In this document: positions 1 through 64,000 of the stretch, in pieces
Layout of the letters: every line of letters starts with the position of its first letter
How positions within the stretch are numbered: position 1 is the first letter of the stretch
Assembly (NCBI GenBank): GCA_027315165.1
Contig: DAHUYN010000004.1
Location: forward strand, 79,517-143,516
Length of the DNA stretch: 64,000 bases
Source: Thermoplasmata archaeon
GTDB lineage: Archaea > Thermoplasmatota > Thermoplasmata > Lutacidiplasmatales > UBA184
Direction: 5' to 3'
Position numbers and translations under genes: made by a program
The notes under the pieces: generated by a model
The model's input: the letters and a program-made list of their open reading frames with translations, nothing else
Databases searched by the model: none
What the model was told of the DNA's origin: nothing

Positions 1-1
1 C

Positions 2-844
2 GTCAACGCGGTCCAGACGTCCCCCGAGTGGAACTCGACGGCGATCTTCGTCACCTGGGACGAGTACGGGGGCTACTACGACCACGTCCTTCCCCCACAG
101 ATCGACGGCAACGGCCTCGGCTTCCGCGTCCCGCTGCTCGTCGTGAGCCCGTACACGCCCGAGGGCCTGATCTCCAACCAGCTCGGGGACTTCGACAGCG
201 TGCTGCACCTGATGGAGTGGAAGTTCGGGCTCGGCAACTTCACCGCCCGCGACGGCGCCGCCCTCCTCCCGTTCTCCTACTTCGACCTGAATGCGACCCC
301 GCGGGCTCCGGACCCCATCTACACGGCCACAGCGTACCCGATGGTCCGGGCCGCGCAGTCGGTCCTCCGCCCTGGGGGCCTCCAGATCGTCCCGGCGGGA
401 ACCAGCCTCAACGTCTCGTGGTCGGAGCGCCTCGGCGGAGCCCCGGTCGCCGGCTACCTGCTCCGCTGGGGGATCCCCTCATCGAAGATGCAGGTCACGG
501 TCTTCAGTCGCAACACGACCTCGGCCACGATCGCCGGACTGACCTGCAACACGACCTACCTCGTTCAGGTGCGGACGTTCGCCGGCAAGAACATCTCCCT
601 TCCGCTCGGGCTCAAGCTCTCGACGGGGGCGTGCGGTCCCCTCGGGGGCCCGATCGGCGGCACGGCGCAGGCGGTGCCGACCACCGTCACCTCCCAGTCG
701 TGCGACCTCCGGCCGTCGCCGACGACCCCGAGACCGCGGAGCTGCCGCGGCACCCGGGGTCGCGGGCCGATCCTCCCTCGAGGCCGCCCGACCGCCGGGA
801 CCGTCGATGAGCTCGCTCCCCGAACCGGACCCTCTCGCGCGTAG
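2..844 (+). CDS. Secreted phosphoesterase (phospholipase C / acid phosphatase family), 3' part, with FN3 domain
   Basis: The reading frame is open from the window edge, so the N-terminus is missing. The first residues read WDEYGGYYDHVLPP, then GFRVPLLVVSPY, which are hallmark stretches of the phosphoesterase family that includes phospholipase C and acid phosphatase AcpA; the Asp/Glu and His of the first motif are metal-binding or catalytic in that family. A fibronectin type III-like module follows at about window positions 400-620. The tail is Arg/Pro-rich and low in complexity, with no membrane anchor. It overlaps the next gene by 38 nt. From about position 705 a second frame is also open and ends at 810, where it would give an ATGA overlap with the next gene, so the annotated tail may be out of frame. 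The family is secure; the substrate (phospholipid or phosphomonoester) is not determined. Confidence 0.85.
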   Translation, partial: VNAVQTSPEWNSTAIFVTWDEYGGYYDHVLPPQIDGNGLGFRVPLLVVSPYTPEGLISNQLGDFDSVLHLMEWKFGLGNFTARDGAALLPFSYFDLNATPRAPDPIYTATAYPMVRAAQSVLRPGGLQIVPAGTSLNVSWSERLGGAPVAGYLLRWGIPSSKMQVTVFSRNTTSATIAGLTCNTTYLVQVRTFAGKNISLPLGLKLSTGACGPLGGPIGGTAQAVPTTVTSQSCDLRPSPTTPRPRSCRGTRGRGPILPRGRPTAGTVDELAPRTGPSRA

Positions 845-1649
845 AGCCCACCGCCCGGCCCGGTTCCCCCGGCCCCTCCGGCGACCCGGGCAGGGTTCCC
901 GAGGACCCACCGAGAGCGCCGCGCCTCGCCGGCGGCTCCGCGGACGCTTGAGGCTCCCCGGGCTCCTCGGGGCCCTCGCGGCGGCGCTCGTGGTCGTCGT
1001 CGTCCTCGCGCCCGCGATCTCCGTGAAGCTCTTCGGCGAGGGTCCCGCGCCGCTCGTCGCGCACGCCGCCGTCACGCCGTCCCGCAGCTACGCGCCAACG
1101 GCGCTCTCGCTCGTCGCGAGCGCCACGGGAGGCACCGGCCGAGTGACCTTCTCCTGGAGCCTCAACGCGGCGTCGCTCGGGAGCGGGGCCCAGGTACCCT
1201 ACGTGGTGTCGGTCCCGGGCGTCTACACATTCACCGTCGTCGCCGTCGATGCCGCCGGCCGCACCTCGACGGGCGTCGTGACCACGACGGTCCTCTCTCC
1301 GTACCCGGAGGCGAACCTGCTGATCCCGGCGGCGGTCTCCGACCTGGGACCGACGCTCACCGTGCGCTGGTCGTCGACGGCCACGGTCTCCTCCTGTCTC
1401 TACGCCGGGTGGGGCTCCGTCAACATCCCGGCGTTCGTCTCCTGCACCGGCGATCGCGGCGCTGCGGCGGCGGGGACCGGTTGGACCGGCTCGTTCGCGA
1501 CGGATCCGGACGACCCGGAGCCGAGCCCGCTCCTGTTCCAGTCCGCGGGGTCCGGGGTCTCTGTCTCGGTCGGCTGGTGGTACAACACGACCGCGGGGAC
1601 CGAGACGGAAGGTTCCGGCTCGGTCACGACCGCCGTCGCGCCGCTCTAG
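807..1649 (+). CDS. Membrane-anchored PKD/Ig-like surface protein, unknown function
   Basis: This 280-residue protein has an Arg/Pro-rich N-terminal stretch of about 50 residues. One strongly hydrophobic segment follows (around residues 50-70, rich in Leu, Ala and Val). The rest looks extracellular, with a PKD/Ig-like module (GGTGRVTFSWSLN and a VPGVYTFTVVAVDAAG strand pair) and a second, less clear beta domain containing two cysteines near residues 197 and 213. The arrangement suggests a signal anchor with the beta domains outside the cell. It follows the phosphoesterase on the same strand with overlapping ends, so the two may be co-transcribed. No catalytic motif is visible. The start is uncertain because the Arg-rich leader before the membrane segment could be shorter. 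Confidence 0.6.
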   Translation: MSSLPEPDPLARRAHRPARFPRPLRRPGQGSRGPTESAAPRRRLRGRLRLPGLLGALAAALVVVVVLAPAISVKLFGEGPAPLVAHAAVTPSRSYAPTALSLVASATGGTGRVTFSWSLNAASLGSGAQVPYVVSVPGVYTFTVVAVDAAGRTSTGVVTTTVLSPYPEANLLIPAAVSDLGPTLTVRWSSTATVSSCLYAGWGSVNIPAFVSCTGDRGAAAAGTGWTGSFATDPDDPEPSPLLFQSAGSGVSVSVGWWYNTTAGTETEGSGSVTTAVAPL

Positions 1650-1678
1650 AGCGGGCCGAACGAGGCCCCGGGGACGTG

Positions 1679-2371
1679 TCAGCGAGCGCCCCCGGTCGCG
1701 AGGGGCTTGATCTCGGGGCCGCGGACCGCCGGCGCGTGCCGGTCCATGCCCGTGCTCTCCGGAATGAGCCGGAGGATCTCGTGGAGGTCCCCCTCGGTGA
1801 AGTAGTTCTCCTCGTCCGGCGCCTTCGGGTCGCGATAGTCGGTCTCGTAGAACCGGACCCCGAACTTCGTGAGCGCCTTGAGGGCCGTCGTATCGGACTT
1901 GAACACCGCCCCGATCTCCCAGCGGTACCCGAGGTCGACCGCCCGCTGCGCCTGCGCCCGCAGGACCCGAGGGCCGACGCCATAGCCGCGGAACTCGTCG
2001 CCGACGACGAACCCGAAGCGGACCCGCGGCTCCATTCCCTCCCAGAGGACGCCCCGCATCGTGCCGTAACCGGCGATCCGGTCGACCCCGGCGACCTCGG
2101 CGACGAGGAGACCGACCAGGAAGCGCGGATGCCGCCGCTGGAACGGAGAGAACAGGCGCTGGGCCACGAGGACCGCCGAGTAGGCGAGGCCGGCCGCGAC
2201 CCGGTTGAACGGGAACGGATGGAACCGGTAGCGGGCGGCCGGCGAGAGCGAGAGGTAGAGTCGGACGAGCTCGGGGACGTCGCGGAGCCGGCCGGGGCGG
2301 ATCCGCACCTCGACCGGACCCGAGGCCGGCCGCGGCGGGAGCGGGGGAGGTGTCGCCGCGGCCCCCGTCAC
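1679..2371 (-). CDS. GNAT family N-acetyltransferase
   Basis: This 230-residue protein has a GNAT fold signature: beta-strand GFVV followed by the acetyl-CoA pyrophosphate-binding loop RGYGVG at residues 128-133 (family pattern Q/R-x-x-G-x-G/A). The N-terminal 20 residues are Pro/Ala-rich, then VEVRIRPGRLRDVPEL is the usual first strand and helix. The start is GTG and forms a GTGA overlap with the stop of the upstream glycosyltransferase, which supports both the start and co-translation. Pairing with a glycosyltransferase suggests acetylation of a sugar or sugar nucleotide, but that is inference. A ribosomal-protein or small-molecule acetyltransferase cannot be excluded. Confidence 0.8.
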   Translation of the reverse strand: MTGAAATPPPLPPRPASGPVEVRIRPGRLRDVPELVRLYLSLSPAARYRFHPFPFNRVAAGLAYSAVLVAQRLFSPFQRRHPRFLVGLLVAEVAGVDRIAGYGTMRGVLWEGMEPRVRFGFVVGDEFRGYGVGPRVLRAQAQRAVDLGYRWEIGAVFKSDTTALKALTKFGVRFYETDYRDPKAPDEENYFTEGDLHEILRLIPESTGMDRHAPAVRGPEIKPLATGGAR

Positions 2372-3543
2372 GGCGAGGCTCGCCCTCCCGAGCGCTCGAG
2401 CTCGTCAAAGAGCTTGAGGTACTCGCGCGCCGTATCGGCCCACGTGCGGCCCGGCGTGGCTCCGCCCGGACGACCCGCGGCGAGAAGCTCTTGGAGGGCC
2501 GCGGCGAGCGCCGTGACGTCCTTCGGCGCGACGAGGCGACCGCGACGGCCGTCGTTCGGGATCGTCTCCTCGGTCCCGGCGAGCGTCGTGCCGACGACGG
2601 GCGTGCCGAAGGTCATCGCCTCCTGGAGGCTGATCGGGGTCGACTCGAGCAGGCTCACGGAGGGACAGGCGACAACGTCGGCGCTCTCGTAGAGCGGCCC
2701 CAACGCCGCGTCCGGCACGAACCCGAGGAAGCGCACCGAGCCTCCGAGCCCCCTCGCCGCGACCTGTTGCCGAAGCTCCTCGAGCTGGGGACCCTTGCCG
2801 CCGATGAGGAGTTCGACCTCGGAGCCAGCGCGGACGAGCGACCCGACGGCGTCGATGAGGTAGGTGAGGCCCTTGTACGGGACGATCCGGCCCACGAAGA
2901 GCACGCGAGCCCGGCCCGGTGTCCTCGCGGGGACCGCGCTCGCGGACGCCGGGTCTCTCGCCGTCAGCCGGTCGAGGTCGATCCCCTGGTAGATCACGCG
3001 GACCTTTCCGAGGAACCGGGAGAGGACCGGAGAGGCGCGCGCGTAGCCGAGGCTGTTCGAGACGACGGCGGAGGCCGCCCGGAGGGCCGGGAGCGCCGAC
3101 CAGCCCTTGTAGAGGCTCGCGACGGTCCTCGGGAACAAAGCCTCCGGCCGCTCGCCGAACTGCGCATCCATGTGATAGGTGAGCACCGAGGGAATCCCGC
3201 GCGCCTTCGCCCAGGCCGTCACGCGGCGCTCCACCGAGGGGAACGGCATGTGCAGCTGCACCACCGAGCTGCCCTCGACCGCCTCTCGCAGCGTCCGCCA
3301 GGCGGCCCGGCCTCTCAGGACGGGCCGGTCGAGCATCTCGCGCGCGTTGAGCCTCGTCACCTCGGCGGCGCCGACGGAGAGACCGCTCGCGCCCGGATCC
3401 CAGCGGACCGAGGTCGTGAGGATCCGCACCGGCCTCGAGGCCGCGCAGTGCCGAGCGACCTGGTAGGCGTACTCCTCGGTCCCGCCCCGGTACGACGGGG
3501 GCATCGGGACGACGACCGTGAGCGGGCCGCTGACGCTCGACAT
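2368..3543 (-). CDS. Glycosyltransferase family 4 (group 1)
   Basis: This 391-residue protein is a GT-B fold retaining glycosyltransferase. The N-terminal domain begins with the Gly-rich acceptor loop PPSYRGGTEEYAYQVA. The C-terminal domain contains VLFVGRIVPYKG near residue 215 and an E-x7-E nucleotide-sugar motif (ESTPISLQE, about residues 298-306), followed by FGTPVVGT. The length is typical of the family. It probably transfers a hexose to a lipid or polysaccharide acceptor at the cytoplasmic face of the membrane. It is the first gene of a two-gene unit with the GNAT enzyme downstream. A TATA-like TCTAAAT lies about 30 nt upstream on the minus strand. The donor and acceptor cannot be told from sequence. 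Confidence 0.9.
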   Translation of the reverse strand: MSSVSGPLTVVVPMPPSYRGGTEEYAYQVARHCAASRPVRILTTSVRWDPGASGLSVGAAEVTRLNAREMLDRPVLRGRAAWRTLREAVEGSSVVQLHMPFPSVERRVTAWAKARGIPSVLTYHMDAQFGERPEALFPRTVASLYKGWSALPALRAASAVVSNSLGYARASPVLSRFLGKVRVIYQGIDLDRLTARDPASASAVPARTPGRARVLFVGRIVPYKGLTYLIDAVGSLVRAGSEVELLIGGKGPQLEELRQQVAARGLGGSVRFLGFVPDAALGPLYESADVVACPSVSLLESTPISLQEAMTFGTPVVGTTLAGTEETIPNDGRRGRLVAPKDVTALAAALQELLAAGRPGGATPGRTWADTAREYLKLFDELERSGGRASP

Positions 3544-3705
3544 TCGAAGTCGCGCAGGGCGTCCGGGAGGGAGGATTTAGACTCTGCGCTCGCGTGTGGG
3601 TCCTCTCGACGACCCGCGAACGCGCGGTCGCGCCGAGAAAACGACGACGACTCCGAGCGGGCCCACGCCGGCGGAGAGGCCACGGGGCGAGGTAGGGTGA
3701 CCCGT

Positions 3706-5115
3706 TCAGGCCGTGGCCGGCTCGACCTCGGGTCGGCGGAGCTCGTGGCTCACGGGGGCCACGAGGTCGGCCCGGGTCCGGGGCCGGTAGACGTAGAACG
3801 AACCGGCACGGTCGTTCGCCCCCAAGAGCGCGAGCTCCTTCGCCGCGGCATCGGGGAACGTGTTCGCGTAGATCGCCCGAACACGCTCGATCAGGGCCGA
3901 GCCGTCGGGCGAGTGTTCCGTCTCGAAGCCGCCGATCCCGACGCGGAATCCCCCGGAGCGGGCGAGCGCGGCGGCCGCGACAGGGTCCGACGACGGGGGC
4001 CGCACCGCGACCAGGCGGTCGGTCCGAGGCAGGTGGACGAGCGCGTAAGCGGTCGGCTCCGAAGACCCGGTGGGCTCCGACGCCGGGAGCAGGATCGTCG
4101 TCGTGCGGCTGGGCCGGGCGGGGGTCGGGACGGGGGCGACCGGGAAGTACTCCTCGACGCGTCCCGGGCGGGCCGGGACGAGCTCGACGGCGATGCGCGC
4201 GCTGGGCCGACCGGCCCGGATGCGCCGTGCGAGCGACTCGGCCTCCTCGCGTCGCGCCTCCGCGACGACGATGCGAAGGTCGTCGCCGCCGGAGACGACC
4301 GCGAGCGAGAGCAGGTCCCGCAGGCGCGAGCCCGTCGGCGGGAGGAACGCGTTGGAGAGCTGTCGGCGCCCGAAGCGGAGCGTCGTGAGGAGGATGCGGG
4401 TCCCGTCGCGCACGGCGTGCAGCTTGGCGATGCCGATCCGCTCCCGGTAGGCGACGGGGATCTGCGTGATCGTGTAGCCCGCCCGGTAGGCCTTCGTGAA
4501 GAGCTCCGACTCGATCTCAAAGCCGTTCGACTCGAGGCCGAGGGACGGGATCGTCGGCAGGCTGACGCCCCAGAAGCCGCTGCACAGGTCCAGGAACGGG
4601 ATCCCCGCGAGCTGGCTCGCGGTGATGTTGAGCAGGCGGTTGCCCACCCGGTGGATGAGCTCGCGCAGGTCACCGCCCGGCTTCGTCACGGGCTCGCGGA
4701 CGCCGACCACGAGCTGGCTGCCGGCCTCTAGGAGCTCGACGGCCGCCGGAACGGTGGCACCCGAGTACGTCGAGTCCGCGTCGAGGACGACCGCGTGCGC
4801 GACCCCTCGCGCGGCCAGCCACTCGAGCGCCTCCCGGATCGCCGCGCCCTTGCCCCGGCTGCGCTGGCGAAGGACCGCGAGACCCTGCGCCCGCGCGACC
4901 TCGAGCGTGCGGTCGGTCGACCCGCCGTCGATGACGAGGACCTTGACCCTCCGCCCGCTCGCGCGGAGCTGGGCCAACGGGAGGTCGGCGAGCGTGAGCC
5001 CGAGCCCGTCCTGCTCGTTGAGCGTCGGGAGGACGACCGCGAGGTCGACCCCCTCGAAGGAGCCTGTCGAGAGGACCTCCTCCTCGGGAGGGGCGGGGGG
5101 CGTCGGAGCGGGCAT
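3706..5115 (-). CDS. Glycosyltransferase family 2 with extra C-terminal region
   Basis: This 469-residue protein has a GT-A fold N-terminal domain: VVLPTLNEQDG at residues 28-37, DGGSTDRT at 63-70 and the metal-binding DADS at 112-115. This matches dolichyl-phosphate-sugar synthase or polyprenyl glycosyltransferases (inverting, UDP- or GDP-sugar dependent). The catalytic domain ends near residue 250 (FGRRQLSNAFLPP). The last 200 or so residues are unrelated to the catalytic fold, have no membrane segments and look like a mixed alpha/beta regulatory domain that I do not recognise. It is monocistronic, with an AT-rich promoter 34-45 nt upstream of the ATG. Within this surface-glycan neighbourhood it probably supplies lipid-linked sugar for protein N-glycosylation or exopolysaccharide. 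Confidence 0.85.
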   Translation of the reverse strand: MPAPTPPAPPEEEVLSTGSFEGVDLAVVLPTLNEQDGLGLTLADLPLAQLRASGRRVKVLVIDGGSTDRTLEVARAQGLAVLRQRSRGKGAAIREALEWLAARGVAHAVVLDADSTYSGATVPAAVELLEAGSQLVVGVREPVTKPGGDLRELIHRVGNRLLNITASQLAGIPFLDLCSGFWGVSLPTIPSLGLESNGFEIESELFTKAYRAGYTITQIPVAYRERIGIAKLHAVRDGTRILLTTLRFGRRQLSNAFLPPTGSRLRDLLSLAVVSGGDDLRIVVAEARREEAESLARRIRAGRPSARIAVELVPARPGRVEEYFPVAPVPTPARPSRTTTILLPASEPTGSSEPTAYALVHLPRTDRLVAVRPPSSDPVAAAALARSGGFRVGIGGFETEHSPDGSALIERVRAIYANTFPDAAAKELALLGANDRAGSFYVYRPRTRADLVAPVSHELRRPEVEPATA

Positions 5116-5148
5116 CTGCCGTGAACCTCGAGGGCGGGAGCGGGTCCT

Positions 5149-5160
5149 GTATTAATACAA
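5149..5160 (-). promoter_or_regulatory. TATA-box promoter of the GT2 gene, perfect 12-bp palindrome
   Basis: TGTATTAATACA is a perfect palindrome and the most AT-rich stretch for kilobases around. It lies 34-45 nt before the start codon of the minus-strand glycosyltransferase at 5115. It fits an archaeal TATA box, and the symmetry could also let it act as an operator. Confidence 0.6.
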
Positions 5161-5249
5161 GGGGCACGACTGTCGCAAACCCCCTCGGCGGAGGGGATTG
5201 CACCCACCCCGCGGCTCTCTCTCGAGGGGCCGCGAGAGAGCGAAGCCAC

Positions 5250-5262
5250 TACGGCTTTAAAC
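5250..5262 (+). promoter_or_regulatory. TATA-box promoter of the PKD surface protein gene
   Basis: GGCTTTAAACAGA is an AT-rich island in GC-rich sequence about 55 nt before the GTG at 5311. The spacing predicts a transcript with a leader of roughly 25-30 nt, and TAGGAGAG near 5292 could serve as a ribosome-binding site. Confidence 0.5.
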
Positions 5263-5310
5263 AGAGCCGGTTTCGCCGACTCTCGCCCCACCTAGGAGAG
5301 ACCCGGTACC

Positions 5311-6648
5311 GTGCCTCGAACGCGCTGGCTCGTCGCCACCGTGATGCTCACGCTCCTCGTGCTCTCGACGGTCCCGCTGGCCTCGAACGCGCTCGCGTCC
5401 TCTCGAGGGGCCCGCGCGCCCTCGAGCGGCGAGCGAGGCGCCACGACGGCCGTAACGGCGCCCGGCGGGCTCACCCCCCTTGGGCCAGCGCCCGCGGCCG
5501 CGCGGAGCGCGTCGCCGGCGGCGACCGCCTCGGGGCCCGTCACCGGCGCGCCGGGACCGTTCGGCACGATCACGCTCGTCGGGTTCTCGAGCTCGCGCTC
5601 CCTCCTCGTCGTCGGCAAGTCGGTCACCTTCACGGCCTCGGCCAAGACGAGCTCCGCGGGCGCGACCGAGTTCACGTTCACCTGGAACGTCGGGGACGGG
5701 TCCGCCCCGTTCGTGACGACCGCGAACGTCTCGGCGGCGGGGACGGCCGGCGCGAGCAGCCTCTCGCACACCTACGTCGCCGTCGGGACGTGGAACGCGA
5801 ACGTGGTCGTCTCCGACAACCGGAGCGACGCGCCCGTCACGAGCCGGAACCTGACGGTCGAGGTGGTCCCCTACCTCGTCGTCACGGCGAGCGTGACCCA
5901 CGCCTACGTCACGCTCGGCGGCTCGACGGCGGTCGTCGCCAATGCCACGGGCGGGGCGCCGCCGTACACCTACCGGTTCCTCAGCGTTCCCGGTGGCTGC
6001 ACGGCACTCGGAGGCACGCTCTCGTGCACGCCCGCGTCGATCAACACCTTCAGCGTGAGCGTCCAGGCGCTCGACTCCGCCTCGAACTCGAACACGACGA
6101 ACGCCTCGTTCACCGTCAACGCTCCGATCACGCTCATCGCCGGGGCGGCCGGGACGTTCTCGTGCAACGGCAGCGCGGGCCTCGTCACCGAGAACTTCAC
6201 GGCGAACGCGACCGGCGGCACGCCGCCGTACTCCTACGACTGGGTGTTCGGGGACGGGAGCGCCTCCTCGAACGCGACGTTCCTCACCCGGACCTACACG
6301 GCGAGCGGCAACCTCACGGCGACCGTCTCCGTCAACGACTCGGGCCAGGGGCACGCGAGCAAGACGTTCGCCGTCGGCCTCAACTTCGGCGCCTGCGGCG
6401 GAGCCGCGGCGCCCTCCTTCTCCGCCCCGCTCGTCCTCGTCGAGGTCATCGTCGTGCTCGCGCTCGTCGTCGTGGGCGTGCTCGCGCTCGCGGTCTGGCG
6501 GAACCGACACACCCCGAAGCCGCCCCGCCCGCCGGTGGGTGCGGCGACGGCGTCTCCCGCCGCGCCTTCGACGCCGCTCGGCGCCGCCGGTGCGGCGCCG
6601 TCGGCCCCGAGCGCGCCCGGGAACGAGACCGCGCGGAAACCTTCATAA
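5311..6648 (+). CDS. Secreted, C-terminally anchored PKD-repeat surface protein
   Basis: This 445-residue protein starts at GTG. Residues 1-30 form a signal peptide (MPRTRWLV, then a hydrophobic core, then ASNALAS). Three PKD/Ig-like modules follow. They show the repeated pattern of a Gly-Gly turn (GGAPPYTY, GGTPPYSY) before a beta strand, an FGDGS-type PKD turn (VGDGSAP, FGDGSAS) and an HTY or RTY strand. A transmembrane helix near residues 370-396 is followed by a short Pro/Ala-rich cytoplasmic tail. No enzyme domain is present. Such proteins usually mediate adhesion or scaffold S-layer assembly. The overall plan resembles the larger PKD protein at 56.7-59.1 kb. Confidence 0.75.
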   Translation: MPRTRWLVATVMLTLLVLSTVPLASNALASSRGARAPSSGERGATTAVTAPGGLTPLGPAPAAARSASPAATASGPVTGAPGPFGTITLVGFSSSRSLLVVGKSVTFTASAKTSSAGATEFTFTWNVGDGSAPFVTTANVSAAGTAGASSLSHTYVAVGTWNANVVVSDNRSDAPVTSRNLTVEVVPYLVVTASVTHAYVTLGGSTAVVANATGGAPPYTYRFLSVPGGCTALGGTLSCTPASINTFSVSVQALDSASNSNTTNASFTVNAPITLIAGAAGTFSCNGSAGLVTENFTANATGGTPPYSYDWVFGDGSASSNATFLTRTYTASGNLTATVSVNDSGQGHASKTFAVGLNFGACGGAAAPSFSAPLVLVEVIVVLALVVVGVLALAVWRNRHTPKPPRPPVGAATASPAAPSTPLGAAGAAPSAPSAPGNETARKPS

Positions 6649-6683
6649 GGCGGGCTCCATCGGAGCCGCCCACGGCGACAACG

Positions 6684-7235
6684 ATGAGCCACCACGGGTT
6701 CTGCATCTGGCTGACGGGACTGCCGAGCGCGGGAAAGACCACGATCGGACGCGCCCTCGCTCCGCGTCTCAAGGCACGAGGCTACAACGTCGAGCTCCTC
6801 GACGGGGACGAGATCCGCACCGGGATCAGCTCGGACCTCGGGTTCGACCGGAAGGCCCGCGAGGCCCATGCCGGCCGGGTCACCTACGTCGCGAAGGTCC
6901 TCGCGCGGAACGGCGTCATCCCGATCGTCGCGCTGATCTCCCCGTACCGGACCTCGCGCGCCCGCGCCCGCTCCGAGATCGGTCGGTTCGTCGAGGTCTA
7001 CGTGACGACCCCGCTCGCCGTCTGCGAGGAGCGGGACGTCAAGGGCCTCTACAAGAAGGCGCGCTCGGGCCTCCTCAAGGAGATGACGGGGATCGACGAC
7101 CCGTACGAGGCGCCGGAGCACGCCGAGATCATCGTCGACACGCTCGACCAGCCCCCCGAGGCCGCCGCGGAGCAGATCCTCCGCGACCTCGAGCGGCTCG
7201 GGTTCCTCGCCCCCGAACGCCCCGCGAGCGCCTAG
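6684..7235 (+). CDS. cysC: Adenylylsulfate (APS) kinase
   Basis: This 183-residue protein phosphorylates adenosine 5'-phosphosulfate to PAPS with ATP. The P-loop GLPSAGKT is at residues 12-19. LLDGDEIRTGIS followed by DLGFDRKAREAH matches the APS-binding segment of CysC, and KGLYKKAR plus TGIDDPYEAPEHAE match the lid and C-terminal motifs. The length is typical. The ATG is preceded by the AT-rich CCTTCATAAGG, about 36 nt upstream and inside the end of the previous gene, which looks like its own promoter. No ATP sulfurylase, PAPS reductase or sulfotransferase gene is in the window. In this neighbourhood the PAPS may serve sulfation of surface glycans, but assimilatory use is equally possible. 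Confidence 0.93.
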   Translation: MSHHGFCIWLTGLPSAGKTTIGRALAPRLKARGYNVELLDGDEIRTGISSDLGFDRKAREAHAGRVTYVAKVLARNGVIPIVALISPYRTSRARARSEIGRFVEVYVTTPLAVCEERDVKGLYKKARSGLLKEMTGIDDPYEAPEHAEIIVDTLDQPPEAAAEQILRDLERLGFLAPERPASA

Positions 7236-7256
7236 CGGCGGCCGCGCGCTCTCGGC

Positions 7257-9500
7257 CTACTCGGCGAACTCGGCGGCCGAGCCCGGGAGCATCGTCCCGA
7301 ACGCCTCGAGCGAGAAGAACTGCTTGATCGAGCCGGTCACCGGCCAGATCGAGAGGTACGGGAGATACCGCCACTGGCCCAGACGGACCATGTAGTAGCC
7401 GATCACGACCCCGCGCGGCACCAGGAGGAGGGCCGCGATCAAAAGGACATTGAAGAGGGTCGGCAGTCCGACGAGGAGCGTCACGAGCGCGGCGTAGAGG
7501 AACAGGAGCCCGCGGACGCCGCCCCGCACGAAGAAGGCGAGCCACATCAGCATCGCGAGACCCCCGAACTCGAAGGCGTCGCCGTAGAGCGCCCCCAGGT
7601 GCCGGCGGTGCGCGAACAGCCCGCCCCGGTTCCACCGGATCCGCTGCTTTCGCAGGCTCGAGTAGTCCGGCGGGACGTCCTCGAAGGCGGCCGCACGACC
7701 CTCGAAGCGCATGCGGTAGCCCTGGCGCTGGAGCCGGAGCGTGATCTCGGTGTCCTCGCCGTTCCACGGGACCCAGCCCCCCACGGAGACGAGGTCGGAG
7801 CGGCGGAAGGCGCAGAACGCCCCGTCGACGACTTGGGCGGTCCTCGTCGCCATCTGGGCCCGTCGCAGGAACAGGTGGTTCCAGGCGATCTCCATGAACC
7901 GAAGCCGGCTCGTCCAGGTCGTCGAGGGGATCGGGAGGATGAGCCCCTGGACGCCGCCGACCTCGGGGTCGGCGAGGTGCGAGACCATCGCCCCGAACCC
8001 GCGCGTCGTGCTGATGCGCGAGTCGGCGTCGACGCGCACGACCACCTCTCCGGTCGCGGCGGAGAGGGCGCCGTTCAGGGCGTTCGACTTTCCGGAGTGC
8101 GGCAGGTCGACGACGGCCCCGCGGGCGTGGGCGAGCGCGGAGATCGCGGCCCTCGCGAGCGCGCTCGTCCGGTCCGTCGAGCCGTCGTTGCCGACGACGA
8201 TCTCGGTCACGCCGGGGTAGAGTCCCGCCGCCGCATCGGCGCTCGCGATGGCGGCGGTGATGTTCTCCTCCTCGTTGTAGGCCGGGATCAGGACGGAGAC
8301 GTGCGGATGGTACTCGCCGAGCGTGGGCAGACTCCGACCCCGCACCTCGATCGCGTAGAGAGCCCGCCCGATCGCCGCCCAGTAGGTGAGGGAGACCGAG
8401 GGGAGCAAGAGGAGCACCGCGAAGCTGACCCCCGCGCGACCGAGGCCGACCCAATGGTAGAGCACGAGGAGCGTCATCAGGCCGAGCGCGACCGCGACGC
8501 CGGAGACGACCCAGAACTGGACGTTGAGGAACCGATCGCGGGCGAACTTCCGGACGACGGTGACGGGCGGCGGGAGCTGGAGGACGACGAACAGGAGCAG
8601 GGTGAGGAAGACCCCGCCGAGGATCGCGCGGAAGAGCAGGAACCCCGAGGTGACCAGCCGGGCCGAGAACGAGAAGCCGACCGAGTCGATCAGCGCTTCC
8701 GCGCCGAGGTAGGCGAGGATCACGAGCGCGGCGGTCTCGCGCTGCCGCTCGACGAACCTCGGGTCGGAGAACACCTTCGCGGCGAGGCAGAAGGCGATCA
8801 TCACCGCGACGTAGGTCATGAGGATGAAGTCGGGCAGCGTCTTGTCGAGCGTCGGATGATTGAGCAGCCCGGGCCATGGATACGGGTAGTAGAGGACCGC
8901 GCCGACGCCCCGGACGAGCTCGTCGACGGCCAGGAAGACCGCGCGATGGATGATGAGCAGGAAGACGAAGATCCCGACGAAGAACGCGAGCAGCCGGAGC
9001 CCGAAGGAGGGCGTGGTCGGCGGCCGCCTCGAGATCGTCTGCGGCGGGACGTACCCCTCGAGCCGCGTCGGTCGCTCGGAGGGGCGCCAGACGGTCGCGT
9101 AGTGCGAGGCCGGTAGAGCTTGCAGGGCCGCGAGAGCGGGGTCCGCGGCCGTCGCGGCCGGCTCGGCCGCCGCGGGCGCGGAGGGAGCCTCCTCCTCGGA
9201 CCAGGCCGGGGCCGCCGTCGTCGAGGCGGTCGGCTCGGGGGTCGGCACCGTCGGTGCCGCCGCGGCGTCGCCGCCGAGCGCCCACCGCCGGAACCGCCGG
9301 GCCCCGAGATAGAGCAGGTAGACGGTGACCCCGAGGAGAAGCACCGCGCCCCAGGGAAGGCCGACGAGGCGGTCGAGGAGCCCCGAGAGGGTATGCGAGG
9401 AGCTCGCGGCGAGCACGACGGAAAGCGCCCCCGGGACGAGCGCGACGGCCCGCCCCGACGGACCGAAGGCGGCGGTTGCCCGAGCGTCTCTCTTCGTCAC
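7257..9500 (-). CDS. Processive family 2 glycosyltransferase (cellulose/hyaluronan synthase-like), multi-pass membrane protein
   Basis: This 747-residue protein begins at GTG with one or two N-terminal membrane segments. An Ala/Pro/Thr-rich linker (about residues 80-140) follows, then a block of further membrane helices (about residues 170-390). The catalytic domain starts with VSVLIPAYNEEEN. It holds all motifs of a processive inverting enzyme: NDGSTD near residue 435, DADS near 490, NGEDTE near 582 and the acceptor-channel motif KQRIRWNRGG near 618. C-terminal helices complete the channel. It probably polymerises and extrudes a polysaccharide. The large N-terminal membrane block before the catalytic domain is unusual, since most synthases have two helices there. 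It is a single-gene unit converging on cysC. Confidence 0.88.
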   Translation of the reverse strand: MTKRDARATAAFGPSGRAVALVPGALSVVLAASSSHTLSGLLDRLVGLPWGAVLLLGVTVYLLYLGARRFRRWALGGDAAAAPTVPTPEPTASTTAAPAWSEEEAPSAPAAAEPAATAADPALAALQALPASHYATVWRPSERPTRLEGYVPPQTISRRPPTTPSFGLRLLAFFVGIFVFLLIIHRAVFLAVDELVRGVGAVLYYPYPWPGLLNHPTLDKTLPDFILMTYVAVMIAFCLAAKVFSDPRFVERQRETAALVILAYLGAEALIDSVGFSFSARLVTSGFLLFRAILGGVFLTLLLFVVLQLPPPVTVVRKFARDRFLNVQFWVVSGVAVALGLMTLLVLYHWVGLGRAGVSFAVLLLLPSVSLTYWAAIGRALYAIEVRGRSLPTLGEYHPHVSVLIPAYNEEENITAAIASADAAAGLYPGVTEIVVGNDGSTDRTSALARAAISALAHARGAVVDLPHSGKSNALNGALSAATGEVVVRVDADSRISTTRGFGAMVSHLADPEVGGVQGLILPIPSTTWTSRLRFMEIAWNHLFLRRAQMATRTAQVVDGAFCAFRRSDLVSVGGWVPWNGEDTEITLRLQRQGYRMRFEGRAAAFEDVPPDYSSLRKQRIRWNRGGLFAHRRHLGALYGDAFEFGGLAMLMWLAFFVRGGVRGLLFLYAALVTLLVGLPTLFNVLLIAALLLVPRGVVIGYYMVRLGQWRYLPYLSIWPVTGSIKQFFSLEAFGTMLPGSAAEFAE

Positions 9501-9630
9501 GAGCGGACCCGAGCCGCCGGCGAGGCAGCCGCGTCTTGTGTCGGCCTGCCTTTATAGCCCTACCTTTCGCGCGCAGTTTCGCTCGCGAGGCGGCGATATC
9601 GCCCGGCCGCCGGAGCCTTTCGGGTCGGCG

Positions 9631-9640
9631 ACCTTATGGG
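9631..9640 (+). promoter_or_regulatory. TATA-box promoter of tldD (leaderless)
   Basis: ACCTTATGGG is centred 26 nt before the tldD ATG at 9662, the spacing expected between an archaeal TATA box and the transcription start. The mRNA should begin at or next to the start codon. A separate box for the minus-strand glycosyltransferase, GGCTATAAA, lies at about 9549-9558. Confidence 0.6.
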
Positions 9641-9661
9641 CCGTCGGCTGATTCGGCCCCG

Positions 9662-11056
9662 ATGTCATCCCTTCGGGACGTCGAGGGAGAGCTCGCGGCC
9701 GCGCTCAAGCGCCTCGAAGGGCGCTGCCCCTACGCCGAGACGATGGCCGAGCGGACGCAGGGCCGGCGCCTTCGGCTCGACCGCGAGACGGTGACACCGC
9801 AGCCGCTCCCCCGGCTCGAGGGCGTCGTCTTCCGCGCCTGGGACGGGAGCCAGTGGGTCGAGGCGGCCGCGAGCGGGCTCTCGGCCCACGCCGTTCGGAG
9901 CGCCGTCGAGGGGCTCATGGGCCGGTTGCCCGCGAGCGGCTCGTCAAAGGGACCGCCGGGCCCCTCCGCGACCGGGCGGGCGGAGCGGGCGACGACCGAG
10001 CGGCGTCCGATCGCGGACGTCTCCTTCGAGGAGCTGGTCGCCTGGGGCCGGACGAGGCTCGGCTGGGCGACGAGCGTGGCCGGCATCGAGAACGCGCTCA
10101 TCGCCGCCCAGCTCGCCGTCGACGAGCGGCTCTTCCTCTCGACGGCCGGCGCCTACCGCTTCCAACACACCGCCCGGGCCCTCGGCTCGGTGACGCCCCT
10201 CGCCATCGAGGGCGGCAAGGTCGAGTTCGACTACATCCAGCGAGGCGAGACCGGAGGGGCCGAGGTCCTCGACCGGTTGACGGAGGCTCTCGTGACGCAC
10301 GCGGCCCGGGAGGCGCGTGCCCTCCTCAAGGCCCGCGAGCCCCCGACGGGTCCGATGAACGTCGTCCTCGACCCGACGACGACCGGCACCTTCGCCCACG
10401 AGTCGTTCGGCCACGGGACGGAGGCCGACCAGATCCTCCGGGAGCGCTCCTACCTCGCCCCGCTCCTCGGGACGACGGTCGGCCCCGAGTGTCTCTCGAT
10501 CGTCGACGACGGGACGTACGAGGGAGGATGGGGCTCGATCTACTACGACGACGAGGGGACGCCGTCGCACCGTACGGTCCTCATCGACCAGGGGCGGTTC
10601 GTCGAGGTCCTGCACGACCGAGAGTCCGCGGCCGCGCTGGGCCGCGGCGTCACGGGCAACGCGCGACGGGCCGACTTCCTGAGCCGGCCGTTCGTGCGGA
10701 TGACGAACACCTACGTCGCGCCGGGCTCGTCCTCGCTCGACGAGCTCGTGCGGGAGGCGAAGAACGGGGTCCTGCTCGAGAACTTCACGAGCGGGATCGA
10801 GGACCCCCTCGGCGGGAACATGCAGCTCAAGGTGAAGAAGGGGCGGCGGATCGAGGGCGGCGAGCTCACGGAGATCCTTCCGTCGATGGCGCTCTCGGGC
10901 AAGGTCCTCGACTTCCTCAAGGCGATCCGCGGCGTGAGCCGTCGCGAGGACTTCGGCGTCTTCGCCGGGTTCTGCGGGAAGGGCCACTCGGACCTCCTTC
11001 GGACCGGCGCCGGGGGCCCGTACCTCCTCTCGCACGCCATCGTGGGGCCGGCATGA
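9662..11056 (+). CDS. tldD: TldD family metalloprotease subunit
   Basis: This 464-residue protein is the catalytic half of the TldD/TldE heterodimeric zinc protease, which in bacteria cleaves unfolded peptides and matures some modified peptides. The zinc motif HESFGH (H-E-x3-H) is at residues 246-251, followed by the conserved GTEADQ. The C-terminal region (SALSGK-type loop, FCGKGHSDLLRTGAGGPYLL) matches the family. The ATG is chosen because a TATA box sits 26 nt upstream. Its stop overlaps the tldE start by ATGA, so the two subunits are translationally coupled. The substrate in this archaeon is unknown; no ribosomally made peptide precursor is evident next to it. Confidence 0.93.
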   Translation: MSSLRDVEGELAAALKRLEGRCPYAETMAERTQGRRLRLDRETVTPQPLPRLEGVVFRAWDGSQWVEAAASGLSAHAVRSAVEGLMGRLPASGSSKGPPGPSATGRAERATTERRPIADVSFEELVAWGRTRLGWATSVAGIENALIAAQLAVDERLFLSTAGAYRFQHTARALGSVTPLAIEGGKVEFDYIQRGETGGAEVLDRLTEALVTHAAREARALLKAREPPTGPMNVVLDPTTTGTFAHESFGHGTEADQILRERSYLAPLLGTTVGPECLSIVDDGTYEGGWGSIYYDDEGTPSHRTVLIDQGRFVEVLHDRESAAALGRGVTGNARRADFLSRPFVRMTNTYVAPGSSSLDELVREAKNGVLLENFTSGIEDPLGGNMQLKVKKGRRIEGGELTEILPSMALSGKVLDFLKAIRGVSRREDFGVFAGFCGKGHSDLLRTGAGGPYLLSHAIVGPA

Positions 11057-12462
11057 GCGACACGAACGCCTTCACGGCGATGCGCGTCGCCGACCGCCTG
11101 CGCCATCGCACCGCCGCGCCGTGGGAGGTCTTCGGCGAGCGCCTCCGGCGCTACGAGGTCCACCTCAACGGGGACCGCGTGGAGATGTGGCGCTCTCCGA
11201 TCGAGCTCGAAGGCTACGGGATCCGTCTCTTCCGGGAGGGCGAGGAGGCCCTCGGCGTCGGCGGCGCCGCGGCGACCGACCTGAGCGACGCCGGCGTCGA
11301 GGCCAGCCTCCACGACGCCGAGACGGTCGCGCGGTACGGGCGGTTCCCGGCCCGCCGGATCTCGCTCCCCGGGCCCGGCTCGCACTACCCCGAGGTCGAC
11401 GTCGTCGACCGCTCCCTCTGGGCGCATCCCGTCGAGGCGATCGAGACCTACGTCCACGACCTCCTGGAGCCGTTCCACGGTCGCTCGGGGGTCCGCCCGA
11501 GCTTCGGCTCCGTCCGCGCGACCCTCGTCGAGGCGACGCTCGCCAACTCGGAGGGATTGCAGCGGCGCTACGCGCACACGAACGTTGAGCTCGAGCTCGC
11601 CGTCAAGGCGTTCGGTGGGGCCGAGGGAGCGCCCGCGGGCGAATACTGGGCGACACGACGGTTCCGCCGCCTCCCCGGCGCCCAGGAGGTCCACGCCGAC
11701 GTGGACCGATGGTGTCGGGTCGCCGAGGACGTGCGGCACGCGGGCTCACCGGTCTCCGCGGCGACGAACGTGGTCCTCCCGCCCGGGGTCCTCGCCGACA
11801 TCCTGCCGACGATCGTGGGCTTCCGCCTCTCGGGCCCGGCGCAGCTCCGCAAGATGATGCCCCCGCTCGACGCCCGCGTCGGGGCCCCGATCCTCTCGAT
11901 CGACGACAACGGTCTCGAGCCGTTCGCGCTCGGCACCGCCCCGTCGGACGACGAGGGGGTGCCGCAGGCCCGTCGCCCCCTCCTCGAGGGCGGCCTCGTC
12001 CGCGGCTCCCTCACCGACCGGCTGCACGCGGGAGCCCTCGGACTCTCGGGCGGCGGCGGCAACGGAAAGCGCGAGTCGGCCCAGTTCCCGAACTGGTTCC
12101 ACTTCGCCGAGGGTCTCGCACCGACGTCGACGACGCTCGAGGTCCCGACGGGGACCGGGGGCTCGGACGACGAGCTGATCGAGGCGGCCCGCGAGGGCCT
12201 CTACGTCGAGCAGCTCGGCTACGCCTTCCCCGACCCCGTGTCGGGCGCCTTCGGCGGCGAGCTGCGGGCGGCCTACCGGATCCAGAACGGGCGCCTCGGC
12301 GAGCCGGTCCGTGGTGGCACCATCGGAGGCGTCGTCTTCGCCCCCGAGGGGGCTCCCTCGCTGCTGTCGCAGGTCCAGGCGATCGGCTCCTCGACGAAGC
12401 TCGTGGGGGGCCTCAAGACGGCCGCCTGGCTCGTGGGCGGGATGACCGTGGCCGGCGCCTAG
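11053..12462 (+). CDS. tldE: TldE/PmbA family subunit
   Basis: This 469-residue partner of TldD has the shared fold but no HExxxH zinc motif, as is usual for TldE/PmbA. Family-like segments include VDVVDRSLWAHPVEAIE, GVRPSFGSVRATLVEATLANSEG, DDNGLEPFALGTAPSDDEG and the C-terminal LLSQVQAIGSSTKLVGG. TldE lines the access channel to the TldD active site and is needed for activity in the bacterial complex. The ATGA overlap with tldD sets the start. The gene ends 8 nt before the stop of a convergent small gene. Confidence 0.92.
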   Translation: MSDTNAFTAMRVADRLRHRTAAPWEVFGERLRRYEVHLNGDRVEMWRSPIELEGYGIRLFREGEEALGVGGAAATDLSDAGVEASLHDAETVARYGRFPARRISLPGPGSHYPEVDVVDRSLWAHPVEAIETYVHDLLEPFHGRSGVRPSFGSVRATLVEATLANSEGLQRRYAHTNVELELAVKAFGGAEGAPAGEYWATRRFRRLPGAQEVHADVDRWCRVAEDVRHAGSPVSAATNVVLPPGVLADILPTIVGFRLSGPAQLRKMMPPLDARVGAPILSIDDNGLEPFALGTAPSDDEGVPQARRPLLEGGLVRGSLTDRLHAGALGLSGGGGNGKRESAQFPNWFHFAEGLAPTSTTLEVPTGTGGSDDELIEAAREGLYVEQLGYAFPDPVSGAFGGELRAAYRIQNGRLGEPVRGGTIGGVVFAPEGAPSLLSQVQAIGSSTKLVGGLKTAAWLVGGMTVAGA

Positions 12463-12469
12463 GCGGGGC

Positions 12470-12694
12470 TCACTTCAGCCGAAGGAGGACCGTCTGGCAC
12501 TTGGGGCAGCGGCCCCCGGGAAGGTTCGCGGAGTACGTCCCCATGAACCCCGTCGGGACGAGGACCTCGAGCCCCTTGGGACGCAGCCTCGAGGTCGCGG
12601 CCTCGTGGGACCAGTAGAGCCCCGAGCCGTTCGACGTCGAGACGAATCCGGACTCGAGGGGGCTTCCGCAGGCCGCGCACAGCTGCTCGGGCAT
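12470..12694 (-). CDS. Small zinc-ribbon protein (DUF6487-like)
   Basis: This 74-residue protein starts MPEQLCAACGSPLESGFV and ends NLPGGRCPKCQTVLLRLK, so two CxxC knuckles lie at the two ends, about 50 residues apart. Between them is the hydrophobic segment PKGLEVLVPTGFMGTY. This layout (CxxCG, a GLYW-type strand, then RCPKCQ) is that of small zinc-ribbon proteins such as DUF6487. No partner or reaction is known to me. The reading frame continues upstream without an obvious promoter, and I chose the internal ATG because the cysteine knuckle begins right after it. Confidence 0.7.
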   Translation of the reverse strand: MPEQLCAACGSPLESGFVSTSNGSGLYWSHEAATSRLRPKGLEVLVPTGFMGTYSANLPGGRCPKCQTVLLRLK

Positions 12695-12784
12695 GGTTGC
12701 GTCGGAGCCCCGGACGAGAGGGGGGTATCTCTCCTTTTCGGATTCGGGGCAGCCGCCGACACGAGGGGTCGGCGGGAAAAACAC

Positions 12785-12819
12785 GACCCCCGCAGCGTCC
12801 GGGTCACGCTGCGGGGGTC
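12785..12819 (-). terminator. Perfect 13-bp hairpin, probable terminator of the 13.4 kb minus-strand unit
   Basis: Positions 12785-12797 (GACCCCCGCAGCG) and 12807-12819 are perfectly complementary around a 9-nt loop. It lies downstream of the minus-strand genes at 13068-13415 and 12856-13068, and upstream of the gene starting at 12694. It is best read as a transcription end signal or a stable 3' structure. There is no T-run, as is common in GC-rich archaea. Confidence 0.5.
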
Positions 12820-12855
12820 TCAGACATCGTGATTACAGACCGACGAGCGCCATCT

Positions 12856-13068
12856 TCACTCGCTCCTTTCGGGCGACTTCGCGTTCGCATTCGGGCCGGG
12901 GCGGCGCCAGGACGCCCCGATCGGGGAGAGCCAGGACGGCCAGAGCGCCTCGGGGTGCGCCGCCGTCGGGGGGGAGGTGAGCGCGAGGATGACGCCCGAG
13001 GGGCCGCTCACGATCGGCCGGCGGGGCCTCGGGGAGATCTCCGGCGGTGCCGCCTCGCCCCGGAGCAT
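12856..13068 (-). CDS. Hypothetical small protein coupled to the zinc protein upstream
   Basis: This 70-residue frame begins at an ATG whose first base is shared with the last base of the preceding stop codon (TGATG), a typical coupling arrangement. The product is Pro/Arg-rich at the start, has a short hydrophobic stretch (GVILAL), several Trp residues and a charged end (AKSPERSE). No domain is recognised. The support is the coupling and the downstream hairpin. GC-rich sequence produces chance frames, so this may not be a gene. Confidence 0.35.
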   Translation of the reverse strand: MLRGEAAPPEISPRPRRPIVSGPSGVILALTSPPTAAHPEALWPSWLSPIGASWRRPGPNANAKSPERSE

Positions 13069-13415
13069 CACAGGTAGTCCTCCAGGTGAGAGGGCATCGG
13101 CCACGGCACGTTCATCCCCGAGGCCTTTCGGGCGACCGGGGCCGTCGGGAGCGGCGGGGCCGAGACGGCCTCGAGAGGGACACGGACCCGCGCGGGCTCC
13201 GGGAACGGGGTCGGGACGTCCGACTCCTCCTCGCTGGCCCTTGCGACGGTCGGGAGCGAGCCGAAGACGACCATCGGGCACTCGCCCTTGGTCGTGCCGA
13301 GGAAGCCGAAGCGCCGGCCCGTGTGGACGCGACCGCAGGAGGGGCAGACCTCGGACTGGGTCAGCATCGTGCTGATCCCCCCGAGGTAGGCACCGCTCTC
13401 GGCCGTCCGCGACAT
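13068..13415 (-). CDS. Small protein with one CxxC zinc knuckle, unknown function
   Basis: This 115-residue protein has VCPSCGRVHTGRRFGFLG near residues 23-40, a single CxxCG-type knuckle followed by CPMVVFG near residue 47. The C-terminal half is Pro/Val/Ala-rich and probably disordered, ending HLEDYL. The start is ATG. GGTTTAAGTA on the minus strand at 13441-13450 is centred about 30 nt upstream, so the mRNA is nearly leaderless. It diverges from the large winged-helix STAND protein and shares its AT-rich promoter region, which hints at joint control. I do not recognise the family. Confidence 0.6.
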   Translation of the reverse strand: MSRTAESGAYLGGISTMLTQSEVCPSCGRVHTGRRFGFLGTTKGECPMVVFGSLPTVARASEEESDVPTPFPEPARVRVPLEAVSAPPLPTAPVARKASGMNVPWPMPSHLEDYL

Positions 13416-13440
13416 GCAGGGGAGAGTGGGTCGAATTCCG

Positions 13441-13480
13441 TACTTAAACCTCGTCAGCTATTTTGTACAAAATAAATCTA
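13441..13480. promoter_or_regulatory. Divergent promoter region with ATTTTGTACAAAAT palindrome
   Basis: This island holds TATA boxes for both flanking genes: GGTTTAAGTA (minus strand, 13441-13450) for the gene at 13415 and AAATAAATC (plus strand, about 13470-13478) for the GTG at 13510. Between and overlapping them at 13460-13473 is the perfect 14-bp palindrome ATTTTGTACAAAAT. Its position over the TATA/BRE of the plus-strand gene suggests an operator, possibly bound by the winged-helix protein encoded there. Confidence 0.6.
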
Positions 13481-13509
13481 AGTAGCCCAACGGGCCATAC
13501 GAGGGGTCG

Positions 13510-15918
13510 GTGCCGGTCGTTTCCTACCTCCCTGCCGAGATCCTCGACTACGTCGAGACGCACGCGCCCGCCGAGGGGCAGGCGTTCGGCATCAGCCAGA
13601 AGGAGCTCGCGAAGGCGCTCGGCTACCACCCCTGCTCGATGTCGAGGCCGCTGGGGGAGCTCGTCGAGAAGGGGTACCTCCGGGCCCGTCGCGGTTCGGT
13701 CCGCGGAGGCGTCCGAAAGCAGATCGTCTACACGCTCACCGAGGACGGCCGCGAGCACCTTCGGGGCGAGACCCGCGATGTCCCGATGCTCTCGGGCGCG
13801 ATCCCTCCCCCGCCGAACCCGTTCCTCGGCCGGAAGCGGGAGCTGCACGACCTGTTCGGCTACTCGCAGGAGGGCGGGGCGGTCGTTTTCGTCGAGGGTC
13901 CCCCCGGCATGGGCAAGAGCGCCCTCGTCGCGAGGCACGTCCGCCGCATGAAGGCCGGTCGGGTGCCGTTCTGGTTCTCGATCCGCTCGGGGAGCTCCCC
14001 GCGGCACCTCACGATCGCCCTCGCCCGGGCGCTCTCGGTGATCGGCGCTCAGCAGCTCGCCTACTACTCGCAGCTCCCGCGGCAGCCGGTCGGGAGCGAG
14101 GTCGCCGACCTGGCCGGCCGGGCCTTGGGAGAACGGACGCTCCTGGCCGTCTTCGACGACGTCCAGGCCTCGAGCCCGGACATGCGCAAGTTCCTCCAGG
14201 AGTTCGTCAACGGGCTCGACCCCGGTCGGCGGGACCTCTTCCTCTTCGTCGGGCAGGTCCCGCCGCTGTTCGCCCCGACGCGCTTGACCCGCTCGCACCT
14301 CGTGCTCGGCGGGCTCGACCGGGCCTCCGCCCATGAGCTGACCGACCGGCGGGGCGGCCTGGCCGACCGGTTCGAGGCCGTCTTCCAGGCGAGCCTCGGG
14401 AGCCCCCTCCTGCTCCAGCTCGCCGTGACGACGCCCGGGGTCGAGGCGACCGCGACGGCCCTGCCGGCGGCCGTCGTCGAGCGGTTGCCCCCGTCCGAGC
14501 TGCTCGGGCTCGTCCCGGTCGCGCTCGCGAACGAGCCGATCCCGATCTCGTTCGTGCAGGAGACCGCGGACATCGCGGCGAGCCGACTCGACCAGTTGGT
14601 GCAGACCGGCGTGCTCCAGAAGACCTCGTCCGGCCGCGTTGAGGTGCTCCAGGTCGTCCGCACGGCCCTGCTCCAGAAGGTGGGGCCGGTCGAGGAGCGG
14701 ACGGGGCACCTCACCCTCGCGGCCTACTACGCTCGAAGCCATCGTCCCGAGGCCGTCCGGGAGCGCTTCCTCCACCTCGTCTCCGCCGAGGCGTGGCGCC
14801 TCGCCGCCCAGATGCTCGACACCCAGGAGAGGACGCTCCTCTCCCTCGGCTACTCCGACCAGCTGAGGAACGCCCTCCGGCACCTCACGCTCGCGATCCC
14901 GAAGGGCAAGTCCCGCGTGCAGGCGCTCCGCGTCGAGGCGACGCTGCTCCGCTTCCACTCGGAGTACTCCGAGGCGATCCTCTCGCTCCGCCGCGCGATC
15001 GCCGAGGCCGGCGGCGACCGTCGCGTCGAGGCGGAGTGTCTCTGCAACATCGTCGAGCTCGCGATCCGCCAGCGGCAGATCGACGAGGCCGAGCGCGCGC
15101 TCACGCAGGCCCGGGGCTCGGGGCCGTTCACGCGGCGGGTCGAGGTGCTGCTGTCCCTGAGCGAGGCGCGGCTCATCGAGGGCCGCGGGGACCTGCAGAC
15201 CGCGCTCGTCCGGTACCTCGAGGTGTTCGAGCGCGCCTCACGCCAGCACCTCGAGGACCTCTCGCTCGAGTCGATCGCGGCCTGGTCGCGGATCGCCTGG
15301 ATGGGTGGGGACCGCGACGCCGCCCTCCGAGTCGTCTCGGAGGCCCTCCCGCAGGCGAGACAGTCCGGCCGTCTCGACATCGTGTTCAACCTCCTCTTGG
15401 TCCGGGCCCGGGCCTACGCCGAGACCGGCCAGCGGGATCTGGCCGAGACGGAGATGCGGCTCATCCGGACGGAGGCCGAGTCCCTCGGCTACCTCAACCA
15501 GCTGACCTACGTGCTGAGCGGCCTCGCCGCGATGGCGGTCGAGCGGGAGCGGTGGTCGGACGCGGTCTCCTACTGCCGCCAGGCCAGCGTTCTCGCCGAG
15601 CGGATCGGCAACGACATCGTCCTCGGGCACACGCTCGCGATCCTTTCGAGCGGCGAGCGTCGCCAGGGTCGGCTCGAGGACAGCATCGGCCACGGCGAAC
15701 GGGCGGTCTCGGTGCTCAACCGCCTGCCCCCCTCCGAGTCGCTGATGCTCGCCCACGCCTATCTGGCGGAGGCGTACCTCGATGCGGCGCGCCTGCCGGA
15801 CGCGAGGCAGCAGTTCGAGGTCGCGCTCGACCTGGCCAACCGCATGGGCCTGTCCTGGTGGAAGGAGAAGGTGACCGAGGAGATCGCCCGGCTCGAGGCG
15901 ACCCCGGCGGCCACGTAG
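13510..15918 (+). CDS. Winged-helix STAND-type ATPase with TPR repeats, probable transcription regulator
   Basis: This 802-residue protein starts at GTG. Residues 1-95 form a MarR-like winged helix (ISQKELAKALGYHPCSMSRP, then LVEKGYL, and a basic wing ending QIVYTLTEDG). A STAND/AAA NTPase follows: NPFLGRKREL, P-loop GPPGMGKS at 130-137 and Walker B LLAVFDD near residue 215. The C-terminal 400 or so residues are an alpha-solenoid of TPR-like repeats. Proteins of this plan couple ligand or partner binding on the TPRs to ATP-driven assembly and DNA binding. The divergent promoter palindrome could be its own target. A second such protein without the winged helix lies 1.5 kb downstream. The ligand is unknown. 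Confidence 0.8.
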   Translation: MPVVSYLPAEILDYVETHAPAEGQAFGISQKELAKALGYHPCSMSRPLGELVEKGYLRARRGSVRGGVRKQIVYTLTEDGREHLRGETRDVPMLSGAIPPPPNPFLGRKRELHDLFGYSQEGGAVVFVEGPPGMGKSALVARHVRRMKAGRVPFWFSIRSGSSPRHLTIALARALSVIGAQQLAYYSQLPRQPVGSEVADLAGRALGERTLLAVFDDVQASSPDMRKFLQEFVNGLDPGRRDLFLFVGQVPPLFAPTRLTRSHLVLGGLDRASAHELTDRRGGLADRFEAVFQASLGSPLLLQLAVTTPGVEATATALPAAVVERLPPSELLGLVPVALANEPIPISFVQETADIAASRLDQLVQTGVLQKTSSGRVEVLQVVRTALLQKVGPVEERTGHLTLAAYYARSHRPEAVRERFLHLVSAEAWRLAAQMLDTQERTLLSLGYSDQLRNALRHLTLAIPKGKSRVQALRVEATLLRFHSEYSEAILSLRRAIAEAGGDRRVEAECLCNIVELAIRQRQIDEAERALTQARGSGPFTRRVEVLLSLSEARLIEGRGDLQTALVRYLEVFERASRQHLEDLSLESIAAWSRIAWMGGDRDAALRVVSEALPQARQSGRLDIVFNLLLVRARAYAETGQRDLAETEMRLIRTEAESLGYLNQLTYVLSGLAAMAVERERWSDAVSYCRQASVLAERIGNDIVLGHTLAILSSGERRQGRLEDSIGHGERAVSVLNRLPPSESLMLAHAYLAEAYLDAARLPDARQQFEVALDLANRMGLSWWKEKVTEEIARLEATPAAT

Positions 15919-15948
15919 AGGAAGACTCGTGATCGCAAGGTCGAGCGT

Positions 15949-15968
15949 GGGGGGGCTTGCGCCCCCCC
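15949..15968 (+). terminator. GC-rich hairpin after the STAND regulator gene
   Basis: GGGGGGGC and GCCCCCCC form an 8-bp stem with a TTGC loop, 31 nt after the stop codon at 15918. It probably ends or stabilises that transcript. Confidence 0.55.
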
Positions 15969-16181
15969 GGGAAAACGGTTACAGGTGCTCTTGGGGCAGG
16001 GGCGGAACAACGGGCAGGTACATACTGCGGGTCACCTCCATCCCCCGCCCCGGCGTGGCGGTATATCAACCTATGCGACCGCGAAACGCAGATTCTCTCG
16101 GATATACGTCACGTATTCATGAGGGTAAATGCGCATCAATCTAAGATTCCTTAGAACGGTCGACACGGCCGCGGCCGCGTC
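15969..16181. other. AT-rich intergenic region with palindrome ATACGTCACGTAT
   Basis: These 213 nt between the STAND gene and the convergent dys gene include several AT-rich blocks: GGTATATCAACC near 16061 and GGATATACG near 16101. Both look like TATA boxes although no protein gene follows on either strand. ATACGTCACGTAT at 16104-16116 is a perfect palindrome about a central C. An 11-codon frame starts at 16118, which I do not trust. A small RNA or an unannotated regulatory site is possible. Confidence 0.35.
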
Positions 16182-17279
16182 TCACCCGAGGGGCCGGGAA
16201 CGAGCCGGGCGCGGTCCGGGCGGCGCGCGCGTGACCGCGACCTCGTCGCCGGTCCACTCGAACCGCAGGCGCGACCTCGGCTGCCAGCGATCGCGTCGGT
16301 CCCACAGGGCCCCGACGAGCAGGGGGAGGCCGATCGACGCCTCGAGGTGCGCCATCGCGCGCGTCGCCGTCTTCGAGATCTTCCCCCAGGACTGCGCCTC
16401 GTCGAGCGTGCTCCCCGAGAGGCCGCCCCAGTGGGGCACGTCGGTCGTCAGCTGGAGGGCGTAGTAGTGACCCTCCCCCTCCCGCCCGAAGGCGTAGTTC
16501 GCCATCACGATGCCGTCGTTGATCCAGTTCTTCGGCGTGCCGCCGCCGATGTAGACGACGGCCGTCCGCTTCGAGTGGGCGAGGATCTGCACGAGCTCGA
16601 AGTTGTCGCGGACCGCGTCGTAGATGAACCGGTCGCGGCCCCGGTGCGCCTGGTAGTGGAGCGTGAGGCCGATCCCGATCGAGCTGTCGATGAGCGCCGG
16701 CGAGAAGACCGGGACGCCGCGGCGCGCCGCGGTCGCGAGGAGCGACGCCTCGTCGTCGAACTGCTGGCCGAGGAACGCGAGGTACTCGCGCGAGGAGGCC
16801 GGCCGGGCCGGGAACCGCTCGGTGATCTTCCCGATCGCGCGGTCCGTCTCCTCGAACTTGAGCTCGTCGACGTAGGTGTCGTAGATCCGGTCGAGGTAGA
16901 GGGACCGGAGGTGGACGTCGTCGGCCGTCGGTGTCCCGATCCAGTGCCGGCCGCCGATCGTCTGGTAGAGGTCTTGGTAGAGGATCGCGCCCGTCGAGAC
17001 GACGACGTCGACGAGCCCCCAGTCGACCATGTCGCGGAGGACCTTGCGGAGCCCGGCGGCGATCAGGGGCCCCGAGAGGCCCACCAGGATCGTCGGCCGC
17101 CGGGGGTCGGTCAAGGCGTTCTCCCACACCTCGAGCGCCCGACCGAGGTTCCGCGCCTGGATCGACGTCCCCTGGAACTGCTCGAGGAGGTCGCCGAGGC
17201 CGTGGACCTTCTCGACGTCGACCGGAGCCACCGACTTCTTGAGGAGCGCACGCCGACCCGCGGAGGTGCTCTTCGCCAC
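16182..17279 (-). CDS. dys: Deoxyhypusine synthase
   Basis: This 365-residue enzyme transfers the aminobutyl group of spermidine to a lysine of aIF5A using NAD. The sequence matches the family throughout: LVGLSGPLIAAGLRKVLRDM, VVVSTGAILYQDLYQT, YIGGGTPKNW, and the active-site loop DEAQSWGKIS with the catalytic lysine near residue 300. The GTG start at 17279 is chosen because a TATA-like box (17302-17308, TTATGTT on the minus strand) is centred 26 nt upstream, giving a leaderless mRNA. It is a single-gene unit. aIF5A itself is not in the window. Confidence 0.93.
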   Translation of the reverse strand: MAKSTSAGRRALLKKSVAPVDVEKVHGLGDLLEQFQGTSIQARNLGRALEVWENALTDPRRPTILVGLSGPLIAAGLRKVLRDMVDWGLVDVVVSTGAILYQDLYQTIGGRHWIGTPTADDVHLRSLYLDRIYDTYVDELKFEETDRAIGKITERFPARPASSREYLAFLGQQFDDEASLLATAARRGVPVFSPALIDSSIGIGLTLHYQAHRGRDRFIYDAVRDNFELVQILAHSKRTAVVYIGGGTPKNWINDGIVMANYAFGREGEGHYYALQLTTDVPHWGGLSGSTLDEAQSWGKISKTATRAMAHLEASIGLPLLVGALWDRRDRWQPRSRLRFEWTGDEVAVTRAPPGPRPARSRPLG

Positions 17280-17381
17280 GGCGGCGCCAGCGGCCTCTCC
17301 AACATAACCCCTCGCGTCGCGGCGTCGCGCGCGACCCTTGCGTCCGCAAGCCTTCAAGCCGTGGAGGGGTGAGGCGGGCCG

Positions 17382-19649
17382 ATGGACCCCGACCCGGCCC
17401 TGCCGACGGCGGCGCGACGGGCGCTCGCCGGTCTCGAGAGCGGGAGCGGCCGGACCGTCGTGCTCGCGGGCCCGGCGCTCAGCGGCAAGAGCGCGCTCCT
17501 CGAGACGCTCCGCGAGGAGCTGCGGCGTCGGGAGCTTCCCGTCACGGACCTGCGCGGTGCCTACCGCGACCGCGAGTCCGCGTTCGGGCTCGTCTACCCG
17601 CTCGACCCGGACCGCACCGAGGAGCCCGAGGACCGGGCCGAGGGACCGGCCGAGTCGGAGGACGACACCTACGGCGCCGGCGCCTTCCCCGGATTCGCCG
17701 AGCCCGCCGAGCGGAGCCGACGGGCGCGAGGGGCCCGACAGCGCGGCACCGTGATGGGGGTGCCGTTCGCGGTGAGGACCCGCGGCGTGCACGAGGTCGA
17801 CGCGGTCGCCTACTGGCGCGCGCTCCTCGGACGCCTCCGGAGCGGAGCCATCGCCGGCCAGGCGATCCTCGTCGAGGACGGCGTCTACTCCGATACCGAG
17901 AGCCGGGACGTCCTGCTCTACCTCGTCGACCGGGCCCGCCTCCGCCCGCTCCTGATCGTCCTCGCCCTCGACACCGAGGACCCCGGGTTCGCCAACTGGG
18001 AGGAGAAGCTCCTCGGCCGCACCGATGTCGACTGGATCCGCCTCTCACCGTCTCGAGAGGACCCGCGGGAGGCGAGCCGGTTCCGCCGCGCCTGGGAGGA
18101 CCTTCCCTACCGGACGCGCCGCGTCCTCACCTTCCTCTCCCTCCTCGGGGGCACCGCCACCGAGGTCACGCTGAGCCGGGTCACGCGGCGGGGCTTCGGC
18201 GAGCTCGCCGGCGATCTCGTCCCGGCCTCCGAGGGGCGGCTCGTCCGTGTCGAGGACGGCCAGGTGGCGCTGCGCCACGCCGGCTGGGCGCGCGTGATCC
18301 CCGGGCTCTGGCCCTCGGCGACGGTCCGGGACATGCACCGGGAGATCGCCGAGGCCCTCGAGGCCCTCCACCGCGAGCCGACGCTCGCCCGACGCCGGGA
18401 GCTCGCGGACCACTACCTCGCCTGGGAGGCGGGACCCACCGCGCTCCGCTACCTGCTCGAGGCCGCCGAGATCGCGGAACGCGTCGCCGACTACGACGCC
18501 GTCGCCGAGCTCACCGAGCGCGGGCTCACCTGCCTCCGCGCGCTCCCCGCCACCGACCGCGCGGTGGCCGAGTCGGAGCTGCGGCTGTTCCACGCTCGCG
18601 GCCTCTTCCTTTCCGGGCAGCCGGACGCGGGCGTCGGGGAGCTGCAGGCCGGCGTCCAGCATGCGCTCGACCGACGCCTCCCGCCCGAGGCGCTCGAGGA
18701 GTGGCTCGAGCCGACCGTGGCCCCGCTGCTCATCGTCGGGGCCCGTCCCGCGCTCGAGACGGCGCTCGGCGAGCTCTCGGACCGGTGCGAGGCGGCGGGC
18801 TTCCTCGCGTCCGCGGTGCTGCTCGCGGCCGTCGTCGCCGCCCACGAGGTCGAGCGCGGGCGGCCCGCGCGCGCGCGGACCGAGGCCCGCCGCGTCGGAC
18901 ACCTCGCGCGGGGGCTCGAACGGGGTCCCGCGCAGGCGCTCGCGATGATGGCGATCGCGCTCACCCACCTCAACGGCGGCCCGGACGAGCAGGCCCTCGC
19001 CGCGCGCTTCCTCGCGGCGGCGCACCAGGGGTTCGCGGCCTCGAGACGCTCGGACCTCCAGCAGCTCGCCGAGGAGCTTCGGGCGCAGCAGCTGAGGCTC
19101 GGCGGCCGGCTCGAGGAGTCGCTCCAGGCCCGCGTCGGCGCGACGCCGGCGCTCCAGCGCCTTCGGCTCCCGTCGGTCGAGCTCCTCCACCAGCTCGGGA
19201 TCGCGGAGCTCCTGCTCGACACGAAGCCGGACGCGAGGTCGACGCGGGCGCTCGCGCGGGCCGGCGAGCTCGTCGACCACCTGCATCTGGTCCCGCCGAG
19301 CCCCTCGGTCCTCCGCTACTGGATCCTGCGGGGTCGGCTCCTCGAGGTCGTCCCCGACCTCGCGGGGGCCCGCGACCGCTACGCCGCGGTCGCCGACCTC
19401 GAGGCGGTCGAGGCGCCGCCGCGCCTCGTGACCGAGGCCCGGCTCCGGCTCGCCCGGCTCGAGCTCGAGGACGGCCGCGCCGAGGAGGCGCGCGGGTGGT
19501 TCGACCGCGTCGCCGACGAGGCGTTCCCGAACGGGGTGCGGCCGACGTTCGAGGCGTGGCGGGCCTCCGCCGGGCGGAGCCGTCCCGAGTCCGCGGCCCG
19601 TCCGTGGGCTCAGGGCCACGAGGGGAACCCGCCGGGCGCGAGCGCGTAG
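17382..19649 (+). CDS. STAND/AAA-type ATPase with alpha-helical repeats
   Basis: This 755-residue protein has an N-terminal NTPase domain: P-loop GPALSGKS at residues 30-37, an acidic insertion (about 65-110), then AILVEDGVYSDTES near 165 as a Walker B region and LRPLLIVLALDTED. A winged-helix-like linker follows (TRRVLTFLSLLGG), then about 450 residues of TPR-like helices (HYLAWEAGPTALRYLLEAAEIAERVADYDAVAEL is a clear repeat pair). It resembles the MalT/LuxR and AAA-16 ATPases but lacks a recognisable DNA-binding domain. Its 3' end overlaps the convergent GDT1-like gene by 40 nt. It is probably a signalling hub or scaffold; the partner is unknown. Confidence 0.7.
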   Translation: MDPDPALPTAARRALAGLESGSGRTVVLAGPALSGKSALLETLREELRRRELPVTDLRGAYRDRESAFGLVYPLDPDRTEEPEDRAEGPAESEDDTYGAGAFPGFAEPAERSRRARGARQRGTVMGVPFAVRTRGVHEVDAVAYWRALLGRLRSGAIAGQAILVEDGVYSDTESRDVLLYLVDRARLRPLLIVLALDTEDPGFANWEEKLLGRTDVDWIRLSPSREDPREASRFRRAWEDLPYRTRRVLTFLSLLGGTATEVTLSRVTRRGFGELAGDLVPASEGRLVRVEDGQVALRHAGWARVIPGLWPSATVRDMHREIAEALEALHREPTLARRRELADHYLAWEAGPTALRYLLEAAEIAERVADYDAVAELTERGLTCLRALPATDRAVAESELRLFHARGLFLSGQPDAGVGELQAGVQHALDRRLPPEALEEWLEPTVAPLLIVGARPALETALGELSDRCEAAGFLASAVLLAAVVAAHEVERGRPARARTEARRVGHLARGLERGPAQALAMMAIALTHLNGGPDEQALAARFLAAAHQGFAASRRSDLQQLAEELRAQQLRLGGRLEESLQARVGATPALQRLRLPSVELLHQLGIAELLLDTKPDARSTRALARAGELVDHLHLVPPSPSVLRYWILRGRLLEVVPDLAGARDRYAAVADLEAVEAPPRLVTEARLRLARLELEDGRAEEARGWFDRVADEAFPNGVRPTFEAWRASAGRSRPESAARPWAQGHEGNPPGASA

Positions 19650-20209
19650 AGGATCGTCAGCGTCCCGACGATCGCGAGGACGACGACGACGAGCCGCTCG
19701 AGCCGGGCCGGGGCGACCCGGGCGCCGACCCTCGAGCCGATCGTGCACCCCATCGCGGCGACGAGCGTGAGAGCCAGCCCGGCCGCCAGCGCGACGACGA
19801 GCACGCTGGGCATCGAGACGACGAACGCGATCGTGAAGATCATCGTCGTGTCGCCGAGCTCGAGCAGGAGGATCAGCAAGAACGCCGTCGAGAACGGCGA
19901 GCGGCCCACGGGACTCCGTCGCTCGGACTCCGGCACGAAGAAGAGGTAGGCGGCGTAGGCGAGGAGGAAGACCCCGCCCCCGAGCCGAAGGTAGGTGACG
20001 TGCCCGCCGAGGGCCGCGAGGAGGGCCGCGCCGACGGCGACGGCGAGGACGGTCGTCGTCCAGAAGGCGATCGCCGCACCGGCCCAGACCGAGAGAGGGC
20101 GGTACTTCGCCGCGAGACCGATGAGCGCGAAGTTCGTCCGGTCGACGAGCTCGGTGAGCCCGATGACCGCGAAGACGACCCCGAAGGAGGTGAGGAGCGA
20201 GTCCGTCAC
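19610..20209 (-). CDS. GDT1/TMEM165 family (UPF0016) cation transporter
   Basis: This 199-residue protein has six predicted membrane helices in two homologous halves. Each half carries the family acidic motif: ELVDRT near residue 20 and ELGDTT near residue 117 (family consensus E-x-G-D-K/R-T). Members exchange Mn2+ or Ca2+ for protons. The first motif has Val instead of Gly. The ATG overlaps the pyrI stop by ATGA, so it is the third gene of a pyrB-pyrI-gdt unit. The link to pyrimidine synthesis is not obvious beyond co-transcription. Confidence 0.82.
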   Translation of the reverse strand: MTDSLLTSFGVVFAVIGLTELVDRTNFALIGLAAKYRPLSVWAGAAIAFWTTTVLAVAVGAALLAALGGHVTYLRLGGGVFLLAYAAYLFFVPESERRSPVGRSPFSTAFLLILLLELGDTTMIFTIAFVVSMPSVLVVALAAGLALTLVAAMGCTIGSRVGARVAPARLERLVVVVLAIVGTLTILYALAPGGFPSWP

Positions 20210-20676
20210 GAGCCGGTGCGGGCGAGCGCGGCGAGGAAGTCGTCGACGAGCCGGTCGCAGTAGCTGCAGCGGAGCTGCACCGGCCGGCGGCGGACGACGT
20301 CGAACTCGCTCTCGACGGGCTCGGCCTGGTTCGTGATGCAGTTCGGGTTCGGGCAGCGGAGCACGCCGAGGATGTGGGACGGCAGGTCGACGGCGCGCTT
20401 CTCCTGGACCTTGAAGTCGCGGATGATCGAGATCGTCGCGGTCGGGGCGATGAGCGCGATCGCGTTCACCTTCCGCGGCGACAGCTCCATGTTCTCGACC
20501 TTGACGATGTCCTTCCAGCCGAGCTTCTGGCTCCGCACGTGGAGCGCGACGGAGACCGTCGAGTCCTTGTCGAGCGCGTCGATGCCGATGATGCGGAGCA
20601 CCTCGAGGGCGAGCCCGTTGCCGATATGGTCGATGACGGTCCCGTTCTTGATCGGGGTGATCTTCAGCTCGCGCAT
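20206..20676 (-). CDS. pyrI: Aspartate carbamoyltransferase regulatory chain
   Basis: This 156-residue protein has the N-terminal nucleotide-binding domain (KNGTVIDHIGNGLALEVLRI) and the C-terminal zinc domain with four cysteines (C108, C113, C137, C140). This is the PyrI layout, in which the zinc domain contacts PyrB and the N-terminal domain binds CTP or ATP for allosteric control. The length is normal. It starts 8 nt after pyrB ends, so holoenzyme subunits are made from one mRNA. Confidence 0.95.
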   Translation of the reverse strand: MRELKITPIKNGTVIDHIGNGLALEVLRIIGIDALDKDSTVSVALHVRSQKLGWKDIVKVENMELSPRKVNAIALIAPTATISIIRDFKVQEKRAVDLPSHILGVLRCPNPNCITNQAEPVESEFDVVRRRPVQLRCSYCDRLVDDFLAALARTGS

Positions 20677-20683
20677 CGAGGGC

Positions 20684-21616
20684 TCACGCCGCCTTCCCCG
20701 TGAGGATCAAGGAGAGCAGGGCCATCCGGACCGGCACGCCCAGGAACGCCTGGCGGAAGTAGGCGGCGTGCGGCGTCGTGTCGACCTCGGGCGCGACCTC
20801 GCCGGTCCTCGGCAGCGGGTGCATCACGATGAGGCGCGACTTCGCCGAGGCGAGGACGGCGCGGTCGATCCGGTACGAGCCCGCGACCTTCTGGTACTCG
20901 AGCGGGTCGGCGAACCGCTCGCGCTGGATGCGCGTCACGTACAGCACGTCGGCGTCGCGCACGACCCGGTGGAGCTGCTCCTCCTCCGAGACCTTCGCCC
21001 CGAGCTGGTCGAGGCTCGAACGGACGTCCTCGGGCAGGCCGAGTCCCGTCGGGGATGAGAGGACGAGCTCGGCGCCGAAGACGGCGAGCGCGTGGGCGAG
21101 CGAGTGGACGGTCCGACCGAACTTGAGGTCCCCGAGCAGGACGACCTTGAGGCCCGTCAGGGTTCCGAACGCCTCCTGCATCGTCGCCAGGTCCAAGAGC
21201 GTCTGGGTCGGGTGCTGACCCGCGCCGTCCCCGGCGTTGATGACCGGCTTGTCCGAGGCGGCCGCTGCGAGGCGCGCCGCGCCCTCGTTCGGGTGCCGGA
21301 GCACGATCGCGTCCCCGTAGGAAGAGAGCATCCGGATCGTGTCGTGCAGGCTCTCGCCCTTGCGCATCGAGCTCGCGGACGGGTCGGCGATCGTGATGCA
21401 GCGGCCCCCGAGCCGCTGCACGGCGGTCTCGAAGGAGAGACGCGTTCTCGTCGACGGCTCGAAGAAGGCGAGCGTGACGAGCTTGCCGTCGAGCTGGGAT
21501 CCCGACTTGCTCCCGTCGGCGTAGGGGATCATCCGGCGCGAGCTGCGGAGGATCTCCTCGATCTCCTCGCGGGCCAGGTCGCGGATCCCGATCACGTCCC
21601 GGCCCTTGAGACCCAT
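20684..21616 (-). CDS. pyrB: Aspartate carbamoyltransferase catalytic chain
   Basis: This 310-residue enzyme condenses carbamoyl phosphate and aspartate in pyrimidine synthesis. The carbamoyl-phosphate loop FEPSTRTRLSFE (STRTR at 55-59) and the HPLPR motif at 266-270 are intact, as is HPTQTLLDL. The ATG start is preceded at about 21641-21650 (minus strand CGATTAAGAC) by a TATA box. It leads the pyrB-pyrI-gdt unit and diverges from an EamA transporter gene. A dyad at 21648-21673 next to the promoter may regulate it. Confidence 0.96.
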   Translation of the reverse strand: MGLKGRDVIGIRDLAREEIEEILRSSRRMIPYADGSKSGSQLDGKLVTLAFFEPSTRTRLSFETAVQRLGGRCITIADPSASSMRKGESLHDTIRMLSSYGDAIVLRHPNEGAARLAAAASDKPVINAGDGAGQHPTQTLLDLATMQEAFGTLTGLKVVLLGDLKFGRTVHSLAHALAVFGAELVLSSPTGLGLPEDVRSSLDQLGAKVSEEEQLHRVVRDADVLYVTRIQRERFADPLEYQKVAGSYRIDRAVLASAKSRLIVMHPLPRTGEVAPEVDTTPHAAYFRQAFLGVPVRMALLSLILTGKAA

Positions 21617-21647
21617 CGACCTCCGGGACAGGAAGAGGCGTCTTAAT

Positions 21648-21673
21648 CGTTGCCGCTCCTAGGAGGAGCAACG
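21648..21673. promoter_or_regulatory. 26-bp dyad between divergent pyrB and EamA genes
   Basis: Outer arms CGTTGC/GCAACG and inner arms CTCCT/AGGAG are symmetrical, separated by a 2-bp mismatch on each side. The dyad abuts the pyrB TATA box (21641-21650). This is the position of an operator in an archaeal promoter; the binding protein is unknown. Confidence 0.45.
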
Positions 21674-21701
21674 GCTATCCTCCGAGGCGGGAGGACCGGC
21701 C

Positions 21702-22655
21702 GTGGCCTCACCAGGACGGCTCGGGACCGACGCCGCCACCTTCGGCACGATCGTGGTCGCCTGGGGCCTCAACTACCTGTTCGTGCGCTGGGGCGTCGCA
21801 CTCGCCGCCCCGCTCTGGCTCGCGCTCCTCCGGGCGTCCGTCGGAGCGATGGGGGTGCTGCTCGCCCTCGCCGTCCGCCCGCCCTCGGAGCCGCTCCGCG
21901 GCCGTCGACGCCTCGCGGCCCTCGCGCTCGGCGTCCCGAACACGGCGCTCTTCTTCGGCCTCTGGTTCACCGCGGGGGCCGTCGTCCCGCCCGGGATCGC
22001 TTCGGTCCTCGTCTACACGTATCCGTTCTGGGTCGCGGTCCTCGCGGTCCCCTGGCTGGGCTACCGGCTGCAAGCGCCCACCCTCGCCGGGCTCCTGCTC
22101 GGGTTCGCCGGCGTTGCGCTCATCTCCGAGCCGTGGCGTGCTGGCGCGCTCCGCTTGCCGTGGGTCGCTCTCGTCGAACTGCTTGCGGCGGCGGTCGCCT
22201 GGGCCGTCGGCACCGTCCTCACGCAGCGCTTCTATCGAGCCTGGGAGATGCCCGCCGCGAACGGCTACCAGCTTCTCGGCGGCAGCGTGGGGCTTCTCGT
22301 CGCCGCCGTCGTCCTCACGCCGCACGAGCTTCCGACGCCCTCCTGGCCGCTCGTCGGCGTCGTCGCGTGGCTCGGGCTCGTCGGAACGGCCCTCGCCTAC
22401 TCGCTCTGGTATCGACTCCTGGGCCGCGTCCACGCGGCGACCCTCAGCGCCTACGCCTTCCTCGTGCCGATCGTCACGCTCGTCGCCGCCTTCGCGCTGC
22501 TCGGGGAGTCGCTATCGCCCGCCCAGCTGGTGGGCGTCGCGCTCGTCCTCGGAGCCCTCTACATGGTGGGCCGATTCGGACCGCTCCCGCCGCGCACGCT
22601 CGCTCCGCCGGACGAGCGCGGCCGGGCCGTCGGTTCTTCGGAGTCGCAGGCCTGA
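21702..22655 (+). CDS. EamA/DMT family transporter
   Basis: This 317-residue protein has ten predicted membrane helices arranged as two EamA repeats (first FGTIVVAWGLNYLFVRW, second beginning WVALVELLAAAVAWAVGTVL), the drug/metabolite transporter plan. Conserved features include the Pro-Phe-Trp in helix 4 (YTYPFWVAVLAV) and GESLSPAQLVGVALVLGALY near the end. The start is GTG. Substrates of this family range from amino acids to nucleosides and sugars and cannot be deduced. Divergence from pyrB makes a nucleobase or nucleoside worth considering. Confidence 0.85.
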   Translation: MASPGRLGTDAATFGTIVVAWGLNYLFVRWGVALAAPLWLALLRASVGAMGVLLALAVRPPSEPLRGRRRLAALALGVPNTALFFGLWFTAGAVVPPGIASVLVYTYPFWVAVLAVPWLGYRLQAPTLAGLLLGFAGVALISEPWRAGALRLPWVALVELLAAAVAWAVGTVLTQRFYRAWEMPAANGYQLLGGSVGLLVAAVVLTPHELPTPSWPLVGVVAWLGLVGTALAYSLWYRLLGRVHAATLSAYAFLVPIVTLVAAFALLGESLSPAQLVGVALVLGALYMVGRFGPLPPRTLAPPDERGRAVGSSESQA

Positions 22656-22670
22656 TAACGACCACCACGG

Positions 22671-24179
22671 ATGGTAGGAACGATGAGGAGCGCGCCCACG
22701 CCGCCCCCACGTCGCGCGAGGGCGCGCGAGGACCGGCAGCTGATGCTGATGGCGGGCGCCTTCCTGATCGCCGCCCTTCTCGTGGTCGTCGAGGTCGGGT
22801 TCGTCCGTGACGGCAACCCCGGCGCCCCTCCCGCGGGGCTGTTGTACACGACCGTCAACGAGACGGTCTCGGTCGGCGCGCCGGTCGGCTACCACGGGGC
22901 GAACCCGTTCTTCGCGGTCGTCTTCACCGACAGCTTTCAGAGCACGAGCACGCTCGAGGCCGTCGGAGCCTACCTCAATACGACCCCGATCACCTGGTTC
23001 CGGTTCGGCGGCATCGGCGATCAGTACGACCCGACGACCGGGATCTACTACGCGCCGGGGCCCGGCGGCGGGGTCTACCTCCCGCACTACAACCCGACGG
23101 CGTGGAACTTCTCGTGGATGAAGAGCTGGTGCTACTCGAGGACCCCTCACTGTGACTGGCTCGGGTACCTTCCGGGCCAGGAGAACAACACCCAGGCCGC
23201 GGTCCATGCGGCCGAATGGTACCACGAAGTGCTCGGGTTCGTGCCGAACCTCTGGCAGTTCGGCAACGAGCCGGACCACTGGACGCACTACGGTCTCAAC
23301 CGGTCGAGCTGGTCCACCACCGACAACCTCACGGTGAGCGGCCCCGCCTACGCGACGATGGTCCGCGACTACCTCGCGGCGGTCGCGGCGCTCTACCCGA
23401 GCGATCAGTACGTGGGGATCGAGGCCTCCGGGGCCAGCGACTACCAGAACTACATCGCCGATACGGCGGCGACGAACGGGCTGAGCCTCTCCGCGATGGC
23501 CTACCACACGTATCCCGGGTTCCCGGGGACGAATACGCTCGCCGAGTTCTTCGCTCCCCTCGCCTCGCCCGCGAGCGTGACCGGAACGATGGCGGGCATG
23601 CGGCACGAGGTCACGGTGGACTGCGCGAGCTGTGCGTCGATCCCGATCCAGATCGGGGAGTTCCAGTCGCCGCCGTTGGACATCGGCAGCCCGTTCGAGT
23701 ATCAGTACCCGACGGTGCCGTTCCTCGCGGCGTCGGTCGTCCAGGCCCTCGAGGCGAACGTCTCGATGTTCACCGTCTACGACTCCCAGCAGCTCTACAA
23801 CTACACGACCGGGACCCTCCATCCCGAGGGCTATCTCTACCAGCGGATCTTCGAGAACCTGACGATGGGCAACGACGAGAGCGTGACGTTCTCGGGCGGG
23901 GTCGGTGGTCTCTACGGGATCGAGACCGCCAACGGCGCCTCGCGGTCGCTCCTCGTCGTGAACACGAACCTCTCCCACGCGCTGAACCTCACGGTGGCGC
24001 TCTCGGACCTGCCGATGGGGGGGACGGGCACCTACTGGTCCTGGGGCCCCGGCGAGACCGCCCCGACCTCGACGAGCGTGAGCGCGCTGCCGGGAACCTA
24101 CGCGGTGCCGCCGGAGGGCCTGCTCTTGATCACCGCGCCGAACGTCACCACTCCGCTCGGCGCGGCGGTCGCACCGTAA
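22671..24179 (+). CDS. Membrane-anchored clan GH-A glycoside hydrolase
   Basis: This 502-residue protein has an Arg-rich N-terminus and a single hydrophobic anchor (about residues 25-43), so the enzyme faces outward. The catalytic barrel carries FGNEPDHW with the acid/base Glu200 and IGEFQSPP with the candidate nucleophile Glu330. This Asn-Glu and later Glu arrangement is typical of clan GH-A (families such as 5, 39, 51 and 79). Many Asn-x-Ser/Thr sites suggest N-glycosylation. The C-terminal 90 residues form a beta-sandwich as in GH39/GH79 enzymes. An alternative start 12 nt downstream is possible. It is probably involved in degrading plant or microbial polysaccharide, but the substrate is not determined. 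Confidence 0.75.
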   Translation: MVGTMRSAPTPPPRRARAREDRQLMLMAGAFLIAALLVVVEVGFVRDGNPGAPPAGLLYTTVNETVSVGAPVGYHGANPFFAVVFTDSFQSTSTLEAVGAYLNTTPITWFRFGGIGDQYDPTTGIYYAPGPGGGVYLPHYNPTAWNFSWMKSWCYSRTPHCDWLGYLPGQENNTQAAVHAAEWYHEVLGFVPNLWQFGNEPDHWTHYGLNRSSWSTTDNLTVSGPAYATMVRDYLAAVAALYPSDQYVGIEASGASDYQNYIADTAATNGLSLSAMAYHTYPGFPGTNTLAEFFAPLASPASVTGTMAGMRHEVTVDCASCASIPIQIGEFQSPPLDIGSPFEYQYPTVPFLAASVVQALEANVSMFTVYDSQQLYNYTTGTLHPEGYLYQRIFENLTMGNDESVTFSGGVGGLYGIETANGASRSLLVVNTNLSHALNLTVALSDLPMGGTGTYWSWGPGETAPTSTSVSALPGTYAVPPEGLLLITAPNVTTPLGAAVAP

Positions 24180-24183
24180 CGGC

Positions 24184-24201
24184 CCGCCGGTTTCCCGGCG
24201 G
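24184..24201. terminator. Hairpin between glycosidase gene and RNase P RNA
   Basis: CCGCCGG and CCGGCGG pair around a TTTC loop. It lies 4 nt past the stop codon of the plus-strand glycosidase and 4 nt past the predicted 3' end of the minus-strand RNase P RNA, so it may serve both convergent transcripts. Confidence 0.5.
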
Positions 24202-24205
24202 ACCG

Positions 24206-24518
24206 GCCAGGTCGCGGTAGTAAGCCCCGTCCTGTTTCAGGCAGCATTCGACTGCGCGCTCTCCTCGACGGTCAGGGGGCCTTCCTCAACCCGTCACTCA
24301 GGGCTTGCTCCCGGGGAGTCGGCCGTTTCACCATATCCTCGGGGATCCTCCGGCGCGACGCCTTCACCGTGCCCCGCGGCTGTGTCGTTTCTGCTCCGTT
24401 GCTCGGACTCTCGCCCGGCGGGTTCCCGCCCGCCCCCGTGGCCCCCGGAGCGGGGACTTTCCTCAGCAGAACGTCGACGTTGTCGCGTTCCACCGTCAGC
24501 TGCCCTCCGCCTCCTGGC
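24206..24518 (-). ncRNA. rnpB: RNase P RNA (archaeal type A)
   Basis: Read on the minus strand, the universal conserved region I, GAGGAAAGTCC, is at 24464-24454. The matching conserved region V, ACAG followed by GGGGCTTACT, is at about 24235-24220. In between are CAGAAACGACACAG and GGTGAAACGGC, which match archaeal conserved elements. The ends form helix P1: GCCAGG (24518-24513) pairs with CCTGGC (24211-24206), continued after a tandem A-G/G-A step by GCGG/CCGC. A TATA-like GCCGTTAAGCC is centred 27 nt before the predicted 5' end, and a hairpin follows the 3' end. The length of 313 nt is normal. The RNA cleaves tRNA 5' leaders with its protein subunits. End positions are from pairing and could shift by a few bases. 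Confidence 0.95.
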
Positions 24519-24996
24519 ACGCCCGGCAGACCGTCGAGAGGCTTAACGGCTGACCCGGAGGGGCCCCGGCGCTCCCGGAGAGCCGGGGCCTCGGCCGGCA
24601 AAGGACGGTGCACCGCGCCCGCGGCCGCACTCCGTCGCAGACCCGACGGGCCTGACCCCCGGCCGGAGTCCCGCGGGCCCGGGGAGCTCGCGACCCGTCG
24701 AGGGGGGACCGGAAAGGCCTTCGACGTGGCGCCGCCATCGGACTCGGCACCCCTACGCCGTGCCCGGCCCCCCTCCCGTCGAACCGGAGACGCCCGCGCC
24801 GCGCCGACGTTCCTCCACCGCCGAGCGCCACGCTCCACCGCCCCGCAGATCGACAACCGCTAGGCGCCGGACACGGCGGCGAGACCCTCGAACTCCCCGC
24901 CCGCGAGGTGCACACGGGCGAAAGACGGAAAGCGGCCGCGGGTTCATGCCCCCCGTGTCCCCGACGCCCCGCCGGCCCACGGACTCGGTACCGTTG
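24519..24996. other. Non-coding interval upstream of RNase P RNA and HisA-related gene
   Basis: It holds the minus-strand RNase P promoter (GCTTAACGGC on the plus strand at 24541-24550). A GC-rich hairpin follows, with GGCCCCGGC at 24562-24570 pairing with GCCGGGGCC at 24582-24590. Near 24940-24950, GGGTTCATGCC is a weak TATA candidate for the HisA-related gene. The remaining 350 nt are GC-rich with no convincing protein frame, and I found no SRP RNA or tRNA signature. Confidence 0.5.
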
Positions 24997-25677
24997 ATGC
25001 CCTGCCTTCTCCTCTCTCGCGGCCGCGTGATGCGGCCGGGGCCGGAGGGACCGGTCGCCGCGAGGTCGCCCGATGGGTCGGCGCCGGACGTCCTCGACGT
25101 CACCGAGCGGCTCGGCAACGAGTTCGGCCGCCTCTTCGTCGTCGACCTCGACGGCGTCGAGCGGAACCGCCCCCAGCTCGACTACCTCCAGGAGATCGCC
25201 CGGGACGGCGAGATCTGGGTCGATGCCGGCGTCCGGAGCGCCGAGGAGGCGATCGACGTTCTCGTCGCGGGCGCCTACCGCGCCGTCCTCTCGACCACGA
25301 GGCTTCCCGACCTGCGGGAGGCCCGGCGCGCCTGGCGGATGTCGACCGAGGTCGCCTTCGAGCTCGAGGTCCGGGGCCGCGCGGTCTCGGGGAGTGAGGC
25401 CTGGCAAGGCCGGGCCCCCGAGGAGGTCGCGCAAGAGCTGCGGGCCCTCGGCGTCGAAGACCTCATTCTCAGCTTTCGCGAGGAGGCGGTCGACTGGGCG
25501 CTCGTCGCCACGCTCGCGCCCCCGTCCCCCCTGTGGGTCGGCGGGACGTTCGAGGCCTCGGAGGCGGCGCGCCTCCGCCCGGCAGGGGCCGCGGGCGGCA
25601 TCTTCCATCTCGACGAGCGACTCGGCGAGGCGAGCGGCTCGGTCTCGGCGACGGCGGTGGGGAAGGGGGCGGGATGA
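24997..25677 (+). CDS. HisA-related (beta/alpha)8 barrel protein
   Basis: This 226-residue protein resembles HisA/HisF: LFVVDLDGVERNRPQLDYLQEIARDGEIWVDAGVRS matches the strand with the catalytic Asp and the phosphate loop, followed by barrel strands FELEVRG, DLILSF and LWVGGTF. The usual N-terminal VIDLKGG is replaced by a shorter LLLSRGRVMRPG. Methanogens carry a HisA/HisF-related family that does not act in histidine synthesis, and this protein fits that group better than true HisA. No other his genes are nearby. The ATG is the first in-frame start with archaeal-type context. The function remains open, perhaps a sugar-phosphate isomerase in cofactor synthesis. The stop codon lies within a box C/D sRNA sequence. 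Confidence 0.7.
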   Translation: MPCLLLSRGRVMRPGPEGPVAARSPDGSAPDVLDVTERLGNEFGRLFVVDLDGVERNRPQLDYLQEIARDGEIWVDAGVRSAEEAIDVLVAGAYRAVLSTTRLPDLREARRAWRMSTEVAFELEVRGRAVSGSEAWQGRAPEEVAQELRALGVEDLILSFREEAVDWALVATLAPPSPLWVGGTFEASEAARLRPAGAAGGIFHLDERLGEASGSVSATAVGKGAG

Positions 25678-25723
25678 TGAGAGCAGAACCAGCTGAACGA
25701 GTGATGACTAATGGGCGGGCTGA
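25674..25723 (+). ncRNA. Box C/D guide sRNA
   Basis: The 50 nt show the complete archaeal C/D architecture: box C ATGATGA (25674-25680), a 12-nt guide, box D' CTGA (25693-25696), a 4-nt spacer ACGA, box C' GTGATGA (25701-25707), a second 12-nt guide, and box D CTGA (25720-25723). The flanks GGCGG and CCGCC can form a terminal stem. Both guide lengths and the spacer are canonical for L7Ae-Nop5-fibrillarin particles. By the D+5 rule the D guide (CTAATGGGCGGG) would direct methylation of a C, and the D' guide (GAGCAGAACCAG) of a U. Target RNAs were not identified. Box C contains the stop codon of the HisA-related gene, so the RNA is probably processed from that mRNA. Confidence 0.85.
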
Positions 25724-25842
25724 CCGCCTCCCCCCGCCGGCCGCGACGCGGGCACGCGGCCTCGGCGACGCTCGCGACCCGCCGAGGACGGCGGAGCCTC
25801 TCCGCCGAAACCTTTTCCCCTCGCGGTAGGTCCGGCGGACCG

Positions 25843-27765
25843 ATGAGCGCCGCCGAGAGCACGGTCGAGGTCGAGCTGCCGGACGGCAGCCACCGCGCCG
25901 TCTCGAAGGGCACGACGGTCGGGGCGGCGCTCCGCGGCTGGCGACCCAACGACGCCGACAAGTTCCTCGCCGCCGAGTGGGACGGGGCCCCCGTCGACCT
26001 CGAGCGGCCCATCGTCGCGCCGGGACGGCTCGCGCCCCTCCGGTTCGAGGATCCCGCGGGTCGAGACATCCTCCAGCACTCGGCCGCGCACGTGGTCGCG
26101 AAGGCGGTGATGGAGGTCATCCCCGAGGCGAAGCCGACGGCCGGGCCGCCGACGGAGGAGGGGTTCTACTACGACTTCGACGTCCGCCCGATCACCGAGG
26201 AGGACACGAAACGGATCGTAGAGACCGTCGCGCGGCTCGTCGCCGCGGACGAGCCGTTCCACCGCGAGGAGGTCGACCTCGCGACGGCCGAGCGCCTCTT
26301 CGCGTCGAACCCGCACAAGCTCGGCTACCTCCACGAGGTCCCGCCCGGCGAGCCGATCTCGGTCTATCGCACCGGCGCGTGGACCGACCTCTGCCGGGGG
26401 CCGCACGTCCCCTCGACGCGCTGGCTCAAGGGGCTCCATCTCCTCGGCGTATCGTCGGTCTCCGCGGACGGGACGGCCACCGGGCCCCAGCGCCAGCGCG
26501 TTCGCGGCGTCGGGTTCCCCTCGAAGCCCCAGCTCGAGCAGTTCCTCGCGCTGCGACGCGAGGCGGCGGCCCGGGACCACCGCGTCGTCGGCCAGCGTCT
26601 CGAGCTGTTCACGTTCGTCGACGAGGCGCCCGGGTTCCCGATCTGGCTCCCCAACGGGATGATCGTCGTGCGCGAGCTCGAGGCGTTCGTCCGGGAGCAT
26701 CTCAACGCCGCGGGCTACTCGGAGATCCGCACGCCGCTCCTGTTCGCCCGCTCCGTCTACGAGACGAGCGGCCACTGGGAGCACTACCGGGAGAACATGT
26801 TCCTCACCGAGATCGAGGACCGCACCTTCGGCTGGAAGCCGATGAACTGCCCGGGCTCGATGCTGATCTTCCGGTCGCGCGCTCGAAGCTACCGCGAGCT
26901 GCCGCTCCGCCTCGCGGAGTTCGCGCCGCTCCACCGCTACGAGCCGAGCGGGACGCTCCACGGGATGACCCGGGTGCGCGAGTTCGTCCAGGACGACGCG
27001 CACATCTTCGTCTCGGAAGAGCAGATCGAGGAGGAGATCCGGACGCTGCTCGCCTGGATCGAACAGGCGTTCACGACGTTCCGGCTGAGCTGGTCCTACG
27101 AGCTGTCGACACGCCCCGCGAGCTTCTTGGGGGAGGCGTCCCAGTGGGACCGCGCCGAGGCGACGCTCGAGAAGGTCCTCCAGGAGTCGAAGATCGCCTA
27201 CAAGGTCTCGAAGGGCGAGGGGGCCTTCTACGGCCCGAAGATCGACATCCACGTCCGCGACAGCCTCAACCGCCCCTGGCAGACCGGAACGATCCAGCTC
27301 GACTACCAGCTGCCACAACGTTTCGGGCTCGAGTACCAGGGCTCCGACGGCGCGCTCCACACGCCGGTCGTCGTCCACCGGACGATCCTCGGGACCTGGG
27401 AAAGGTTCGTCGGCGTGCTGCTCGAGCACTGCGCGGGCCGGCTGCCGCCATGGCTTTGCCCGGTCCAGGCCCGCGTCCTGCCGGTCTCCGACCGCCACGA
27501 CGCGCCCGCCGCGGCGCTCGTGGCCCGGCTCCGGTCCGCGGGCCTTCGGGCCGAGGCGACCGGCAGCGGTGACACGCTCTCCAAGCGGGTCCGCGACGCC
27601 GAGCTCGACCGGATCCCGTGGGTCCTCGTCGTCGGGGACGCCGAGGCCGCGGCGGGCTCGGTCGCGATCCGGACCCGGGGCCGCAAGGGGCAGGAGAGCC
27701 TCCCCGAACCGGAGGCGCTCGCGCGGCTCACGGCGCGGGTCCGCGAGCGCTCCTTCGACCCGTAG
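25843..27765 (+). CDS. thrS: Threonyl-tRNA synthetase, bacterial-type architecture
   Basis: This 640-residue class II synthetase charges tRNA-Thr. It has an N-terminal TGS-like domain (residues 5-68). The second domain is an editing domain with H79/H83 (HSAAH) and C184/H188 (CRGPH), the zinc-less editing tetrad of bacterial and eukaryotic enzymes that removes serine. The catalytic core has motif 2 (FAPLHRYEPSG), MNCPG with the zinc Cys, HIFV and motif 3 (HRTILGTWERFVGVLLEH). The anticodon-binding domain is C-terminal. Most archaeal ThrRS carry an unrelated D-aminoacyl-tRNA deacylase-like editing domain, so this gene was probably acquired from bacteria. The ATG is chosen because the TGS domain begins right after it. 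Confidence 0.95.
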   Translation: MSAAESTVEVELPDGSHRAVSKGTTVGAALRGWRPNDADKFLAAEWDGAPVDLERPIVAPGRLAPLRFEDPAGRDILQHSAAHVVAKAVMEVIPEAKPTAGPPTEEGFYYDFDVRPITEEDTKRIVETVARLVAADEPFHREEVDLATAERLFASNPHKLGYLHEVPPGEPISVYRTGAWTDLCRGPHVPSTRWLKGLHLLGVSSVSADGTATGPQRQRVRGVGFPSKPQLEQFLALRREAAARDHRVVGQRLELFTFVDEAPGFPIWLPNGMIVVRELEAFVREHLNAAGYSEIRTPLLFARSVYETSGHWEHYRENMFLTEIEDRTFGWKPMNCPGSMLIFRSRARSYRELPLRLAEFAPLHRYEPSGTLHGMTRVREFVQDDAHIFVSEEQIEEEIRTLLAWIEQAFTTFRLSWSYELSTRPASFLGEASQWDRAEATLEKVLQESKIAYKVSKGEGAFYGPKIDIHVRDSLNRPWQTGTIQLDYQLPQRFGLEYQGSDGALHTPVVVHRTILGTWERFVGVLLEHCAGRLPPWLCPVQARVLPVSDRHDAPAAALVARLRSAGLRAEATGSGDTLSKRVRDAELDRIPWVLVVGDAEAAAGSVAIRTRGRKGQESLPEPEALARLTARVRERSFDP

Positions 27766-27766
27766 G

Positions 27767-27967
27767 TCAGTGGAGGACCGTCCGTCCCGGTCGCCGGGCC
27801 TGGCGTCGGGCCAGGAGGAGCTGCAGTTCGACGTCGGAGCTGCCGAGCTGGTGGGCCTCCCTCAGGTGGCCGCGCATCCGGGCCAGCTCGATCGGCTGGC
27901 CGCAGCGCGGGCACGCGGCTCGACCGCGCCGGCTGAGGAGAGCGTCACGGGCCAGGCCCGACTGCAT
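27767..27967 (-). CDS. Small C2H2-like zinc protein
   Basis: This 66-residue protein contains CPRCGQPIELARMRGHLREAH, a CxxC-x12-HxxxxH zinc-finger pattern at residues 19-39, followed by a basic Leu/Arg-rich helix. Its stop is 1 nt past the thrS stop on the other strand. The ATG at 27967 is chosen because TATA box TCTATATGC (minus strand, about 27990-27998) is centred 27 nt upstream, giving a leaderless mRNA. An ATG four codons upstream would lie too close to the box. Possibly nucleic-acid binding; no family recognised. Confidence 0.65.
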   Translation of the reverse strand: MQSGLARDALLSRRGRAACPRCGQPIELARMRGHLREAHQLGSSDVELQLLLARRQARRPGRTVLH

Positions 27968-28053
27968 CCGCGGTTCCATCCGGTCAGAGCATATAGAGCG
28001 TGAGGGTCCAGCGGGACCTCGAGGGCGCCCTCCGCTCGGAGGTCTCGGCAACC

Positions 28054-28064
28054 CTTAAGTAATC
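28054..28064 (+). promoter_or_regulatory. TATA-box promoter of the pyrophosphatase gene
   Basis: CTTAAGTAATC is centred about 41 nt before the ATG at 28100. It is the only AT-rich stretch in the interval and predicts a leader of about 14 nt containing CGGGGG, a possible ribosome-binding site. Confidence 0.55.
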
Positions 28065-28099
28065 ATTCCCATGAGCGGCCCCCAATCCACGGGGGAACC

Positions 28100-30211
28100 A
28101 TGAACGTCACGACCGGCCAGCTCGAAGGGATCGTCTTCCTGGCAGCGTTGCTGGGCCTCGCCTACGCGGGCCTGCAGACCTACCTCCTCCTTCGCGAGGA
28201 CGAGGGGACCGAGGAGATGCGGTCGATCGCGGCCGCGATCCGCGAGGGAGCCGTCGCGTTCCTGCGGCGTGAGTACACCGCGGTCTTCCTGGTCGGGATC
28301 GTCCTCGCCGTCCTCATCGCCGTCGCCTTCGGCGTCACCTCTGACGGGCCGCGCCTCGCCGTCGGCTTCCTCTTCGGCCTCGCCGGCAGCGCCCTCGCCG
28401 GCGCCGTCGGCATGGTCGTCTCGGTCCGGGCGAACGTCCGCACCGCGGCGCACGCGCGCGCGGGCAATCTCGCCGCGACGATGCGCTACGCGTTCCGCGG
28501 CGGGAGCGTCACGGGCCTCTCGGTCGCCGGGCTCGCCCTCCTTGAGCTCGTCGGCTTCTACGCCGCCTTTGGCGGGAACGTCCTCGAGATGGTCGGCCTC
28601 CTCTTCGGCGCCTCGCTGATGAGCCTCTTCGCGAGGGTCGGGGGCGGGATCTACACGAAGGGCGCCGACGTCGGGGCCGACCTCGTCGGCAAGGTCGAGG
28701 CCGGCATCCCCGAGGACGACCCGAGGAACCCCGCGGTCATCGCCGACAACGTCGGCGACAACGTCGGCGACTGCGCGGGCATGGCCGCCGACCTGTTCGA
28801 GACCTACGTCGTCACCGCGGTGAGCGCGATGCTCCTGGCCTACCTCATCACGTCGGTCCGCACGGACTTCCCCAACGCGGTCTTGTACCCGCTCGTCGTC
28901 TGCGCGTGGGCGATCGTCGCCACGCTCGTCGGCGCCGCGTTCGTCCGCATGGGCCCGAACGGCACGATCATGGGCGCGCTCTACCAGGGGCTGATCGCGA
29001 CGACGATCGTCGGGGCCCTCGGGCTCTGGATCCTCGATTCGCTCCTCATGGGCGGGAGCGCCGGGATCTTCCTCGCCACGCTCGTCGGGCTCGTCGTGAT
29101 GGCGCTCCTCGTCGTCATCACGGACTACTACACCTCCGCCAAGTACGGCCCCGTGGCCCACATCGCGGACTCGGCCCAGGCCGGGGCCGGCCCGGTCGTG
29201 ATCACGGGGCTCTCCGTCGGCCTCGAGTCGGCGTGGATGCCCGGCCTCATCATCGTCGCCGGGACCCTCTCGGCGTTCGCGGCCGTCGGCTGGAACGGCT
29301 GGGGCGTGGCGCCGAACCCCGAGCTCGGACTCTACGGTGTCGGTCTCGCCGCCGCCTCGATGCTCTCCGTCACGGGGATGATCATCTCGATCGACGCCTT
29401 CGGCCCGATCACCGACAACGCGGGCGGCATCGCGGAGATGGCCAAGCTCCCGGCCGAGGCGCGGGCGGTCACGGACCCCCTCGACGCCGTCGGCAACACG
29501 ACGAAGGCGATCACGAAGGGCTACGCGATCGGCTCGGCCGTCCTCGCGGCCCTGGCGCTGTTCGCGGCCTATACGTTCGCCGCGGCCCAGCAGTGGGCCC
29601 CGAACTCGCCGTCGAACTGGACGGACTTCACCTCGAAGCTCGTCCTGTCGAGCCCCGTCGTCGTCGCCGGGCTCGTCATCGGCGCGATCCTGCCGTTCTT
29701 CTTCACGTCGTTCCTGATGAACGCCGTCGGCGTCGCCGCGCAGTCGATCGTCTTCGAGGTCCGCCGGCAGTTCAAGGAGATCCCGGGCATCCTCGAGGGG
29801 ACGGCGAAGCCCGAGTACGGGCGCTGCGTCGACATCGTCACGAAGACCGCGCTCCGCCAGCTCGCCGTGCCGGCGCTCATCGGCGTCGTCACGCCGCTCG
29901 CGGTCGGCTTCCTCTTGGGGCCGCTCGCGCTCGCCGGGCTTCTCCTCGGGGTCCTCCTCTCGGGGTTCCCGCTCGCGCTCACGATGACGACCGGCGGCGG
30001 CGCCTGGGACAACGCCAAGAAGTTCATCGAGATGGGCCACTACGGCGGCAAGCACTCGGACGCGCACCGGGCGGCCGTCGTCGGCGACACGGTCGGCGAC
30101 GCCACGAAGGACACCGCCGGTCCGGCGATCAACCCGCTCATCAAGGTCGTGAACACGATCTCGATCCTGTTCATCGCCCTCATCGTGGCGCACTCGCTCG
30201 TCGGGATCTGA
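28100..30211 (+). CDS. hppA: Membrane-bound proton-pumping pyrophosphatase, K+-independent type
   Basis: This 703-residue protein has about 16 membrane helices and couples PPi hydrolysis to ion pumping. The catalytic loop GGIYTKGADVGADLVGKVEA and the metal site DNVGDNVGDCAGMAADLFE are intact, as is the C-terminal TGGGAWDNAKK. The selectivity motif reads GNTTKA with Lys469. In this family Lys here marks K+-independent proton pumps, while Ala marks K+-dependent ones. The length is normal. It probably recovers energy from biosynthetic PPi and sustains the proton gradient. It is monocistronic. Confidence 0.96.
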   Translation: MNVTTGQLEGIVFLAALLGLAYAGLQTYLLLREDEGTEEMRSIAAAIREGAVAFLRREYTAVFLVGIVLAVLIAVAFGVTSDGPRLAVGFLFGLAGSALAGAVGMVVSVRANVRTAAHARAGNLAATMRYAFRGGSVTGLSVAGLALLELVGFYAAFGGNVLEMVGLLFGASLMSLFARVGGGIYTKGADVGADLVGKVEAGIPEDDPRNPAVIADNVGDNVGDCAGMAADLFETYVVTAVSAMLLAYLITSVRTDFPNAVLYPLVVCAWAIVATLVGAAFVRMGPNGTIMGALYQGLIATTIVGALGLWILDSLLMGGSAGIFLATLVGLVVMALLVVITDYYTSAKYGPVAHIADSAQAGAGPVVITGLSVGLESAWMPGLIIVAGTLSAFAAVGWNGWGVAPNPELGLYGVGLAAASMLSVTGMIISIDAFGPITDNAGGIAEMAKLPAEARAVTDPLDAVGNTTKAITKGYAIGSAVLAALALFAAYTFAAAQQWAPNSPSNWTDFTSKLVLSSPVVVAGLVIGAILPFFFTSFLMNAVGVAAQSIVFEVRRQFKEIPGILEGTAKPEYGRCVDIVTKTALRQLAVPALIGVVTPLAVGFLLGPLALAGLLLGVLLSGFPLALTMTTGGGAWDNAKKFIEMGHYGGKHSDAHRAAVVGDTVGDATKDTAGPAINPLIKVVNTISILFIALIVAHSLVGI

Positions 30212-30274
30212 GGCCCCGAACGCGGGCCGAGCGCCCGCGCGGCGGGTTCATATCCCGGCACGTCCTCGGTCCTC

Positions 30275-30331
30275 GTGGAGGGCGGCGCGATGTGCGACAC
30301 CTGCGGCTGCAAGTCCAAGAAGAAGCCGTAG
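30275..30331 (+). CDS. Cysteine-rich 18-residue microprotein
   Basis: The frame reads VEGGAMCDTCGCKSKKKP, then TAG. It contains a CDTCGC metal-binding knuckle and a Lys-rich end. The TATA-like GTTCATATCC at 30246-30255 is centred 25 nt before the GTG at 30275, which would be a leaderless start. An internal ATG at 30290 would give 13 residues. The GTG sits in a GGAGGGCGG context. The combination of a promoter at the genome's usual distance, three Cys in six residues and a basic tail argues for a real gene. The role is unknown; metal or nucleic-acid binding is plausible. Confidence 0.55.
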   Translation: MEGGAMCDTCGCKSKKKP

Positions 30332-30415
30332 GGCCCTCGTCGGGACCCTACGCCGGGGCCTTCGCGGCCCTAACCCGTTCTCGCCCCCGGGGGCGCGCGG
30401 TCGCGGGCCCTCGGC

Positions 30416-30781
30416 CTACGCGTAGTGGCTGAGGGAGCTCCGCTCCTTGCGGGCGTCGTCGCGCTGCTCGCCCCGTTCCTCGGAGCGCCGCTCCTTCTCG
30501 CACTGCTCCTCGGTGACCCAGTCGAAGCGCAGGTCGTCGGGGTGGTCGTGGGAGATGAAGGCGCCGGCCTCGAAGGCGGAGCTGAGCAGCTCCTCGAAGT
30601 TGTCGGCGTCGCTTCCCTCGAGGCGACCGGCGGTGCGCCAGTACCAGTCCGGGGCCTTGCCGGCCGCCTGGAGGTACTCGGTGATCAGGTCGTAGATCGA
30701 GCTGCGCGTGTCCGTGAGCCGGACGTGGAGGTGCGTCCGCTCCTCCTCGCTCTCGGCGGCCGTAGAGGAAGGCTTCGCCAT
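30416..30781 (-). CDS. Conserved-looking acidic hypothetical protein
   Basis: This 121-residue protein has strand THLHVRLTDTRSSIYDLITEYLQAAG, then PDWYWRTAGRLEG, then an acidic region (DADNFEELLSSAFEAGAFISHDH) and a charged, low-complexity C-terminus rich in Glu and Arg. The composition looks like a soluble alpha/beta protein of about 85 residues with a disordered tail. The start ATG is supported by the TATA box CGTTATAGGC (minus strand, 30801-30810), centred 25 nt upstream. I do not recognise the family. It lies between the microprotein and the operon leading to mre11. Confidence 0.6.
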   Translation of the reverse strand: MAKPSSTAAESEEERTHLHVRLTDTRSSIYDLITEYLQAAGKAPDWYWRTAGRLEGSDADNFEELLSSAFEAGAFISHDHPDDLRFDWVTEEQCEKERRSEERGEQRDDARKERSSLSHYA

Positions 30782-30888
30782 CGGCCGGGCACCGGTGGCC
30801 CGCCTATAACGGCTCGCCGACGCGAGGCGCCGGTCCCGGTCGGGACGGCAACCCTTCAAGAGGCGCCGTAGGTTCCTCGACCGACCCC

Positions 30889-31260
30889 GTGTTCGACCCG
30901 TCGGCGAGCTCGCCCCCCGACCTGCCGCCCCCGCCACCGGTCGACCGGGGTGCGGCGAACCCCCGCTACGTCTACCTCCTCACCCGACTTCGGGGCCGCC
31001 AGATCACGATGGAAGAGGCGATCGAGCTCTTCGCGCTGCAGCAGGCGCTCCTTCGCGCCGCGAGCTCGGCGTCGAGGGTCCCGGCTCCGGCGGGTGCGGC
31101 CGCTCCGACGCCGGCGCTCTCGGGCCTGCCGATGCGCGTCGACGACGATGGGCTCGCCTACGGCCTTCTCCTCCTCGGCGCGGGCGCCGGGGTCCTCGCG
31201 GCGGTGCTGAAGCGCTCCCGCGAGGGTCCCGCGGCGCCGAAGCCGACCTCGCCGCGCTGA
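30889..31260 (+). CDS. Small single-pass membrane protein, unknown function
   Basis: This 123-residue protein starts at GTG with a Pro-rich leader. A helix follows (RYVYLLTRLRGRQITMEEAIELFALQQALLRAAS), then an Ala/Pro linker and one hydrophobic helix near residues 88-106 (LAYGLLLLGAGAGVLAAVL) with a basic end. It probably sits in the membrane with the N-terminal helix in the cytoplasm. It ends 10 nt before mre11 and may be co-transcribed. No family recognised. Confidence 0.6.
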   Translation: MFDPSASSPPDLPPPPPVDRGAANPRYVYLLTRLRGRQITMEEAIELFALQQALLRAASSASRVPAPAGAAAPTPALSGLPMRVDDDGLAYGLLLLGAGAGVLAAVLKRSREGPAAPKPTSPR

Positions 31261-31270
31261 CCCGGGTGCG

Positions 31271-32557
31271 ATGGGGAAGCGGTCGTTCACCTTCGCGCAC
31301 CTCGCCGACGCGCATGTCGGCGCCTGGGCGCGCGACCCGCCCGTCCGCGCGGCGCTCCGCGCGAGCGTTCTCCGCGCGCTCGAGGTCGTCGACGAGCGGT
31401 CGTGCGAGTTCCTTCTCGTCTCGGGCGACCTGTTCCACACCCCGGTCCCCGAGCCGGCCGAGGTCGCACCCGTCGCCGCCGCGCTACGACGGCTCGTCGA
31501 CCACGGCCGCCGCGTCTACGTCATCTACGGCAGCCATGACTACGTCGCCCACCGCACGAGCTGGCTCGACGTCCTCGCCGAGACGGGGATCTTCCTCCGC
31601 TCCGCGCCGGAGCCCGTCCGGACCGAGGGGAGCCGCTGGACCCTGCCGTTCCGGGTCGACCCCGGAACCCAAGCCGCGATCGCCGGGATCTCGGGACGCT
31701 CGCACGGCCTGGACCGGGCCTACTTCAAGAGCGTCGATACCGAGGCGCTCCGCGCGCACGACGGCTTTCGGGTCTTCCAGTTCCACGCCGCCGTCGACGA
31801 GTACCTCCCCGAGGGCCTGCGCGAGCACCTCCACGGCATCTCCCGCGACGACCTGCCGGCCGGGCTGGACTACTACGCGGGCGGGCACATCCACTACACC
31901 TATACGGGCGAGGGCCCCGGCGGGGGCCTTCTCGTCAACCCCGGCGCGGTGTTCGGGACGAGCGTCACCGACGTCGACAACGGGTTCCACGAGAGGACCC
32001 AGCAGGGCGTCGTCGTCGTCACCGTCGCCGACGGTCGACCGAGTGCCGAGTTCGTGCGGACGGCGCCGCGCGAAGGCGTCGCCGTCTTCGACGTCGACGT
32101 CGCGGGAAGGACCGCCGAGGAGGCGAAGGTGCGCGTCCGCGAGGAGATCGCCCGGCACGCGACCTCCGGGACCCTGCTGTTCCCGAGGGTCCGCGGCACG
32201 CTCGCGGACGGCAGCGTCGGCACCCTCGGGCTCCAGGAGTCCCGGGCCGAGGCGGACCGGGCCGGCGTCGCCGCGGTCCACTGGGACCTCACCGAGGCCT
32301 CCGGCGCCCCGCCGGGGGAGCTGCCGGTCCCCGGCGGCGAGGCGGAGCTCGAACGCCGGGCCCTCGAGGCGCTCGCGGCGTCCGCGGCGGGTCGGTTCCC
32401 CGAGCTCTCGGGCGCGTCGGGCGTCAGCCGGCTTCGCGACCTCCTTCGGGAGCTCGGCACGGCCCGCGGCGAGGGCGAGGCGCGGGCGGACTACGAGGCG
32501 GCCCGGCTCGGGACCGCACGGCGCCTGCTCGGTTACCGGAGCGAGGAGACGCCGTAG
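31271..32557 (+). CDS. mre11: MRE11-type DNA double-strand-break nuclease
   Basis: This 428-residue protein is the nuclease of the MRE11-RAD50 complex. The phosphodiesterase motifs are present in order: HLADAHVG (D13, H15), LLVSGDLFH near 48-56, YGSHDY near 81-86, FQFHAA and AGGHIHYTY. The third motif reads GSHD where the canonical form is GNHD, a replacement at a metal ligand position. The C-terminal part (about residues 260-428) should carry the capping and RAD50-binding helices. The rad50 ATG is 2 nt downstream. HerA and NurA, which often join this operon in archaea, are absent here. Confidence 0.93.
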   Translation: MGKRSFTFAHLADAHVGAWARDPPVRAALRASVLRALEVVDERSCEFLLVSGDLFHTPVPEPAEVAPVAAALRRLVDHGRRVYVIYGSHDYVAHRTSWLDVLAETGIFLRSAPEPVRTEGSRWTLPFRVDPGTQAAIAGISGRSHGLDRAYFKSVDTEALRAHDGFRVFQFHAAVDEYLPEGLREHLHGISRDDLPAGLDYYAGGHIHYTYTGEGPGGGLLVNPGAVFGTSVTDVDNGFHERTQQGVVVVTVADGRPSAEFVRTAPREGVAVFDVDVAGRTAEEAKVRVREEIARHATSGTLLFPRVRGTLADGSVGTLGLQESRAEADRAGVAAVHWDLTEASGAPPGELPVPGGEAELERRALEALAASAAGRFPELSGASGVSRLRDLLRELGTARGEGEARADYEAARLGTARRLLGYRSEETP

Positions 32558-32559
32558 CG

Positions 32560-35244
32560 ATGGTCCAGCTGCGGCGCCTGCACCTGCGCAACCTCCGCAG
32601 CTACGAGTCGGCCGACCTCACGTTCACCCCCGGGACGACGCTCCTCGTCGGCGACGTCGGCTCCGGGAAGACCTCGGTGCTCTACGCGATCGAGATGGCC
32701 CTCTTCGGGTTCGCCGAGGTCGACCCGACGTTCCTCGTCCGCCATCAGGCGCCCGAGGCCGAGGTGCGGCTCGAGCTCTCCGGGGACGGCCACACCTACG
32801 AGTTCGGCCGACGGTTCCGGCGACGGACGCGGCGCGGCCGGGAGGTCTTCGAGCTCGAGTCGGCCTCGTATGCGGAGGACGGACGGCGGAGCTCCTACAG
32901 CGTCACCGAGATCCGCGAGCGGGCGATCCGCCTGCTCGGGTTCCCCGACAATCCGAACCCTCGGGCCCACTCCGACCTCTGGCGCTGGGCGGTCTACGTC
33001 CCCCAAGAGAAGATGCGGGAGGTCCTCGCGCAGGACCCCGAAGAGCGCCTCGAGACCGTCCGAAAGGCCCTCGGGCTCGAGCAGTACCGGACGGCGGCCG
33101 AGAACGCCCAGCTCCTTGCCGTCGACCTCCGACGCTGGGCGGAGGGCCGGGAGGCGTCGGCGCGCGGCTACGACCACTACGAGACGGACCGGACCGCCCT
33201 CGCGGCCCGCCTCGAGGACCAACGACGGGCCGTGGCCGAATGGTCTCAACTCCAGGGACGCGAGGAGGCGACCGCGCGGACCGCCGAGGAGGAGGTCGCA
33301 CGGCTCGAGGCGGAGCGCGAGCGTCTCGAGCAGGCGCGGACGCGCGAGGCCGAGCTCGCGCAGGCGCTTCGCTCGGAAGAGGAGGCCGCCACCCGTCTCG
33401 AGGAGCGCGCCGAGACCCGTCGACGCGAGCTGCGGCGGATCTCCGAACGGCTCGTAGAAGCCCCGGGTCGCCGGAGCCAGCACGACGCGCTCGCCGCCGA
33501 GCGCGCGCGCCTCGTCCAAGAGCTCGCCGGGGCGGAGGAGGAGCGCCGCACGCTGGCGGGCTCCCTCGAGGAGGCCGCGCGCCTCGAGGGCGAGCGGAGC
33601 GCCGCGCGGGAGGCCCGGGCCCATGCCGAGAGCCTCGTGCACGAGGCCCAGCGCGAGCGCGTCGAGTCGGAGGCGGAGGTCGCGCGACTCGCCGCGGACG
33701 GCCCTCAGCGGGAACCGCCGGCGCCCACGAAACGATCCCTCCCCGAGATCGACGCGGTCCTCTCGGAGGCCCAGCGCCGTGTCGACGAGGCCGTGGCCGA
33801 GAGCGCCCGCGAGGCCCACGTCCTCGAAGAGGTCGACGAGCTGCTCTCGGCGGGGGTCTGTCCCCGATGCCATCAGCCGGTCGACCCGGTGGGCTTCCAG
33901 GGCCACCGCGCCGAGCTGGTCCACGGGGCCGAGAAGGCCCGAGGCGCCCTCGCGTCCCGACGCGAGGAGCTTCTGTTGCTTCAGGACGAACGACGCGCCC
34001 GGGAGCGCTACGAGCGGAGCCTGCAGCGATGGCAGGAGGTCGACCGGGCCCGGGCCGCCTCGAGGGAGCGGCTCGAGCGGGGACGCGCCCGCGAGGTCGA
34101 GGCGGAGACCCGTCGGGCTCGCACCTCGGAGACCGAGGCCGCGCTCGCCGCGACGATCGCGAGGCGGGCCGGGCCCCTCGAGGCGGCCCGTCGGCGGCTC
34201 GAGGACCTCTCGGCCCTCGAACGAAGGCGTCGCTCGTGCGAGACGCAGCTCGAGACGCTCGCGGCGCCGGTCGAGGAGGACCGGCTGGCCGAGAGCACCC
34301 GTCGCCGGCTCGAGGAGGAGGCCCTCGGTGACGCGTCGGAGCGGACCGCTCGAGAGAGCCGCCGCGCGGCGCTGGCCCTCGAGCGACGCGACCTCCAGCC
34401 CCGGCTGGCCGCCCGAGAGGAGACGCTTCTCTCGCTCCGGTCGGCGCGCGGCCGCGTCGACGCGGCCCGCCGTGCCGGCGCCGACGCCGCCCGCGAGGTC
34501 GCGCGCGCAGAGGCCGTCGCGAGCGGTCTCGAGGGGCAGATCGTCGAGGCGGACCGCCGCCTCGCCGAGCGGGGCCGGCTCCTCGAGGAGAGCCGGGCCC
34601 GGCGCGCGCTCGGCCAGTGGCTCTCCGACGAGTTCCGGACCGAGGTGCTCCAGCTGGAGCGGCGGCTTCTCGCGCGCGCGCAGGCCGAGTTCGAACGAGG
34701 CTTCGCGTCCTACTTCGCCACGCTCGTCGAGGACCCGGGGCTCACGGCCCGGTGCGACCCGTCGTTCTCGCCCTCGGTGGAGATCGACGGCGAGTGGACC
34801 CCGGTCGAGGCGCTCAGCGGCGGCGAACGGACCGCCCTGGCCCTCGCCTTCCGGCTCGCGCTCGGCGGCGTCGTGCGCTCGGCCGGGCGGCTCGCCCTCG
34901 AGACGCTGATCCTGGACGAGCCGACCGACGGCTTCTCGCCCGAGCAGGTGAGCCGGATGGGCGAGCTCCTCGGCCGCCTGGAACTTCCTCAGGTCCTTCT
35001 CGTCAGCCACGAGTCGCAGCTCGCCGGCATCGCGGACCGGGTCGTCCGGGTCGAGAAGCAGCAGGGCCGCTCCATCCTCCGGCCCCCCGAGGGCGCCGAG
35101 GCCCCGGCCGGCGCGGACCTCGAGGCGCCTCCCGCGGGGGGCGCGCCGGGTCCGAAGCGCCGGCGTGTCCGGACCCCAAAGCTCGAGGCGAGCGCCGGCC
35201 CCGAGGGGGCTCGAGAGCCCCGCGAGCCCACGGAAGCCCCGTAG
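32560..35244 (+). CDS. rad50: RAD50 ATPase
   Basis: This 894-residue SMC-like ATPase has an N-terminal Walker A (VGDVGSGKTS), long coiled coils rich in Glu, Arg and Ala, the zinc hook CPRCHQPV with Cys434 and Cys437 at the centre, and the C-terminal signature LSGGERTALALAFRLALGG and Walker B ETLILDEPTDGF. The length matches archaeal RAD50. It tethers and processes DNA ends with MRE11. The last 60 residues form a Pro/Ala-rich charged tail not needed for the fold. Its 3' end is convergent with the aldo/keto reductase gene. Confidence 0.95.
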   Translation: MVQLRRLHLRNLRSYESADLTFTPGTTLLVGDVGSGKTSVLYAIEMALFGFAEVDPTFLVRHQAPEAEVRLELSGDGHTYEFGRRFRRRTRRGREVFELESASYAEDGRRSSYSVTEIRERAIRLLGFPDNPNPRAHSDLWRWAVYVPQEKMREVLAQDPEERLETVRKALGLEQYRTAAENAQLLAVDLRRWAEGREASARGYDHYETDRTALAARLEDQRRAVAEWSQLQGREEATARTAEEEVARLEAERERLEQARTREAELAQALRSEEEAATRLEERAETRRRELRRISERLVEAPGRRSQHDALAAERARLVQELAGAEEERRTLAGSLEEAARLEGERSAAREARAHAESLVHEAQRERVESEAEVARLAADGPQREPPAPTKRSLPEIDAVLSEAQRRVDEAVAESAREAHVLEEVDELLSAGVCPRCHQPVDPVGFQGHRAELVHGAEKARGALASRREELLLLQDERRARERYERSLQRWQEVDRARAASRERLERGRAREVEAETRRARTSETEAALAATIARRAGPLEAARRRLEDLSALERRRRSCETQLETLAAPVEEDRLAESTRRRLEEEALGDASERTARESRRAALALERRDLQPRLAAREETLLSLRSARGRVDAARRAGADAAREVARAEAVASGLEGQIVEADRRLAERGRLLEESRARRALGQWLSDEFRTEVLQLERRLLARAQAEFERGFASYFATLVEDPGLTARCDPSFSPSVEIDGEWTPVEALSGGERTALALAFRLALGGVVRSAGRLALETLILDEPTDGFSPEQVSRMGELLGRLELPQVLLVSHESQLAGIADRVVRVEKQQGRSILRPPEGAEAPAGADLEAPPAGGAPGPKRRRVRTPKLEASAGPEGAREPREPTEAP

Positions 35245-35253
35245 TGAGCGGGC

Positions 35254-36384
35254 TCAGGGCGTGGCGGAACGATGGCCGTGCGCGAGGCGCTCGGCGAACG
35301 CCGCCTCCGAGAGGGGAGGCACCTCGGCGACCTTGAGGTTCTCGGCGAGGTGGGCGGGCTGCTTCTGGCCGACGAGCGCGGCGATCGTGCCCGGGGCCGA
35401 TCGAGCGAACTGGAGCGCCGTCTGCGATCGCGTGAGGCCGTCGAGCGCCGGCCCGCGCTGGGCGAGCTGCCCCTGCACGAGCGGGACGCTCGTGAAGCAT
35501 CCGAGCTGGTAGTGGCGTGCGCACGCGAAGACGGTCTTCGGCTCCCCGTTCACCGACTGGCAGGCCCGCACGGCGGCCTCGGGCATCGCGAGGTTGAACG
35601 GGAACTGCAGGTAGCGGAGGCCGTGGTCCGCGCCCCCGACCTCTCGCGCGACCTCGAGGGCCTCCTCGATCTCGAGGTGCTCGGGCGCCGCCGCGGGCGA
35701 TCGGAGCGCCTCCCACGTGGCGAGGCCGTAGGCCCGGAGCGCGCCGTCGTCACGGAGCTCCTCGAGGAGGCGGAACGCGTCCCCGAGGCGCGAGCGGAAC
35801 TCGCTCGCGCCGACGACCGCGCGCTGGGCGTCGGGGGCGTTGTGCAGGTAGAGGAGGTCGAGCGTCTCGAGCCCGAGGTTTCGGCGGCTCCGCTCGACCT
35901 GGTCCCGGAGGTACGGCGGGGACATCGCATGAGAGCCGTCTACGATCTCGGCCGGGTCGAGGAGCCCGGGTCGTACGAGCTCGGCCTCGACCCACTCCTC
36001 CGGCGAGCGGCCCGACTCCCCGTCCGGCGCGAGATACCCCACCTTCGTGGCGACGAAGACCTCGTCCCGGGCGACCTTGCCCGAGGCGACGAGTCCGGCG
36101 AGGGCCCTTCCGACGCTGCGCTCCGCCCGCTGGTAGCGGTAGTTGATCGCGGTGTCGACGACGTTGAGGCGCCCGCTCTCGATCGAGACCCGGACGGCCT
36201 CCTCGACGGCCAGGTCCGTCGGGCGGTCGACCCGGCCGATGTACGTGCCGAGGCCGAGCGAGGTCAGGGCCAAGCCGCCCGGCGCGTCACGGAAGTGGGC
36301 CGACGGCAACGACCGCGTCGCCACGGCGCGGTCGCGGAACCGCCGCGTCCCCTCGGGCGACGCGGCGCCCTCGAGGAGGGTCAC
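35254..36384 (-). CDS. Aldo/keto reductase family oxidoreductase
   Basis: This 376-residue protein is an NADPH-dependent reductase of the aldo/keto family. The catalytic tetrad is visible as NVVDTAINYRYQRAERSVG (Asp, Tyr), FVATKVGYL (Lys) and LLYLHNAP (His). The N-terminus is about 40 residues longer than usual and has few hallmarks. The ATG is supported by a TATA-like GGGGTTTTCTC on the minus strand, centred about 25 nt upstream. The substrate is unknown. It is convergent with rad50. Confidence 0.88.
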   Translation of the reverse strand: MTLLEGAASPEGTRRFRDRAVATRSLPSAHFRDAPGGLALTSLGLGTYIGRVDRPTDLAVEEAVRVSIESGRLNVVDTAINYRYQRAERSVGRALAGLVASGKVARDEVFVATKVGYLAPDGESGRSPEEWVEAELVRPGLLDPAEIVDGSHAMSPPYLRDQVERSRRNLGLETLDLLYLHNAPDAQRAVVGASEFRSRLGDAFRLLEELRDDGALRAYGLATWEALRSPAAAPEHLEIEEALEVAREVGGADHGLRYLQFPFNLAMPEAAVRACQSVNGEPKTVFACARHYQLGCFTSVPLVQGQLAQRGPALDGLTRSQTALQFARSAPGTIAALVGQKQPAHLAENLKVAEVPPLSEAAFAERLAHGHRSATP

Positions 36385-36437
36385 GCTCCGTCGAGCCGCC
36401 GCGGGAGAAAACCCCTTCGCGCCGGTGCGCAGCGTTC

Positions 36438-36587
36438 ATCTCTCCCACGGGCTGCCTCGGCGGGGAGCCCACGCCGCGCCGGAAGTACGGTCACCTGCGC
36501 AAACCCATCCCGCCGGTCCCGAAGGAGAAGTGCCGATTCTGTCGGCTGCGACGGCCCTGCCCGGTCCACGGTCGGACGTCAGCGTAG
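36438..36587 (+). CDS. Possible small zinc-ribbon protein lacking a standard start codon
   Basis: A frame ending at TAG 36585-36587 encodes RKYGHLRKPIPPVPKEK, then CRFCRLRRPCPVHGRTSA: a CxxC, then C-x-x-H, within a strongly basic segment typical of a small nucleic-acid-binding zinc protein. No ATG, GTG or TTG occurs in frame upstream for more than 60 nt. The coordinate given is an in-frame ATC near the start of the plausible region. Either the start is non-standard, a sequence error is present, or the frame is not expressed. Its end overlaps the convergent ferredoxin gene by 9 nt. Confidence 0.3.
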   Translation: MSPTGCLGGEPTPRRKYGHLRKPIPPVPKEKCRFCRLRRPCPVHGRTSA

Positions 36588-36779
36588 CGTCGCCGCGTCG
36601 CGGGGTCGGTACCGGCCGCCCGAGAGCGCTCCGACGGGACAGTAGCTCACGCACCAGCCGCAGTCGGTGCAGTTGGGCAGGATCTTGAGCTCGTCTCGCG
36701 TGAGCTCCATCGCGTTCGGCGGGCAGACGCCCGTGCAGAGGCCGCAGAGGACGCAGCTGTCCCGGTCGAGGGCGATCAC
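36579..36779 (-). CDS. 2[4Fe-4S] ferredoxin
   Basis: This 66-residue protein carries two clusters: CVLCGLCTGVCPP and, after an 18-residue spacer, CTDCGWCVSYCPVG. Both are complete CxxCxxCxxxCP motifs. The GTG start forms a GTGA overlap with the sufU stop, so it is co-translated with the scaffold protein. It may donate electrons for Fe-S assembly or be an early client of the pathway. Confidence 0.9.
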   Translation of the reverse strand: MIALDRDSCVLCGLCTGVCPPNAMELTRDELKILPNCTDCGWCVSYCPVGALSGGRYRPRDAATLR

Positions 36780-37171
36780 GCCGAGGGCTCTTCCGCGGAG
36801 CCTGGGTGCAGGGCCCGGCCGAGGGCCGAGAAGCCCGTGAGGGCGCACTTGACCCGTACCGGCGAGAGCGGGATGCCGAGGAGCTGGATCACATCGTCCC
36901 GGGTCAGCTTCGAGACCTCGGCGAGCGGGCGGCCCTTGAGCCGGTCCGTGAGCAGCGAGGCGCTCGCGACGCTGATCGCGCAGCCGTCGCCATCGAACCG
37001 GACCGCCTCGACGGTCGATCGGGCCGGGTCGAGCTTGAGCTGGAGCCGGATGCGGTCGCCACAGAGCGGGTTCGACTCCTCGCCGACGAGGTCGGCGCCG
37101 GCAAGCTCGCCGAAGTTGTGCGGCGACCGGTAGTGCTGCAGGATCAGCTCCTGATACATGTCGTAGGCCAT
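36776..37171 (-). CDS. sufU: SufU/IscU-type Fe-S scaffold protein
   Basis: This 131-residue protein has all three scaffold cysteines in conserved contexts: NPLCGD near residue 37, DGDGCAIS near 63 and RVKCALTG near 109. In archaea and Gram-positive bacteria SufU accepts sulfur from SufS or carries nascent clusters. A TATA-like GTTATAGTG (minus strand, about 37208-37216) lies 40 nt upstream. It is divergent from sufD and shares a 144-nt intergenic region with it. Confidence 0.92.
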   Translation of the reverse strand: MAYDMYQELILQHYRSPHNFGELAGADLVGEESNPLCGDRIRLQLKLDPARSTVEAVRFDGDGCAISVASASLLTDRLKGRPLAEVSKLTRDDVIQLLGIPLSPVRVKCALTGFSALGRALHPGSAEEPSA

Positions 37172-37274
37172 CGGTCGTCCCCTCGACCTGTCGAACCCGG
37201 CGTCGCACTATAACAACTTCCCGCCGCCGCGGGCTCGCGGGCCCGGCCCGGCGGCCCCGTCTCAGGACCCGGCG

Positions 37275-37313
37275 GTGAGTACACCTTATAAACACGTTGG
37301 CGTGCGTAAACTC
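37275..37313 (+). promoter_or_regulatory. sufD promoter with two candidate SufR boxes
   Basis: The TATA box TTATAAAC (37286-37293) is centred 26-27 nt before the sufD ATG at 37316, so the mRNA is leaderless. GTGCGTAAACTC at 37302-37313 lies between the box and the start. The related GTGAGTACACC is at 37275-37285, upstream of the box. The same 12-mer, with one difference, is placed equivalently at the sufR promoter. Confidence 0.6.
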
Positions 37314-37315
37314 GA

Positions 37316-38707
37316 ATGGCCGCGGCAGCTCCCCGCTACGAGGAGTGGGTCTCGGAGGCGACCGTCGACGAGCTGTCGGCGCGCTTCGGGGAGCCTCCCG
37401 AGGTCCGCGCCGACCGGAGGGAGGCGTTCCGGGGGTTCACCGAGCTCCCCCTCGAGCCGGACCCGCTCTACCGGAAGTACGGCTACTTTTCCGGGGTCGA
37501 CCTCTCGGGGATCGAGCCTCTCGCGCGCGGCGCCCCCGTTCGGGTGCCGCCGACCGCCCCCGACACCGTCCAGCTCCTCCACGACGCCGCGGGCACGCGC
37601 GCGACCGTTCCCGAGGGCCTCACGGCGAAGGGGGTCCGGGTCGTCCCGTTCCCCGAGCTGCTCGAGGACGCCGGTGTCACGAAGGCGTTCCTCAACGGGA
37701 CCGAGCCCCGCGCCGACCGCCTCACGGGTCTCGGGCTCGCCCTGCTGAACCGGGGCTACCGGCTCGAGGTCCCCGACGGGCTCGACGTCGCGGTCCGGGT
37801 CCAGGACGTGACCGTCCTGTCGGACGCCCGGGCCGCGCTCTCGGTGCGTCGATCGATCCGGGCCGGCGTCGGGGCCCGACTCCTCGTGAGCGAGGAGGTC
37901 TACACGACCGGCGGGGACGGGCATCGCCAACGGCTCTACGGCTCCTCGACCGACCTCGAGCTCGCGCCTCGCGCCCACGCGGCGTATCTCACCGTCCACG
38001 CGCCGGACCTCGCGACGGTCTCGATCTACACGAGGACGTCCCGCGTCGGCGATGCGGCCCGCCTCGGCTGGGTCTGGGCCGGCTTCGGCGGCCACCGCAC
38101 GCGCCTCCGCAACCACACACGCCTCCCCGGCCACGGCTCGGAGGTCGAGGACCTCCAGACGTTCTACGGCGCCCACGAGCAGGCCTACGACAGCTCGGTG
38201 CGCATCACGCACGAGGGGACCGACACCCGCGGGCAGTCGGTGACGAGGGGCGTCTACAAGGACACCGCCCGGGGAATGAGCCGGGGGCTGGTCCGCATCG
38301 AGAAGGAGGCCCGGAAGACCGTGAGCTACCTCAGCGAGCACGCGATGCTCCTGTCGAAGGGCGCCCGCTCGGACACGATCCCGATCCTCGAGATCCTCTG
38401 CCGGGACGTCAAGGCGACGCACTCGACCTCGGTCGCGCCGGTCGACCCGGAGAAGGTCTTCTACCTCGCCTCCCGCGGCTTCCGGGAGAGCGACGCCATC
38501 CGGATGATCGGCGAGGGATTCCTCGCCCACGTCCTCGAGCAGGCGCCGTTCCTCGGGCTCCGCGAGAGCCTCTACCCGTTCCTCGCGGCCCGCTGGGAGG
38601 GTCGCCCCGTCGACTGGAGCCACGCGGGGACCGTCGGGCTGCCGCCGCTCGAGTTCCGCGGGACCGGCGCGACCACCGACTGGCGCTTCGACACGAAGCT
38701 GCGGTGA
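37316..38707 (+). CDS. sufD: SufD-like Fe-S assembly protein
   Basis: This 463-residue protein has the SufB/SufD beta-helix: repeated strands from about residue 140 to 380, and the C-terminal helical part with FYLASRGFRESDAIRMIGEGFLA, which is conserved in both subunits. It lacks the extended SufB-specific N-terminal region, so it is assigned as SufD, the partner of SufB and SufC. The ATG is set by the TATA box 26 nt upstream. The stop overlaps the next gene by GTGA. It is transcribed away from sufU and lies on the opposite strand to sufB and sufC. Confidence 0.88.
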   Translation: MAAAAPRYEEWVSEATVDELSARFGEPPEVRADRREAFRGFTELPLEPDPLYRKYGYFSGVDLSGIEPLARGAPVRVPPTAPDTVQLLHDAAGTRATVPEGLTAKGVRVVPFPELLEDAGVTKAFLNGTEPRADRLTGLGLALLNRGYRLEVPDGLDVAVRVQDVTVLSDARAALSVRRSIRAGVGARLLVSEEVYTTGGDGHRQRLYGSSTDLELAPRAHAAYLTVHAPDLATVSIYTRTSRVGDAARLGWVWAGFGGHRTRLRNHTRLPGHGSEVEDLQTFYGAHEQAYDSSVRITHEGTDTRGQSVTRGVYKDTARGMSRGLVRIEKEARKTVSYLSEHAMLLSKGARSDTIPILEILCRDVKATHSTSVAPVDPEKVFYLASRGFRESDAIRMIGEGFLAHVLEQAPFLGLRESLYPFLAARWEGRPVDWSHAGTVGLPPLEFRGTGATTDWRFDTKLR

Positions 38708-39033
38708 GACCGGTGCCGCTCGTCGCGCCGGAGCAGGGGCGCGAGCGGCTCCTGGCGCTCTTGCGGGAGCAGCGCGAGGGGGCCGAGGAGATCCGAAAGC
38801 TCCTGGCCGAGCCCCCCGCGGCCGTGCTTGAGCCCCTCGGGCTCCTCACCGCGCGCGACCTCCTCGAGGCCGCGCTGCGCACGACCTCGGCCGCCGACGG
38901 CGGCTCCGACGAGACGCTCGCCGCGTCGGTCGACCTGCTCTACCAGAGCGGCCTCGCGGCGATCGACCTGCTCAAGATGCACACCAAGATGCCGAAGGTG
39001 CCTCGAGGCCGGGCCTCGAGGCCCTCGGCCTAG
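38704..39033 (+). CDS. Small helical protein coupled to sufD
   Basis: This 109-residue protein starts at the GTG of a GTGA overlap with sufD. It is nearly all alpha-helical by pattern (EQGRERLLALLREQREGAE, LTARDLLEAAL, ETLAASVDLLYQSGLAAIDLL). It ends with a basic tail (KMHTKMPKVPRGRASRP). No metal-binding residues or known domain. Translational coupling points to an accessory role in Fe-S assembly, perhaps a SufBCD adaptor. It is convergent with sufB, 21 nt away. Confidence 0.65.
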   Translation: MRPVPLVAPEQGRERLLALLREQREGAEEIRKLLAEPPAAVLEPLGLLTARDLLEAALRTTSAADGGSDETLAASVDLLYQSGLAAIDLLKMHTKMPKVPRGRASRPSA

Positions 39034-39054
39034 CGCGACGGCGGGGCGGGCCGC

Positions 39055-40465
39055 CTATCCGACGGCTCCGCTCATCTCCATCTGGATGAGCCGGTTCAGC
39101 TCGAGCGCGTAGTCGACCGGGAGCTCCTTGGAGAACTCGGCGAGGAAGCCCATGAGGATCAGGTGGATCGCATCGGACTCGTTCAGCCCCCGGCTCATCA
39201 GGTAGAAGATCTGCTCCTCCCCGATCTTGCCGACGACGGCCTCGTGCGTGATGGTCGCGTCCTCCTCGTGGATCTCGTTGTAGGGGTAGGTGTCGGACCG
39301 GCTGAGCTCGTCCGGGAGGAGCGCGTCGCACCGCACGGCGGCCTTGACGCCCGTCGCCCCCTTCGAGACGTGGAGGAGCCCGCGGTAGCTCGTCTGGCCG
39401 CCCCGGATCGCGATCGACTTCGAGACGATCTTGCTCGAGGTGTCGGGGGCCGAGTGGACCGCCTTGGCCCCGCTGTCGATGATCTGACCCTCTGAGGCGA
39501 AGGCGACGGACAGGATGTCCGCGCGCGCCGCGGCCGCGGAGGTAGACCGAGGGGTACTTCATCGTGATCTTGCTGCCCATGTTCCCGTCGACCCACTCGA
39601 CGAGCGCGTTCTCCTGGGCGACGGCCCGCTTCGTGACGAGGTTGTAGACGTTCTTCGACCAGTTCTGCACGGTCGTGTAGCGGACCTTCGCGTACGGCTC
39701 GGCGATGACCTCGACGACGGCGGCGTGGAGGGAGTTCGTCGAGTAGATCGGCGCGGTGCACCCCTCGATGTAGTGGAGCTTCGCCCCGCGGTCCGCGATG
39801 ATCAGCGTCCGCTCGAACTGGCCGACGTTGCGCGCGTTGATGCGGAAGTAGGCCTGGAGCGGGATCCCCGCGTCGACGCCCGGGGGTACGTAGACGAAGC
39901 TGCCGCCCGACCAGACCGCCGAGTTCAGCGCGGAGAACTTGTTGTCGTTGTACGGCACGATCCGGCCGAAGTACTTGCGGAAGATCTCGGGGTACTGCTT
40001 GAGCGCCGTGTCGGTGTCGGTGAAGATGACCCCCTTCTTCTCGAGGTCCTCGCGGATCTTGTGGTAGACGGTCCCGGAGTCGTACTGGGCCCCGACGCCC
40101 CCGAAGTAGTCCCGCTCGGCCTTGGGGATCCCCAGCCGCTCGAAGGTGTTCTTGATGTCGGCCGGGAGGTCCTCCCAGCTCCGCTTCGTCTCGCCCTCGT
40201 TGAGCGGGTTCGCATAGTAGGTGTAGGCGTCAAAGTCGATCTCCTCGAGCGAGGGGCCCCAGTCCGGCATCGGGCGGTCGAGGAAGTGCTCGAAGGCGCG
40301 GAGCCGGTACTCCCGCATCCACTCCGGCTCGTCCTTGAGCTGGGAGATCTGCTCGACGATGCGTCGGGAGAGCCCTCGGCTCGTCCGGACCTTGTAGGTC
40401 TCGGGGTTCTTGAAGTCGTAGCGGGTGTAGTCGAGCGGAGTGACCTCGGAGGCCGTCTGCGCCAT
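39055..40465 (-). pseudogene. sufB: SufB Fe-S assembly protein, interrupted by a frameshift
   Basis: Residues 1-310 read as normal SufB in one frame (VYHKIREDLEKKGVIF, WSGGSFVYVPPGV, HYIEGCTAP, ITMKYPSVYLRGRGAR). At about 39523-39535, in an alternating CG run, the frame is lost. The remaining 160 residues continue perfectly in another frame (DILSVAFASEGQ, EEQIFYLMSRGLNESDAIHLIL, to a stop at 39055). The family expects one more residue after GAR, so the likely cause is loss of 2 bp in the CG repeat. In an essential gene this is most simply a sequencing error. AT-rich GATTTAAATAC about 33 nt upstream is the promoter. SufB is the scaffold subunit of SufBCD. Confidence 0.85.
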
Positions 40466-40492
40466 GAGCTCTCGGGGAATTCCATCACCCGT

Positions 40493-40504
40493 ATGTATTT
40501 AAAT
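40493..40504 (-). promoter_or_regulatory. TATA-box promoter of sufB
   Basis: GTATTTAAATC on the plus strand reads GATTTAAATAC on the minus strand and is centred about 33 nt before the sufB ATG at 40465, giving a very short leader. No copy of the candidate SufR 12-mer is present here. Confidence 0.65.
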
Positions 40505-40566
40505 CAAAGGTCGTCACGGGCGCGACAGTCCATCGGGGGCCGGGGGGCCCGGACCCGCTAAACGGC

Positions 40567-41484
40567 TCACGAACCGGGCGGCGGCCCCGAGGCCGTCGGC
40601 TCGATCGGCCGCTCGAGCCGACGGCGCTCGGTCTTGGCGAGAAGCGCGGGGAGGCGGCGGATCACGACGGCGGCGAGCAGCACGACGGCCGAGATGCCGA
40701 CGGCCACGAAGACGAGGCCCTCGAACGGGCTCAGGTAGCCCTCGGTGACGAGGACCGAGTAGAGCCCGTAGGTGACGATGACCCCGTCGACGGCCATCAC
40801 GAGCCTCGAGAAGAAGTCCTTGGAGAACCGCTGGAGGAGGACCGTCCCGAGGGGCACGCCGACGAGCACCGGGAGCAGGAGCGACGGGACGAGGACCGCC
40901 GACGAGGTCGTGTAGAGGCCCAGCATCGCGTAGGCGGCGGCCGTCAGGCTCGCCTCGGCGACGCGGATCTGCGCCATCGCACAGCGGAACTCCTCCCGGC
41001 TCAGCCCCTGGTTGCGCCAGAAGAGGGCGAGCGGCGGACCCGAGATCGTCGTGAGCGCGTACAGGAAGCCGACGATCGCGCCGAGGACCGGACCCGCCCG
41101 GTGCTCGCGGCGGATCTCGCGGCGGTAGCCGAGCAGCTGGAGGACCGTGAGCGGGAGGATGAGCGCGTAGACGAAGATCCGGACGCCGGTCGCCGACAGG
41201 AGGACGAGTCCCGCGCTGCCGAGGACGACGCCGGGGAGGAGACCGACGAGGACCGGCCGCGCCCTCGCCTTCGTCGTCGCGAGGTACCTCCTCTCGCGGT
41301 AGAGGAGCGTCACGTTGACGACGAGTTCGACGGCGACGAGGGCGGGGTTGAGGACCCGGTTCGTCGTCCAGAACAGCGCGATCGGCGTGACGATCGAGGA
41401 GAAGCCGTAGCCGACGGCGCCGTTGACGACGGCGGCGAACAGGGCCACGAGCGCCAGCTCGAGGGTCGTTGGAGAGAGGTCCAT
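40567..41484 (-). CDS. TauE/SafE (TSUP) family sulfur-compound transporter
   Basis: This 305-residue protein has eight or nine membrane helices in two repeats. Each begins with a family-like Gly/Pro pattern (NGAVGYGFSSIVTPIALFW; then GAIVGFLYALTTISGPPLALFW). TSUP proteins export or import sulfite, thiosulfate, sulfoacetate or organosulfur compounds. Its place between sufB and sufS suggests a role in sulfur supply or in removing excess sulfite, which is inference. TATA-like GTTCATATCC (minus strand, near 41522) gives a leader of about 10 nt. Confidence 0.82.
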   Translation of the reverse strand: MDLSPTTLELALVALFAAVVNGAVGYGFSSIVTPIALFWTTNRVLNPALVAVELVVNVTLLYRERRYLATTKARARPVLVGLLPGVVLGSAGLVLLSATGVRIFVYALILPLTVLQLLGYRREIRREHRAGPVLGAIVGFLYALTTISGPPLALFWRNQGLSREEFRCAMAQIRVAEASLTAAAYAMLGLYTTSSAVLVPSLLLPVLVGVPLGTVLLQRFSKDFFSRLVMAVDGVIVTYGLYSVLVTEGYLSPFEGLVFVAVGISAVVLLAAVVIRRLPALLAKTERRRLERPIEPTASGPPPGS

Positions 41485-41593
41485 TCGCGTCCGCCCGCCC
41501 GCGGGGCGCGGGGCCGGGGGATATGAACCCCTCGGTCGTGGTTCGGGGGGCCGTTGGGCCTAAGACGGGTCGCGGCCGACGGCGCGCTCGAGG

Positions 41594-42823
41594 CTACCGG
41601 GCGAAGACCTTCTCGACCTTCTCGAGCGCGTCGAAGAGCCGGACGAGGTCGGTCTGGTCGTTGTAGAGGTACGGGCTCGCCCGAGAGAGCGCCGGGACCC
41701 CGAGCCGGTCCATCAGGGGCTGCGCGCAGTGATGCCCGCTCCGCGTCGCGACGCCTTCGGCATCGAGGAGGCTCGCGACGTCGTGGGGGTGCACGCCCTC
41801 GAGCGAGAACGACAGCACCGCCTCGCGCGCCTCGGGATCCGTCGGACCGTAGATGCGGAGCCGGCCCTCGAACCGTCGCGCGGCCTCGGCGAGGGCGAAC
41901 CGCTGGAGCGCCGCCTCGTGCGAGCGGAGCTCGTCCCAGCCGATCCCCTCGAGGTAATCGAGGGCCCTCGCGAGCGCGTAGGCCCCGCCGGCGTTCGGCG
42001 TGCCGGCCTCGAACCTCGCGGGAGGCTCACGGAAGAGGACGCGGTCCTTGTGGACCTCGCGGATCATCTCGCCGCCCCCCATGTAGGGGCTCATCTTCTT
42101 GAGGAGCTCCGAGCGCCCCCAGAGCACGCCGATCCCCATCGGCCCGAGCGCCTTGTGGCCGGAGAAGGTGAGCAGGTCGGCGCCGAGCTCGCGAACGTCG
42201 ACCTTGCGGTGGGGGACCGACTGCGCGGCGTCGACGATGACGATCGCGCCCGCCGCGTGCGCCCGCTCCGCGACCTCGCGGACCGGGTTCACGGTCCCGA
42301 GGACGTTCGAGACGTGGGTGAGCGTCACGACCTTCGCGCCCGCCCTCAGCGCCTCGTCGTACTGTTCCGTCCGAAGACGCCCCTCGTCATCGATGTCGAT
42401 GAAGTCGAGCTCGAGGCCGAGCCGACCGCGCAGCATCTGCCAGGGAACGATGTTCGAGTGGTGCTCCATCACCGTCGTCACGACACGGTCCCCGCGCGAG
42501 AGGCCGTCGCGGGCGAGGCTCTCGGCAGCGAGGTTGAGACCCTCCGTCGCGCCGCGAAGGAAGACGATCTCCGAGGGGTCGGGGGCGTTGAGGAAGCGGG
42601 CCACGCGCTCGCGCGCCTTCTCGTAGGCCTCCGTCGCCTCTTCGCTCAGCGCGTAGACGCCGCGGTGGACGTTCGCGTTGAGCCGCTCGTAGAACTCGGC
42701 CTCCGCGTCGATGACGACGCGGGGCTTCTGCGACGTGGCGGCGGAGTCGAGATAGACGAACGGGCGGCCGTGGAAGGTTCGCGAGAGGATCGGAAAGTCC
42801 TTCCGGATCCTCCCTACGTCCAT
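41594..42823 (-). CDS. sufS: Cysteine desulfurase SufS
   Basis: This 409-residue PLP enzyme takes sulfur from cysteine as a persulfide. The PLP lysine is in FSGHKALGP, preceded by the Asp of IVDAAQSVPH. The catalytic cysteine is in TRSGHHCAQPLM, the group II (SufS) loop. MEHHSNIVPWQ is the conserved PLP-stacking region. The length is normal. It starts 33 nt after sufC ends, so sufC and sufS are one unit. It is the probable sulfur source for both the SufBCD/SufU pathway and, by inference, the rhodanese-E1-MoaD fusion encoded upstream of sufC on the other strand. Confidence 0.95.
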   Translation of the reverse strand: MDVGRIRKDFPILSRTFHGRPFVYLDSAATSQKPRVVIDAEAEFYERLNANVHRGVYALSEEATEAYEKARERVARFLNAPDPSEIVFLRGATEGLNLAAESLARDGLSRGDRVVTTVMEHHSNIVPWQMLRGRLGLELDFIDIDDEGRLRTEQYDEALRAGAKVVTLTHVSNVLGTVNPVREVAERAHAAGAIVIVDAAQSVPHRKVDVRELGADLLTFSGHKALGPMGIGVLWGRSELLKKMSPYMGGGEMIREVHKDRVLFREPPARFEAGTPNAGGAYALARALDYLEGIGWDELRSHEAALQRFALAEAARRFEGRLRIYGPTDPEAREAVLSFSLEGVHPHDVASLLDAEGVATRSGHHCAQPLMDRLGVPALSRASPYLYNDQTDLVRLFDALEKVEKVFAR

Positions 42824-42856
42824 CTCGGGTGAACCCCGGAGAGGTCCCGACGGGAC

Positions 42857-43630
42857 CTAGGCGCCGGGGGCCTCGGTGACGCCAACCTTCACCCAGTCGT
42901 AACCTTTTGCCTCGAGCTCCTCGGCGAGCTCACGGCCACCGGACATCGCGACGACGCCGTCGACCATGACGTGGACCCGGTCCGCCTGCAGGTAGCGCAG
43001 GATGCGCTGGTAGTGCGTGATCACGAGGATCCCCGCGTCCGGCCGGTGCAGCTTCGCCACCGTCTCTCCGACCGCGCGCACGGCGTCGATGTCGAGCCCC
43101 GAGTCCGGCTCGTCCAGGATCGAGAACGTCGGGTGGATCGTCGCCATCTGGAGGACCTCGACGCGCTTCTTCTCGCCGCCGGAGAACCCCTCGTTGAGCG
43201 AGCGCTTGAGGAGCGACTCGTCCATCCCGAGGTAGTCCAGATGGGTCTTGAGGTCGCGACCGAACCCCTCGGCGTCGGCGTCCTCGGGGGTGTGCCGCTG
43301 CATGTGGGCCGTCCACAGGAACTTCGAGAGCGAGAGCCCCGAGACCTCCTGCGGGTACTGGAAGCCCAGGAACAGTCCGGCGCGGGAGCGCTGGTCGACC
43401 GGGAGCTGGAGCAGGTCCTTGCCGTCGAGGAGCGCCTCCCCCTTCGTCACCTTGTACTTGGGGTGCCCCATCAGCGAGTAGGCGAGCGTGCTCTTCCCGG
43501 ACCCGTTGGGTCCCATCAACACGGTGATCTCGCCCGCGCGGAGGGTCAGATTGACCCCGCGCAGGATCTCCTTGCCGCCGACCTCGACGTGGAGGTCCTT
43601 GACAACGAGCGTGTGCGGCGCCGCGGCCAT
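42857..43630 (-). CDS. sufC: SufC ATPase
   Basis: This 257-residue ABC-type ATPase of the SufBCD complex has Walker A GPNGSGKST near residue 40, the SufC-typical signature GFSGGEKKRVEVLQM, and Walker B FSILDEPDSGLDIDA. TATA box GCTTAAATAAC (minus strand, 43661-43671) is centred about 36 nt upstream. It is divergent from sufR and heads a unit with sufS. SufC drives conformational change of SufB and SufD during cluster building. Confidence 0.95.
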   Translation of the reverse strand: MAAAPHTLVVKDLHVEVGGKEILRGVNLTLRAGEITVLMGPNGSGKSTLAYSLMGHPKYKVTKGEALLDGKDLLQLPVDQRSRAGLFLGFQYPQEVSGLSLSKFLWTAHMQRHTPEDADAEGFGRDLKTHLDYLGMDESLLKRSLNEGFSGGEKKRVEVLQMATIHPTFSILDEPDSGLDIDAVRAVGETVAKLHRPDAGILVITHYQRILRYLQADRVHVMVDGVVAMSGGRELAEELEAKGYDWVKVGVTEAPGA

Positions 43631-43660
43631 CGGTTCTCCTACCGCGTCGTACCGAAGGCG

Positions 43661-43690
43661 TTATTTAAGCATGGCGCGGTGAGTAAACTC
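43661..43690. promoter_or_regulatory. Divergent sufC/sufR promoter with candidate SufR box
   Basis: TTATTTAA at 43661-43668 serves as TATA box in both directions. GTGAGTAAACTC at 43679-43690 contains the inverted repeat GAGT-AA-ACTC and lies directly before the predicted sufR transcription start near 43691. An almost identical 12-mer is at the sufD promoter in the same relative place. Confidence 0.6.
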
Positions 43691-43728
43691 CATCCCGTCT
43701 CCCCGCACGGGCATGGTGAGGAGGGAGC

Positions 43729-44382
43729 GTGAGCGCGTCGGGCCAGGAAGTGCGCCCCGGCGAGGGGACCCGGGGCCGTATCCTCGAGGAGCTCGCCGTC
43801 GCGCCGCGCACGGCCCGCGACCTCTCCAAGAAGCTCGGGATCCAGGAGAGCGCGGCTCGCGGCCACCTCGACCGCTTGGAGGAGCGCGGACTCGTCGTCC
43901 CGACGTTCCGTCGCGAGGGGGTCGGACGGCCCCGCAAGCGCTACCTTCTCACCCCGGAGGCGCTCGAGCTGTTCCCGAAGCGCTACGAGCTGCTGCTCGA
44001 CGCCGTGATGGAGGAGATCCTGGCCGAGCACGGCGAGGCCTCCGCCTCGAAGCTGTTCGCCGATGCGGCCAAGCGGATGGCGCAGGAGATCGCGGCCAAG
44101 GTCCCCCACGGTCCGTCGCGGTCGGAGCGGGCCCGAGCCCTCGTCAAGGCGTTGAACGACCTCGGCTTCCGCTGCACCGTCGAGCAGTCGGAGTCGGGGG
44201 CCCTGAAGATCGTCCGCTCCAACTGCGTCTTCCGGCACAGCGCGCTTCACCACGCCTACCTCGTCTGCGACGTCTTCGACAAGCACCTGACCGAAGGGCT
44301 CCTCGGACAGGTCGGCGTCGACCTCCAGGACTCGATCAGCCGTGGCGGGATGCGGTGCACCCACCTGATCCAGCTTCGGTGA
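43729..44382 (+). CDS. sufR: SufR-like Fe-S responsive transcription regulator
   Basis: This 217-residue protein has an N-terminal winged helix (RILEELAVAPRTARDLSKKLGI, recognition helix ESAARGHLDRLEERGL, wing GVGRPRKRYLLT). The C-terminal domain holds four cysteines: C149, C166, C180 and C210. NCVFRHSALHHAYLVC gives a C-x13-C spacing as in bacterial SufR, where three cysteines bind a [4Fe-4S] or [2Fe-2S] cluster and the holo-protein represses suf genes. Location next to sufC and the shared promoter motif support that role. Start is GTG. The stop overlaps the JAMM gene by GTGA. This regulator also leads the operon of the ubiquitin-like sulfur-transfer genes. Confidence 0.88.
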   Translation: MSASGQEVRPGEGTRGRILEELAVAPRTARDLSKKLGIQESAARGHLDRLEERGLVVPTFRREGVGRPRKRYLLTPEALELFPKRYELLLDAVMEEILAEHGEASASKLFADAAKRMAQEIAAKVPHGPSRSERARALVKALNDLGFRCTVEQSESGALKIVRSNCVFRHSALHHAYLVCDVFDKHLTEGLLGQVGVDLQDSISRGGMRCTHLIQLR

Positions 44383-44864
44383 GCGCACCCCGGCCGCGGG
44401 CCGCGGGCGCGGCGACGGGGCCGGTGGCGGAGCTTCTCGTCCCGGCGTCGCTCGCGACGGCTCTCGTCGACGAGGCCCGTCGGGCGCTTCCCCGAGAGTC
44501 CTGCGGCGTCCTGCTGGGCCGGGGGCCCGACGAGAACGGGCGGCTCCGGCTCACCCGCACCCTCAACCTCCCGAACACGGCTCCGATGTCGGTATCGGGT
44601 CGCTTCACGGCCGCCCCGGAGCCCCTCCGATCGCTCCTCGAGAGCTCTCGGTCGGAGCTCGTCGGCTACTACCACAGCCACGTCACCGGAGCGCCGACGC
44701 CCTCGGGCGACGACCTCAAGGGAGGCTGGCCCGGCCTGGTCGCGGTCCTCGTCGGTCCGACGATCGCGCGGGCGCCGCGCCTCGAGGCGTTCCTGATCGA
44801 GCCGGCCGGCGCGAAGATGCTATGGCGCAGGCTTCGACTGCGGACGCTCGCGGAGGGTCGATGA
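44379..44864 (+). CDS. JAMM/MPN domain metalloprotease
   Basis: This 161-residue protein has a complete JAMM zinc site: Glu40 in PRESCGVLLG, then YYHSHVTGAPTPSGDD with His99, His101, Ser109 and Asp112 (pattern H-x-H-x7-S-x2-D). Archaeal JAMM enzymes remove ubiquitin-like SAMP proteins, and bacterial ones such as Mec release products from MoaD/ThiS-like carriers. It is coupled by GTGA to sufR upstream and by ATGA to the MoaD-E1-rhodanese gene downstream. The most economical reading is that it cuts after the Gly-Gly of that MoaD-like domain, either to mature the fusion or to recycle conjugates. Confidence 0.9.
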   Translation: MSAPRPRAAGAATGPVAELLVPASLATALVDEARRALPRESCGVLLGRGPDENGRLRLTRTLNLPNTAPMSVSGRFTAAPEPLRSLLESSRSELVGYYHSHVTGAPTPSGDDLKGGWPGLVAVLVGPTIARAPRLEAFLIEPAGAKMLWRRLRLRTLAEGR

Positions 44865-46312
44865 CCGGTGCGACCGAGCGGCCTCGAGTCCAGCTCGCGC
44901 TGCCTCGGTCGCTCGCCGACCCCGCTGGCGCCGCCGAGATCGAGGTCGACGCCCTGACCGTCGGGGAGGCGCTCGCCGAGCTCGCTCGGCTTCGGCCGGA
45001 GCTCGCGCCACGCCTCCTCGGTCGCGACGGCCGTCTGCTCTCCGCGGTCGCGGTCTACCTCCGGGGGCAGGATGTCCGGGAGCTCTCGGGCCTGGCGACG
45101 CCGCTCTCGAGCCGGGACCGGCTCGAGCTCGTGCCGGCGCTCTCGGGCGGGGACGGGCCGGCTCCAGAGCCCCGGGCCTTCCGGCCGGAGGAGCTCGCGC
45201 GATACGGTCGACACCTCGTCCTCCCCGAGGTCGGCCCCGAGGGGCAACGGCGGCTCGCCGCCTCTCGGGTCCTGCTCGTCGGGCTCGGGGGCCTCGGAGC
45301 CCCGGCCGCGCTCTACCTGGCCGCCGCGGGCGTCGGCGAGCTCGGGCTCGCCGACTTCGCCGACGTCCAGACCTCGAACCTGCAGCGGCAGGTCCTCTAC
45401 ACGACGGCCGACGTCGGACGACCGAAGGTCGAAGCGGCCGCCGACCGGCTCGCGGCGCTGAATCCGGGGGTCCGGCTCGTGCGGCATCCCGAGCGCCTCG
45501 ACCGGACGAACGCCCTCGAGGTCGTCCGTCGGTACGACGTCGTCCTCGACGGGAGCGACAACTTCCCCACCCGCTACCTCGTCAACGACGCCTGCGTCCT
45601 CGCGGGCGTGCCGGACGTCTTCGGCTCCGTCTACCGGTTCGAGGGGCAGGTGAGCGTCTTCGACGCGCGCCACGGCCCGTGTTATCGCTGCCTCTTTCCG
45701 GAGCCGCCGCCCCCCGACGCGGTGCCGTCGTGCGCGGACGGCGGCGTGCTCGGCGTCCTGCCGGGGCTCGTCGGTCTCCTCCAGGCGACCGAGACGCTCA
45801 AGCTCCTGCTCGGCGTCGGCCGGCCGCTGCGGGGCCGGCTCCTCCTCGTCGACGGTCTCGACCTCGGGTTCCGCGAGCTCGCGCTCACCAAGGCGGCGGA
45901 CTGCCCTGTCTGTTCGGCCGCCCCGACGATCACCGAGCTCATCGACTACGAGGCGTTCTGCGGCGTCGCGGTGGGGGACGACGACGCGGCTGCGGTCGGC
46001 GCCGTCGAGCTCCGCGGGCTTCTCGAGGCCGCGTCCCCGCCGCTCCTGCTCGACGTCCGCTCGCGGGAGGAGTACGACCTCGGGCACCTGCCGCGAGCCC
46101 GCTCCGTTCCTCTCGAGGCGCTCGCCGAGCATCTCGAGGAGCTCGGCCAGGCCGGGTCGGTCGTCACCTACTGCTCGGGCGGCACGCGATCGTCCCAAGC
46201 GTCTCGCCGGCTGCGCGACGTCGGGTTCCGGCGGGTCCGGCGGCTCAGCGGCGGCTTCGAGGGCTGGGTCGAGGCCGGCGGGCCGGTGACGACGGGGCCG
46301 GGCGCGGATTAG
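44861..46312 (+). CDS. MoaD-like / E1 (ThiF-MoeB) / rhodanese fusion protein
   Basis: This 483-residue protein joins three domains. Residues 8-97 are a beta-grasp MoaD/ThiS-like domain ending ELVPALSGG, so its Gly96-Gly97 sits inside the chain. Residues 105-360 are an E1 adenylyltransferase: RYGRHLVLPEVG, nucleotide loop GLGGLG at 141-146, SNLQRQVLY, DNFPTRYLVND, zinc pairs CYRC (274-277) and CPVC (348-351), and the Cys291 region CADGGVLGVLPG. Residues 380-475 are a rhodanese with active Cys438 in YCSGGTRS. E1-rhodanese fusions activate carriers for thiocarboxylate sulfur. Having the carrier on the same chain is unusual. The ATGA overlap with the JAMM gene sets the start. Confidence 0.9.
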   Translation: MTGATERPRVQLALPRSLADPAGAAEIEVDALTVGEALAELARLRPELAPRLLGRDGRLLSAVAVYLRGQDVRELSGLATPLSSRDRLELVPALSGGDGPAPEPRAFRPEELARYGRHLVLPEVGPEGQRRLAASRVLLVGLGGLGAPAALYLAAAGVGELGLADFADVQTSNLQRQVLYTTADVGRPKVEAAADRLAALNPGVRLVRHPERLDRTNALEVVRRYDVVLDGSDNFPTRYLVNDACVLAGVPDVFGSVYRFEGQVSVFDARHGPCYRCLFPEPPPPDAVPSCADGGVLGVLPGLVGLLQATETLKLLLGVGRPLRGRLLLVDGLDLGFRELALTKAADCPVCSAAPTITELIDYEAFCGVAVGDDDAAAVGAVELRGLLEAASPPLLLDVRSREEYDLGHLPRARSVPLEALAEHLEELGQAGSVVTYCSGGTRSSQASRRLRDVGFRRVRRLSGGFEGWVEAGGPVTTGPGAD

Positions 46313-46890
46313 CCGGCGTCGCGTCGCGAGACGGGCGGCGCCGGGCCCGGCAGCTCGACCCCCCAGGAGCGGGCGCGCCTCGAGAGCTCTCTCGCGAAGC
46401 CGGGCGGGTCCCTCGGGGAGACGAACAGCGGGACGCGGCCGACGGTCACGAGGAGGCCGCGCGAGTCCGTGTGGATCGCGTCGAACGGGCCGAGCACGGG
46501 GCTGAAGACGCGGCTTCGCCACCCCCACGTCCCGAACAGGCCGATCGGGCCGAGGTCGCGGAGGTTCGCGAACTCGATGTTGCGCACCTCCTCGAGCCGC
46601 ACCCGCCTCGAGCCGAACAGCCGGAGCGCCGACAGCGTCTCCGCGTCGAGGACGTAGCGCGTCGTGAGGTAGCGAGCGAGGTAGACGAGGAGGATCGCGG
46701 CGAGCAGGAGCGGGACGCCCGGGTAGGCATAGGCGGTCCCCGTGTTGAGGTAGACGAGCAGGCCCACGAGCACGAGGTAGAGGCCGATCACCGCGACGGA
46801 GCGCGGCCCGTAGACGACGTAGCGTCCCTGCTCATCGAGCGGCGGCGCGGACCTCGTCGGCCCGGCCGCCGTCTCCGCTGCGCCCGCCAC
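46309..46890 (-). CDS. Two-helix membrane protein with bacterial PH-like (bPH2) domain
   Basis: This 193-residue protein has two adjacent membrane helices at about residues 33-52 and 55-72 (VAVIGLYLVLVGLLVYL, PGVPLLLAAILLVYLARYL). A soluble beta-rich domain follows in which TRYVLDAETLSALRLFGSRRVRLEEVRNIE is the classic start of a bPH2 (YdbS-like) domain. A Pro/Arg-rich C-terminus ends the protein. The stop overlaps that of the convergent fusion gene by 4 nt. The domain probably faces the cytoplasm; function unknown. Confidence 0.7.
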   Translation of the reverse strand: MAGAAETAAGPTRSAPPLDEQGRYVVYGPRSVAVIGLYLVLVGLLVYLNTGTAYAYPGVPLLLAAILLVYLARYLTTRYVLDAETLSALRLFGSRRVRLEEVRNIEFANLRDLGPIGLFGTWGWRSRVFSPVLGPFDAIHTDSRGLLVTVGRVPLFVSPRDPPGFARELSRRARSWGVELPGPAPPVSRRDAG

Positions 46891-46986
46891 GGGCTCCCCA
46901 CCGGCCGAGGTCGGGAAAAGGGTTGCCGCCCGCGGCCCGGAGCGCGGGGGCTCCGGGCCCGGCGGGCCGGTCGGATCGGTCCCGAC

Positions 46987-49900
46987 CTACGTGAACGTCA
47001 CCGCGGCGCTGAGCGGCGAGCTCGCGACCAGGAACGAGCCGTAGGTGGGGCTCGCGGTGTACCCGGTCACGGGCTGCACGTAGAAGTGGAGGGTCCCGGC
47101 CGCGACCGCGAAGACGAGGGAGCTGCCGGCGCTCCACTCCAACGCGGAGCTCGAGCCCCACACCTTCACCGACCACATCGTGCCCGACGGGAGACCCGTC
47201 TCCGAGAACGTCAGAGGCACGTAGCCCGAGGCCACCGAGAACCCGATCAGGACGAGGGTCGACGCGCCCGAGACGGTGAACGACCCCGTCGACGAGGCGG
47301 ACCAGCCGGTCGGCGCCGAGACCGTGTAGTTGTACGAGCCGCTCGGCAGCCAGACATAGTAGACGGCGACGGAGGCCGGGAGGTCGTCGAGGAGGGTCCC
47401 CGAGCTATCGGTGATCTGGGCGCCCCAGGTGAGGCCGTTCGGCAGGTGGACGCCCGCGACCGTCACGAGGTAGATCGAGTACGGCAGCAGCGGCGCGTTG
47501 TCCCCGCCGGGGTAGAGGTAGCTCGCGTAGTAGTACGACGGACCGTAGATGTAGACCAAGAGCGTCGAGGCCGCCTCGGTGTAGGGGAGCTTGCCGTAGG
47601 GGTTGTTGGCGCCGTTGTACGGGTTGAAGGCGAGCCCGTAGTCCCACCAGAAGTTGCCGCCCTGCGTGGTGGTGCCGAGGATGCTCCCGGTGAGCGGGAC
47701 GAGCGGGAAGCCCGCGGCGTAGTGCACCATCGACGCCGCCTGCGGGTGGATGTTGAACGCGTCCGTGAAGAACTCCGGGGAACCCGAGTAGAGGTTCAGC
47801 GGCAACAGCCACGCCGTCGTCGGGGTGTCGAAGTAGTTGTTGTAGACGAGGTCGTTGTTCTCGGCCAGCTCGAGCCCGAGCCCCGAGGCTCCGGGCATCA
47901 GGGCGAGCGTCGACGAGGGGGCCGTGGCCTCGAGGAAGGTGTTCCCCCAGACCGTGTTGTTCCCACCGCCGACGTTCAGGGCCCCGAAGTAGCTCCCTCC
48001 GCTGAACATCAGGAGTCCCTGGCCCTCGCTGCCGAAGACGTTCGAGGCGACGAGGTTGTGCCCGCCCTCGTAGAAGATCACGCTGAACGTGTCGAAGACG
48101 GCCGGGTAGTAGGCGGTGGCCCCGAACCAGCCGGAGATGTTCGACGCGCCGACGACCGACAGGTGGGTGACGTTCCAGAACCAGTACTGCAGGTCGTTCG
48201 TCGCCGGGAGGTAGGCGCCGGGGTACTGGAAGGTGTTCGTCGACGTCGCGAACGACGGGGGCTGGTAGAACTCCGTCGACGCCGAGGTGCCGTAGAAGAA
48301 GACGGCCGGGTACACCGGGAAGGTGTAGTCGTTGTAGAGGCCGAACTCCGAGCCGATCGTCCCGTACTGGTTGTTGACGATCACGTACGGGCTCGAGGGC
48401 GTACCCGACCCGGAGGACGACAGCGCGGCCACCTGCGCGTTCGAGAACGCCCAGAGAGGCGTGTAGACACCGTAGGCCCGGTTCGGGGTGAGCGAGTAGG
48501 AGACGGTGACCGGGCCATGCACGTGGAGCGTGCGGGTCACCGGGGCGTAGTCGGAGAGCTCGGTCTCGAGCGTGTAGTTCCCGGGGATGAGGTAGACCGT
48601 GTGCGTCTCGAGCTCCGGCGCGACGGCGAGCTCCGAGACCGTGAGGTTCGAGGACCAGCCGGTGGCCGGCGAGAAGACGTTGAACGCGTTCGTCGGGACG
48701 ACGTGGAGGGTCACAGGGTAGGAGCCCTTGGGGGCGCCGGCGTTCCAGAGGCCCGTCAGGATCGAGGGGCCCGTCGTCATCGTCCCGTAGGTGGTGATCC
48801 CGGGAGCCGGTACGCCCGAGGGGGCGTCGTTCCAGGCGATGTTCGCGCCCGTCACCGTCTCGCCCGTCTCGCCGCCGTAGCTGTAGGCCGACGGGACCGC
48901 GGCGTAGTGGGTCCCCGTCCAGTAGCCGAGCCCGAGCGTCGCGTCGGCCGCGAAGAGGGTCGATTGGCTTCCGCCGCCGGGGCCTCCGAAGATCAGCTCG
49001 TAGTCGTCGGTGAGGCCGAGGGGGTTGTAGCTGAGCCCGTTCGCGGTGTAGTTCGCCGGCTGGGTGAGAGGCGCGCCGCCCGCGGCGATCGAGTTGAAGA
49101 TGACCTCGTCATACGGCGCCGCGAAGTTCTCGGACGGGTTCGTGGGGCTCGAGAGGGTCGTCGCGAAGTGCACCGAGTCCCGGCCGTTCACGAGCGTCGA
49201 GTTGAGGTAGAGCCTCAGGTTGAACGGATAGGTGACCGCGAACGGCACGATGACCTCGGCGTAGTAGAACGTCGTGCCGACCTGGACGCCGTGGGGCCCG
49301 TGTTGGTAGAAGACGTTCGAGGAGAGGGCGCCGCCGGAGAAGTTCCAGACGTTCGTGATGAGGACCAGGAGTCCCGAGTCGGGGTAGAACTCGACGACGT
49401 TCTGCGTCCAGAACGAGTAGCCCGGGGTCCCGAAGAGCGTCACGTTCGTGACGACGGCGTTCAGCTGGATCCCGTAGCTGTCGGGGGAGGATTGGAAGAG
49501 GTCGGCGGCACGGATGCCCGTCGCGTTCGCATTCACCGTGGCGACGAGGCGGGTCGTGTTGAGGACCGTCCCGACGACGGAGCCGTGGGGGCCCGCGCTG
49601 AGCCCGTAGTAGGCGAGCCCCATCGGGGCGGGGCTCCCCGTGTAGAGGGGCGAGACGACCCCCGCCTGGCGCGCGACGGAAAGCTGCTGGGCCGTCGCCG
49701 AGGGACGCGGAGGCAGGACGACATTGGGCTTGATCCCCTGGGCGTGCGCCGCGGCGAACGCCGCGCTCGCCATCGCCGAGGCGGCGTTCGAGCTCGTCGC
49801 GGTCGTCGGGGCCACGGCCGAGACCGACGGGGCGGCGCTCGCGACGGACGACGTCGCCGGCGAGGCCGCGAGCGAGGCGATCGCGGTGTGAGGGCCCTGA

Positions 49901-49995
49901 GCGCCTCCCGCGGTCGCAAGGACCGCGAAGGCTCCGAGGGTCAGGATCGCCGCGAGCAGTATCGATCCAAGAGACTTTCGTGTGCGTGCGAACAT
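46987..49995 (-). CDS. Thermopsin family (A5) surface protein, very long
   Basis: This 1002-residue protein begins MFARTRKSLGSILLAAILT, a signal peptide, then a 90-residue Ala/Ser/Thr-rich linker. The thermopsin domain starts at PMGLAYYGLS (124-133) and includes DSYGIQLNAVVTNVTLFG, YSFWTQNVVEFYP and ITNVWNFSGG, all typical of the family. The middle and C-terminal parts add Asn-rich beta-helix-like segments and two or more beta modules, including the Thermoplasmata-type FSETGLPSGTMWSV. No C-terminal membrane helix is evident. Thermopsins are acid proteases; many large homologues may be structural. TATA box GATTATCTT on the minus strand is about 31 nt upstream of the chosen ATG. Confidence 0.82.
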   Translation of the reverse strand: MFARTRKSLGSILLAAILTLGAFAVLATAGGAQGPHTAIASLAASPATSSVASAAPSVSAVAPTTATSSNAASAMASAAFAAAHAQGIKPNVVLPPRPSATAQQLSVARQAGVVSPLYTGSPAPMGLAYYGLSAGPHGSVVGTVLNTTRLVATVNANATGIRAADLFQSSPDSYGIQLNAVVTNVTLFGTPGYSFWTQNVVEFYPDSGLLVLITNVWNFSGGALSSNVFYQHGPHGVQVGTTFYYAEVIVPFAVTYPFNLRLYLNSTLVNGRDSVHFATTLSSPTNPSENFAAPYDEVIFNSIAAGGAPLTQPANYTANGLSYNPLGLTDDYELIFGGPGGGSQSTLFAADATLGLGYWTGTHYAAVPSAYSYGGETGETVTGANIAWNDAPSGVPAPGITTYGTMTTGPSILTGLWNAGAPKGSYPVTLHVVPTNAFNVFSPATGWSSNLTVSELAVAPELETHTVYLIPGNYTLETELSDYAPVTRTLHVHGPVTVSYSLTPNRAYGVYTPLWAFSNAQVAALSSSGSGTPSSPYVIVNNQYGTIGSEFGLYNDYTFPVYPAVFFYGTSASTEFYQPPSFATSTNTFQYPGAYLPATNDLQYWFWNVTHLSVVGASNISGWFGATAYYPAVFDTFSVIFYEGGHNLVASNVFGSEGQGLLMFSGGSYFGALNVGGGNNTVWGNTFLEATAPSSTLALMPGASGLGLELAENNDLVYNNYFDTPTTAWLLPLNLYSGSPEFFTDAFNIHPQAASMVHYAAGFPLVPLTGSILGTTTQGGNFWWDYGLAFNPYNGANNPYGKLPYTEAASTLLVYIYGPSYYYASYLYPGGDNAPLLPYSIYLVTVAGVHLPNGLTWGAQITDSSGTLLDDLPASVAVYYVWLPSGSYNYTVSAPTGWSASSTGSFTVSGASTLVLIGFSVASGYVPLTFSETGLPSGTMWSVKVWGSSSALEWSAGSSLVFAVAAGTLHFYVQPVTGYTASPTYGSFLVASSPLSAAVTFT

Positions 49996-50019
49996 GGGCG
50001 TGGGCCCGCCACGCCCTTG

Positions 50020-50030
50020 GGGAAGATAAT
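50020..50030 (-). promoter_or_regulatory. TATA-box promoter of the thermopsin-like gene
   Basis: AGATAATCACT on the plus strand gives AGTGATTATCT on the minus strand, about 31 nt before the ATG at 49995. It is the only AT-rich stretch in the 213-nt gap between this gene and the RLI gene. The rest of the gap shows nothing I can name. Confidence 0.55.
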
Positions 50031-50208
50031 CACTGCGGTTTCTTCGACGGGATACCTCGAATCGGCCCGGTTCGGCGCGGACTCCCGGTGGTTCAAGGTC
50101 GTTCCTCACCCGTGAGGACCCTCGGGGTCTTGTCCGAGGGACCGCCCACCGGCGCGAGCGCGCGCCACCGACGCCGGCGGAGGGCCGAGAACGGAGCCGG
50201 GCCGCCGC

Positions 50209-51981
50209 CTAGGAGAGCGGCTCGTAGTAGTACTCGCCCTTCTCGCGCTGCTCCCGGTCGAGCACCGAGCCCTCTTGGTTGATCCGGGGCCGGAGGGTCT
50301 CGGCGTCGCGACGGAAGGTCACCTGGATGTCTCGCAGCAGTTGGTTCATCCCCTCGCGCATCGGGAACGGCCCCGCGCCCTGTCCGCTGTCGCCGCCGCC
50401 GAGGAAGACCATCAGCCCGTCGGAGGCGAGGTCGAGGAAGTAGACGTCGTGGTCGACCACGAGCGCCGTCGCCGCCGAGCGTTCGACCTGGCGGCGGACC
50501 AGGCGCGCCATCGCCATCCGCTCGTCCGAGTCGAGGTAGGCCGACGGCTCGTCGAGCAGGTAGAGCGTCGCCGGTCGCGCGAGCGCGAGCGCGACGGCCG
50601 CGCGCTGCAGCTCCCCGCCCGAGAGCTGCGGCAGCGGCACGTCGAGCAGGTTGTCGAGGTGGAGACCCGGAATGAGCTCGCGCTCGAGGAGGCCGACGTC
50701 GAACGTCGGGTCGCCGAGCAGTGCGGCCATCCGCTCGCGGAGGCTCGCCGGCGTCGACGCACGGAGGTACTGCGGCTTGTAGCTCACGGTCACGTTAGGC
50801 GGCGGGGTCCCCGAGGTCGGGGGCTCGACACCCGCGAGCATCCGCACGAAGGTCGTCTTCCCGGTCCCGTTCGGACCGACGATCCCGATCGTCTCCCCTT
50901 TGGGGAGCTCGCCGGCGCCGACCTCGAGGCGGAACGAGGGGAACGCCTTCGTCAGCGCCCCGAAGCGGACCGCGACGTTCCGGCCGCCCATCGCCTTGGG
51001 CGGGTGCGCGACGAAGCGGACCGACTCGGTGCGGAAGCGGACGTTCTCATCCTTGAGGTAGCCGTTGAGGTAGGTGTTGATCGCCGTCCGCATCGCGAGC
51101 GGGTGCGAGATGACGCCGAACGCCGCCTCCTCGCCGTAGACGAGGTGGGCCTGGTCGGCCAGGTAGTCGAGCATCGCGAGGTCGTGCTCGACGACGAGGA
51201 CGCTCTTGGTCGTGCCCAGGCGGCGCAGTACGCGGGCGATCGCGAGGCGGTGGACGATGTCGAGGTAGCTCGACGGCTCGTCGAACAGGTAGAGGTCGGC
51301 CTCCGTCGCGAGCGCCCGGGCGATCGCGGCGAGCTGGAGCTGGCCGCCCGAGAGCTCCGAGAGCGGGCGCGAGGCCAGCGACTCGATCGAGACCGCCTCG
51401 ATCGCCGCGCGGGCGTTCCCGCCCCCGAGCTCGACGTACGACGAGACCGTGTGCGGCTCCTCGGTGAGCGTGTCGACGTACTGCGGCTTGACCGTGCTCG
51501 TGAGCTCGCCGCGCGCGATCCGTTGAAAGTGCGCGGCGAGCGCGGTGCCGCGGTAGTGCTCGAGGACGGCCGCCCACGAGGGCTTCGTGTTGTAGTCGCC
51601 GAGGTTCGGGACCTCGAGGCCGGCGAGGACCCGGAGCGCCGTCGACTTCCCGGTCCCGTTCGGGCCCAGGAGCCCCGTGATCCCCTCGGTCGGCGGGAGC
51701 GGCAGCCGGTAGAGCCGGAAGCCGTTGTAGCCGTAGCGGTGCACGATCTCCGACTCGTCGGCCGCGGGCGTGTTGAGGATCTTGATCGCATCGAACGGGC
51801 ACTTGTGCACGCAGATGCCGCAGCCGATGCAGAGCACCTCGGAGATCACGGGCTTGCCCGTCTCCTTCGACTCGACGATGCACTCCTGACCCATCCGGTT
51901 GATGGGACAGTAGGTGGCGCACTCCCACTGGCACTCCTTGGGGTGGCAGCGGTCGTTGAGGAGGATCGCGATCCGGCCCAC
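50209..51981 (-). CDS. rli: ABCE1/RLI ribosome-recycling ATPase
   Basis: This 590-residue protein splits post-termination ribosomes with aPelota. The N-terminal Fe-S domain has CHPKECQWECATYCP and CIGCGICVHKCPFDAI, the eight cysteines of two [4Fe-4S] clusters. Two ABC cassettes follow: GPNGTGKST with LSGGQLQLAAIARAL and LYLFDEPSSYLD, then GPNGTGKTT with LSGGELQRAAVALAL and LYLLDEPSAYLD. All are canonical. The length is normal. Its start is 4 nt past the end of the upstream ABC transporter ATPase gene, so the transporter and RLI may share a transcript. Confidence 0.97.
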   Translation of the reverse strand: MGRIAILLNDRCHPKECQWECATYCPINRMGQECIVESKETGKPVISEVLCIGCGICVHKCPFDAIKILNTPAADESEIVHRYGYNGFRLYRLPLPPTEGITGLLGPNGTGKSTALRVLAGLEVPNLGDYNTKPSWAAVLEHYRGTALAAHFQRIARGELTSTVKPQYVDTLTEEPHTVSSYVELGGGNARAAIEAVSIESLASRPLSELSGGQLQLAAIARALATEADLYLFDEPSSYLDIVHRLAIARVLRRLGTTKSVLVVEHDLAMLDYLADQAHLVYGEEAAFGVISHPLAMRTAINTYLNGYLKDENVRFRTESVRFVAHPPKAMGGRNVAVRFGALTKAFPSFRLEVGAGELPKGETIGIVGPNGTGKTTFVRMLAGVEPPTSGTPPPNVTVSYKPQYLRASTPASLRERMAALLGDPTFDVGLLERELIPGLHLDNLLDVPLPQLSGGELQRAAVALALARPATLYLLDEPSAYLDSDERMAMARLVRRQVERSAATALVVDHDVYFLDLASDGLMVFLGGGDSGQGAGPFPMREGMNQLLRDIQVTFRRDAETLRPRINQEGSVLDREQREKGEYYYEPLS

Positions 51982-51985
51982 GGAC

Positions 51986-52693
51986 CTACGCCTCCGGCGC
52001 GTCGGAGTCGCGGACGATCCGTCCGTCCTGCATCGTGAGGTGTCGGCGCGCGCGCTGCGCGACCTTCGGGTTGTGCGTCACGAGCACGAGCGTGCGCCCC
52101 TCTCGGGCCTGGATGCCCACCAGGAGGTCCAGGATCGCCTCCGTGTTGGCCGTGTCGAGCTCCCCCGTCGGCTCGTCCGCGAGCAGGAGGCCGGGACCGT
52201 TCGCGAGGGCCCGGGCGATCGCCACGCGCTGCTCCTCGCCTCCCGAGAGCTCGTGGGGGAACCGGTCCGCCTTCGGGCCGAGGCCGACCTCGCCGAGCAG
52301 CTCGCGCGCCCGCGCGCGCCGGACGGTCGCGCCGACGCCGGCGGCGCGCATCGGCAGCTCGACGTTCTCCGAGGCCGTCATCGTGGGCACGAGGTAGAAC
52401 CGCTGGAAGATGAACCCGATGTTCCGGAGGCGGAGCCGCGAGCGCTCCCGCTCGCCCAGGCCCGCCATCGCGTGGCCGTCCCAGGAGATCGTGCCGGCGC
52501 TCGGCTCGTCCAGGAGGCCCAAGAGGTTGAGGAGCGTGGTCTTGCCGCAGCCGGAGGGTCCCTCGACGGAGACGAACGAGGCCGGCGGCAGGTCGAGGTC
52601 GACGCCCGAGAGGGCCCGGACCTCCTCCGCGCCGCCCGCCGCGTAGCGCTTGGTGACGTCGCGCACGAGCACGCTCGGGACCGGGTCGATCAT
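51986..52693 (-). CDS. ABC transporter ATPase (MacB/LolD type)
   Basis: This 235-residue ATPase has Walker A GPSGCGKTT, Q-loop FQRFYLVPTMTASENVELP, signature LSGGEEQRVAIARAL and Walker B LLLADEPTGELD, the hallmark of MacB/LolD ATPases that pair with FtsX-like permeases. The signature has Glu for the usual Gln in GGQQQR. The ATG overlaps the stop of the adjacent permease by ATGA. It is the last gene of a three-gene exporter unit. Confidence 0.92.
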   Translation of the reverse strand: MIDPVPSVLVRDVTKRYAAGGAEEVRALSGVDLDLPPASFVSVEGPSGCGKTTLLNLLGLLDEPSAGTISWDGHAMAGLGERERSRLRLRNIGFIFQRFYLVPTMTASENVELPMRAAGVGATVRRARARELLGEVGLGPKADRFPHELSGGEEQRVAIARALANGPGLLLADEPTGELDTANTEAILDLLVGIQAREGRTLVLVTHNPKVAQRARRHLTMQDGRIVRDSDAPEA

Positions 52694-53943
52694 CGGAGCA
52701 CCTCCCAGATCGGCAGCCGCAGCGCGCGCCGGGTGGCGGCAAGGCTCGCGACGGCGCCGAGGCCGAGGATCCCGAGCGCGAGCAGCCCGAGCGTGAGCGG
52801 GTCGAACACGGCGAGCTGGGCCGCCGTCGCGACGGAGCCCTGGCCGTATCGTGCGAGGTAGCTCACGATCGCCCAGCCGCCCGCGATCCCGGCGACGACC
52901 CCGCTCCCCGTGAGGACGAGGCTCGTCCGGAGCCAGCCGACCGCGATCTGGCGCGCCGGCACGCCGAGGGCGCGCCGGATCCCGATGAGCCGCCGGTCGG
53001 TCTCGACCTGGCGCACGAGGACGAGGGCGAGGAAGACGAGGCCGACCGAAAGCCCGACGGAGGAGAGCGCGAGGTAAAAGCCGGTGAGGACCGCCGCCGT
53101 CTGGCCGAGCTGGGCCGCCTGCTGGGTGAGCGCGTCGACCGAGTAGTAGGGGGCGATCGCCGTGATCGCGGAGGCCGCCTGGTCGACCGCGGTCGGGTCC
53201 GTCGCCGCGGCGCCGGCGAGCGCGATGTCGATCGTGTCGGAGGCGTCGACGAGGGCCCCGGTCACCGGGTCCCGGCCGAGGCCGACGAGCTGCTGGAGCT
53301 CGGAGAGCGGCAGGACGATCGCGAACGCCGCCGCGGGACCGATCGCCGACCTGGGGACCCCGAACGTGCCCGAGATCGTGAACGGCACAGAGCGGTTCGG
53401 GTCGGTCGTGGCGCCGAGCGGCAGCGTTGAGCCGACCGTGAGCCCGACCGCCGAGGCGAGCGGCCCGGCGACCATCACCTGGAGGTCGGGCGTTCCCGCA
53501 TAGCTGCCGTTGTCGTAGTGGACGAGGTCCGTCGGGTCGGAGAACGGGAGCGGATGCGGGAAGAGGCCGGACTCGTCCGGCCCGAGCGTCTCCCCGAACG
53601 GCCCCGGCACGACGCCCTCGGCGAGGACGGGTGTGGGGGTGCCGCCGCTCGGGAAGGCATCGATCGCCAGGCTCAGGACCGGCGAGACCTGCGCGACGTT
53701 CGCGATCGACAGGAGCCGGGCGCCGAGCGCGTGGGTCCCCTCGATCCCGTGCTGGCCCGCGGCCGAGACGGTGATCTGGTAGCCCGACGTCTGGAGCGCG
53801 CGGATCTCGTGATCGGCGACGCCGCCCCCGACCGAGAGCAGGACGACGGGCAGCGCGACGGCGGCGGCCATCGCGGCCGCGGCGAGGACGCCCTGCCACC
53901 GGTGGTGGCGCAGCGCGCCCCATCGTCGACGCCAACGCCTCAC
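52690..53943 (-). CDS. FtsX-like ABC permease, second subunit
   Basis: This 417-residue protein begins at the GTG of a GTGA overlap with the first permease. An N-terminal basic stretch and membrane helix (about residues 18-38) precede a large extracellular MacB-like domain. Three C-terminal helices follow (starting near residues 280, 335 and 375), with the FtsX core RQVETDRRLIGIRRALGVPARQIAVGWL. Different in sequence from its neighbour, it is probably its heterodimer partner. The substrate is unknown; such systems export peptides or lipids or work mechanically on extracellular partners. Confidence 0.85.
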   Translation of the reverse strand: MRRWRRRWGALRHHRWQGVLAAAAMAAAVALPVVLLSVGGGVADHEIRALQTSGYQITVSAAGQHGIEGTHALGARLLSIANVAQVSPVLSLAIDAFPSGGTPTPVLAEGVVPGPFGETLGPDESGLFPHPLPFSDPTDLVHYDNGSYAGTPDLQVMVAGPLASAVGLTVGSTLPLGATTDPNRSVPFTISGTFGVPRSAIGPAAAFAIVLPLSELQQLVGLGRDPVTGALVDASDTIDIALAGAAATDPTAVDQAASAITAIAPYYSVDALTQQAAQLGQTAAVLTGFYLALSSVGLSVGLVFLALVLVRQVETDRRLIGIRRALGVPARQIAVGWLRTSLVLTGSGVVAGIAGGWAIVSYLARYGQGSVATAAQLAVFDPLTLGLLALGILGLGAVASLAATRRALRLPIWEVLR

Positions 53944-55247
53944 GGGGCCCTCAGCTCCTCCGCAACGGGCAGCGTCATCGCGCGCACGGCGGGGGCGATC
54001 GACGCGACGAGCCCGATCGCGAGCACCTCGGCGATGCCGAGGCCGATCACCGTCGGGTCGAACGAGACGAACGAAAAGCCGGCGGGAAGCCCCGTGACGA
54101 GCTGCGTGAGGAAGCGGTCGAGCGCGAGCGAGCCCGCCCAGCCGATCGCGAGCCCGGCGGCGAGCCCGAATCCGGAGAGCCACAGCCCCTCCTCGACGAC
54201 GAGGAGCCCGATCCGGTCGCGGCCGAAGCCGATCGCCCGGAACACCGCGAGCTCCCGGCTCCGATCGTCGACGGACATCAAGAGGACCGTCATCGTGAAC
54301 AGCGTCGCGACGACGAGACCGAGGACCCCGACGAGCGTGCCGAACGTCCGGTAGAGGTCGACGGCGTTCTGGACGGCGTTGAGGATGTTCCCGATCGTGA
54401 AGAACGAGAGCCCCGGGAACGCGCGCGCGAGCAGGGCCTGGTCCTGGGCGGGGTGGGTCGCGTCGGTGAGGTGGACGAGCACGAGGCTGGCATAGTCCTG
54501 CCCCGGCCCCGCGCCCCCGGTGAGCGTCTGGAGCTCGGAGAGGTAGAAGAACCCGAGCGCCTCGGACGGGAACAGCCAGAAGGCGCCGGTGACGCCGACG
54601 ACCTCGTAGGGCGTCGCGTTGGTGAACCAGGCGCCCAGCCCGGAGGGCCCCGAGACGGTGCGGTCGCTGACCCAGACGAGGCTCCCGGGGCCGACGTGGA
54701 GCAGGAGGGCGAGCGCCTGGTCGAGCTCGACCTCGTGCGTGACCGGGCCGTCGTACGTCCCGTTCGCGTAGTGGGGGTCGGACGGCGAGGAGAAGCCGGT
54801 CCCGGAGAGGAGCGGGGGGGTCTCGAGCCCGGCGTTGTCGCTCGGGATCCAGCCGATCGACACCGAGCTCGTCGGTCCCCACCCGAGGGGCAGCGTGCGG
54901 CCGGTCGCGCTCGCGTTCGAGGCGTTGAAGAGGGAGGCGTTCGCATAGGTGAGCCCGCTCACGAGCCACGGACTCGCCGAGCCGACGTTCGGGTCCTGTC
55001 GCTCGAGCGCCGCCGGGAGCGTGTGCGCGCCGACGAGCGGCGGGAACGCGGCCGAGGAGAGCGTCGTGTTCGCGCTCGCCCCGATGAGGTCGATGCCGCT
55101 CGCGGCGGCGAGCCTCGACGCGCTCGACTGGATCCCCGCCGACAGGGCGAGCAGGAGCACGACGAGCCCGGTCGCCATGCCGATCCCGAGGCTCGTCGCC
55201 GCGGCCCGGCCCGGTCGCCGCCGAAGGGCTCCGAGGGCGAGGCGCAT
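53940..55247 (-). CDS. FtsX-like ABC permease, first subunit
   Basis: This 435-residue protein starts MRLALGALRRRPGRAAATSLGIGMATGLVVLLLALSAG, a typical MacB permease N-terminus with one helix. It has a long extracellular domain with several Asn-x-Ser/Thr sites, then the FtsX core VDDRSRELAVFRAIGFGRDRIGLLVVEEG between C-terminal helices. It heads the permease-permease-ATPase unit. The start is 16 nt past the mptA stop, so co-transcription with mptA is possible. Confidence 0.85.
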   Translation of the reverse strand: MRLALGALRRRPGRAAATSLGIGMATGLVVLLLALSAGIQSSASRLAAASGIDLIGASANTTLSSAAFPPLVGAHTLPAALERQDPNVGSASPWLVSGLTYANASLFNASNASATGRTLPLGWGPTSSVSIGWIPSDNAGLETPPLLSGTGFSSPSDPHYANGTYDGPVTHEVELDQALALLLHVGPGSLVWVSDRTVSGPSGLGAWFTNATPYEVVGVTGAFWLFPSEALGFFYLSELQTLTGGAGPGQDYASLVLVHLTDATHPAQDQALLARAFPGLSFFTIGNILNAVQNAVDLYRTFGTLVGVLGLVVATLFTMTVLLMSVDDRSRELAVFRAIGFGRDRIGLLVVEEGLWLSGFGLAAGLAIGWAGSLALDRFLTQLVTGLPAGFSFVSFDPTVIGLGIAEVLAIGLVASIAPAVRAMTLPVAEELRAP

Positions 55248-55262
55248 CGTTCCGCCCCCGCC

Positions 55263-56171
55263 CTACGCCGGCGCCCGGGCCCGCAGCTCCCCGAGCGTCG
55301 TGCGGTGCTCGGCGACGACGTTGTACTTGTGGATCGACTCCTCGCTCACGGTCCTCGCGAGGACCCCCACGGCGTCCGAGAGGGTCGGAAACCGCCTCGG
55401 GAGCGAGGCGAGGAGGTCGCGGAGGACGTCCTCGACGAACTTCGGGTGGCGGTGGGCCTCGAGGACGACCCGCGCCTCGTCCCCGCGCTTGAGGATCGCG
55501 TAGGTCGGCGACGACTGGGCCGCTTCGACGGTATCGAGCAGGGCGTCGGCCTCGACCTCCTCCTCCTCGGAGATCTCGAGGGTGAGCCGGGTGCGGGTGC
55601 GCTGGTTGTGCGTCGGCAGCGGCAGCTCGGCGAGAGCCGGCGTCCCGAGCTCGGGGTGTTGTCGCACGAGCTCCTCGCGGATGTTCTCCATCGCGCAGGG
55701 GCAGGCCGTCATCCCGATCGCCTCGCCGCCGATCGAGCGCCGGACGGAGACCTCGCCGTCGGGCCGGCGGGTCGCGCGGGCCTCGGCGTAGAGCCGGTAG
55801 TCCTCGAGGGCGCTGCGGGCCCCCGGCGCGCCTCGCTGCCGGAAGTAGTCCGCCGAGGCCGTGACGACGGACTCGGTCGCGTAGCCGTGCCGGGCGAGCA
55901 GCTCGCGGGCGATCCGCGCGCAGGCCGACTCCAAGCTCGCGACGGGGCGCTGGGCCGTTTCGTCGACGACCTCGGCGAGGACCTCGGCGTTGCGGGAGAG
56001 GTCGGAACCCTTCCGGTCCGGCGGGAGGTCGACGGCGACGGAGAACGACGCGCTGAGCGTGACGACGCGGTCGGGGCGCTGGACCGAGATCGGCTTGCGC
56101 ACCTCCGTGAGGCCGACCTCTCGGAGGTCGAGCTGCCCGTGTCGTGGAGGAAGCGCGTGAACGTCCTTCAC
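55263..56171 (-). CDS. mptA: GTP cyclohydrolase MptA/FolE2 type (GCYH-IB)
   Basis: This 302-residue enzyme opens GTP for pterin or archaeosine-related synthesis. It shows the family core: GEAIGMTACPCAMENIREE with the metal-binding Cys, LPTHNQRTRTRLTLE, and EESIHKYNVVAEH near the end. The GTG at 56171 is preferred because TATA box CGTTTATGCC (minus strand, 56192-56201) is centred 26 nt upstream, which implies a leaderless mRNA and a full-length family N-terminus. It diverges from the SufT-like gene. Whether it makes the cyclic phosphate (MptA) or the triphosphate (FolE2) product cannot be read directly; archaeal context favours MptA. Confidence 0.92.
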   Translation of the reverse strand: MKDVHALPPRHGQLDLREVGLTEVRKPISVQRPDRVVTLSASFSVAVDLPPDRKGSDLSRNAEVLAEVVDETAQRPVASLESACARIARELLARHGYATESVVTASADYFRQRGAPGARSALEDYRLYAEARATRRPDGEVSVRRSIGGEAIGMTACPCAMENIREELVRQHPELGTPALAELPLPTHNQRTRTRLTLEISEEEEVEADALLDTVEAAQSSPTYAILKRGDEARVVLEAHRHPKFVEDVLRDLLASLPRRFPTLSDAVGVLARTVSEESIHKYNVVAEHRTTLGELRARAPA

Positions 56172-56242
56172 GGCCGGCGCGGACGAGGGGTCGGCATAAA
56201 CGGCTTGCGCGGGCCGCGCCGCCGGTGGGGCGGCTCCCGACA

Positions 56243-56252
56243 ACCTATATGC
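56243..56252 (+). promoter_or_regulatory. TATA-box promoter of the DUF59 gene (leaderless)
   Basis: ACCTATATGC is centred 26-27 nt before the ATG at 56274. With the mptA box on the other strand at 56192-56201 it makes a compact divergent promoter of about 100 nt. Confidence 0.65.
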
Positions 56253-56273
56253 CCCGGGCCGCTGGCTCGCTCG

Positions 56274-56681
56274 ATGTCGACGGAACCCGCCTCGACCGGG
56301 AACGCCCCCGCCGCCGCGGCGGCCCCCGCGCCCTCGAGCGCCGGGACCCCGCCAGCGGCACCGGCGGCCGCCGGTCCCAACGGGGCTCGAGAGGGCGAGA
56401 TCCTCGCCCAGCTGCGAAAGATCTACGACCCCGAGATCCCGATGAACATCGTCGACCTCGGGCTCATCTACGGGTTCGACTGGAAGGGCGATGACGTCAC
56501 CCTCCACATGACGCTCACCGCGCCCGGCTGCCCGGTCGCGGGGATCCTCGCCGACGAGATCAAGAGCGCCATCGAGAAGGTCCCGACCGTCCATCAGGTC
56601 CTTGTCGACATGGTCTGGGAGCCTCCATGGACGCCCGACCGGATGAGCGAGTTCGCCAAGCGGCAGTTCGGCTATCTCTAA
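56274..56681 (+). CDS. DUF59/MIP18 (SufT-like) Fe-S maturation protein
   Basis: This 135-residue protein has a 40-residue Ala/Pro-rich disordered leader. The DUF59 domain follows: DPEIPMNIVDLGLIYGF (52-68), then LTAPGCPVAG with the conserved Cys86, and MVWEPPWTPDRMSE. The family (SufT, PaaD, eukaryotic MIP18) helps mature or deliver Fe-S clusters. The ATG is set by the TATA box 27 nt upstream. It lies 12 kb from the suf genes. Confidence 0.92.
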   Translation: MSTEPASTGNAPAAAAAPAPSSAGTPPAAPAAAGPNGAREGEILAQLRKIYDPEIPMNIVDLGLIYGFDWKGDDVTLHMTLTAPGCPVAGILADEIKSAIEKVPTVHQVLVDMVWEPPWTPDRMSEFAKRQFGYL

Positions 56682-56688
56682 CGCGGCC

Positions 56689-59067
56689 CTACGGGGCGCG
56701 GCGGCGACGGCGTCGGGCGAGACCGGCGACGACGCCGATCACGACGCCCGCGACGAGGACGCCCAGGAGCTCGAGGTCGGCCGTGCTCAGGGGCCCGCTC
56801 GCAGGGGTCGGGTAGCCGACGACGACGGCGAAGGTGTCCGTCGCGACGCCCCCGCCAGGGTCCGAGGCGACGATCGTCACGTTGTAGCTGCCGGCGAAGG
56901 TCGGCGTGCAGACGAGCTCGAGGCCCGCCGGGGCCGCGCATCCGTCGGGGAGGCCGCTCCAGCGGACCGAGGCCCCGGGGCTTCCGCCCTGGAGCGTTGC
57001 GGTCAGGCTCAGCGTGCTGCCGACGACCGCGGTCGCGCTCCCGTTGAGCTGGACGCCGAGCGCGGGATACAAGAAGACGACGAGCGCCGGCGCGCTCGCA
57101 TCGCCCCCGAGGGAGTCCGTCACGTTGACGACGATCGCGTACGTCCCGCCGGCGGTCGGCACGCAGGTGACGAGGCTCTGGTTTCCGGCGAGGCATCCGT
57201 TCGGGAGACCGGACCAGGCGTAGGCGTACGCCCCACTCCCCCCGCCGGCCAAGGCCGTGAAGCTGACCGTCGAGCCGGCGTCGACGGTGGGGCGGTCCAT
57301 CGAGAGACCGGCCGTGAGCGCCGGATGGACCCCGAACGCGGCCGTCGTCGCGTTCGCGAGGGCGCCGTTCGAGTCGGTGACCGTGAAGGAGATCGCGTAG
57401 TTGCCGGGGGCGGTCGGCGTGCAGAGCCCGATCCCGGTGGAGGGCGTGCAGCCGGGCGGGAGGCCGTGCCAGGAGAGGACGAGACCGCCCGAGCCCCCCG
57501 AGACGACGGCGCCGAGCGCGACCGAGTGGTTCAGGTCGATCTCCGGCGCGGAGAGGCTGACCGAGGGCGAGAGGGCGGGAGAGACGACGAAGGCGACCGG
57601 GCCGGTCGACACCGTCGTCCCGTTCGCGTCCGTAACCGCGACCGAGATCGAGTACGAGGCCACGTGGTTCGGGCGGCAGACGACCGCGGCGGCGCTCGCG
57701 CCCGGGCACTCGACGGGCAGGCCGCTCCACCGGAACGCGTAGGGCGGGAGGCCCCCGCCGACGGTGAGGTCGAGGACGACGGACTCGTTGACGTCCGCGC
57801 CCGTGCCGTTCGTGCCGAACCGGGGTCCCGAGGCCGACAGCGGGGCGTTGAAGGTGACCGCGACCGTGTTCGACGGCCCGACGACCTGCAGGGTCGCGTC
57901 GACGCCGTAGGCGCTGAAGCGGTAGCCCCCGGAGGCGGTGGTCGTGAACCCCCGGGTCAGGTTCCCCGGACCGAGGAGCGTTCCGTTCAGGGCCCAGAGG
58001 GCGGTGTACGGGGCGGTCCCGCCGCTCACGGCCGCGGTGAGGGTCGTCGAGCCGCCGACGACGAGCGTCGTCGGGGTCCCGCTCAACCCGACCCCGGTGA
58101 GGGGCGTCGGGTCGGTCTCGAGGCGGAAGCCGTAGCTCGAGCTCACGATCGAGTAGTTCTGGCCCGCGACGTAGTGCGGCCCGTAGGCGGTGCCCGAGGC
58201 GGTGTCGAGGAAGTGCGTCGTCGGGTCGCCCGGCGAGATCGTCGTCCCGCCGCTCTGGCTGTAGCAGAGGCCGCTGCCGGCGAGGAACTCGTCGGACCAG
58301 CTCTGGTAGGCCGTGATGTACTCGCTCCGCGGGAACTGGTAGCTCACGACGGGCATCGCGCGGTAGTCGGGGCAGCTCGTCGCGGAGGTGTTGGCGATCT
58401 CCGTCATCGGGCCGGTGAAGTAGCCGTTGGTGTTCGAGGCGCCGCTCAGCGTGATGAACTCGGTCGCACCGGAGTCCGGCTGCGCGGTGCAGACCGAGTG
58501 CTCCGTCGAGTAGCTCACATCCCAGAGGTCCATGCAGACGTCGCCGCTTTGGGTGAAGTTGATCCCGAGCTGGAGGAGGTCGCCGGCGTGGAGGGTGAGC
58601 GTCGTGTCGCACCCGGGCGCGTAGCCGAGCCCCGACGACGTCCACACCTCGTAGAGCATCTCGTAGCCCGAGCAGCCGGGCCAGTTGACGCCGACGAGGA
58701 CCTGGTACCAATCGCCGGACGAGGAGAGCCCGTTGAGCTCGTAGCCGATCGGATAGACGCTCTTGACGAGCGTCAGCCGGAGCGAGAGCGAGCTGAGGCC
58801 GGTGACGCTCGCGCTCCCGTTGAGCTCGCTCAGCGTCGCCCCCACCTGCGTGTAGTAAGGGTTGGTCGCCAAGGGGCGCGGAGCCGCGACGACTCCGAGG
58901 GCCGGAGGATGGACCGTGAGCGGGACCGGGGCCAAAGCGCCGACGACGTTCCCGCCCGGCGCCCGGGCCCCGGCCGCCGGGGCCGGCGCCGCGCCCGAGA
59001 GCCCGGAGGGCACCAGGAGGAGCGCCACGAGGAGGCTCACTGCGAGGAGGGCGGTCCCGCTCGCCAT
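56689..59067 (-). CDS. Secreted, C-terminally anchored PKD-repeat surface protein
   Basis: The protein (792 residues from ATG 59067) has a signal peptide ending near SGLSGAAPAP. Next is a lectin-like or glycosidase-like beta domain (about residues 65-300, with YYTQVGATLSELNGSA and repeated cysteines). Six PKD/Ig-like modules follow; four share a WSGLPxGC and VTCxPTxxGTY pattern, so they arose by duplication. A membrane helix near the end (LLGVLVAGVVIGVVAGLA) is followed by RRRRRR. A TTG four codons upstream (59079) would add a positive charge to the signal peptide, but TATA box GGTATATC at 59096-59103 predicts transcription starting close to the ATG. It is probably an adhesin or substrate-binding surface protein. 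Confidence 0.75.
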   Translation of the reverse strand: MASGTALLAVSLLVALLLVPSGLSGAAPAPAAGARAPGGNVVGALAPVPLTVHPPALGVVAAPRPLATNPYYTQVGATLSELNGSASVTGLSSLSLRLTLVKSVYPIGYELNGLSSSGDWYQVLVGVNWPGCSGYEMLYEVWTSSGLGYAPGCDTTLTLHAGDLLQLGINFTQSGDVCMDLWDVSYSTEHSVCTAQPDSGATEFITLSGASNTNGYFTGPMTEIANTSATSCPDYRAMPVVSYQFPRSEYITAYQSWSDEFLAGSGLCYSQSGGTTISPGDPTTHFLDTASGTAYGPHYVAGQNYSIVSSSYGFRLETDPTPLTGVGLSGTPTTLVVGGSTTLTAAVSGGTAPYTALWALNGTLLGPGNLTRGFTTTASGGYRFSAYGVDATLQVVGPSNTVAVTFNAPLSASGPRFGTNGTGADVNESVVLDLTVGGGLPPYAFRWSGLPVECPGASAAAVVCRPNHVASYSISVAVTDANGTTVSTGPVAFVVSPALSPSVSLSAPEIDLNHSVALGAVVSGGSGGLVLSWHGLPPGCTPSTGIGLCTPTAPGNYAISFTVTDSNGALANATTAAFGVHPALTAGLSMDRPTVDAGSTVSFTALAGGGSGAYAYAWSGLPNGCLAGNQSLVTCVPTAGGTYAIVVNVTDSLGGDASAPALVVFLYPALGVQLNGSATAVVGSTLSLTATLQGGSPGASVRWSGLPDGCAAPAGLELVCTPTFAGSYNVTIVASDPGGGVATDTFAVVVGYPTPASGPLSTADLELLGVLVAGVVIGVVAGLARRRRRRAP

Positions 59068-59151
59068 CGGTACTCGCAAGGCGTCGCTCGAGGAGGATAT
59101 ACCTTTGCGGTCGACTCACCCTACGCCGCTTCGGCGAGCCACGAGGGCCGA

Positions 59152-59460
59152 ATGACCGAGCTTCTGCACCTCACCGACGCGCGGCGGAGAACGTTCGACG
59201 CCGTCGAGGTCCGGTTCGTCCCGCGCACGGCGCTCGCAGAGGATCCCGCGCTCGTGCGCGTCGCCGAGGGCCTCCTGCGAGACGTCGACCCGGTCCGCCT
59301 CATCGACCTCGTCGGGCACGACGCACCGGCCGACGGCGGAACGCACGTCCGCTCGACCCGGGAGATCGGCGAGGTCTCGTTCGAGCGGCTCGAGAACACG
59401 GGCGCGCCCCACACGCGACGCTACCTCAAGGTCGGCCCCCGGGTCGACGGAGGGGCGTAG
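59152..59460 (+). CDS. Shortened AlaX-like alanyl-tRNA editing protein
   Basis: This 102-residue protein begins MTELLHLTDARRRTFDAVEV like AlaX trans-editing proteins and ends with the C-terminal zinc-domain signature GGTHVRSTREIGEVSFERLENTG. The middle of AlaX, which carries the HxxxH zinc motif, is missing. The Cys before GGTHV is replaced (DAPADGGTHV). Only one of the four expected zinc ligands remains, so editing activity is doubtful. It shares a divergent promoter with the PKD protein and ends 4 nt before the acetamidase-family gene, with which it may form a unit. It may be a remnant or a repurposed RNA-binding domain. Confidence 0.65.
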   Translation: MTELLHLTDARRRTFDAVEVRFVPRTALAEDPALVRVAEGLLRDVDPVRLIDLVGHDAPADGGTHVRSTREIGEVSFERLENTGAPHTRRYLKVGPRVDGGA

Positions 59461-59464
59461 CGCG

Positions 59465-60421
59465 ATGCGGCGCTTCAACGGCCACGACCCGGGCCTGCAA
59501 CAGCTCCGATGGCGGAGCGACGCGGTCCCCGTGGCGACGGTCCGGCCGGGCGAGCTCTTCGAGGTCGACGTTCCGGACTCCTCGAGCGGCCAGCTCTCCT
59601 TGAGCTCCGACCGCCGGGCGCTCGAGCGGCTCGACCTCGACCGCGTCGACGCCGCGGTCGGCCCGTTCGCGGTCGAGGGGGCGGTCCCCGGCGACGCCGT
59701 CGTCGTGCACCTCGAGGGCGTCGACACGGCCGACTGGGGATGGTCCGGCGTGTTCCGCGACTTCGGACTCCTGAGGGGGCGGTTCGACGACGACCTCGTC
59801 CTCTGGCGTCGCGACGGGGCGGCGATGGTCCCGGTCTCGGGGCCCCTCCGGCCGGTCCCGATCCCCCAGCGGCCGATGGTCGGCTGGCTGGGCGTCGCGC
59901 CCTCGTCGGGAGACCTCGGCATGATCGCGCCCCAGGTCCACGGCGGGAACCTCGACAACCGGCTCCACGCCCCGGGGGCGTCGATCACGCTCCCGGTGCA
60001 GCGCGACGGGGCGCTCCTGCTCGTCGGGGACGTCCACGCGGCCCAGGGAGACGGCGAGGTCTGCGGCACCGGGATCGAGGTGCCGGCGCGCCTCCGGCTG
60101 CGCGTCGAGCTCCGACCCCGCGGCGCCCCTCGCACCGTCCGCGCGCGCTCGCCGGGGCTCCCCGCGGCGTCGGGCCCGTACGTCGTCACGGAGGGCGTCG
60201 GAGCCGACCCCCGGGCGGCGGCCACGACGGCGGTCGAGGAGATGATCCGCGTGTTCGGAGAGCATGGGGTCGACGAGGTCGAAGCCTACCTCCTGCTGAG
60301 CCTCGCCGGCGACCTCCGCCTGAGCGAGGTCGTCGACGAGCCCCACTGGGTCGTCTCGATGCTGTTCGAGGAGGCGCTGCTCGAACGGACCGCGGCGACC
60401 CCCCGGCGCCCGAGCCGTTAA
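59465..60421 (+). CDS. Acetamidase/formamidase family protein
   Basis: This 318-residue protein matches the FmdA/AmdA family: GVVP-type strands, then SGDLGMIAPQVHGGNLDN, which contains the conserved HGGNLD, and LLLVGDVHAAQGDGEVCGTGIE with the conserved Asp, His and Glu. Members hydrolyse formamide or acetamide, releasing ammonia. The length is typical of the shorter prokaryotic form. It starts 4 nt after the AlaX-like gene. The physiological substrate is unknown. Confidence 0.9.
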   Translation: MRRFNGHDPGLQQLRWRSDAVPVATVRPGELFEVDVPDSSSGQLSLSSDRRALERLDLDRVDAAVGPFAVEGAVPGDAVVVHLEGVDTADWGWSGVFRDFGLLRGRFDDDLVLWRRDGAAMVPVSGPLRPVPIPQRPMVGWLGVAPSSGDLGMIAPQVHGGNLDNRLHAPGASITLPVQRDGALLLVGDVHAAQGDGEVCGTGIEVPARLRLRVELRPRGAPRTVRARSPGLPAASGPYVVTEGVGADPRAAATTAVEEMIRVFGEHGVDEVEAYLLLSLAGDLRLSEVVDEPHWVVSMLFEEALLERTAATPRRPSR

Positions 60422-60454
60422 GCGCACGGCGCCCTCGGGGCTCGGAGGCGCCGC

Positions 60455-61156
60455 ATGGACGCGTACGAGGAGGAGCTCGCCACCGAGCGGGCGATGAAGG
60501 ACCGTTTCATGGCCGGCCACGCCGAGTCGCCGTTCGTCGCCGAGCGGGTCCCCGGCTTCCAAGGGCTCCGCTACTTCCCCTTCGCGCCGGCGTTCCGCGT
60601 CGCCGCGCACCTCGAGCGCGTCGAGTCGCCCCGCGAGGCCTGGCTTCGCACGAACCGGGACGGCCAGGCCGAGGTCCGCTACCTCGGGGACCTGTGCTTC
60701 AAGCTCGAGGGACGCGAGCTCCGGCTCCGCGTCTACCACGCCGGGGCCGGCGTCGGGACCTCCGTCTTCGTCCCGTTCCGCGACGCGACGAGCGGCACCG
60801 ACTCCTACGGGCCCGGCCGCTACCTCACCCTCGAGCTCACCGCCGACGACCGCTACGACCTCGACTTCAACCGCGCCTTCAACCCGTACTGCGCCTACAC
60901 CGACGCCTACGAGTGCGGCTTCCCGCCGGCGGAGAACGACCTGCCCGTCGAGGTCCGGGCGGGCGAGAAGGTCTGGTCGTCGGAGCGGAACCCCGCCTCG
61001 CCGTCGAGCGCGGTGCGCGCGCTGCTTCGGCCCGTCCGCCCGGGCGCGCCCCGGCCGCGGCGGGCGGCGGCCCCGAAGCGGCCCCGACCCCGGCGCACGG
61101 CCGCGCCCCGGCGCCGCGCCGTTACAGCCGCGGGACGATCACGACGAGCGCGTTGA
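60455..61156 (+). CDS. DUF1684 family protein with basic tail
   Basis: This 233-residue protein has the DUF1684 core: RYFPFAPAFRV, then FVPFRDATSGTDSYGPGRYL, DLDFNRAFNPYCAYTDAYECGFPP and NDLPVEVRAGEK, all well conserved in the family. No reaction has been assigned to it. The last 65 residues are Arg/Pro/Ala-rich and overlap the convergent MarC gene by 35 nt. The family domain ends near residue 170, so the tail is probably non-functional extension. Confidence 0.85.
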   Translation: MDAYEEELATERAMKDRFMAGHAESPFVAERVPGFQGLRYFPFAPAFRVAAHLERVESPREAWLRTNRDGQAEVRYLGDLCFKLEGRELRLRVYHAGAGVGTSVFVPFRDATSGTDSYGPGRYLTLELTADDRYDLDFNRAFNPYCAYTDAYECGFPPAENDLPVEVRAGEKVWSSERNPASPSSAVRALLRPVRPGAPRPRRAAAPKRPRPRRTAAPRRRAVTAAGRSRRAR

Positions 61157-61757
61157 GGATGAACTGGACCGCCACCGCGGCGAGGATCAGGCCGAGGACC
61201 CTCGTCACGGCCATGACGCCGACGCGGCCGAGCGCGCGGATGATCCGCTGGCCGTAGGAGAAGACGAAGTACGTCACAACGACCGCGATCCCGACGGCGA
61301 TGAAGGTCGCCAGCACCGAGAGCGGGTCGCTCCCCGTGCTCCCCTCGTAGATCATCACGGTCGAGATCGCGCCCGGACCCGCGAGGAGGGGGATCCCGAG
61401 CGGCACGACGGCGATCTCGTCCCGGCGCTGGAGCGCCTCCTCGCGGTCGGCGGGGTTCACCTTGGCGCGCGAGACCTCGCCCCGGAGCATGTCGTAGGCG
61501 ACGGTGAACAGGAGGATCCCGCCCGAGATCTCGAACGCCTGCAGCGTGAAGCCGAACGTCGCGAAGAGGAAGCGGCCCGCGAGCGCGAACAGCGCGAGGA
61601 CAGCGCCCGCGACGATGATCGACCGGCGGAGGATCACCTGTCGGTCGGCCTCCGAGAACCCCTCGGTGAGCGCGACGAAGAACGGCAGCGCGCCCACCGG
61701 GTCGACGATCGCGAGCACGCTCGCGACGACGGCGATGAGGAAGGCGATCTCCGACAT
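61122..61757 (-). CDS. MarC family (UPF0056) membrane protein
   Basis: This 211-residue protein has six predicted membrane helices. The N-terminal ASVLAIVDPVGALPFFVALT (with the conserved DPxGxxP) and the central VVPLGIPLLAGPGAIST, with the family's PLxxGPGA motif, define MarC. The function is unknown despite the old link to antibiotic resistance. TATA-like GTTATATCC (minus strand, near 61807) lies about 50 nt upstream. Confidence 0.9.
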   Translation of the reverse strand: MSEIAFLIAVVASVLAIVDPVGALPFFVALTEGFSEADRQVILRRSIIVAGAVLALFALAGRFLFATFGFTLQAFEISGGILLFTVAYDMLRGEVSRAKVNPADREEALQRRDEIAVVPLGIPLLAGPGAISTVMIYEGSTGSDPLSVLATFIAVGIAVVVTYFVFSYGQRIIRALGRVGVMAVTRVLGLILAAVAVQFILNALVVIVPRL

Positions 61758-61889
61758 CGGGCTCGACGACGCTCCGTGGGTGGCGCCGGGAACGGTCTCG
61801 GATATAACTACGGTGTCGGCCGCCGCGGGGCGCTCTGGACCCCGCGGCGCCGGGAAAACGGTTAGGCTCGCTCGAGGCGAACGGGCGGT

Positions 61890-63005
61890 CTACGGCGCGC
61901 CCTTGTAAAAGCGCGTGACGACGTCGATGACGTGGCCGATGTCCTCGTCCGTCATCGCGTTCCCGATCGGCAGCGAGACGATCCTCGCGAACGTCGCGTC
62001 GGCCTTGGGGCACTCGACGTGGCCGAAGCGCTGGACGAAGTACGGCTGGCGGTGGATCGGGGGCCACGGGAGGCGCGTGTCGACGCCGTGGGCGTTGAGG
62101 TACTGGTTCAGCCGGTCCCGCTCCTCCTTGTTCTGGGCGAGGGCCATGAAGATCATCCAGGTCGGCCGCGTCGCGTAGTCGGGGACCTTCTGGAAGGCCA
62201 GGTGGCCGCCGAGCTCGTGCATGTAGCGCCGGGCGATCTTGTCGCGGAGCGCGATGTACCGGTCCGCCTTCCGCAGCTGGGCGATCCCGATCGCGGACTG
62301 GATGTCCGTGGGCCGGAAGTTGAGCCCGAACTCGACGTGGACGTACTTCTCCTTGCCCTCGCCATGGCTCCGGACGAGCCGGAGCCGGTCGACGAGGTCG
62401 TCGCGGTTCGTCTGGATGGCGCCGCCCTCGACCATCGTCACCTGCTTGGCGATGTGGAAGCTGAAGATCGTCACGTGGTCGTAGTTCCCGAGGCGCTTGC
62501 CCCGGTACTCGCCCGCGAACGCCTCGGCGGCGTCCTCGAGGAGGGGGAGGTGGTGCTTCTCGGCGACGCCGCGCAGCGCGTCCAGGTCGCAGGGGAGCCC
62601 CGCGACGTCGACGCAGACGATCGCCTTCGCCTTCGGGTGCTTGGCGAGCACCGTCTCGACCTCCTTCGGCCCGACGTTGAACGTGTCGGGGTCGCAGTCG
62701 ACGAGGATCGGCTTGGCCCCGAGCGCGATGACGCTCGAGGCGGTCGCCACGAACGTGTAGGTCGGGACGAGGACCTCGTCGCCCGGCCCGATGCCGAGCG
62801 TGATCAGCGCGTCGAGCAGCGCGCTCGTCCCGTTGTTGACGACGACGGAGTGCTTGGCCCCCGTGTAGGCGGAGAGCTCCTGCTCGAGCTGCTTGGTCTT
62901 CGGGCCCATTCCGAGCCAGCCGCTCTTGAGCACCTCGTTGACGGCTCTCGCCTCATCCTCGCCGACGTCGGGCACGGACCAGAAGACCTTGCGCTCTTGG
63001 GCCAT
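61890..63005 (-). CDS. DegT/DnrJ/EryC1 family sugar aminotransferase
   Basis: This 371-residue PLP enzyme has the family fold: LGMGPKTKQLEQELSAYTGAKH, NGTSALLDALITLGIGPGDEV, LLEDAAEAFAGEYRGKRLG, and the PLP lysine in FSFHIAKQVTMVEGG. It transfers an amino group to a keto-sugar nucleotide for amino-sugar synthesis. The ATG at 63005 matches the family N-terminus (VFWSVPDVGEDEARAV). A longer frame to 63152 is unlikely because its extra residues are Pro/Ser/Gly-rich and overlap the TATA-like GTAATATGA at about 63139-63147. It may supply amino sugars for surface glycans. Confidence 0.9.
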   Translation of the reverse strand: MAQERKVFWSVPDVGEDEARAVNEVLKSGWLGMGPKTKQLEQELSAYTGAKHSVVVNNGTSALLDALITLGIGPGDEVLVPTYTFVATASSVIALGAKPILVDCDPDTFNVGPKEVETVLAKHPKAKAIVCVDVAGLPCDLDALRGVAEKHHLPLLEDAAEAFAGEYRGKRLGNYDHVTIFSFHIAKQVTMVEGGAIQTNRDDLVDRLRLVRSHGEGKEKYVHVEFGLNFRPTDIQSAIGIAQLRKADRYIALRDKIARRYMHELGGHLAFQKVPDYATRPTWMIFMALAQNKEERDRLNQYLNAHGVDTRLPWPPIHRQPYFVQRFGHVECPKADATFARIVSLPIGNAMTDEDIGHVIDVVTRFYKGAP

Positions 63006-63193
63006 CGTTTCGTTCCTGGGTTCGGACCCGCCCACGCCGCGTTCGGCGCCCTCCGACAAGCGCCCCGGGGCCGTCGTCGACGGGCCCGAGCCGCTCGGGG
63101 AGAGGGGGTATCCGGGCGGGGGGGACGCCGACCCCGTCATATTACTTTCCATCGCTGTCGCACCCCCGGTCTCGGGGGAGGAACCGGCGCGCG

Positions 63194-64000
63194 CTATCGG
63201 GGCCGGAACCGGGCGGTGAAGTGCCGGAGGCGCTCCGGCACGTAGGTCATCTCAAAGCCCCTCACCGACGCACGCCTCGCGTGGACCGCGAGGACCGTCC
63301 GCGCGACGTAGTCGAGGTGGGAGACCGTGTAGACGCGGCGCGGGATCGCGAGCCGGACGAGCTCGAGGGCGCCGTCCGAGGCCCCCTCGCCGTCCCCGAA
63401 CATGATCGAGCCGACCTCGACGGACCGCACCGCGCCTTCCCGGTACAGCTCGACCGCGAGGGCCTGGCCCGGGAGGTCGCTCTTCCCGAGATGCGGGAGG
63501 AACGCGCGGACGTCGAGGTAGATCCCGTGACCGCCCGGCGGCTTGAGGAACGGCACGCCGCCGGCCTCGAGCTGCGCCGCCAGGTACCGGACCTGGCCGA
63601 CGCGGTGGGCGAGATAGTCGAGGTCGGTCGCCTCGACGAGGCCGATCGCGACCGCCTCGAGGTCACGACGAGCGAGGCCGCCGTAGGTCGGGAACCCCTC
63701 GAAGACGATCAGCTGCTCCCGAAGCCTCTCGGCGAGCTTCGGGTCGCGCGTCGCGACGAACCCGCCGATGTTGACGAGCCCGTCCTTCTTCGCGCTCATC
63801 GTCGCGCCGTCGGCGAGGTCGAAGAGGGAGCGGCCGATCTCGCGGATGGAGCGGTGCGACTGGCCCTCCTCGCGCTCCCGGACGAAGTAGGCGTTCTCGG
63901 CCCAGCGGCACATGTCGAGGTAGAGCGGGACCCGGTGCTCCCGGCACAGCGCGGCGACCGCCGTCAGGTTCGCGAGCGACACCGGCTGGCCGCCACCGGT
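63194..64000 (-). CDS. Tryptophanase / tyrosine phenol-lyase family, 3' part
   Basis: The frame is open to the window edge, so the N-terminal part is missing; 268 residues are present. TGGGQPVSLANLTAV, WAENAYFV, the PLP lysine in MSAKKDGLVNIGGF, FPTYGGLARRDLEAVAIGL and the end VPERLRHFTARF match beta-eliminating PLP enzymes of this family. Tyrosine phenol-lyase has Arg in the loop VRSMERG. Here it reads VRSVEVG, with a small hydrophobic residue like the Ile of tryptophanase, so tryptophan to indole, pyruvate and ammonia is the better guess. It is rare in archaea and suggests amino-acid fermentation, perhaps by transfer from bacteria. Confidence 0.85.
   Translation of the reverse strand, partial: TGGGQPVSLANLTAVAALCREHRVPLYLDMCRWAENAYFVREREEGQSHRSIREIGRSLFDLADGATMSAKKDGLVNIGGFVATRDPKLAERLREQLIVFEGFPTYGGLARRDLEAVAIGLVEATDLDYLAHRVGQVRYLAAQLEAGGVPFLKPPGGHGIYLDVRAFLPHLGKSDLPGQALAVELYREGAVRSVEVGSIMFGDGEGASDGALELVRLAIPRRVYTVSHLDYVARTVLAVHARRASVRGFEMTYVPERLRHFTARFRPR

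Follow-up and report, generated by a model that had tools for sequence, protein, structure and literature searches.

A JAMM protease gene coupled to a MoaD-E1-rhodanese fusion in an archaeal SUF locus: a candidate maturase for a ubiquitin-like sulfur carrier

Introduction

Ubiquitin-like (Ubl) carriers, E1 enzymes, and JAMM proteases are separate proteins in Haloferax (SAMP, UbaA, and HvJAMM1), where HvJAMM1 is known mainly for deconjugation (PMC4443979). Operons 4a–4c, which contain ThiS/MoaD, JAB, and E1-rhodanese, have been known since 2006 (Iyer et al., PMC1779556). According to a 2024 fusion/fission survey, MoaD-MoeB-rhodanese fusions have been catalogued in archaea, unclassified Euryarchaeota included, and MoaD-MoaE fusions need cleavage (PMC11237513).

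Proteolytic exposure of a carrier terminus has been reported several times. The Deinococcus JAMM protein DR0402 cuts MoaD-MoaE (PMC8832034), and Mycobacterium tuberculosis MoaX needs cleavage after Gly82 (PMC4326299). The E1 of Caldiarchaeum subterraneum rejects pro-ubiquitin and accepts the form cut by Rpn11 or truncated by a stop codon (PMC5654768). CsJAMM cuts SAMP precursors (PMC6043591).

In this study, a locus on contig C44 of a 2.04-Mb Thermoplasmata-type archaeal MAG (94% complete) was analyzed within a window of 64,000 nucleotides. The locus has the E1, Ubl, and JAMM families of Haloferax, but there they are separate proteins. Its three activities lie in one operon, as in operons 4a–4c, in which the carrier is separate. 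The order of the three fused domains is the same as in the MoaD-MoeBR clusters of the archaeal survey; in the accessible part of that survey, E1 fusions are not tied to a JAMM gene or a suf cluster, and JAMM-less split relatives are not described (PMC11237513). Like MoaD-MoaE and MoaX, the protein is a linear fusion with an internal Gly-Gly, where a protease would expose the carrier terminus. The partner of the carrier is the acceptor enzyme MoaE in those cases, whereas it is the activating E1-rhodanese here. Deinococcus dr_0402 lies far from the fusion gene DR2607, whereas the JAMM gene in the window overlaps the fusion gene. Exposure of a precursor Gly-Gly by an archaeal JAMM-type protease, as proposed here, resembles C. 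subterraneum pro-ubiquitin/Rpn11 and CsJAMM; the C. subterraneum ubiquitin precursor has a nine-residue tail, whereas a whole E1 is attached to the window carrier.

A preliminary description of the window had presented a polyprotein matured by its own protease as new. This was overstated, since such fusions have been catalogued (PMC11237513), operons of this class were described in 2006 (PMC1779556), and JAMM cutting after Gly-Gly is known (PMC8832034, PMC5654768, PMC6043591). As far as the literature shows, the new elements are the coupling of a JAMM protease to a carrier-E1 fusion, their correlated loss, and the linkage to suf genes.

Results and Discussion

Gene organization and the SufR-like regulator

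The operon consists of three co-directional genes on the forward strand. The first (43729–44382, GTG start) encodes a SufR-like winged-helix regulator of 217 aa. The second (44379–44864, GTG start) encodes a JAMM/MPN+ metalloprotease (Prok-JAB) of 161 aa with intact E-HSH-S-D residues. The third (44861–46312, ATG start) encodes a ThiS/MoaD-E1 (ThiF/MoeB)-rhodanese fusion of 483 aa. The open reading frame calls agreed with the earlier claim of three overlapping genes: the regulator and JAMM genes overlap by GTGA, and the JAMM and fusion genes by ATGA.

To the left of the operon, sufC, sufS, a membrane protein gene, and sufB are read leftward, and a sufD-like gene faces them. SufC (42857–43630, reverse strand; TIGR01978 above cut-off) is divergent from the regulator with a gap of 98 bp. 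The cysteine desulfurase SufS (41594–42823, reverse strand; TIGR01979 above cut-off) is a possible persulfide donor. The gene between sufS and sufB (40567–41484, reverse strand) encodes a multi-pass membrane protein with no NCBIfam match, which we take to resemble a TauE/SafE-type permease. Next to the fusion gene lies a convergent gene (46309–46890, reverse strand) whose product weakly matches a bacterial PH domain (bPH); a bPH gene stands beside the E1 or fusion gene in almost every congener, including those that lack JAMM. The order SufS-SufC-SufR-JAMM-fusion-bPH recurs across the genus, which excludes a chance arrangement. In another family of the class (G047 and G058; loci L108 and L109), the fusion gene lies inside the suf cluster between SufC and SufS, and the JAMM gene lies at its far end.

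The regulator matched HTH_5 (Pfam) and, below the cut-off, SufR_cyano (1.4e-9). Its score against the cyanobacterial equivalog TIGR02702 was 38.0 bits with a cut-off of 178.8, and the name SufR-like was therefore kept. The features of a SufR were nevertheless present: a winged helix, three conserved cysteines, and divergent orientation from suf genes. The cysteines (C-x13-C-x29-C) were invariant in 25 relatives, in a pattern comparable to C203, C216, and C244 of Rv1460 (PMC6034842). In the sufC-sufR gap, a block TTATTTAAGCATGGCGCGGTG..TAAA (43660–43690) is conserved in several congeners; it is possibly a TATA box with a regulator site. From synteny, control of the operon by Fe-S status is plausible, and SufS can reasonably be proposed as the persulfide supplier.

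Domain structure of the fusion protein

The preliminary description placed a carrier, an E1, and a rhodanese in one 483-residue chain with Gly96-Gly97 inside it, and Pfam searches and alignment bore this out. Pfam domains were found at residues 24–97 (ThiS, 3.8e-8, above cut-off), 115–350 (ThiF, 3.5e-79), and 383–471 (rhodanese, 2.6e-18). The ThiS region (44930–45151, forward strand like the parts that follow) is a beta-grasp carrier domain of the MoaD/ThiS/SAMP type, ending in Gly-Gly, though this Gly-Gly is internal to the chain. Its codons lie at 45146–45151, and JAMM cleavage is predicted after Gly97. In the alignment, a variable linker follows (45152–45184). The E1 adenylation domain (ThiF, 45203–45910) has GxGGxG, invariant R/K/D, and two CxxC zinc sites, and has the fold of MoeB/ThiF/Uba4. 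The rhodanese domain (46007–46273) has the active-site Cys438 (CSGGTR). The E1 and rhodanese are of the MoeB/MoeZ/UbaA type: NF006444 was above its cut-off, and all key residues were invariant.

The alignment comprised 33 fused proteins, drawn from this genus and other archaea as well as from Gemmatimonadota, Chloroflexota, Verrucomicrobia, and Elusimicrobia. Pro92, Gly96, and Gly97 were invariant in all of them, and the consistent lack of Gly-Gly that had been feared in homologues was not seen. The linker from Gly97 to the first E1 arginine was 11–33 residues long in relatives, with variable length and sequence. At P1′, directly after Gly97, the 33 fusions had Ser or Ala in most cases and Pro in none. 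This pattern of conservation indicates that selection acts on the buried Gly-Gly and is absent from the linker. The AlphaFold model of the fusion had a mean pLDDT of 89, and residues 96–104 were below 50. The invariant Gly-Gly, the freely varying linker, and the low pLDDT look like an interdomain protease site. An internal translation start yielding free E1 was rejected, as the window sequence has no in-frame ATG, GTG, or TTG between Gly97 and the E1.

Alternatively, the N-terminal domain might never serve as a carrier in vivo and instead stay attached to the E1 for docking or regulation, with the Gly-Gly as a relic. Free carriers occur in the same genome, and N-terminal Ubl-ThiF fusions with a second solo ThiS are on record (PMC1779556), both of which would fit such a role. 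However, the Gly-Gly is invariant in the 33 fusions and also kept in rhodanese-less Chloroflexota fusions, with freely variable residues after it in each case, and the free carrier of split relatives (see below) still ends exactly at Gly-Gly. A docking domain is thus rather improbable.

JAMM protease

The protease matched Pfam Prok-JAB (3.7e-16). It has the zinc site of JAMM/MPN+ proteins in an MPN fold, that is, a glutamate plus H-x-H-x7-S-x2-D, here H-S-H-x7-S-x2-D. E40, H99, H101, S109, and D112 were invariant across 29 JAMM sequences, and the intact site reported at the outset was thereby upheld.

The usual Pro after HSH is missing in the window JAMM, which is much more divergent than the JAMM proteins of its congeners. 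Together with the long E1 branch (0.94), this sequence divergence suggests fast or relaxed evolution. A second, divergent JAMM paralogue (L163, 2023–2544, G000:C11) lies beside NAD kinase-like and inositol-phosphatase-like genes. A similar low-scoring match is found in many congeners, and it stays in G018, which is without the operon JAMM.

The best NCBIfam match was the desampylase NF041370 (2.3e-13; 50.2 bits, below the cut-off of 130), and JAMM1-SAMP2 was among the closest folds. Both favor another function, in which the JAMM protein acts after charging, as a desampylase or Mec-like hydrolase of conjugates or the aminoacyl adduct, and cutting of the fusion falls to another protease or is merely incidental. 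JAMM genes beside already Gly-Gly-ended carriers in other phyla point the same way.

Distribution in the genus

The same domain order with a neighboring JAMM gene was sought in the window's genome and 36 congeners, which were searched for the fusion, Prok-JAB, and ThiS-type carriers, and the loci were read. Congeners with broken contigs, or in which neither gene was found, were left out of the counts. The operon-type JAMM was present in 24/24 genomes with the fusion, the window's included. Six genomes (G018, G024, G028, G004, G030, and G036) had an unfused E1-rhodanese, and a genome-wide Prok-JAB search found the operon-type JAMM in 0/6 of them. The presence of JAMM thus followed that of the fusion within the genus (Fisher p = 1.7e-6, raw and with kinship ignored).

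With fused relatives as the root, the E1-rhodanese tree called for three independent losses of the fusion, and JAMM was gone in 3/3 of these losses. A sign test on the three independent loss pairs gave p = 0.25; with three loss events only, this test is unable to reach significance. G004, G030, and G036 kept the E1 and had no operon carrier. Among the three losses, only the clade of G018, G024, and G028 (the split clade) keeps the carrier. Only this clade therefore separates maturation from deconjugation.

Gaps in the MAGs are an unlikely cause of the missing JAMM genes. G018, G024, G028, and G030 read through SufC-SufR-E1 without JAMM. The end of SufR abuts the E1 at a contig edge in G036, and the E1 is relocated in G004. 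The G018 assembly has five contigs and a completeness of 94%, and the sole JAMM left in it is the low-scoring paralogue.

The split clade encodes its carrier in a gene of its own, immediately ahead of the E1-rhodanese gene. The locus reads SufC-SufR-carrier-E1-rhodanese-bPH and matches that of fused relatives except for the missing JAMM. The carrier stop codon directly follows Gly-Gly in 3/3 genomes, and the E1 starts at most one codon past it in the same frame. This clade and the window's E1 are sisters in the tree (support 97/80), although the branch of the latter is long. A sequencing error was rejected as the cause of the split, since the stop directly follows Gly-Gly in all three genomes, the surrounding codons differ, and each E1 has a start of its own. 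The stop codon would achieve by translation what the JAMM cut would otherwise do. For C. subterraneum pro-ubiquitin, placing a stop codon behind Gly-Gly took the place of the protease in vitro; the split clade has the same substitution naturally.

These genomes bear on the desampylase or Mec-like function introduced above. With carrier, E1, and rhodanese, the split clade could still conjugate, yet the operon JAMM was lost; JAMM was kept in every genome of the genus with an internal Gly-Gly. Because the split clade keeps carrier, E1, and rhodanese without JAMM, deconjugation is an insufficient reason for JAMM retention in the genus. Action only after charging is accordingly regarded as unlikely for this protease.

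The JAMM and fusion genes might also co-vary as one suf-linked cassette that is gained and lost together, with no enzyme-substrate relation. They are overlapping and co-directional, and the independent events are few. However, the losses were selective. In the split clade, SufC, SufR, E1-rhodanese, and bPH stay and JAMM alone is gone; in G030 and G036, JAMM and carrier are gone with the rest in place, as far as the G036 contig reaches. JAMM on another contig in G009 is still kept with the fusion. Such a passive cassette is therefore very improbable. G009 (C75, L154) is the only congener seen with the fusion and JAMM on separate contigs, and both are kept.

Proposed maturation of the carrier

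The fusion is probably the polyprotein from which a sulfur-carrier system is processed, with the neighboring JAMM protein as its maturase. Observed here were the order of the domains, the conservation of the active sites, the co-occurrence of JAMM and fusion across whole genomes, their joint loss, and the lack of a second E1. The co-occurrence across the genus and the correlated loss would fit a pairing of the DR0402/CsJAMM type. The divergence of the window's own E1 and JAMM speaks against this reading, as do the small number of loss events and, outside the genus, JAMM genes in genomes whose carrier is already free. In the proposed scheme, JAMM would cut after Gly97 in the flexible linker. 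This would release a MoaD-type carrier that ends in Gly-Gly and leave a free E1-rhodanese resembling MoeBR/UbaA. The released carrier would be adenylated by the E1; the cysteine of the rhodanese, which SufS may charge, would turn the adenylated carrier into a thiocarboxylate, and this would hand its sulfur to an acceptor.

A more specific version is put forward tentatively, at somewhat less than even chances. It is a dedicated polyprotein relay within the SUF locus, in which a co-translated JAMM maturase frees the carrier, the fusion fixes a 1:1 ratio of carrier to E1, and supply is under the control of the Fe-S-sensing SufR.

Releasing a Ubl carrier from the fused E1 that activates it would be a JAMM function other than deconjugation, parallel to the processing of eukaryotic ubiquitin precursors. 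Relatives that have a stop after Gly-Gly, or no carrier, and also dropped the protease serve as a natural control. The locus would tie a Ubl sulfur relay to a SUF Fe-S locus in uncultured archaea.

Other carriers and the single E1

The operon had been described as a self-contained system, and this did not hold. No ThiF-family domain other than that of the fusion was found in the window's assembly, and two further free carriers ending in Gly-Gly, a MoaD beside moaE and a SAMP1-like protein, are encoded elsewhere in the genome. Besides MoaE, the genome codes for an NcsA-type tRNA thiolase. As the genome has one ThiF-family E1 and two other carriers, the E1 appears to serve several carriers, and it probably charges both free ones as well. 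The three congeners with an E1 and no operon carrier fit this role. Haloferax UbaA is likewise one E1 for several carriers. From the counts of E1 and carriers, the operon would act as the cell's E1 hub and contribute one additional carrier.

Other carriers were checked in the six unfused genomes, the window's genome, and four fused congeners. All were SAMP1-like or MoaD-like and ended exactly at Gly-Gly, so the fusion has the sole buried Gly-Gly seen. Apart from the fusion, none of the carriers checked would appear to require a maturase. In G028, a SAMP1-like carrier was the only other one found. One free SAMP1-like carrier (L001, G000:C17) lies immediately beside a repeat-protein gene, whose product presumably resembles a BNR/sialidase-type protein.

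Distribution beyond the genus

Outside the genus, JAMM was present in 28/30 fused genomes, in one of them as a contig-edge fragment only. The two fused MAGs without detectable JAMM (L011 and G100) are both possibly incomplete. JAMM was frequent in unfused genomes too, by Gly-Gly-ended and by short-tailed carriers. As JAMM is also common where the carrier is already free and ends in Gly-Gly, prokaryotic JAMM proteins have several roles. The dedicated-maturase reading is best supported for the present genus.

An adjacent JAMM was present and absent at 24:7 for C-terminally extended carriers and at 9:9 for Gly-Gly-ended carriers (p = 0.06, kinship uncorrected). A bacteria-wide rule that JAMM occurs only where Gly-Gly is not C-terminal was unsupported at this p value, with many Gly-Gly-ended carriers having JAMM. 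In Gemmatimonadota, three members with free Gly-Gly-ended carriers (L017, L047, and L083) had no JAMM match that passed the cut-off, and JAMM was next door in the fused L009 and L012.

In six Chloroflexota loci (L229, L231, L232, L235, L243, and L244), a carrier-E1 fusion without rhodanese is followed by a free carrier with a short tail past Gly-Gly. JAMM lies downstream in several of these loci.
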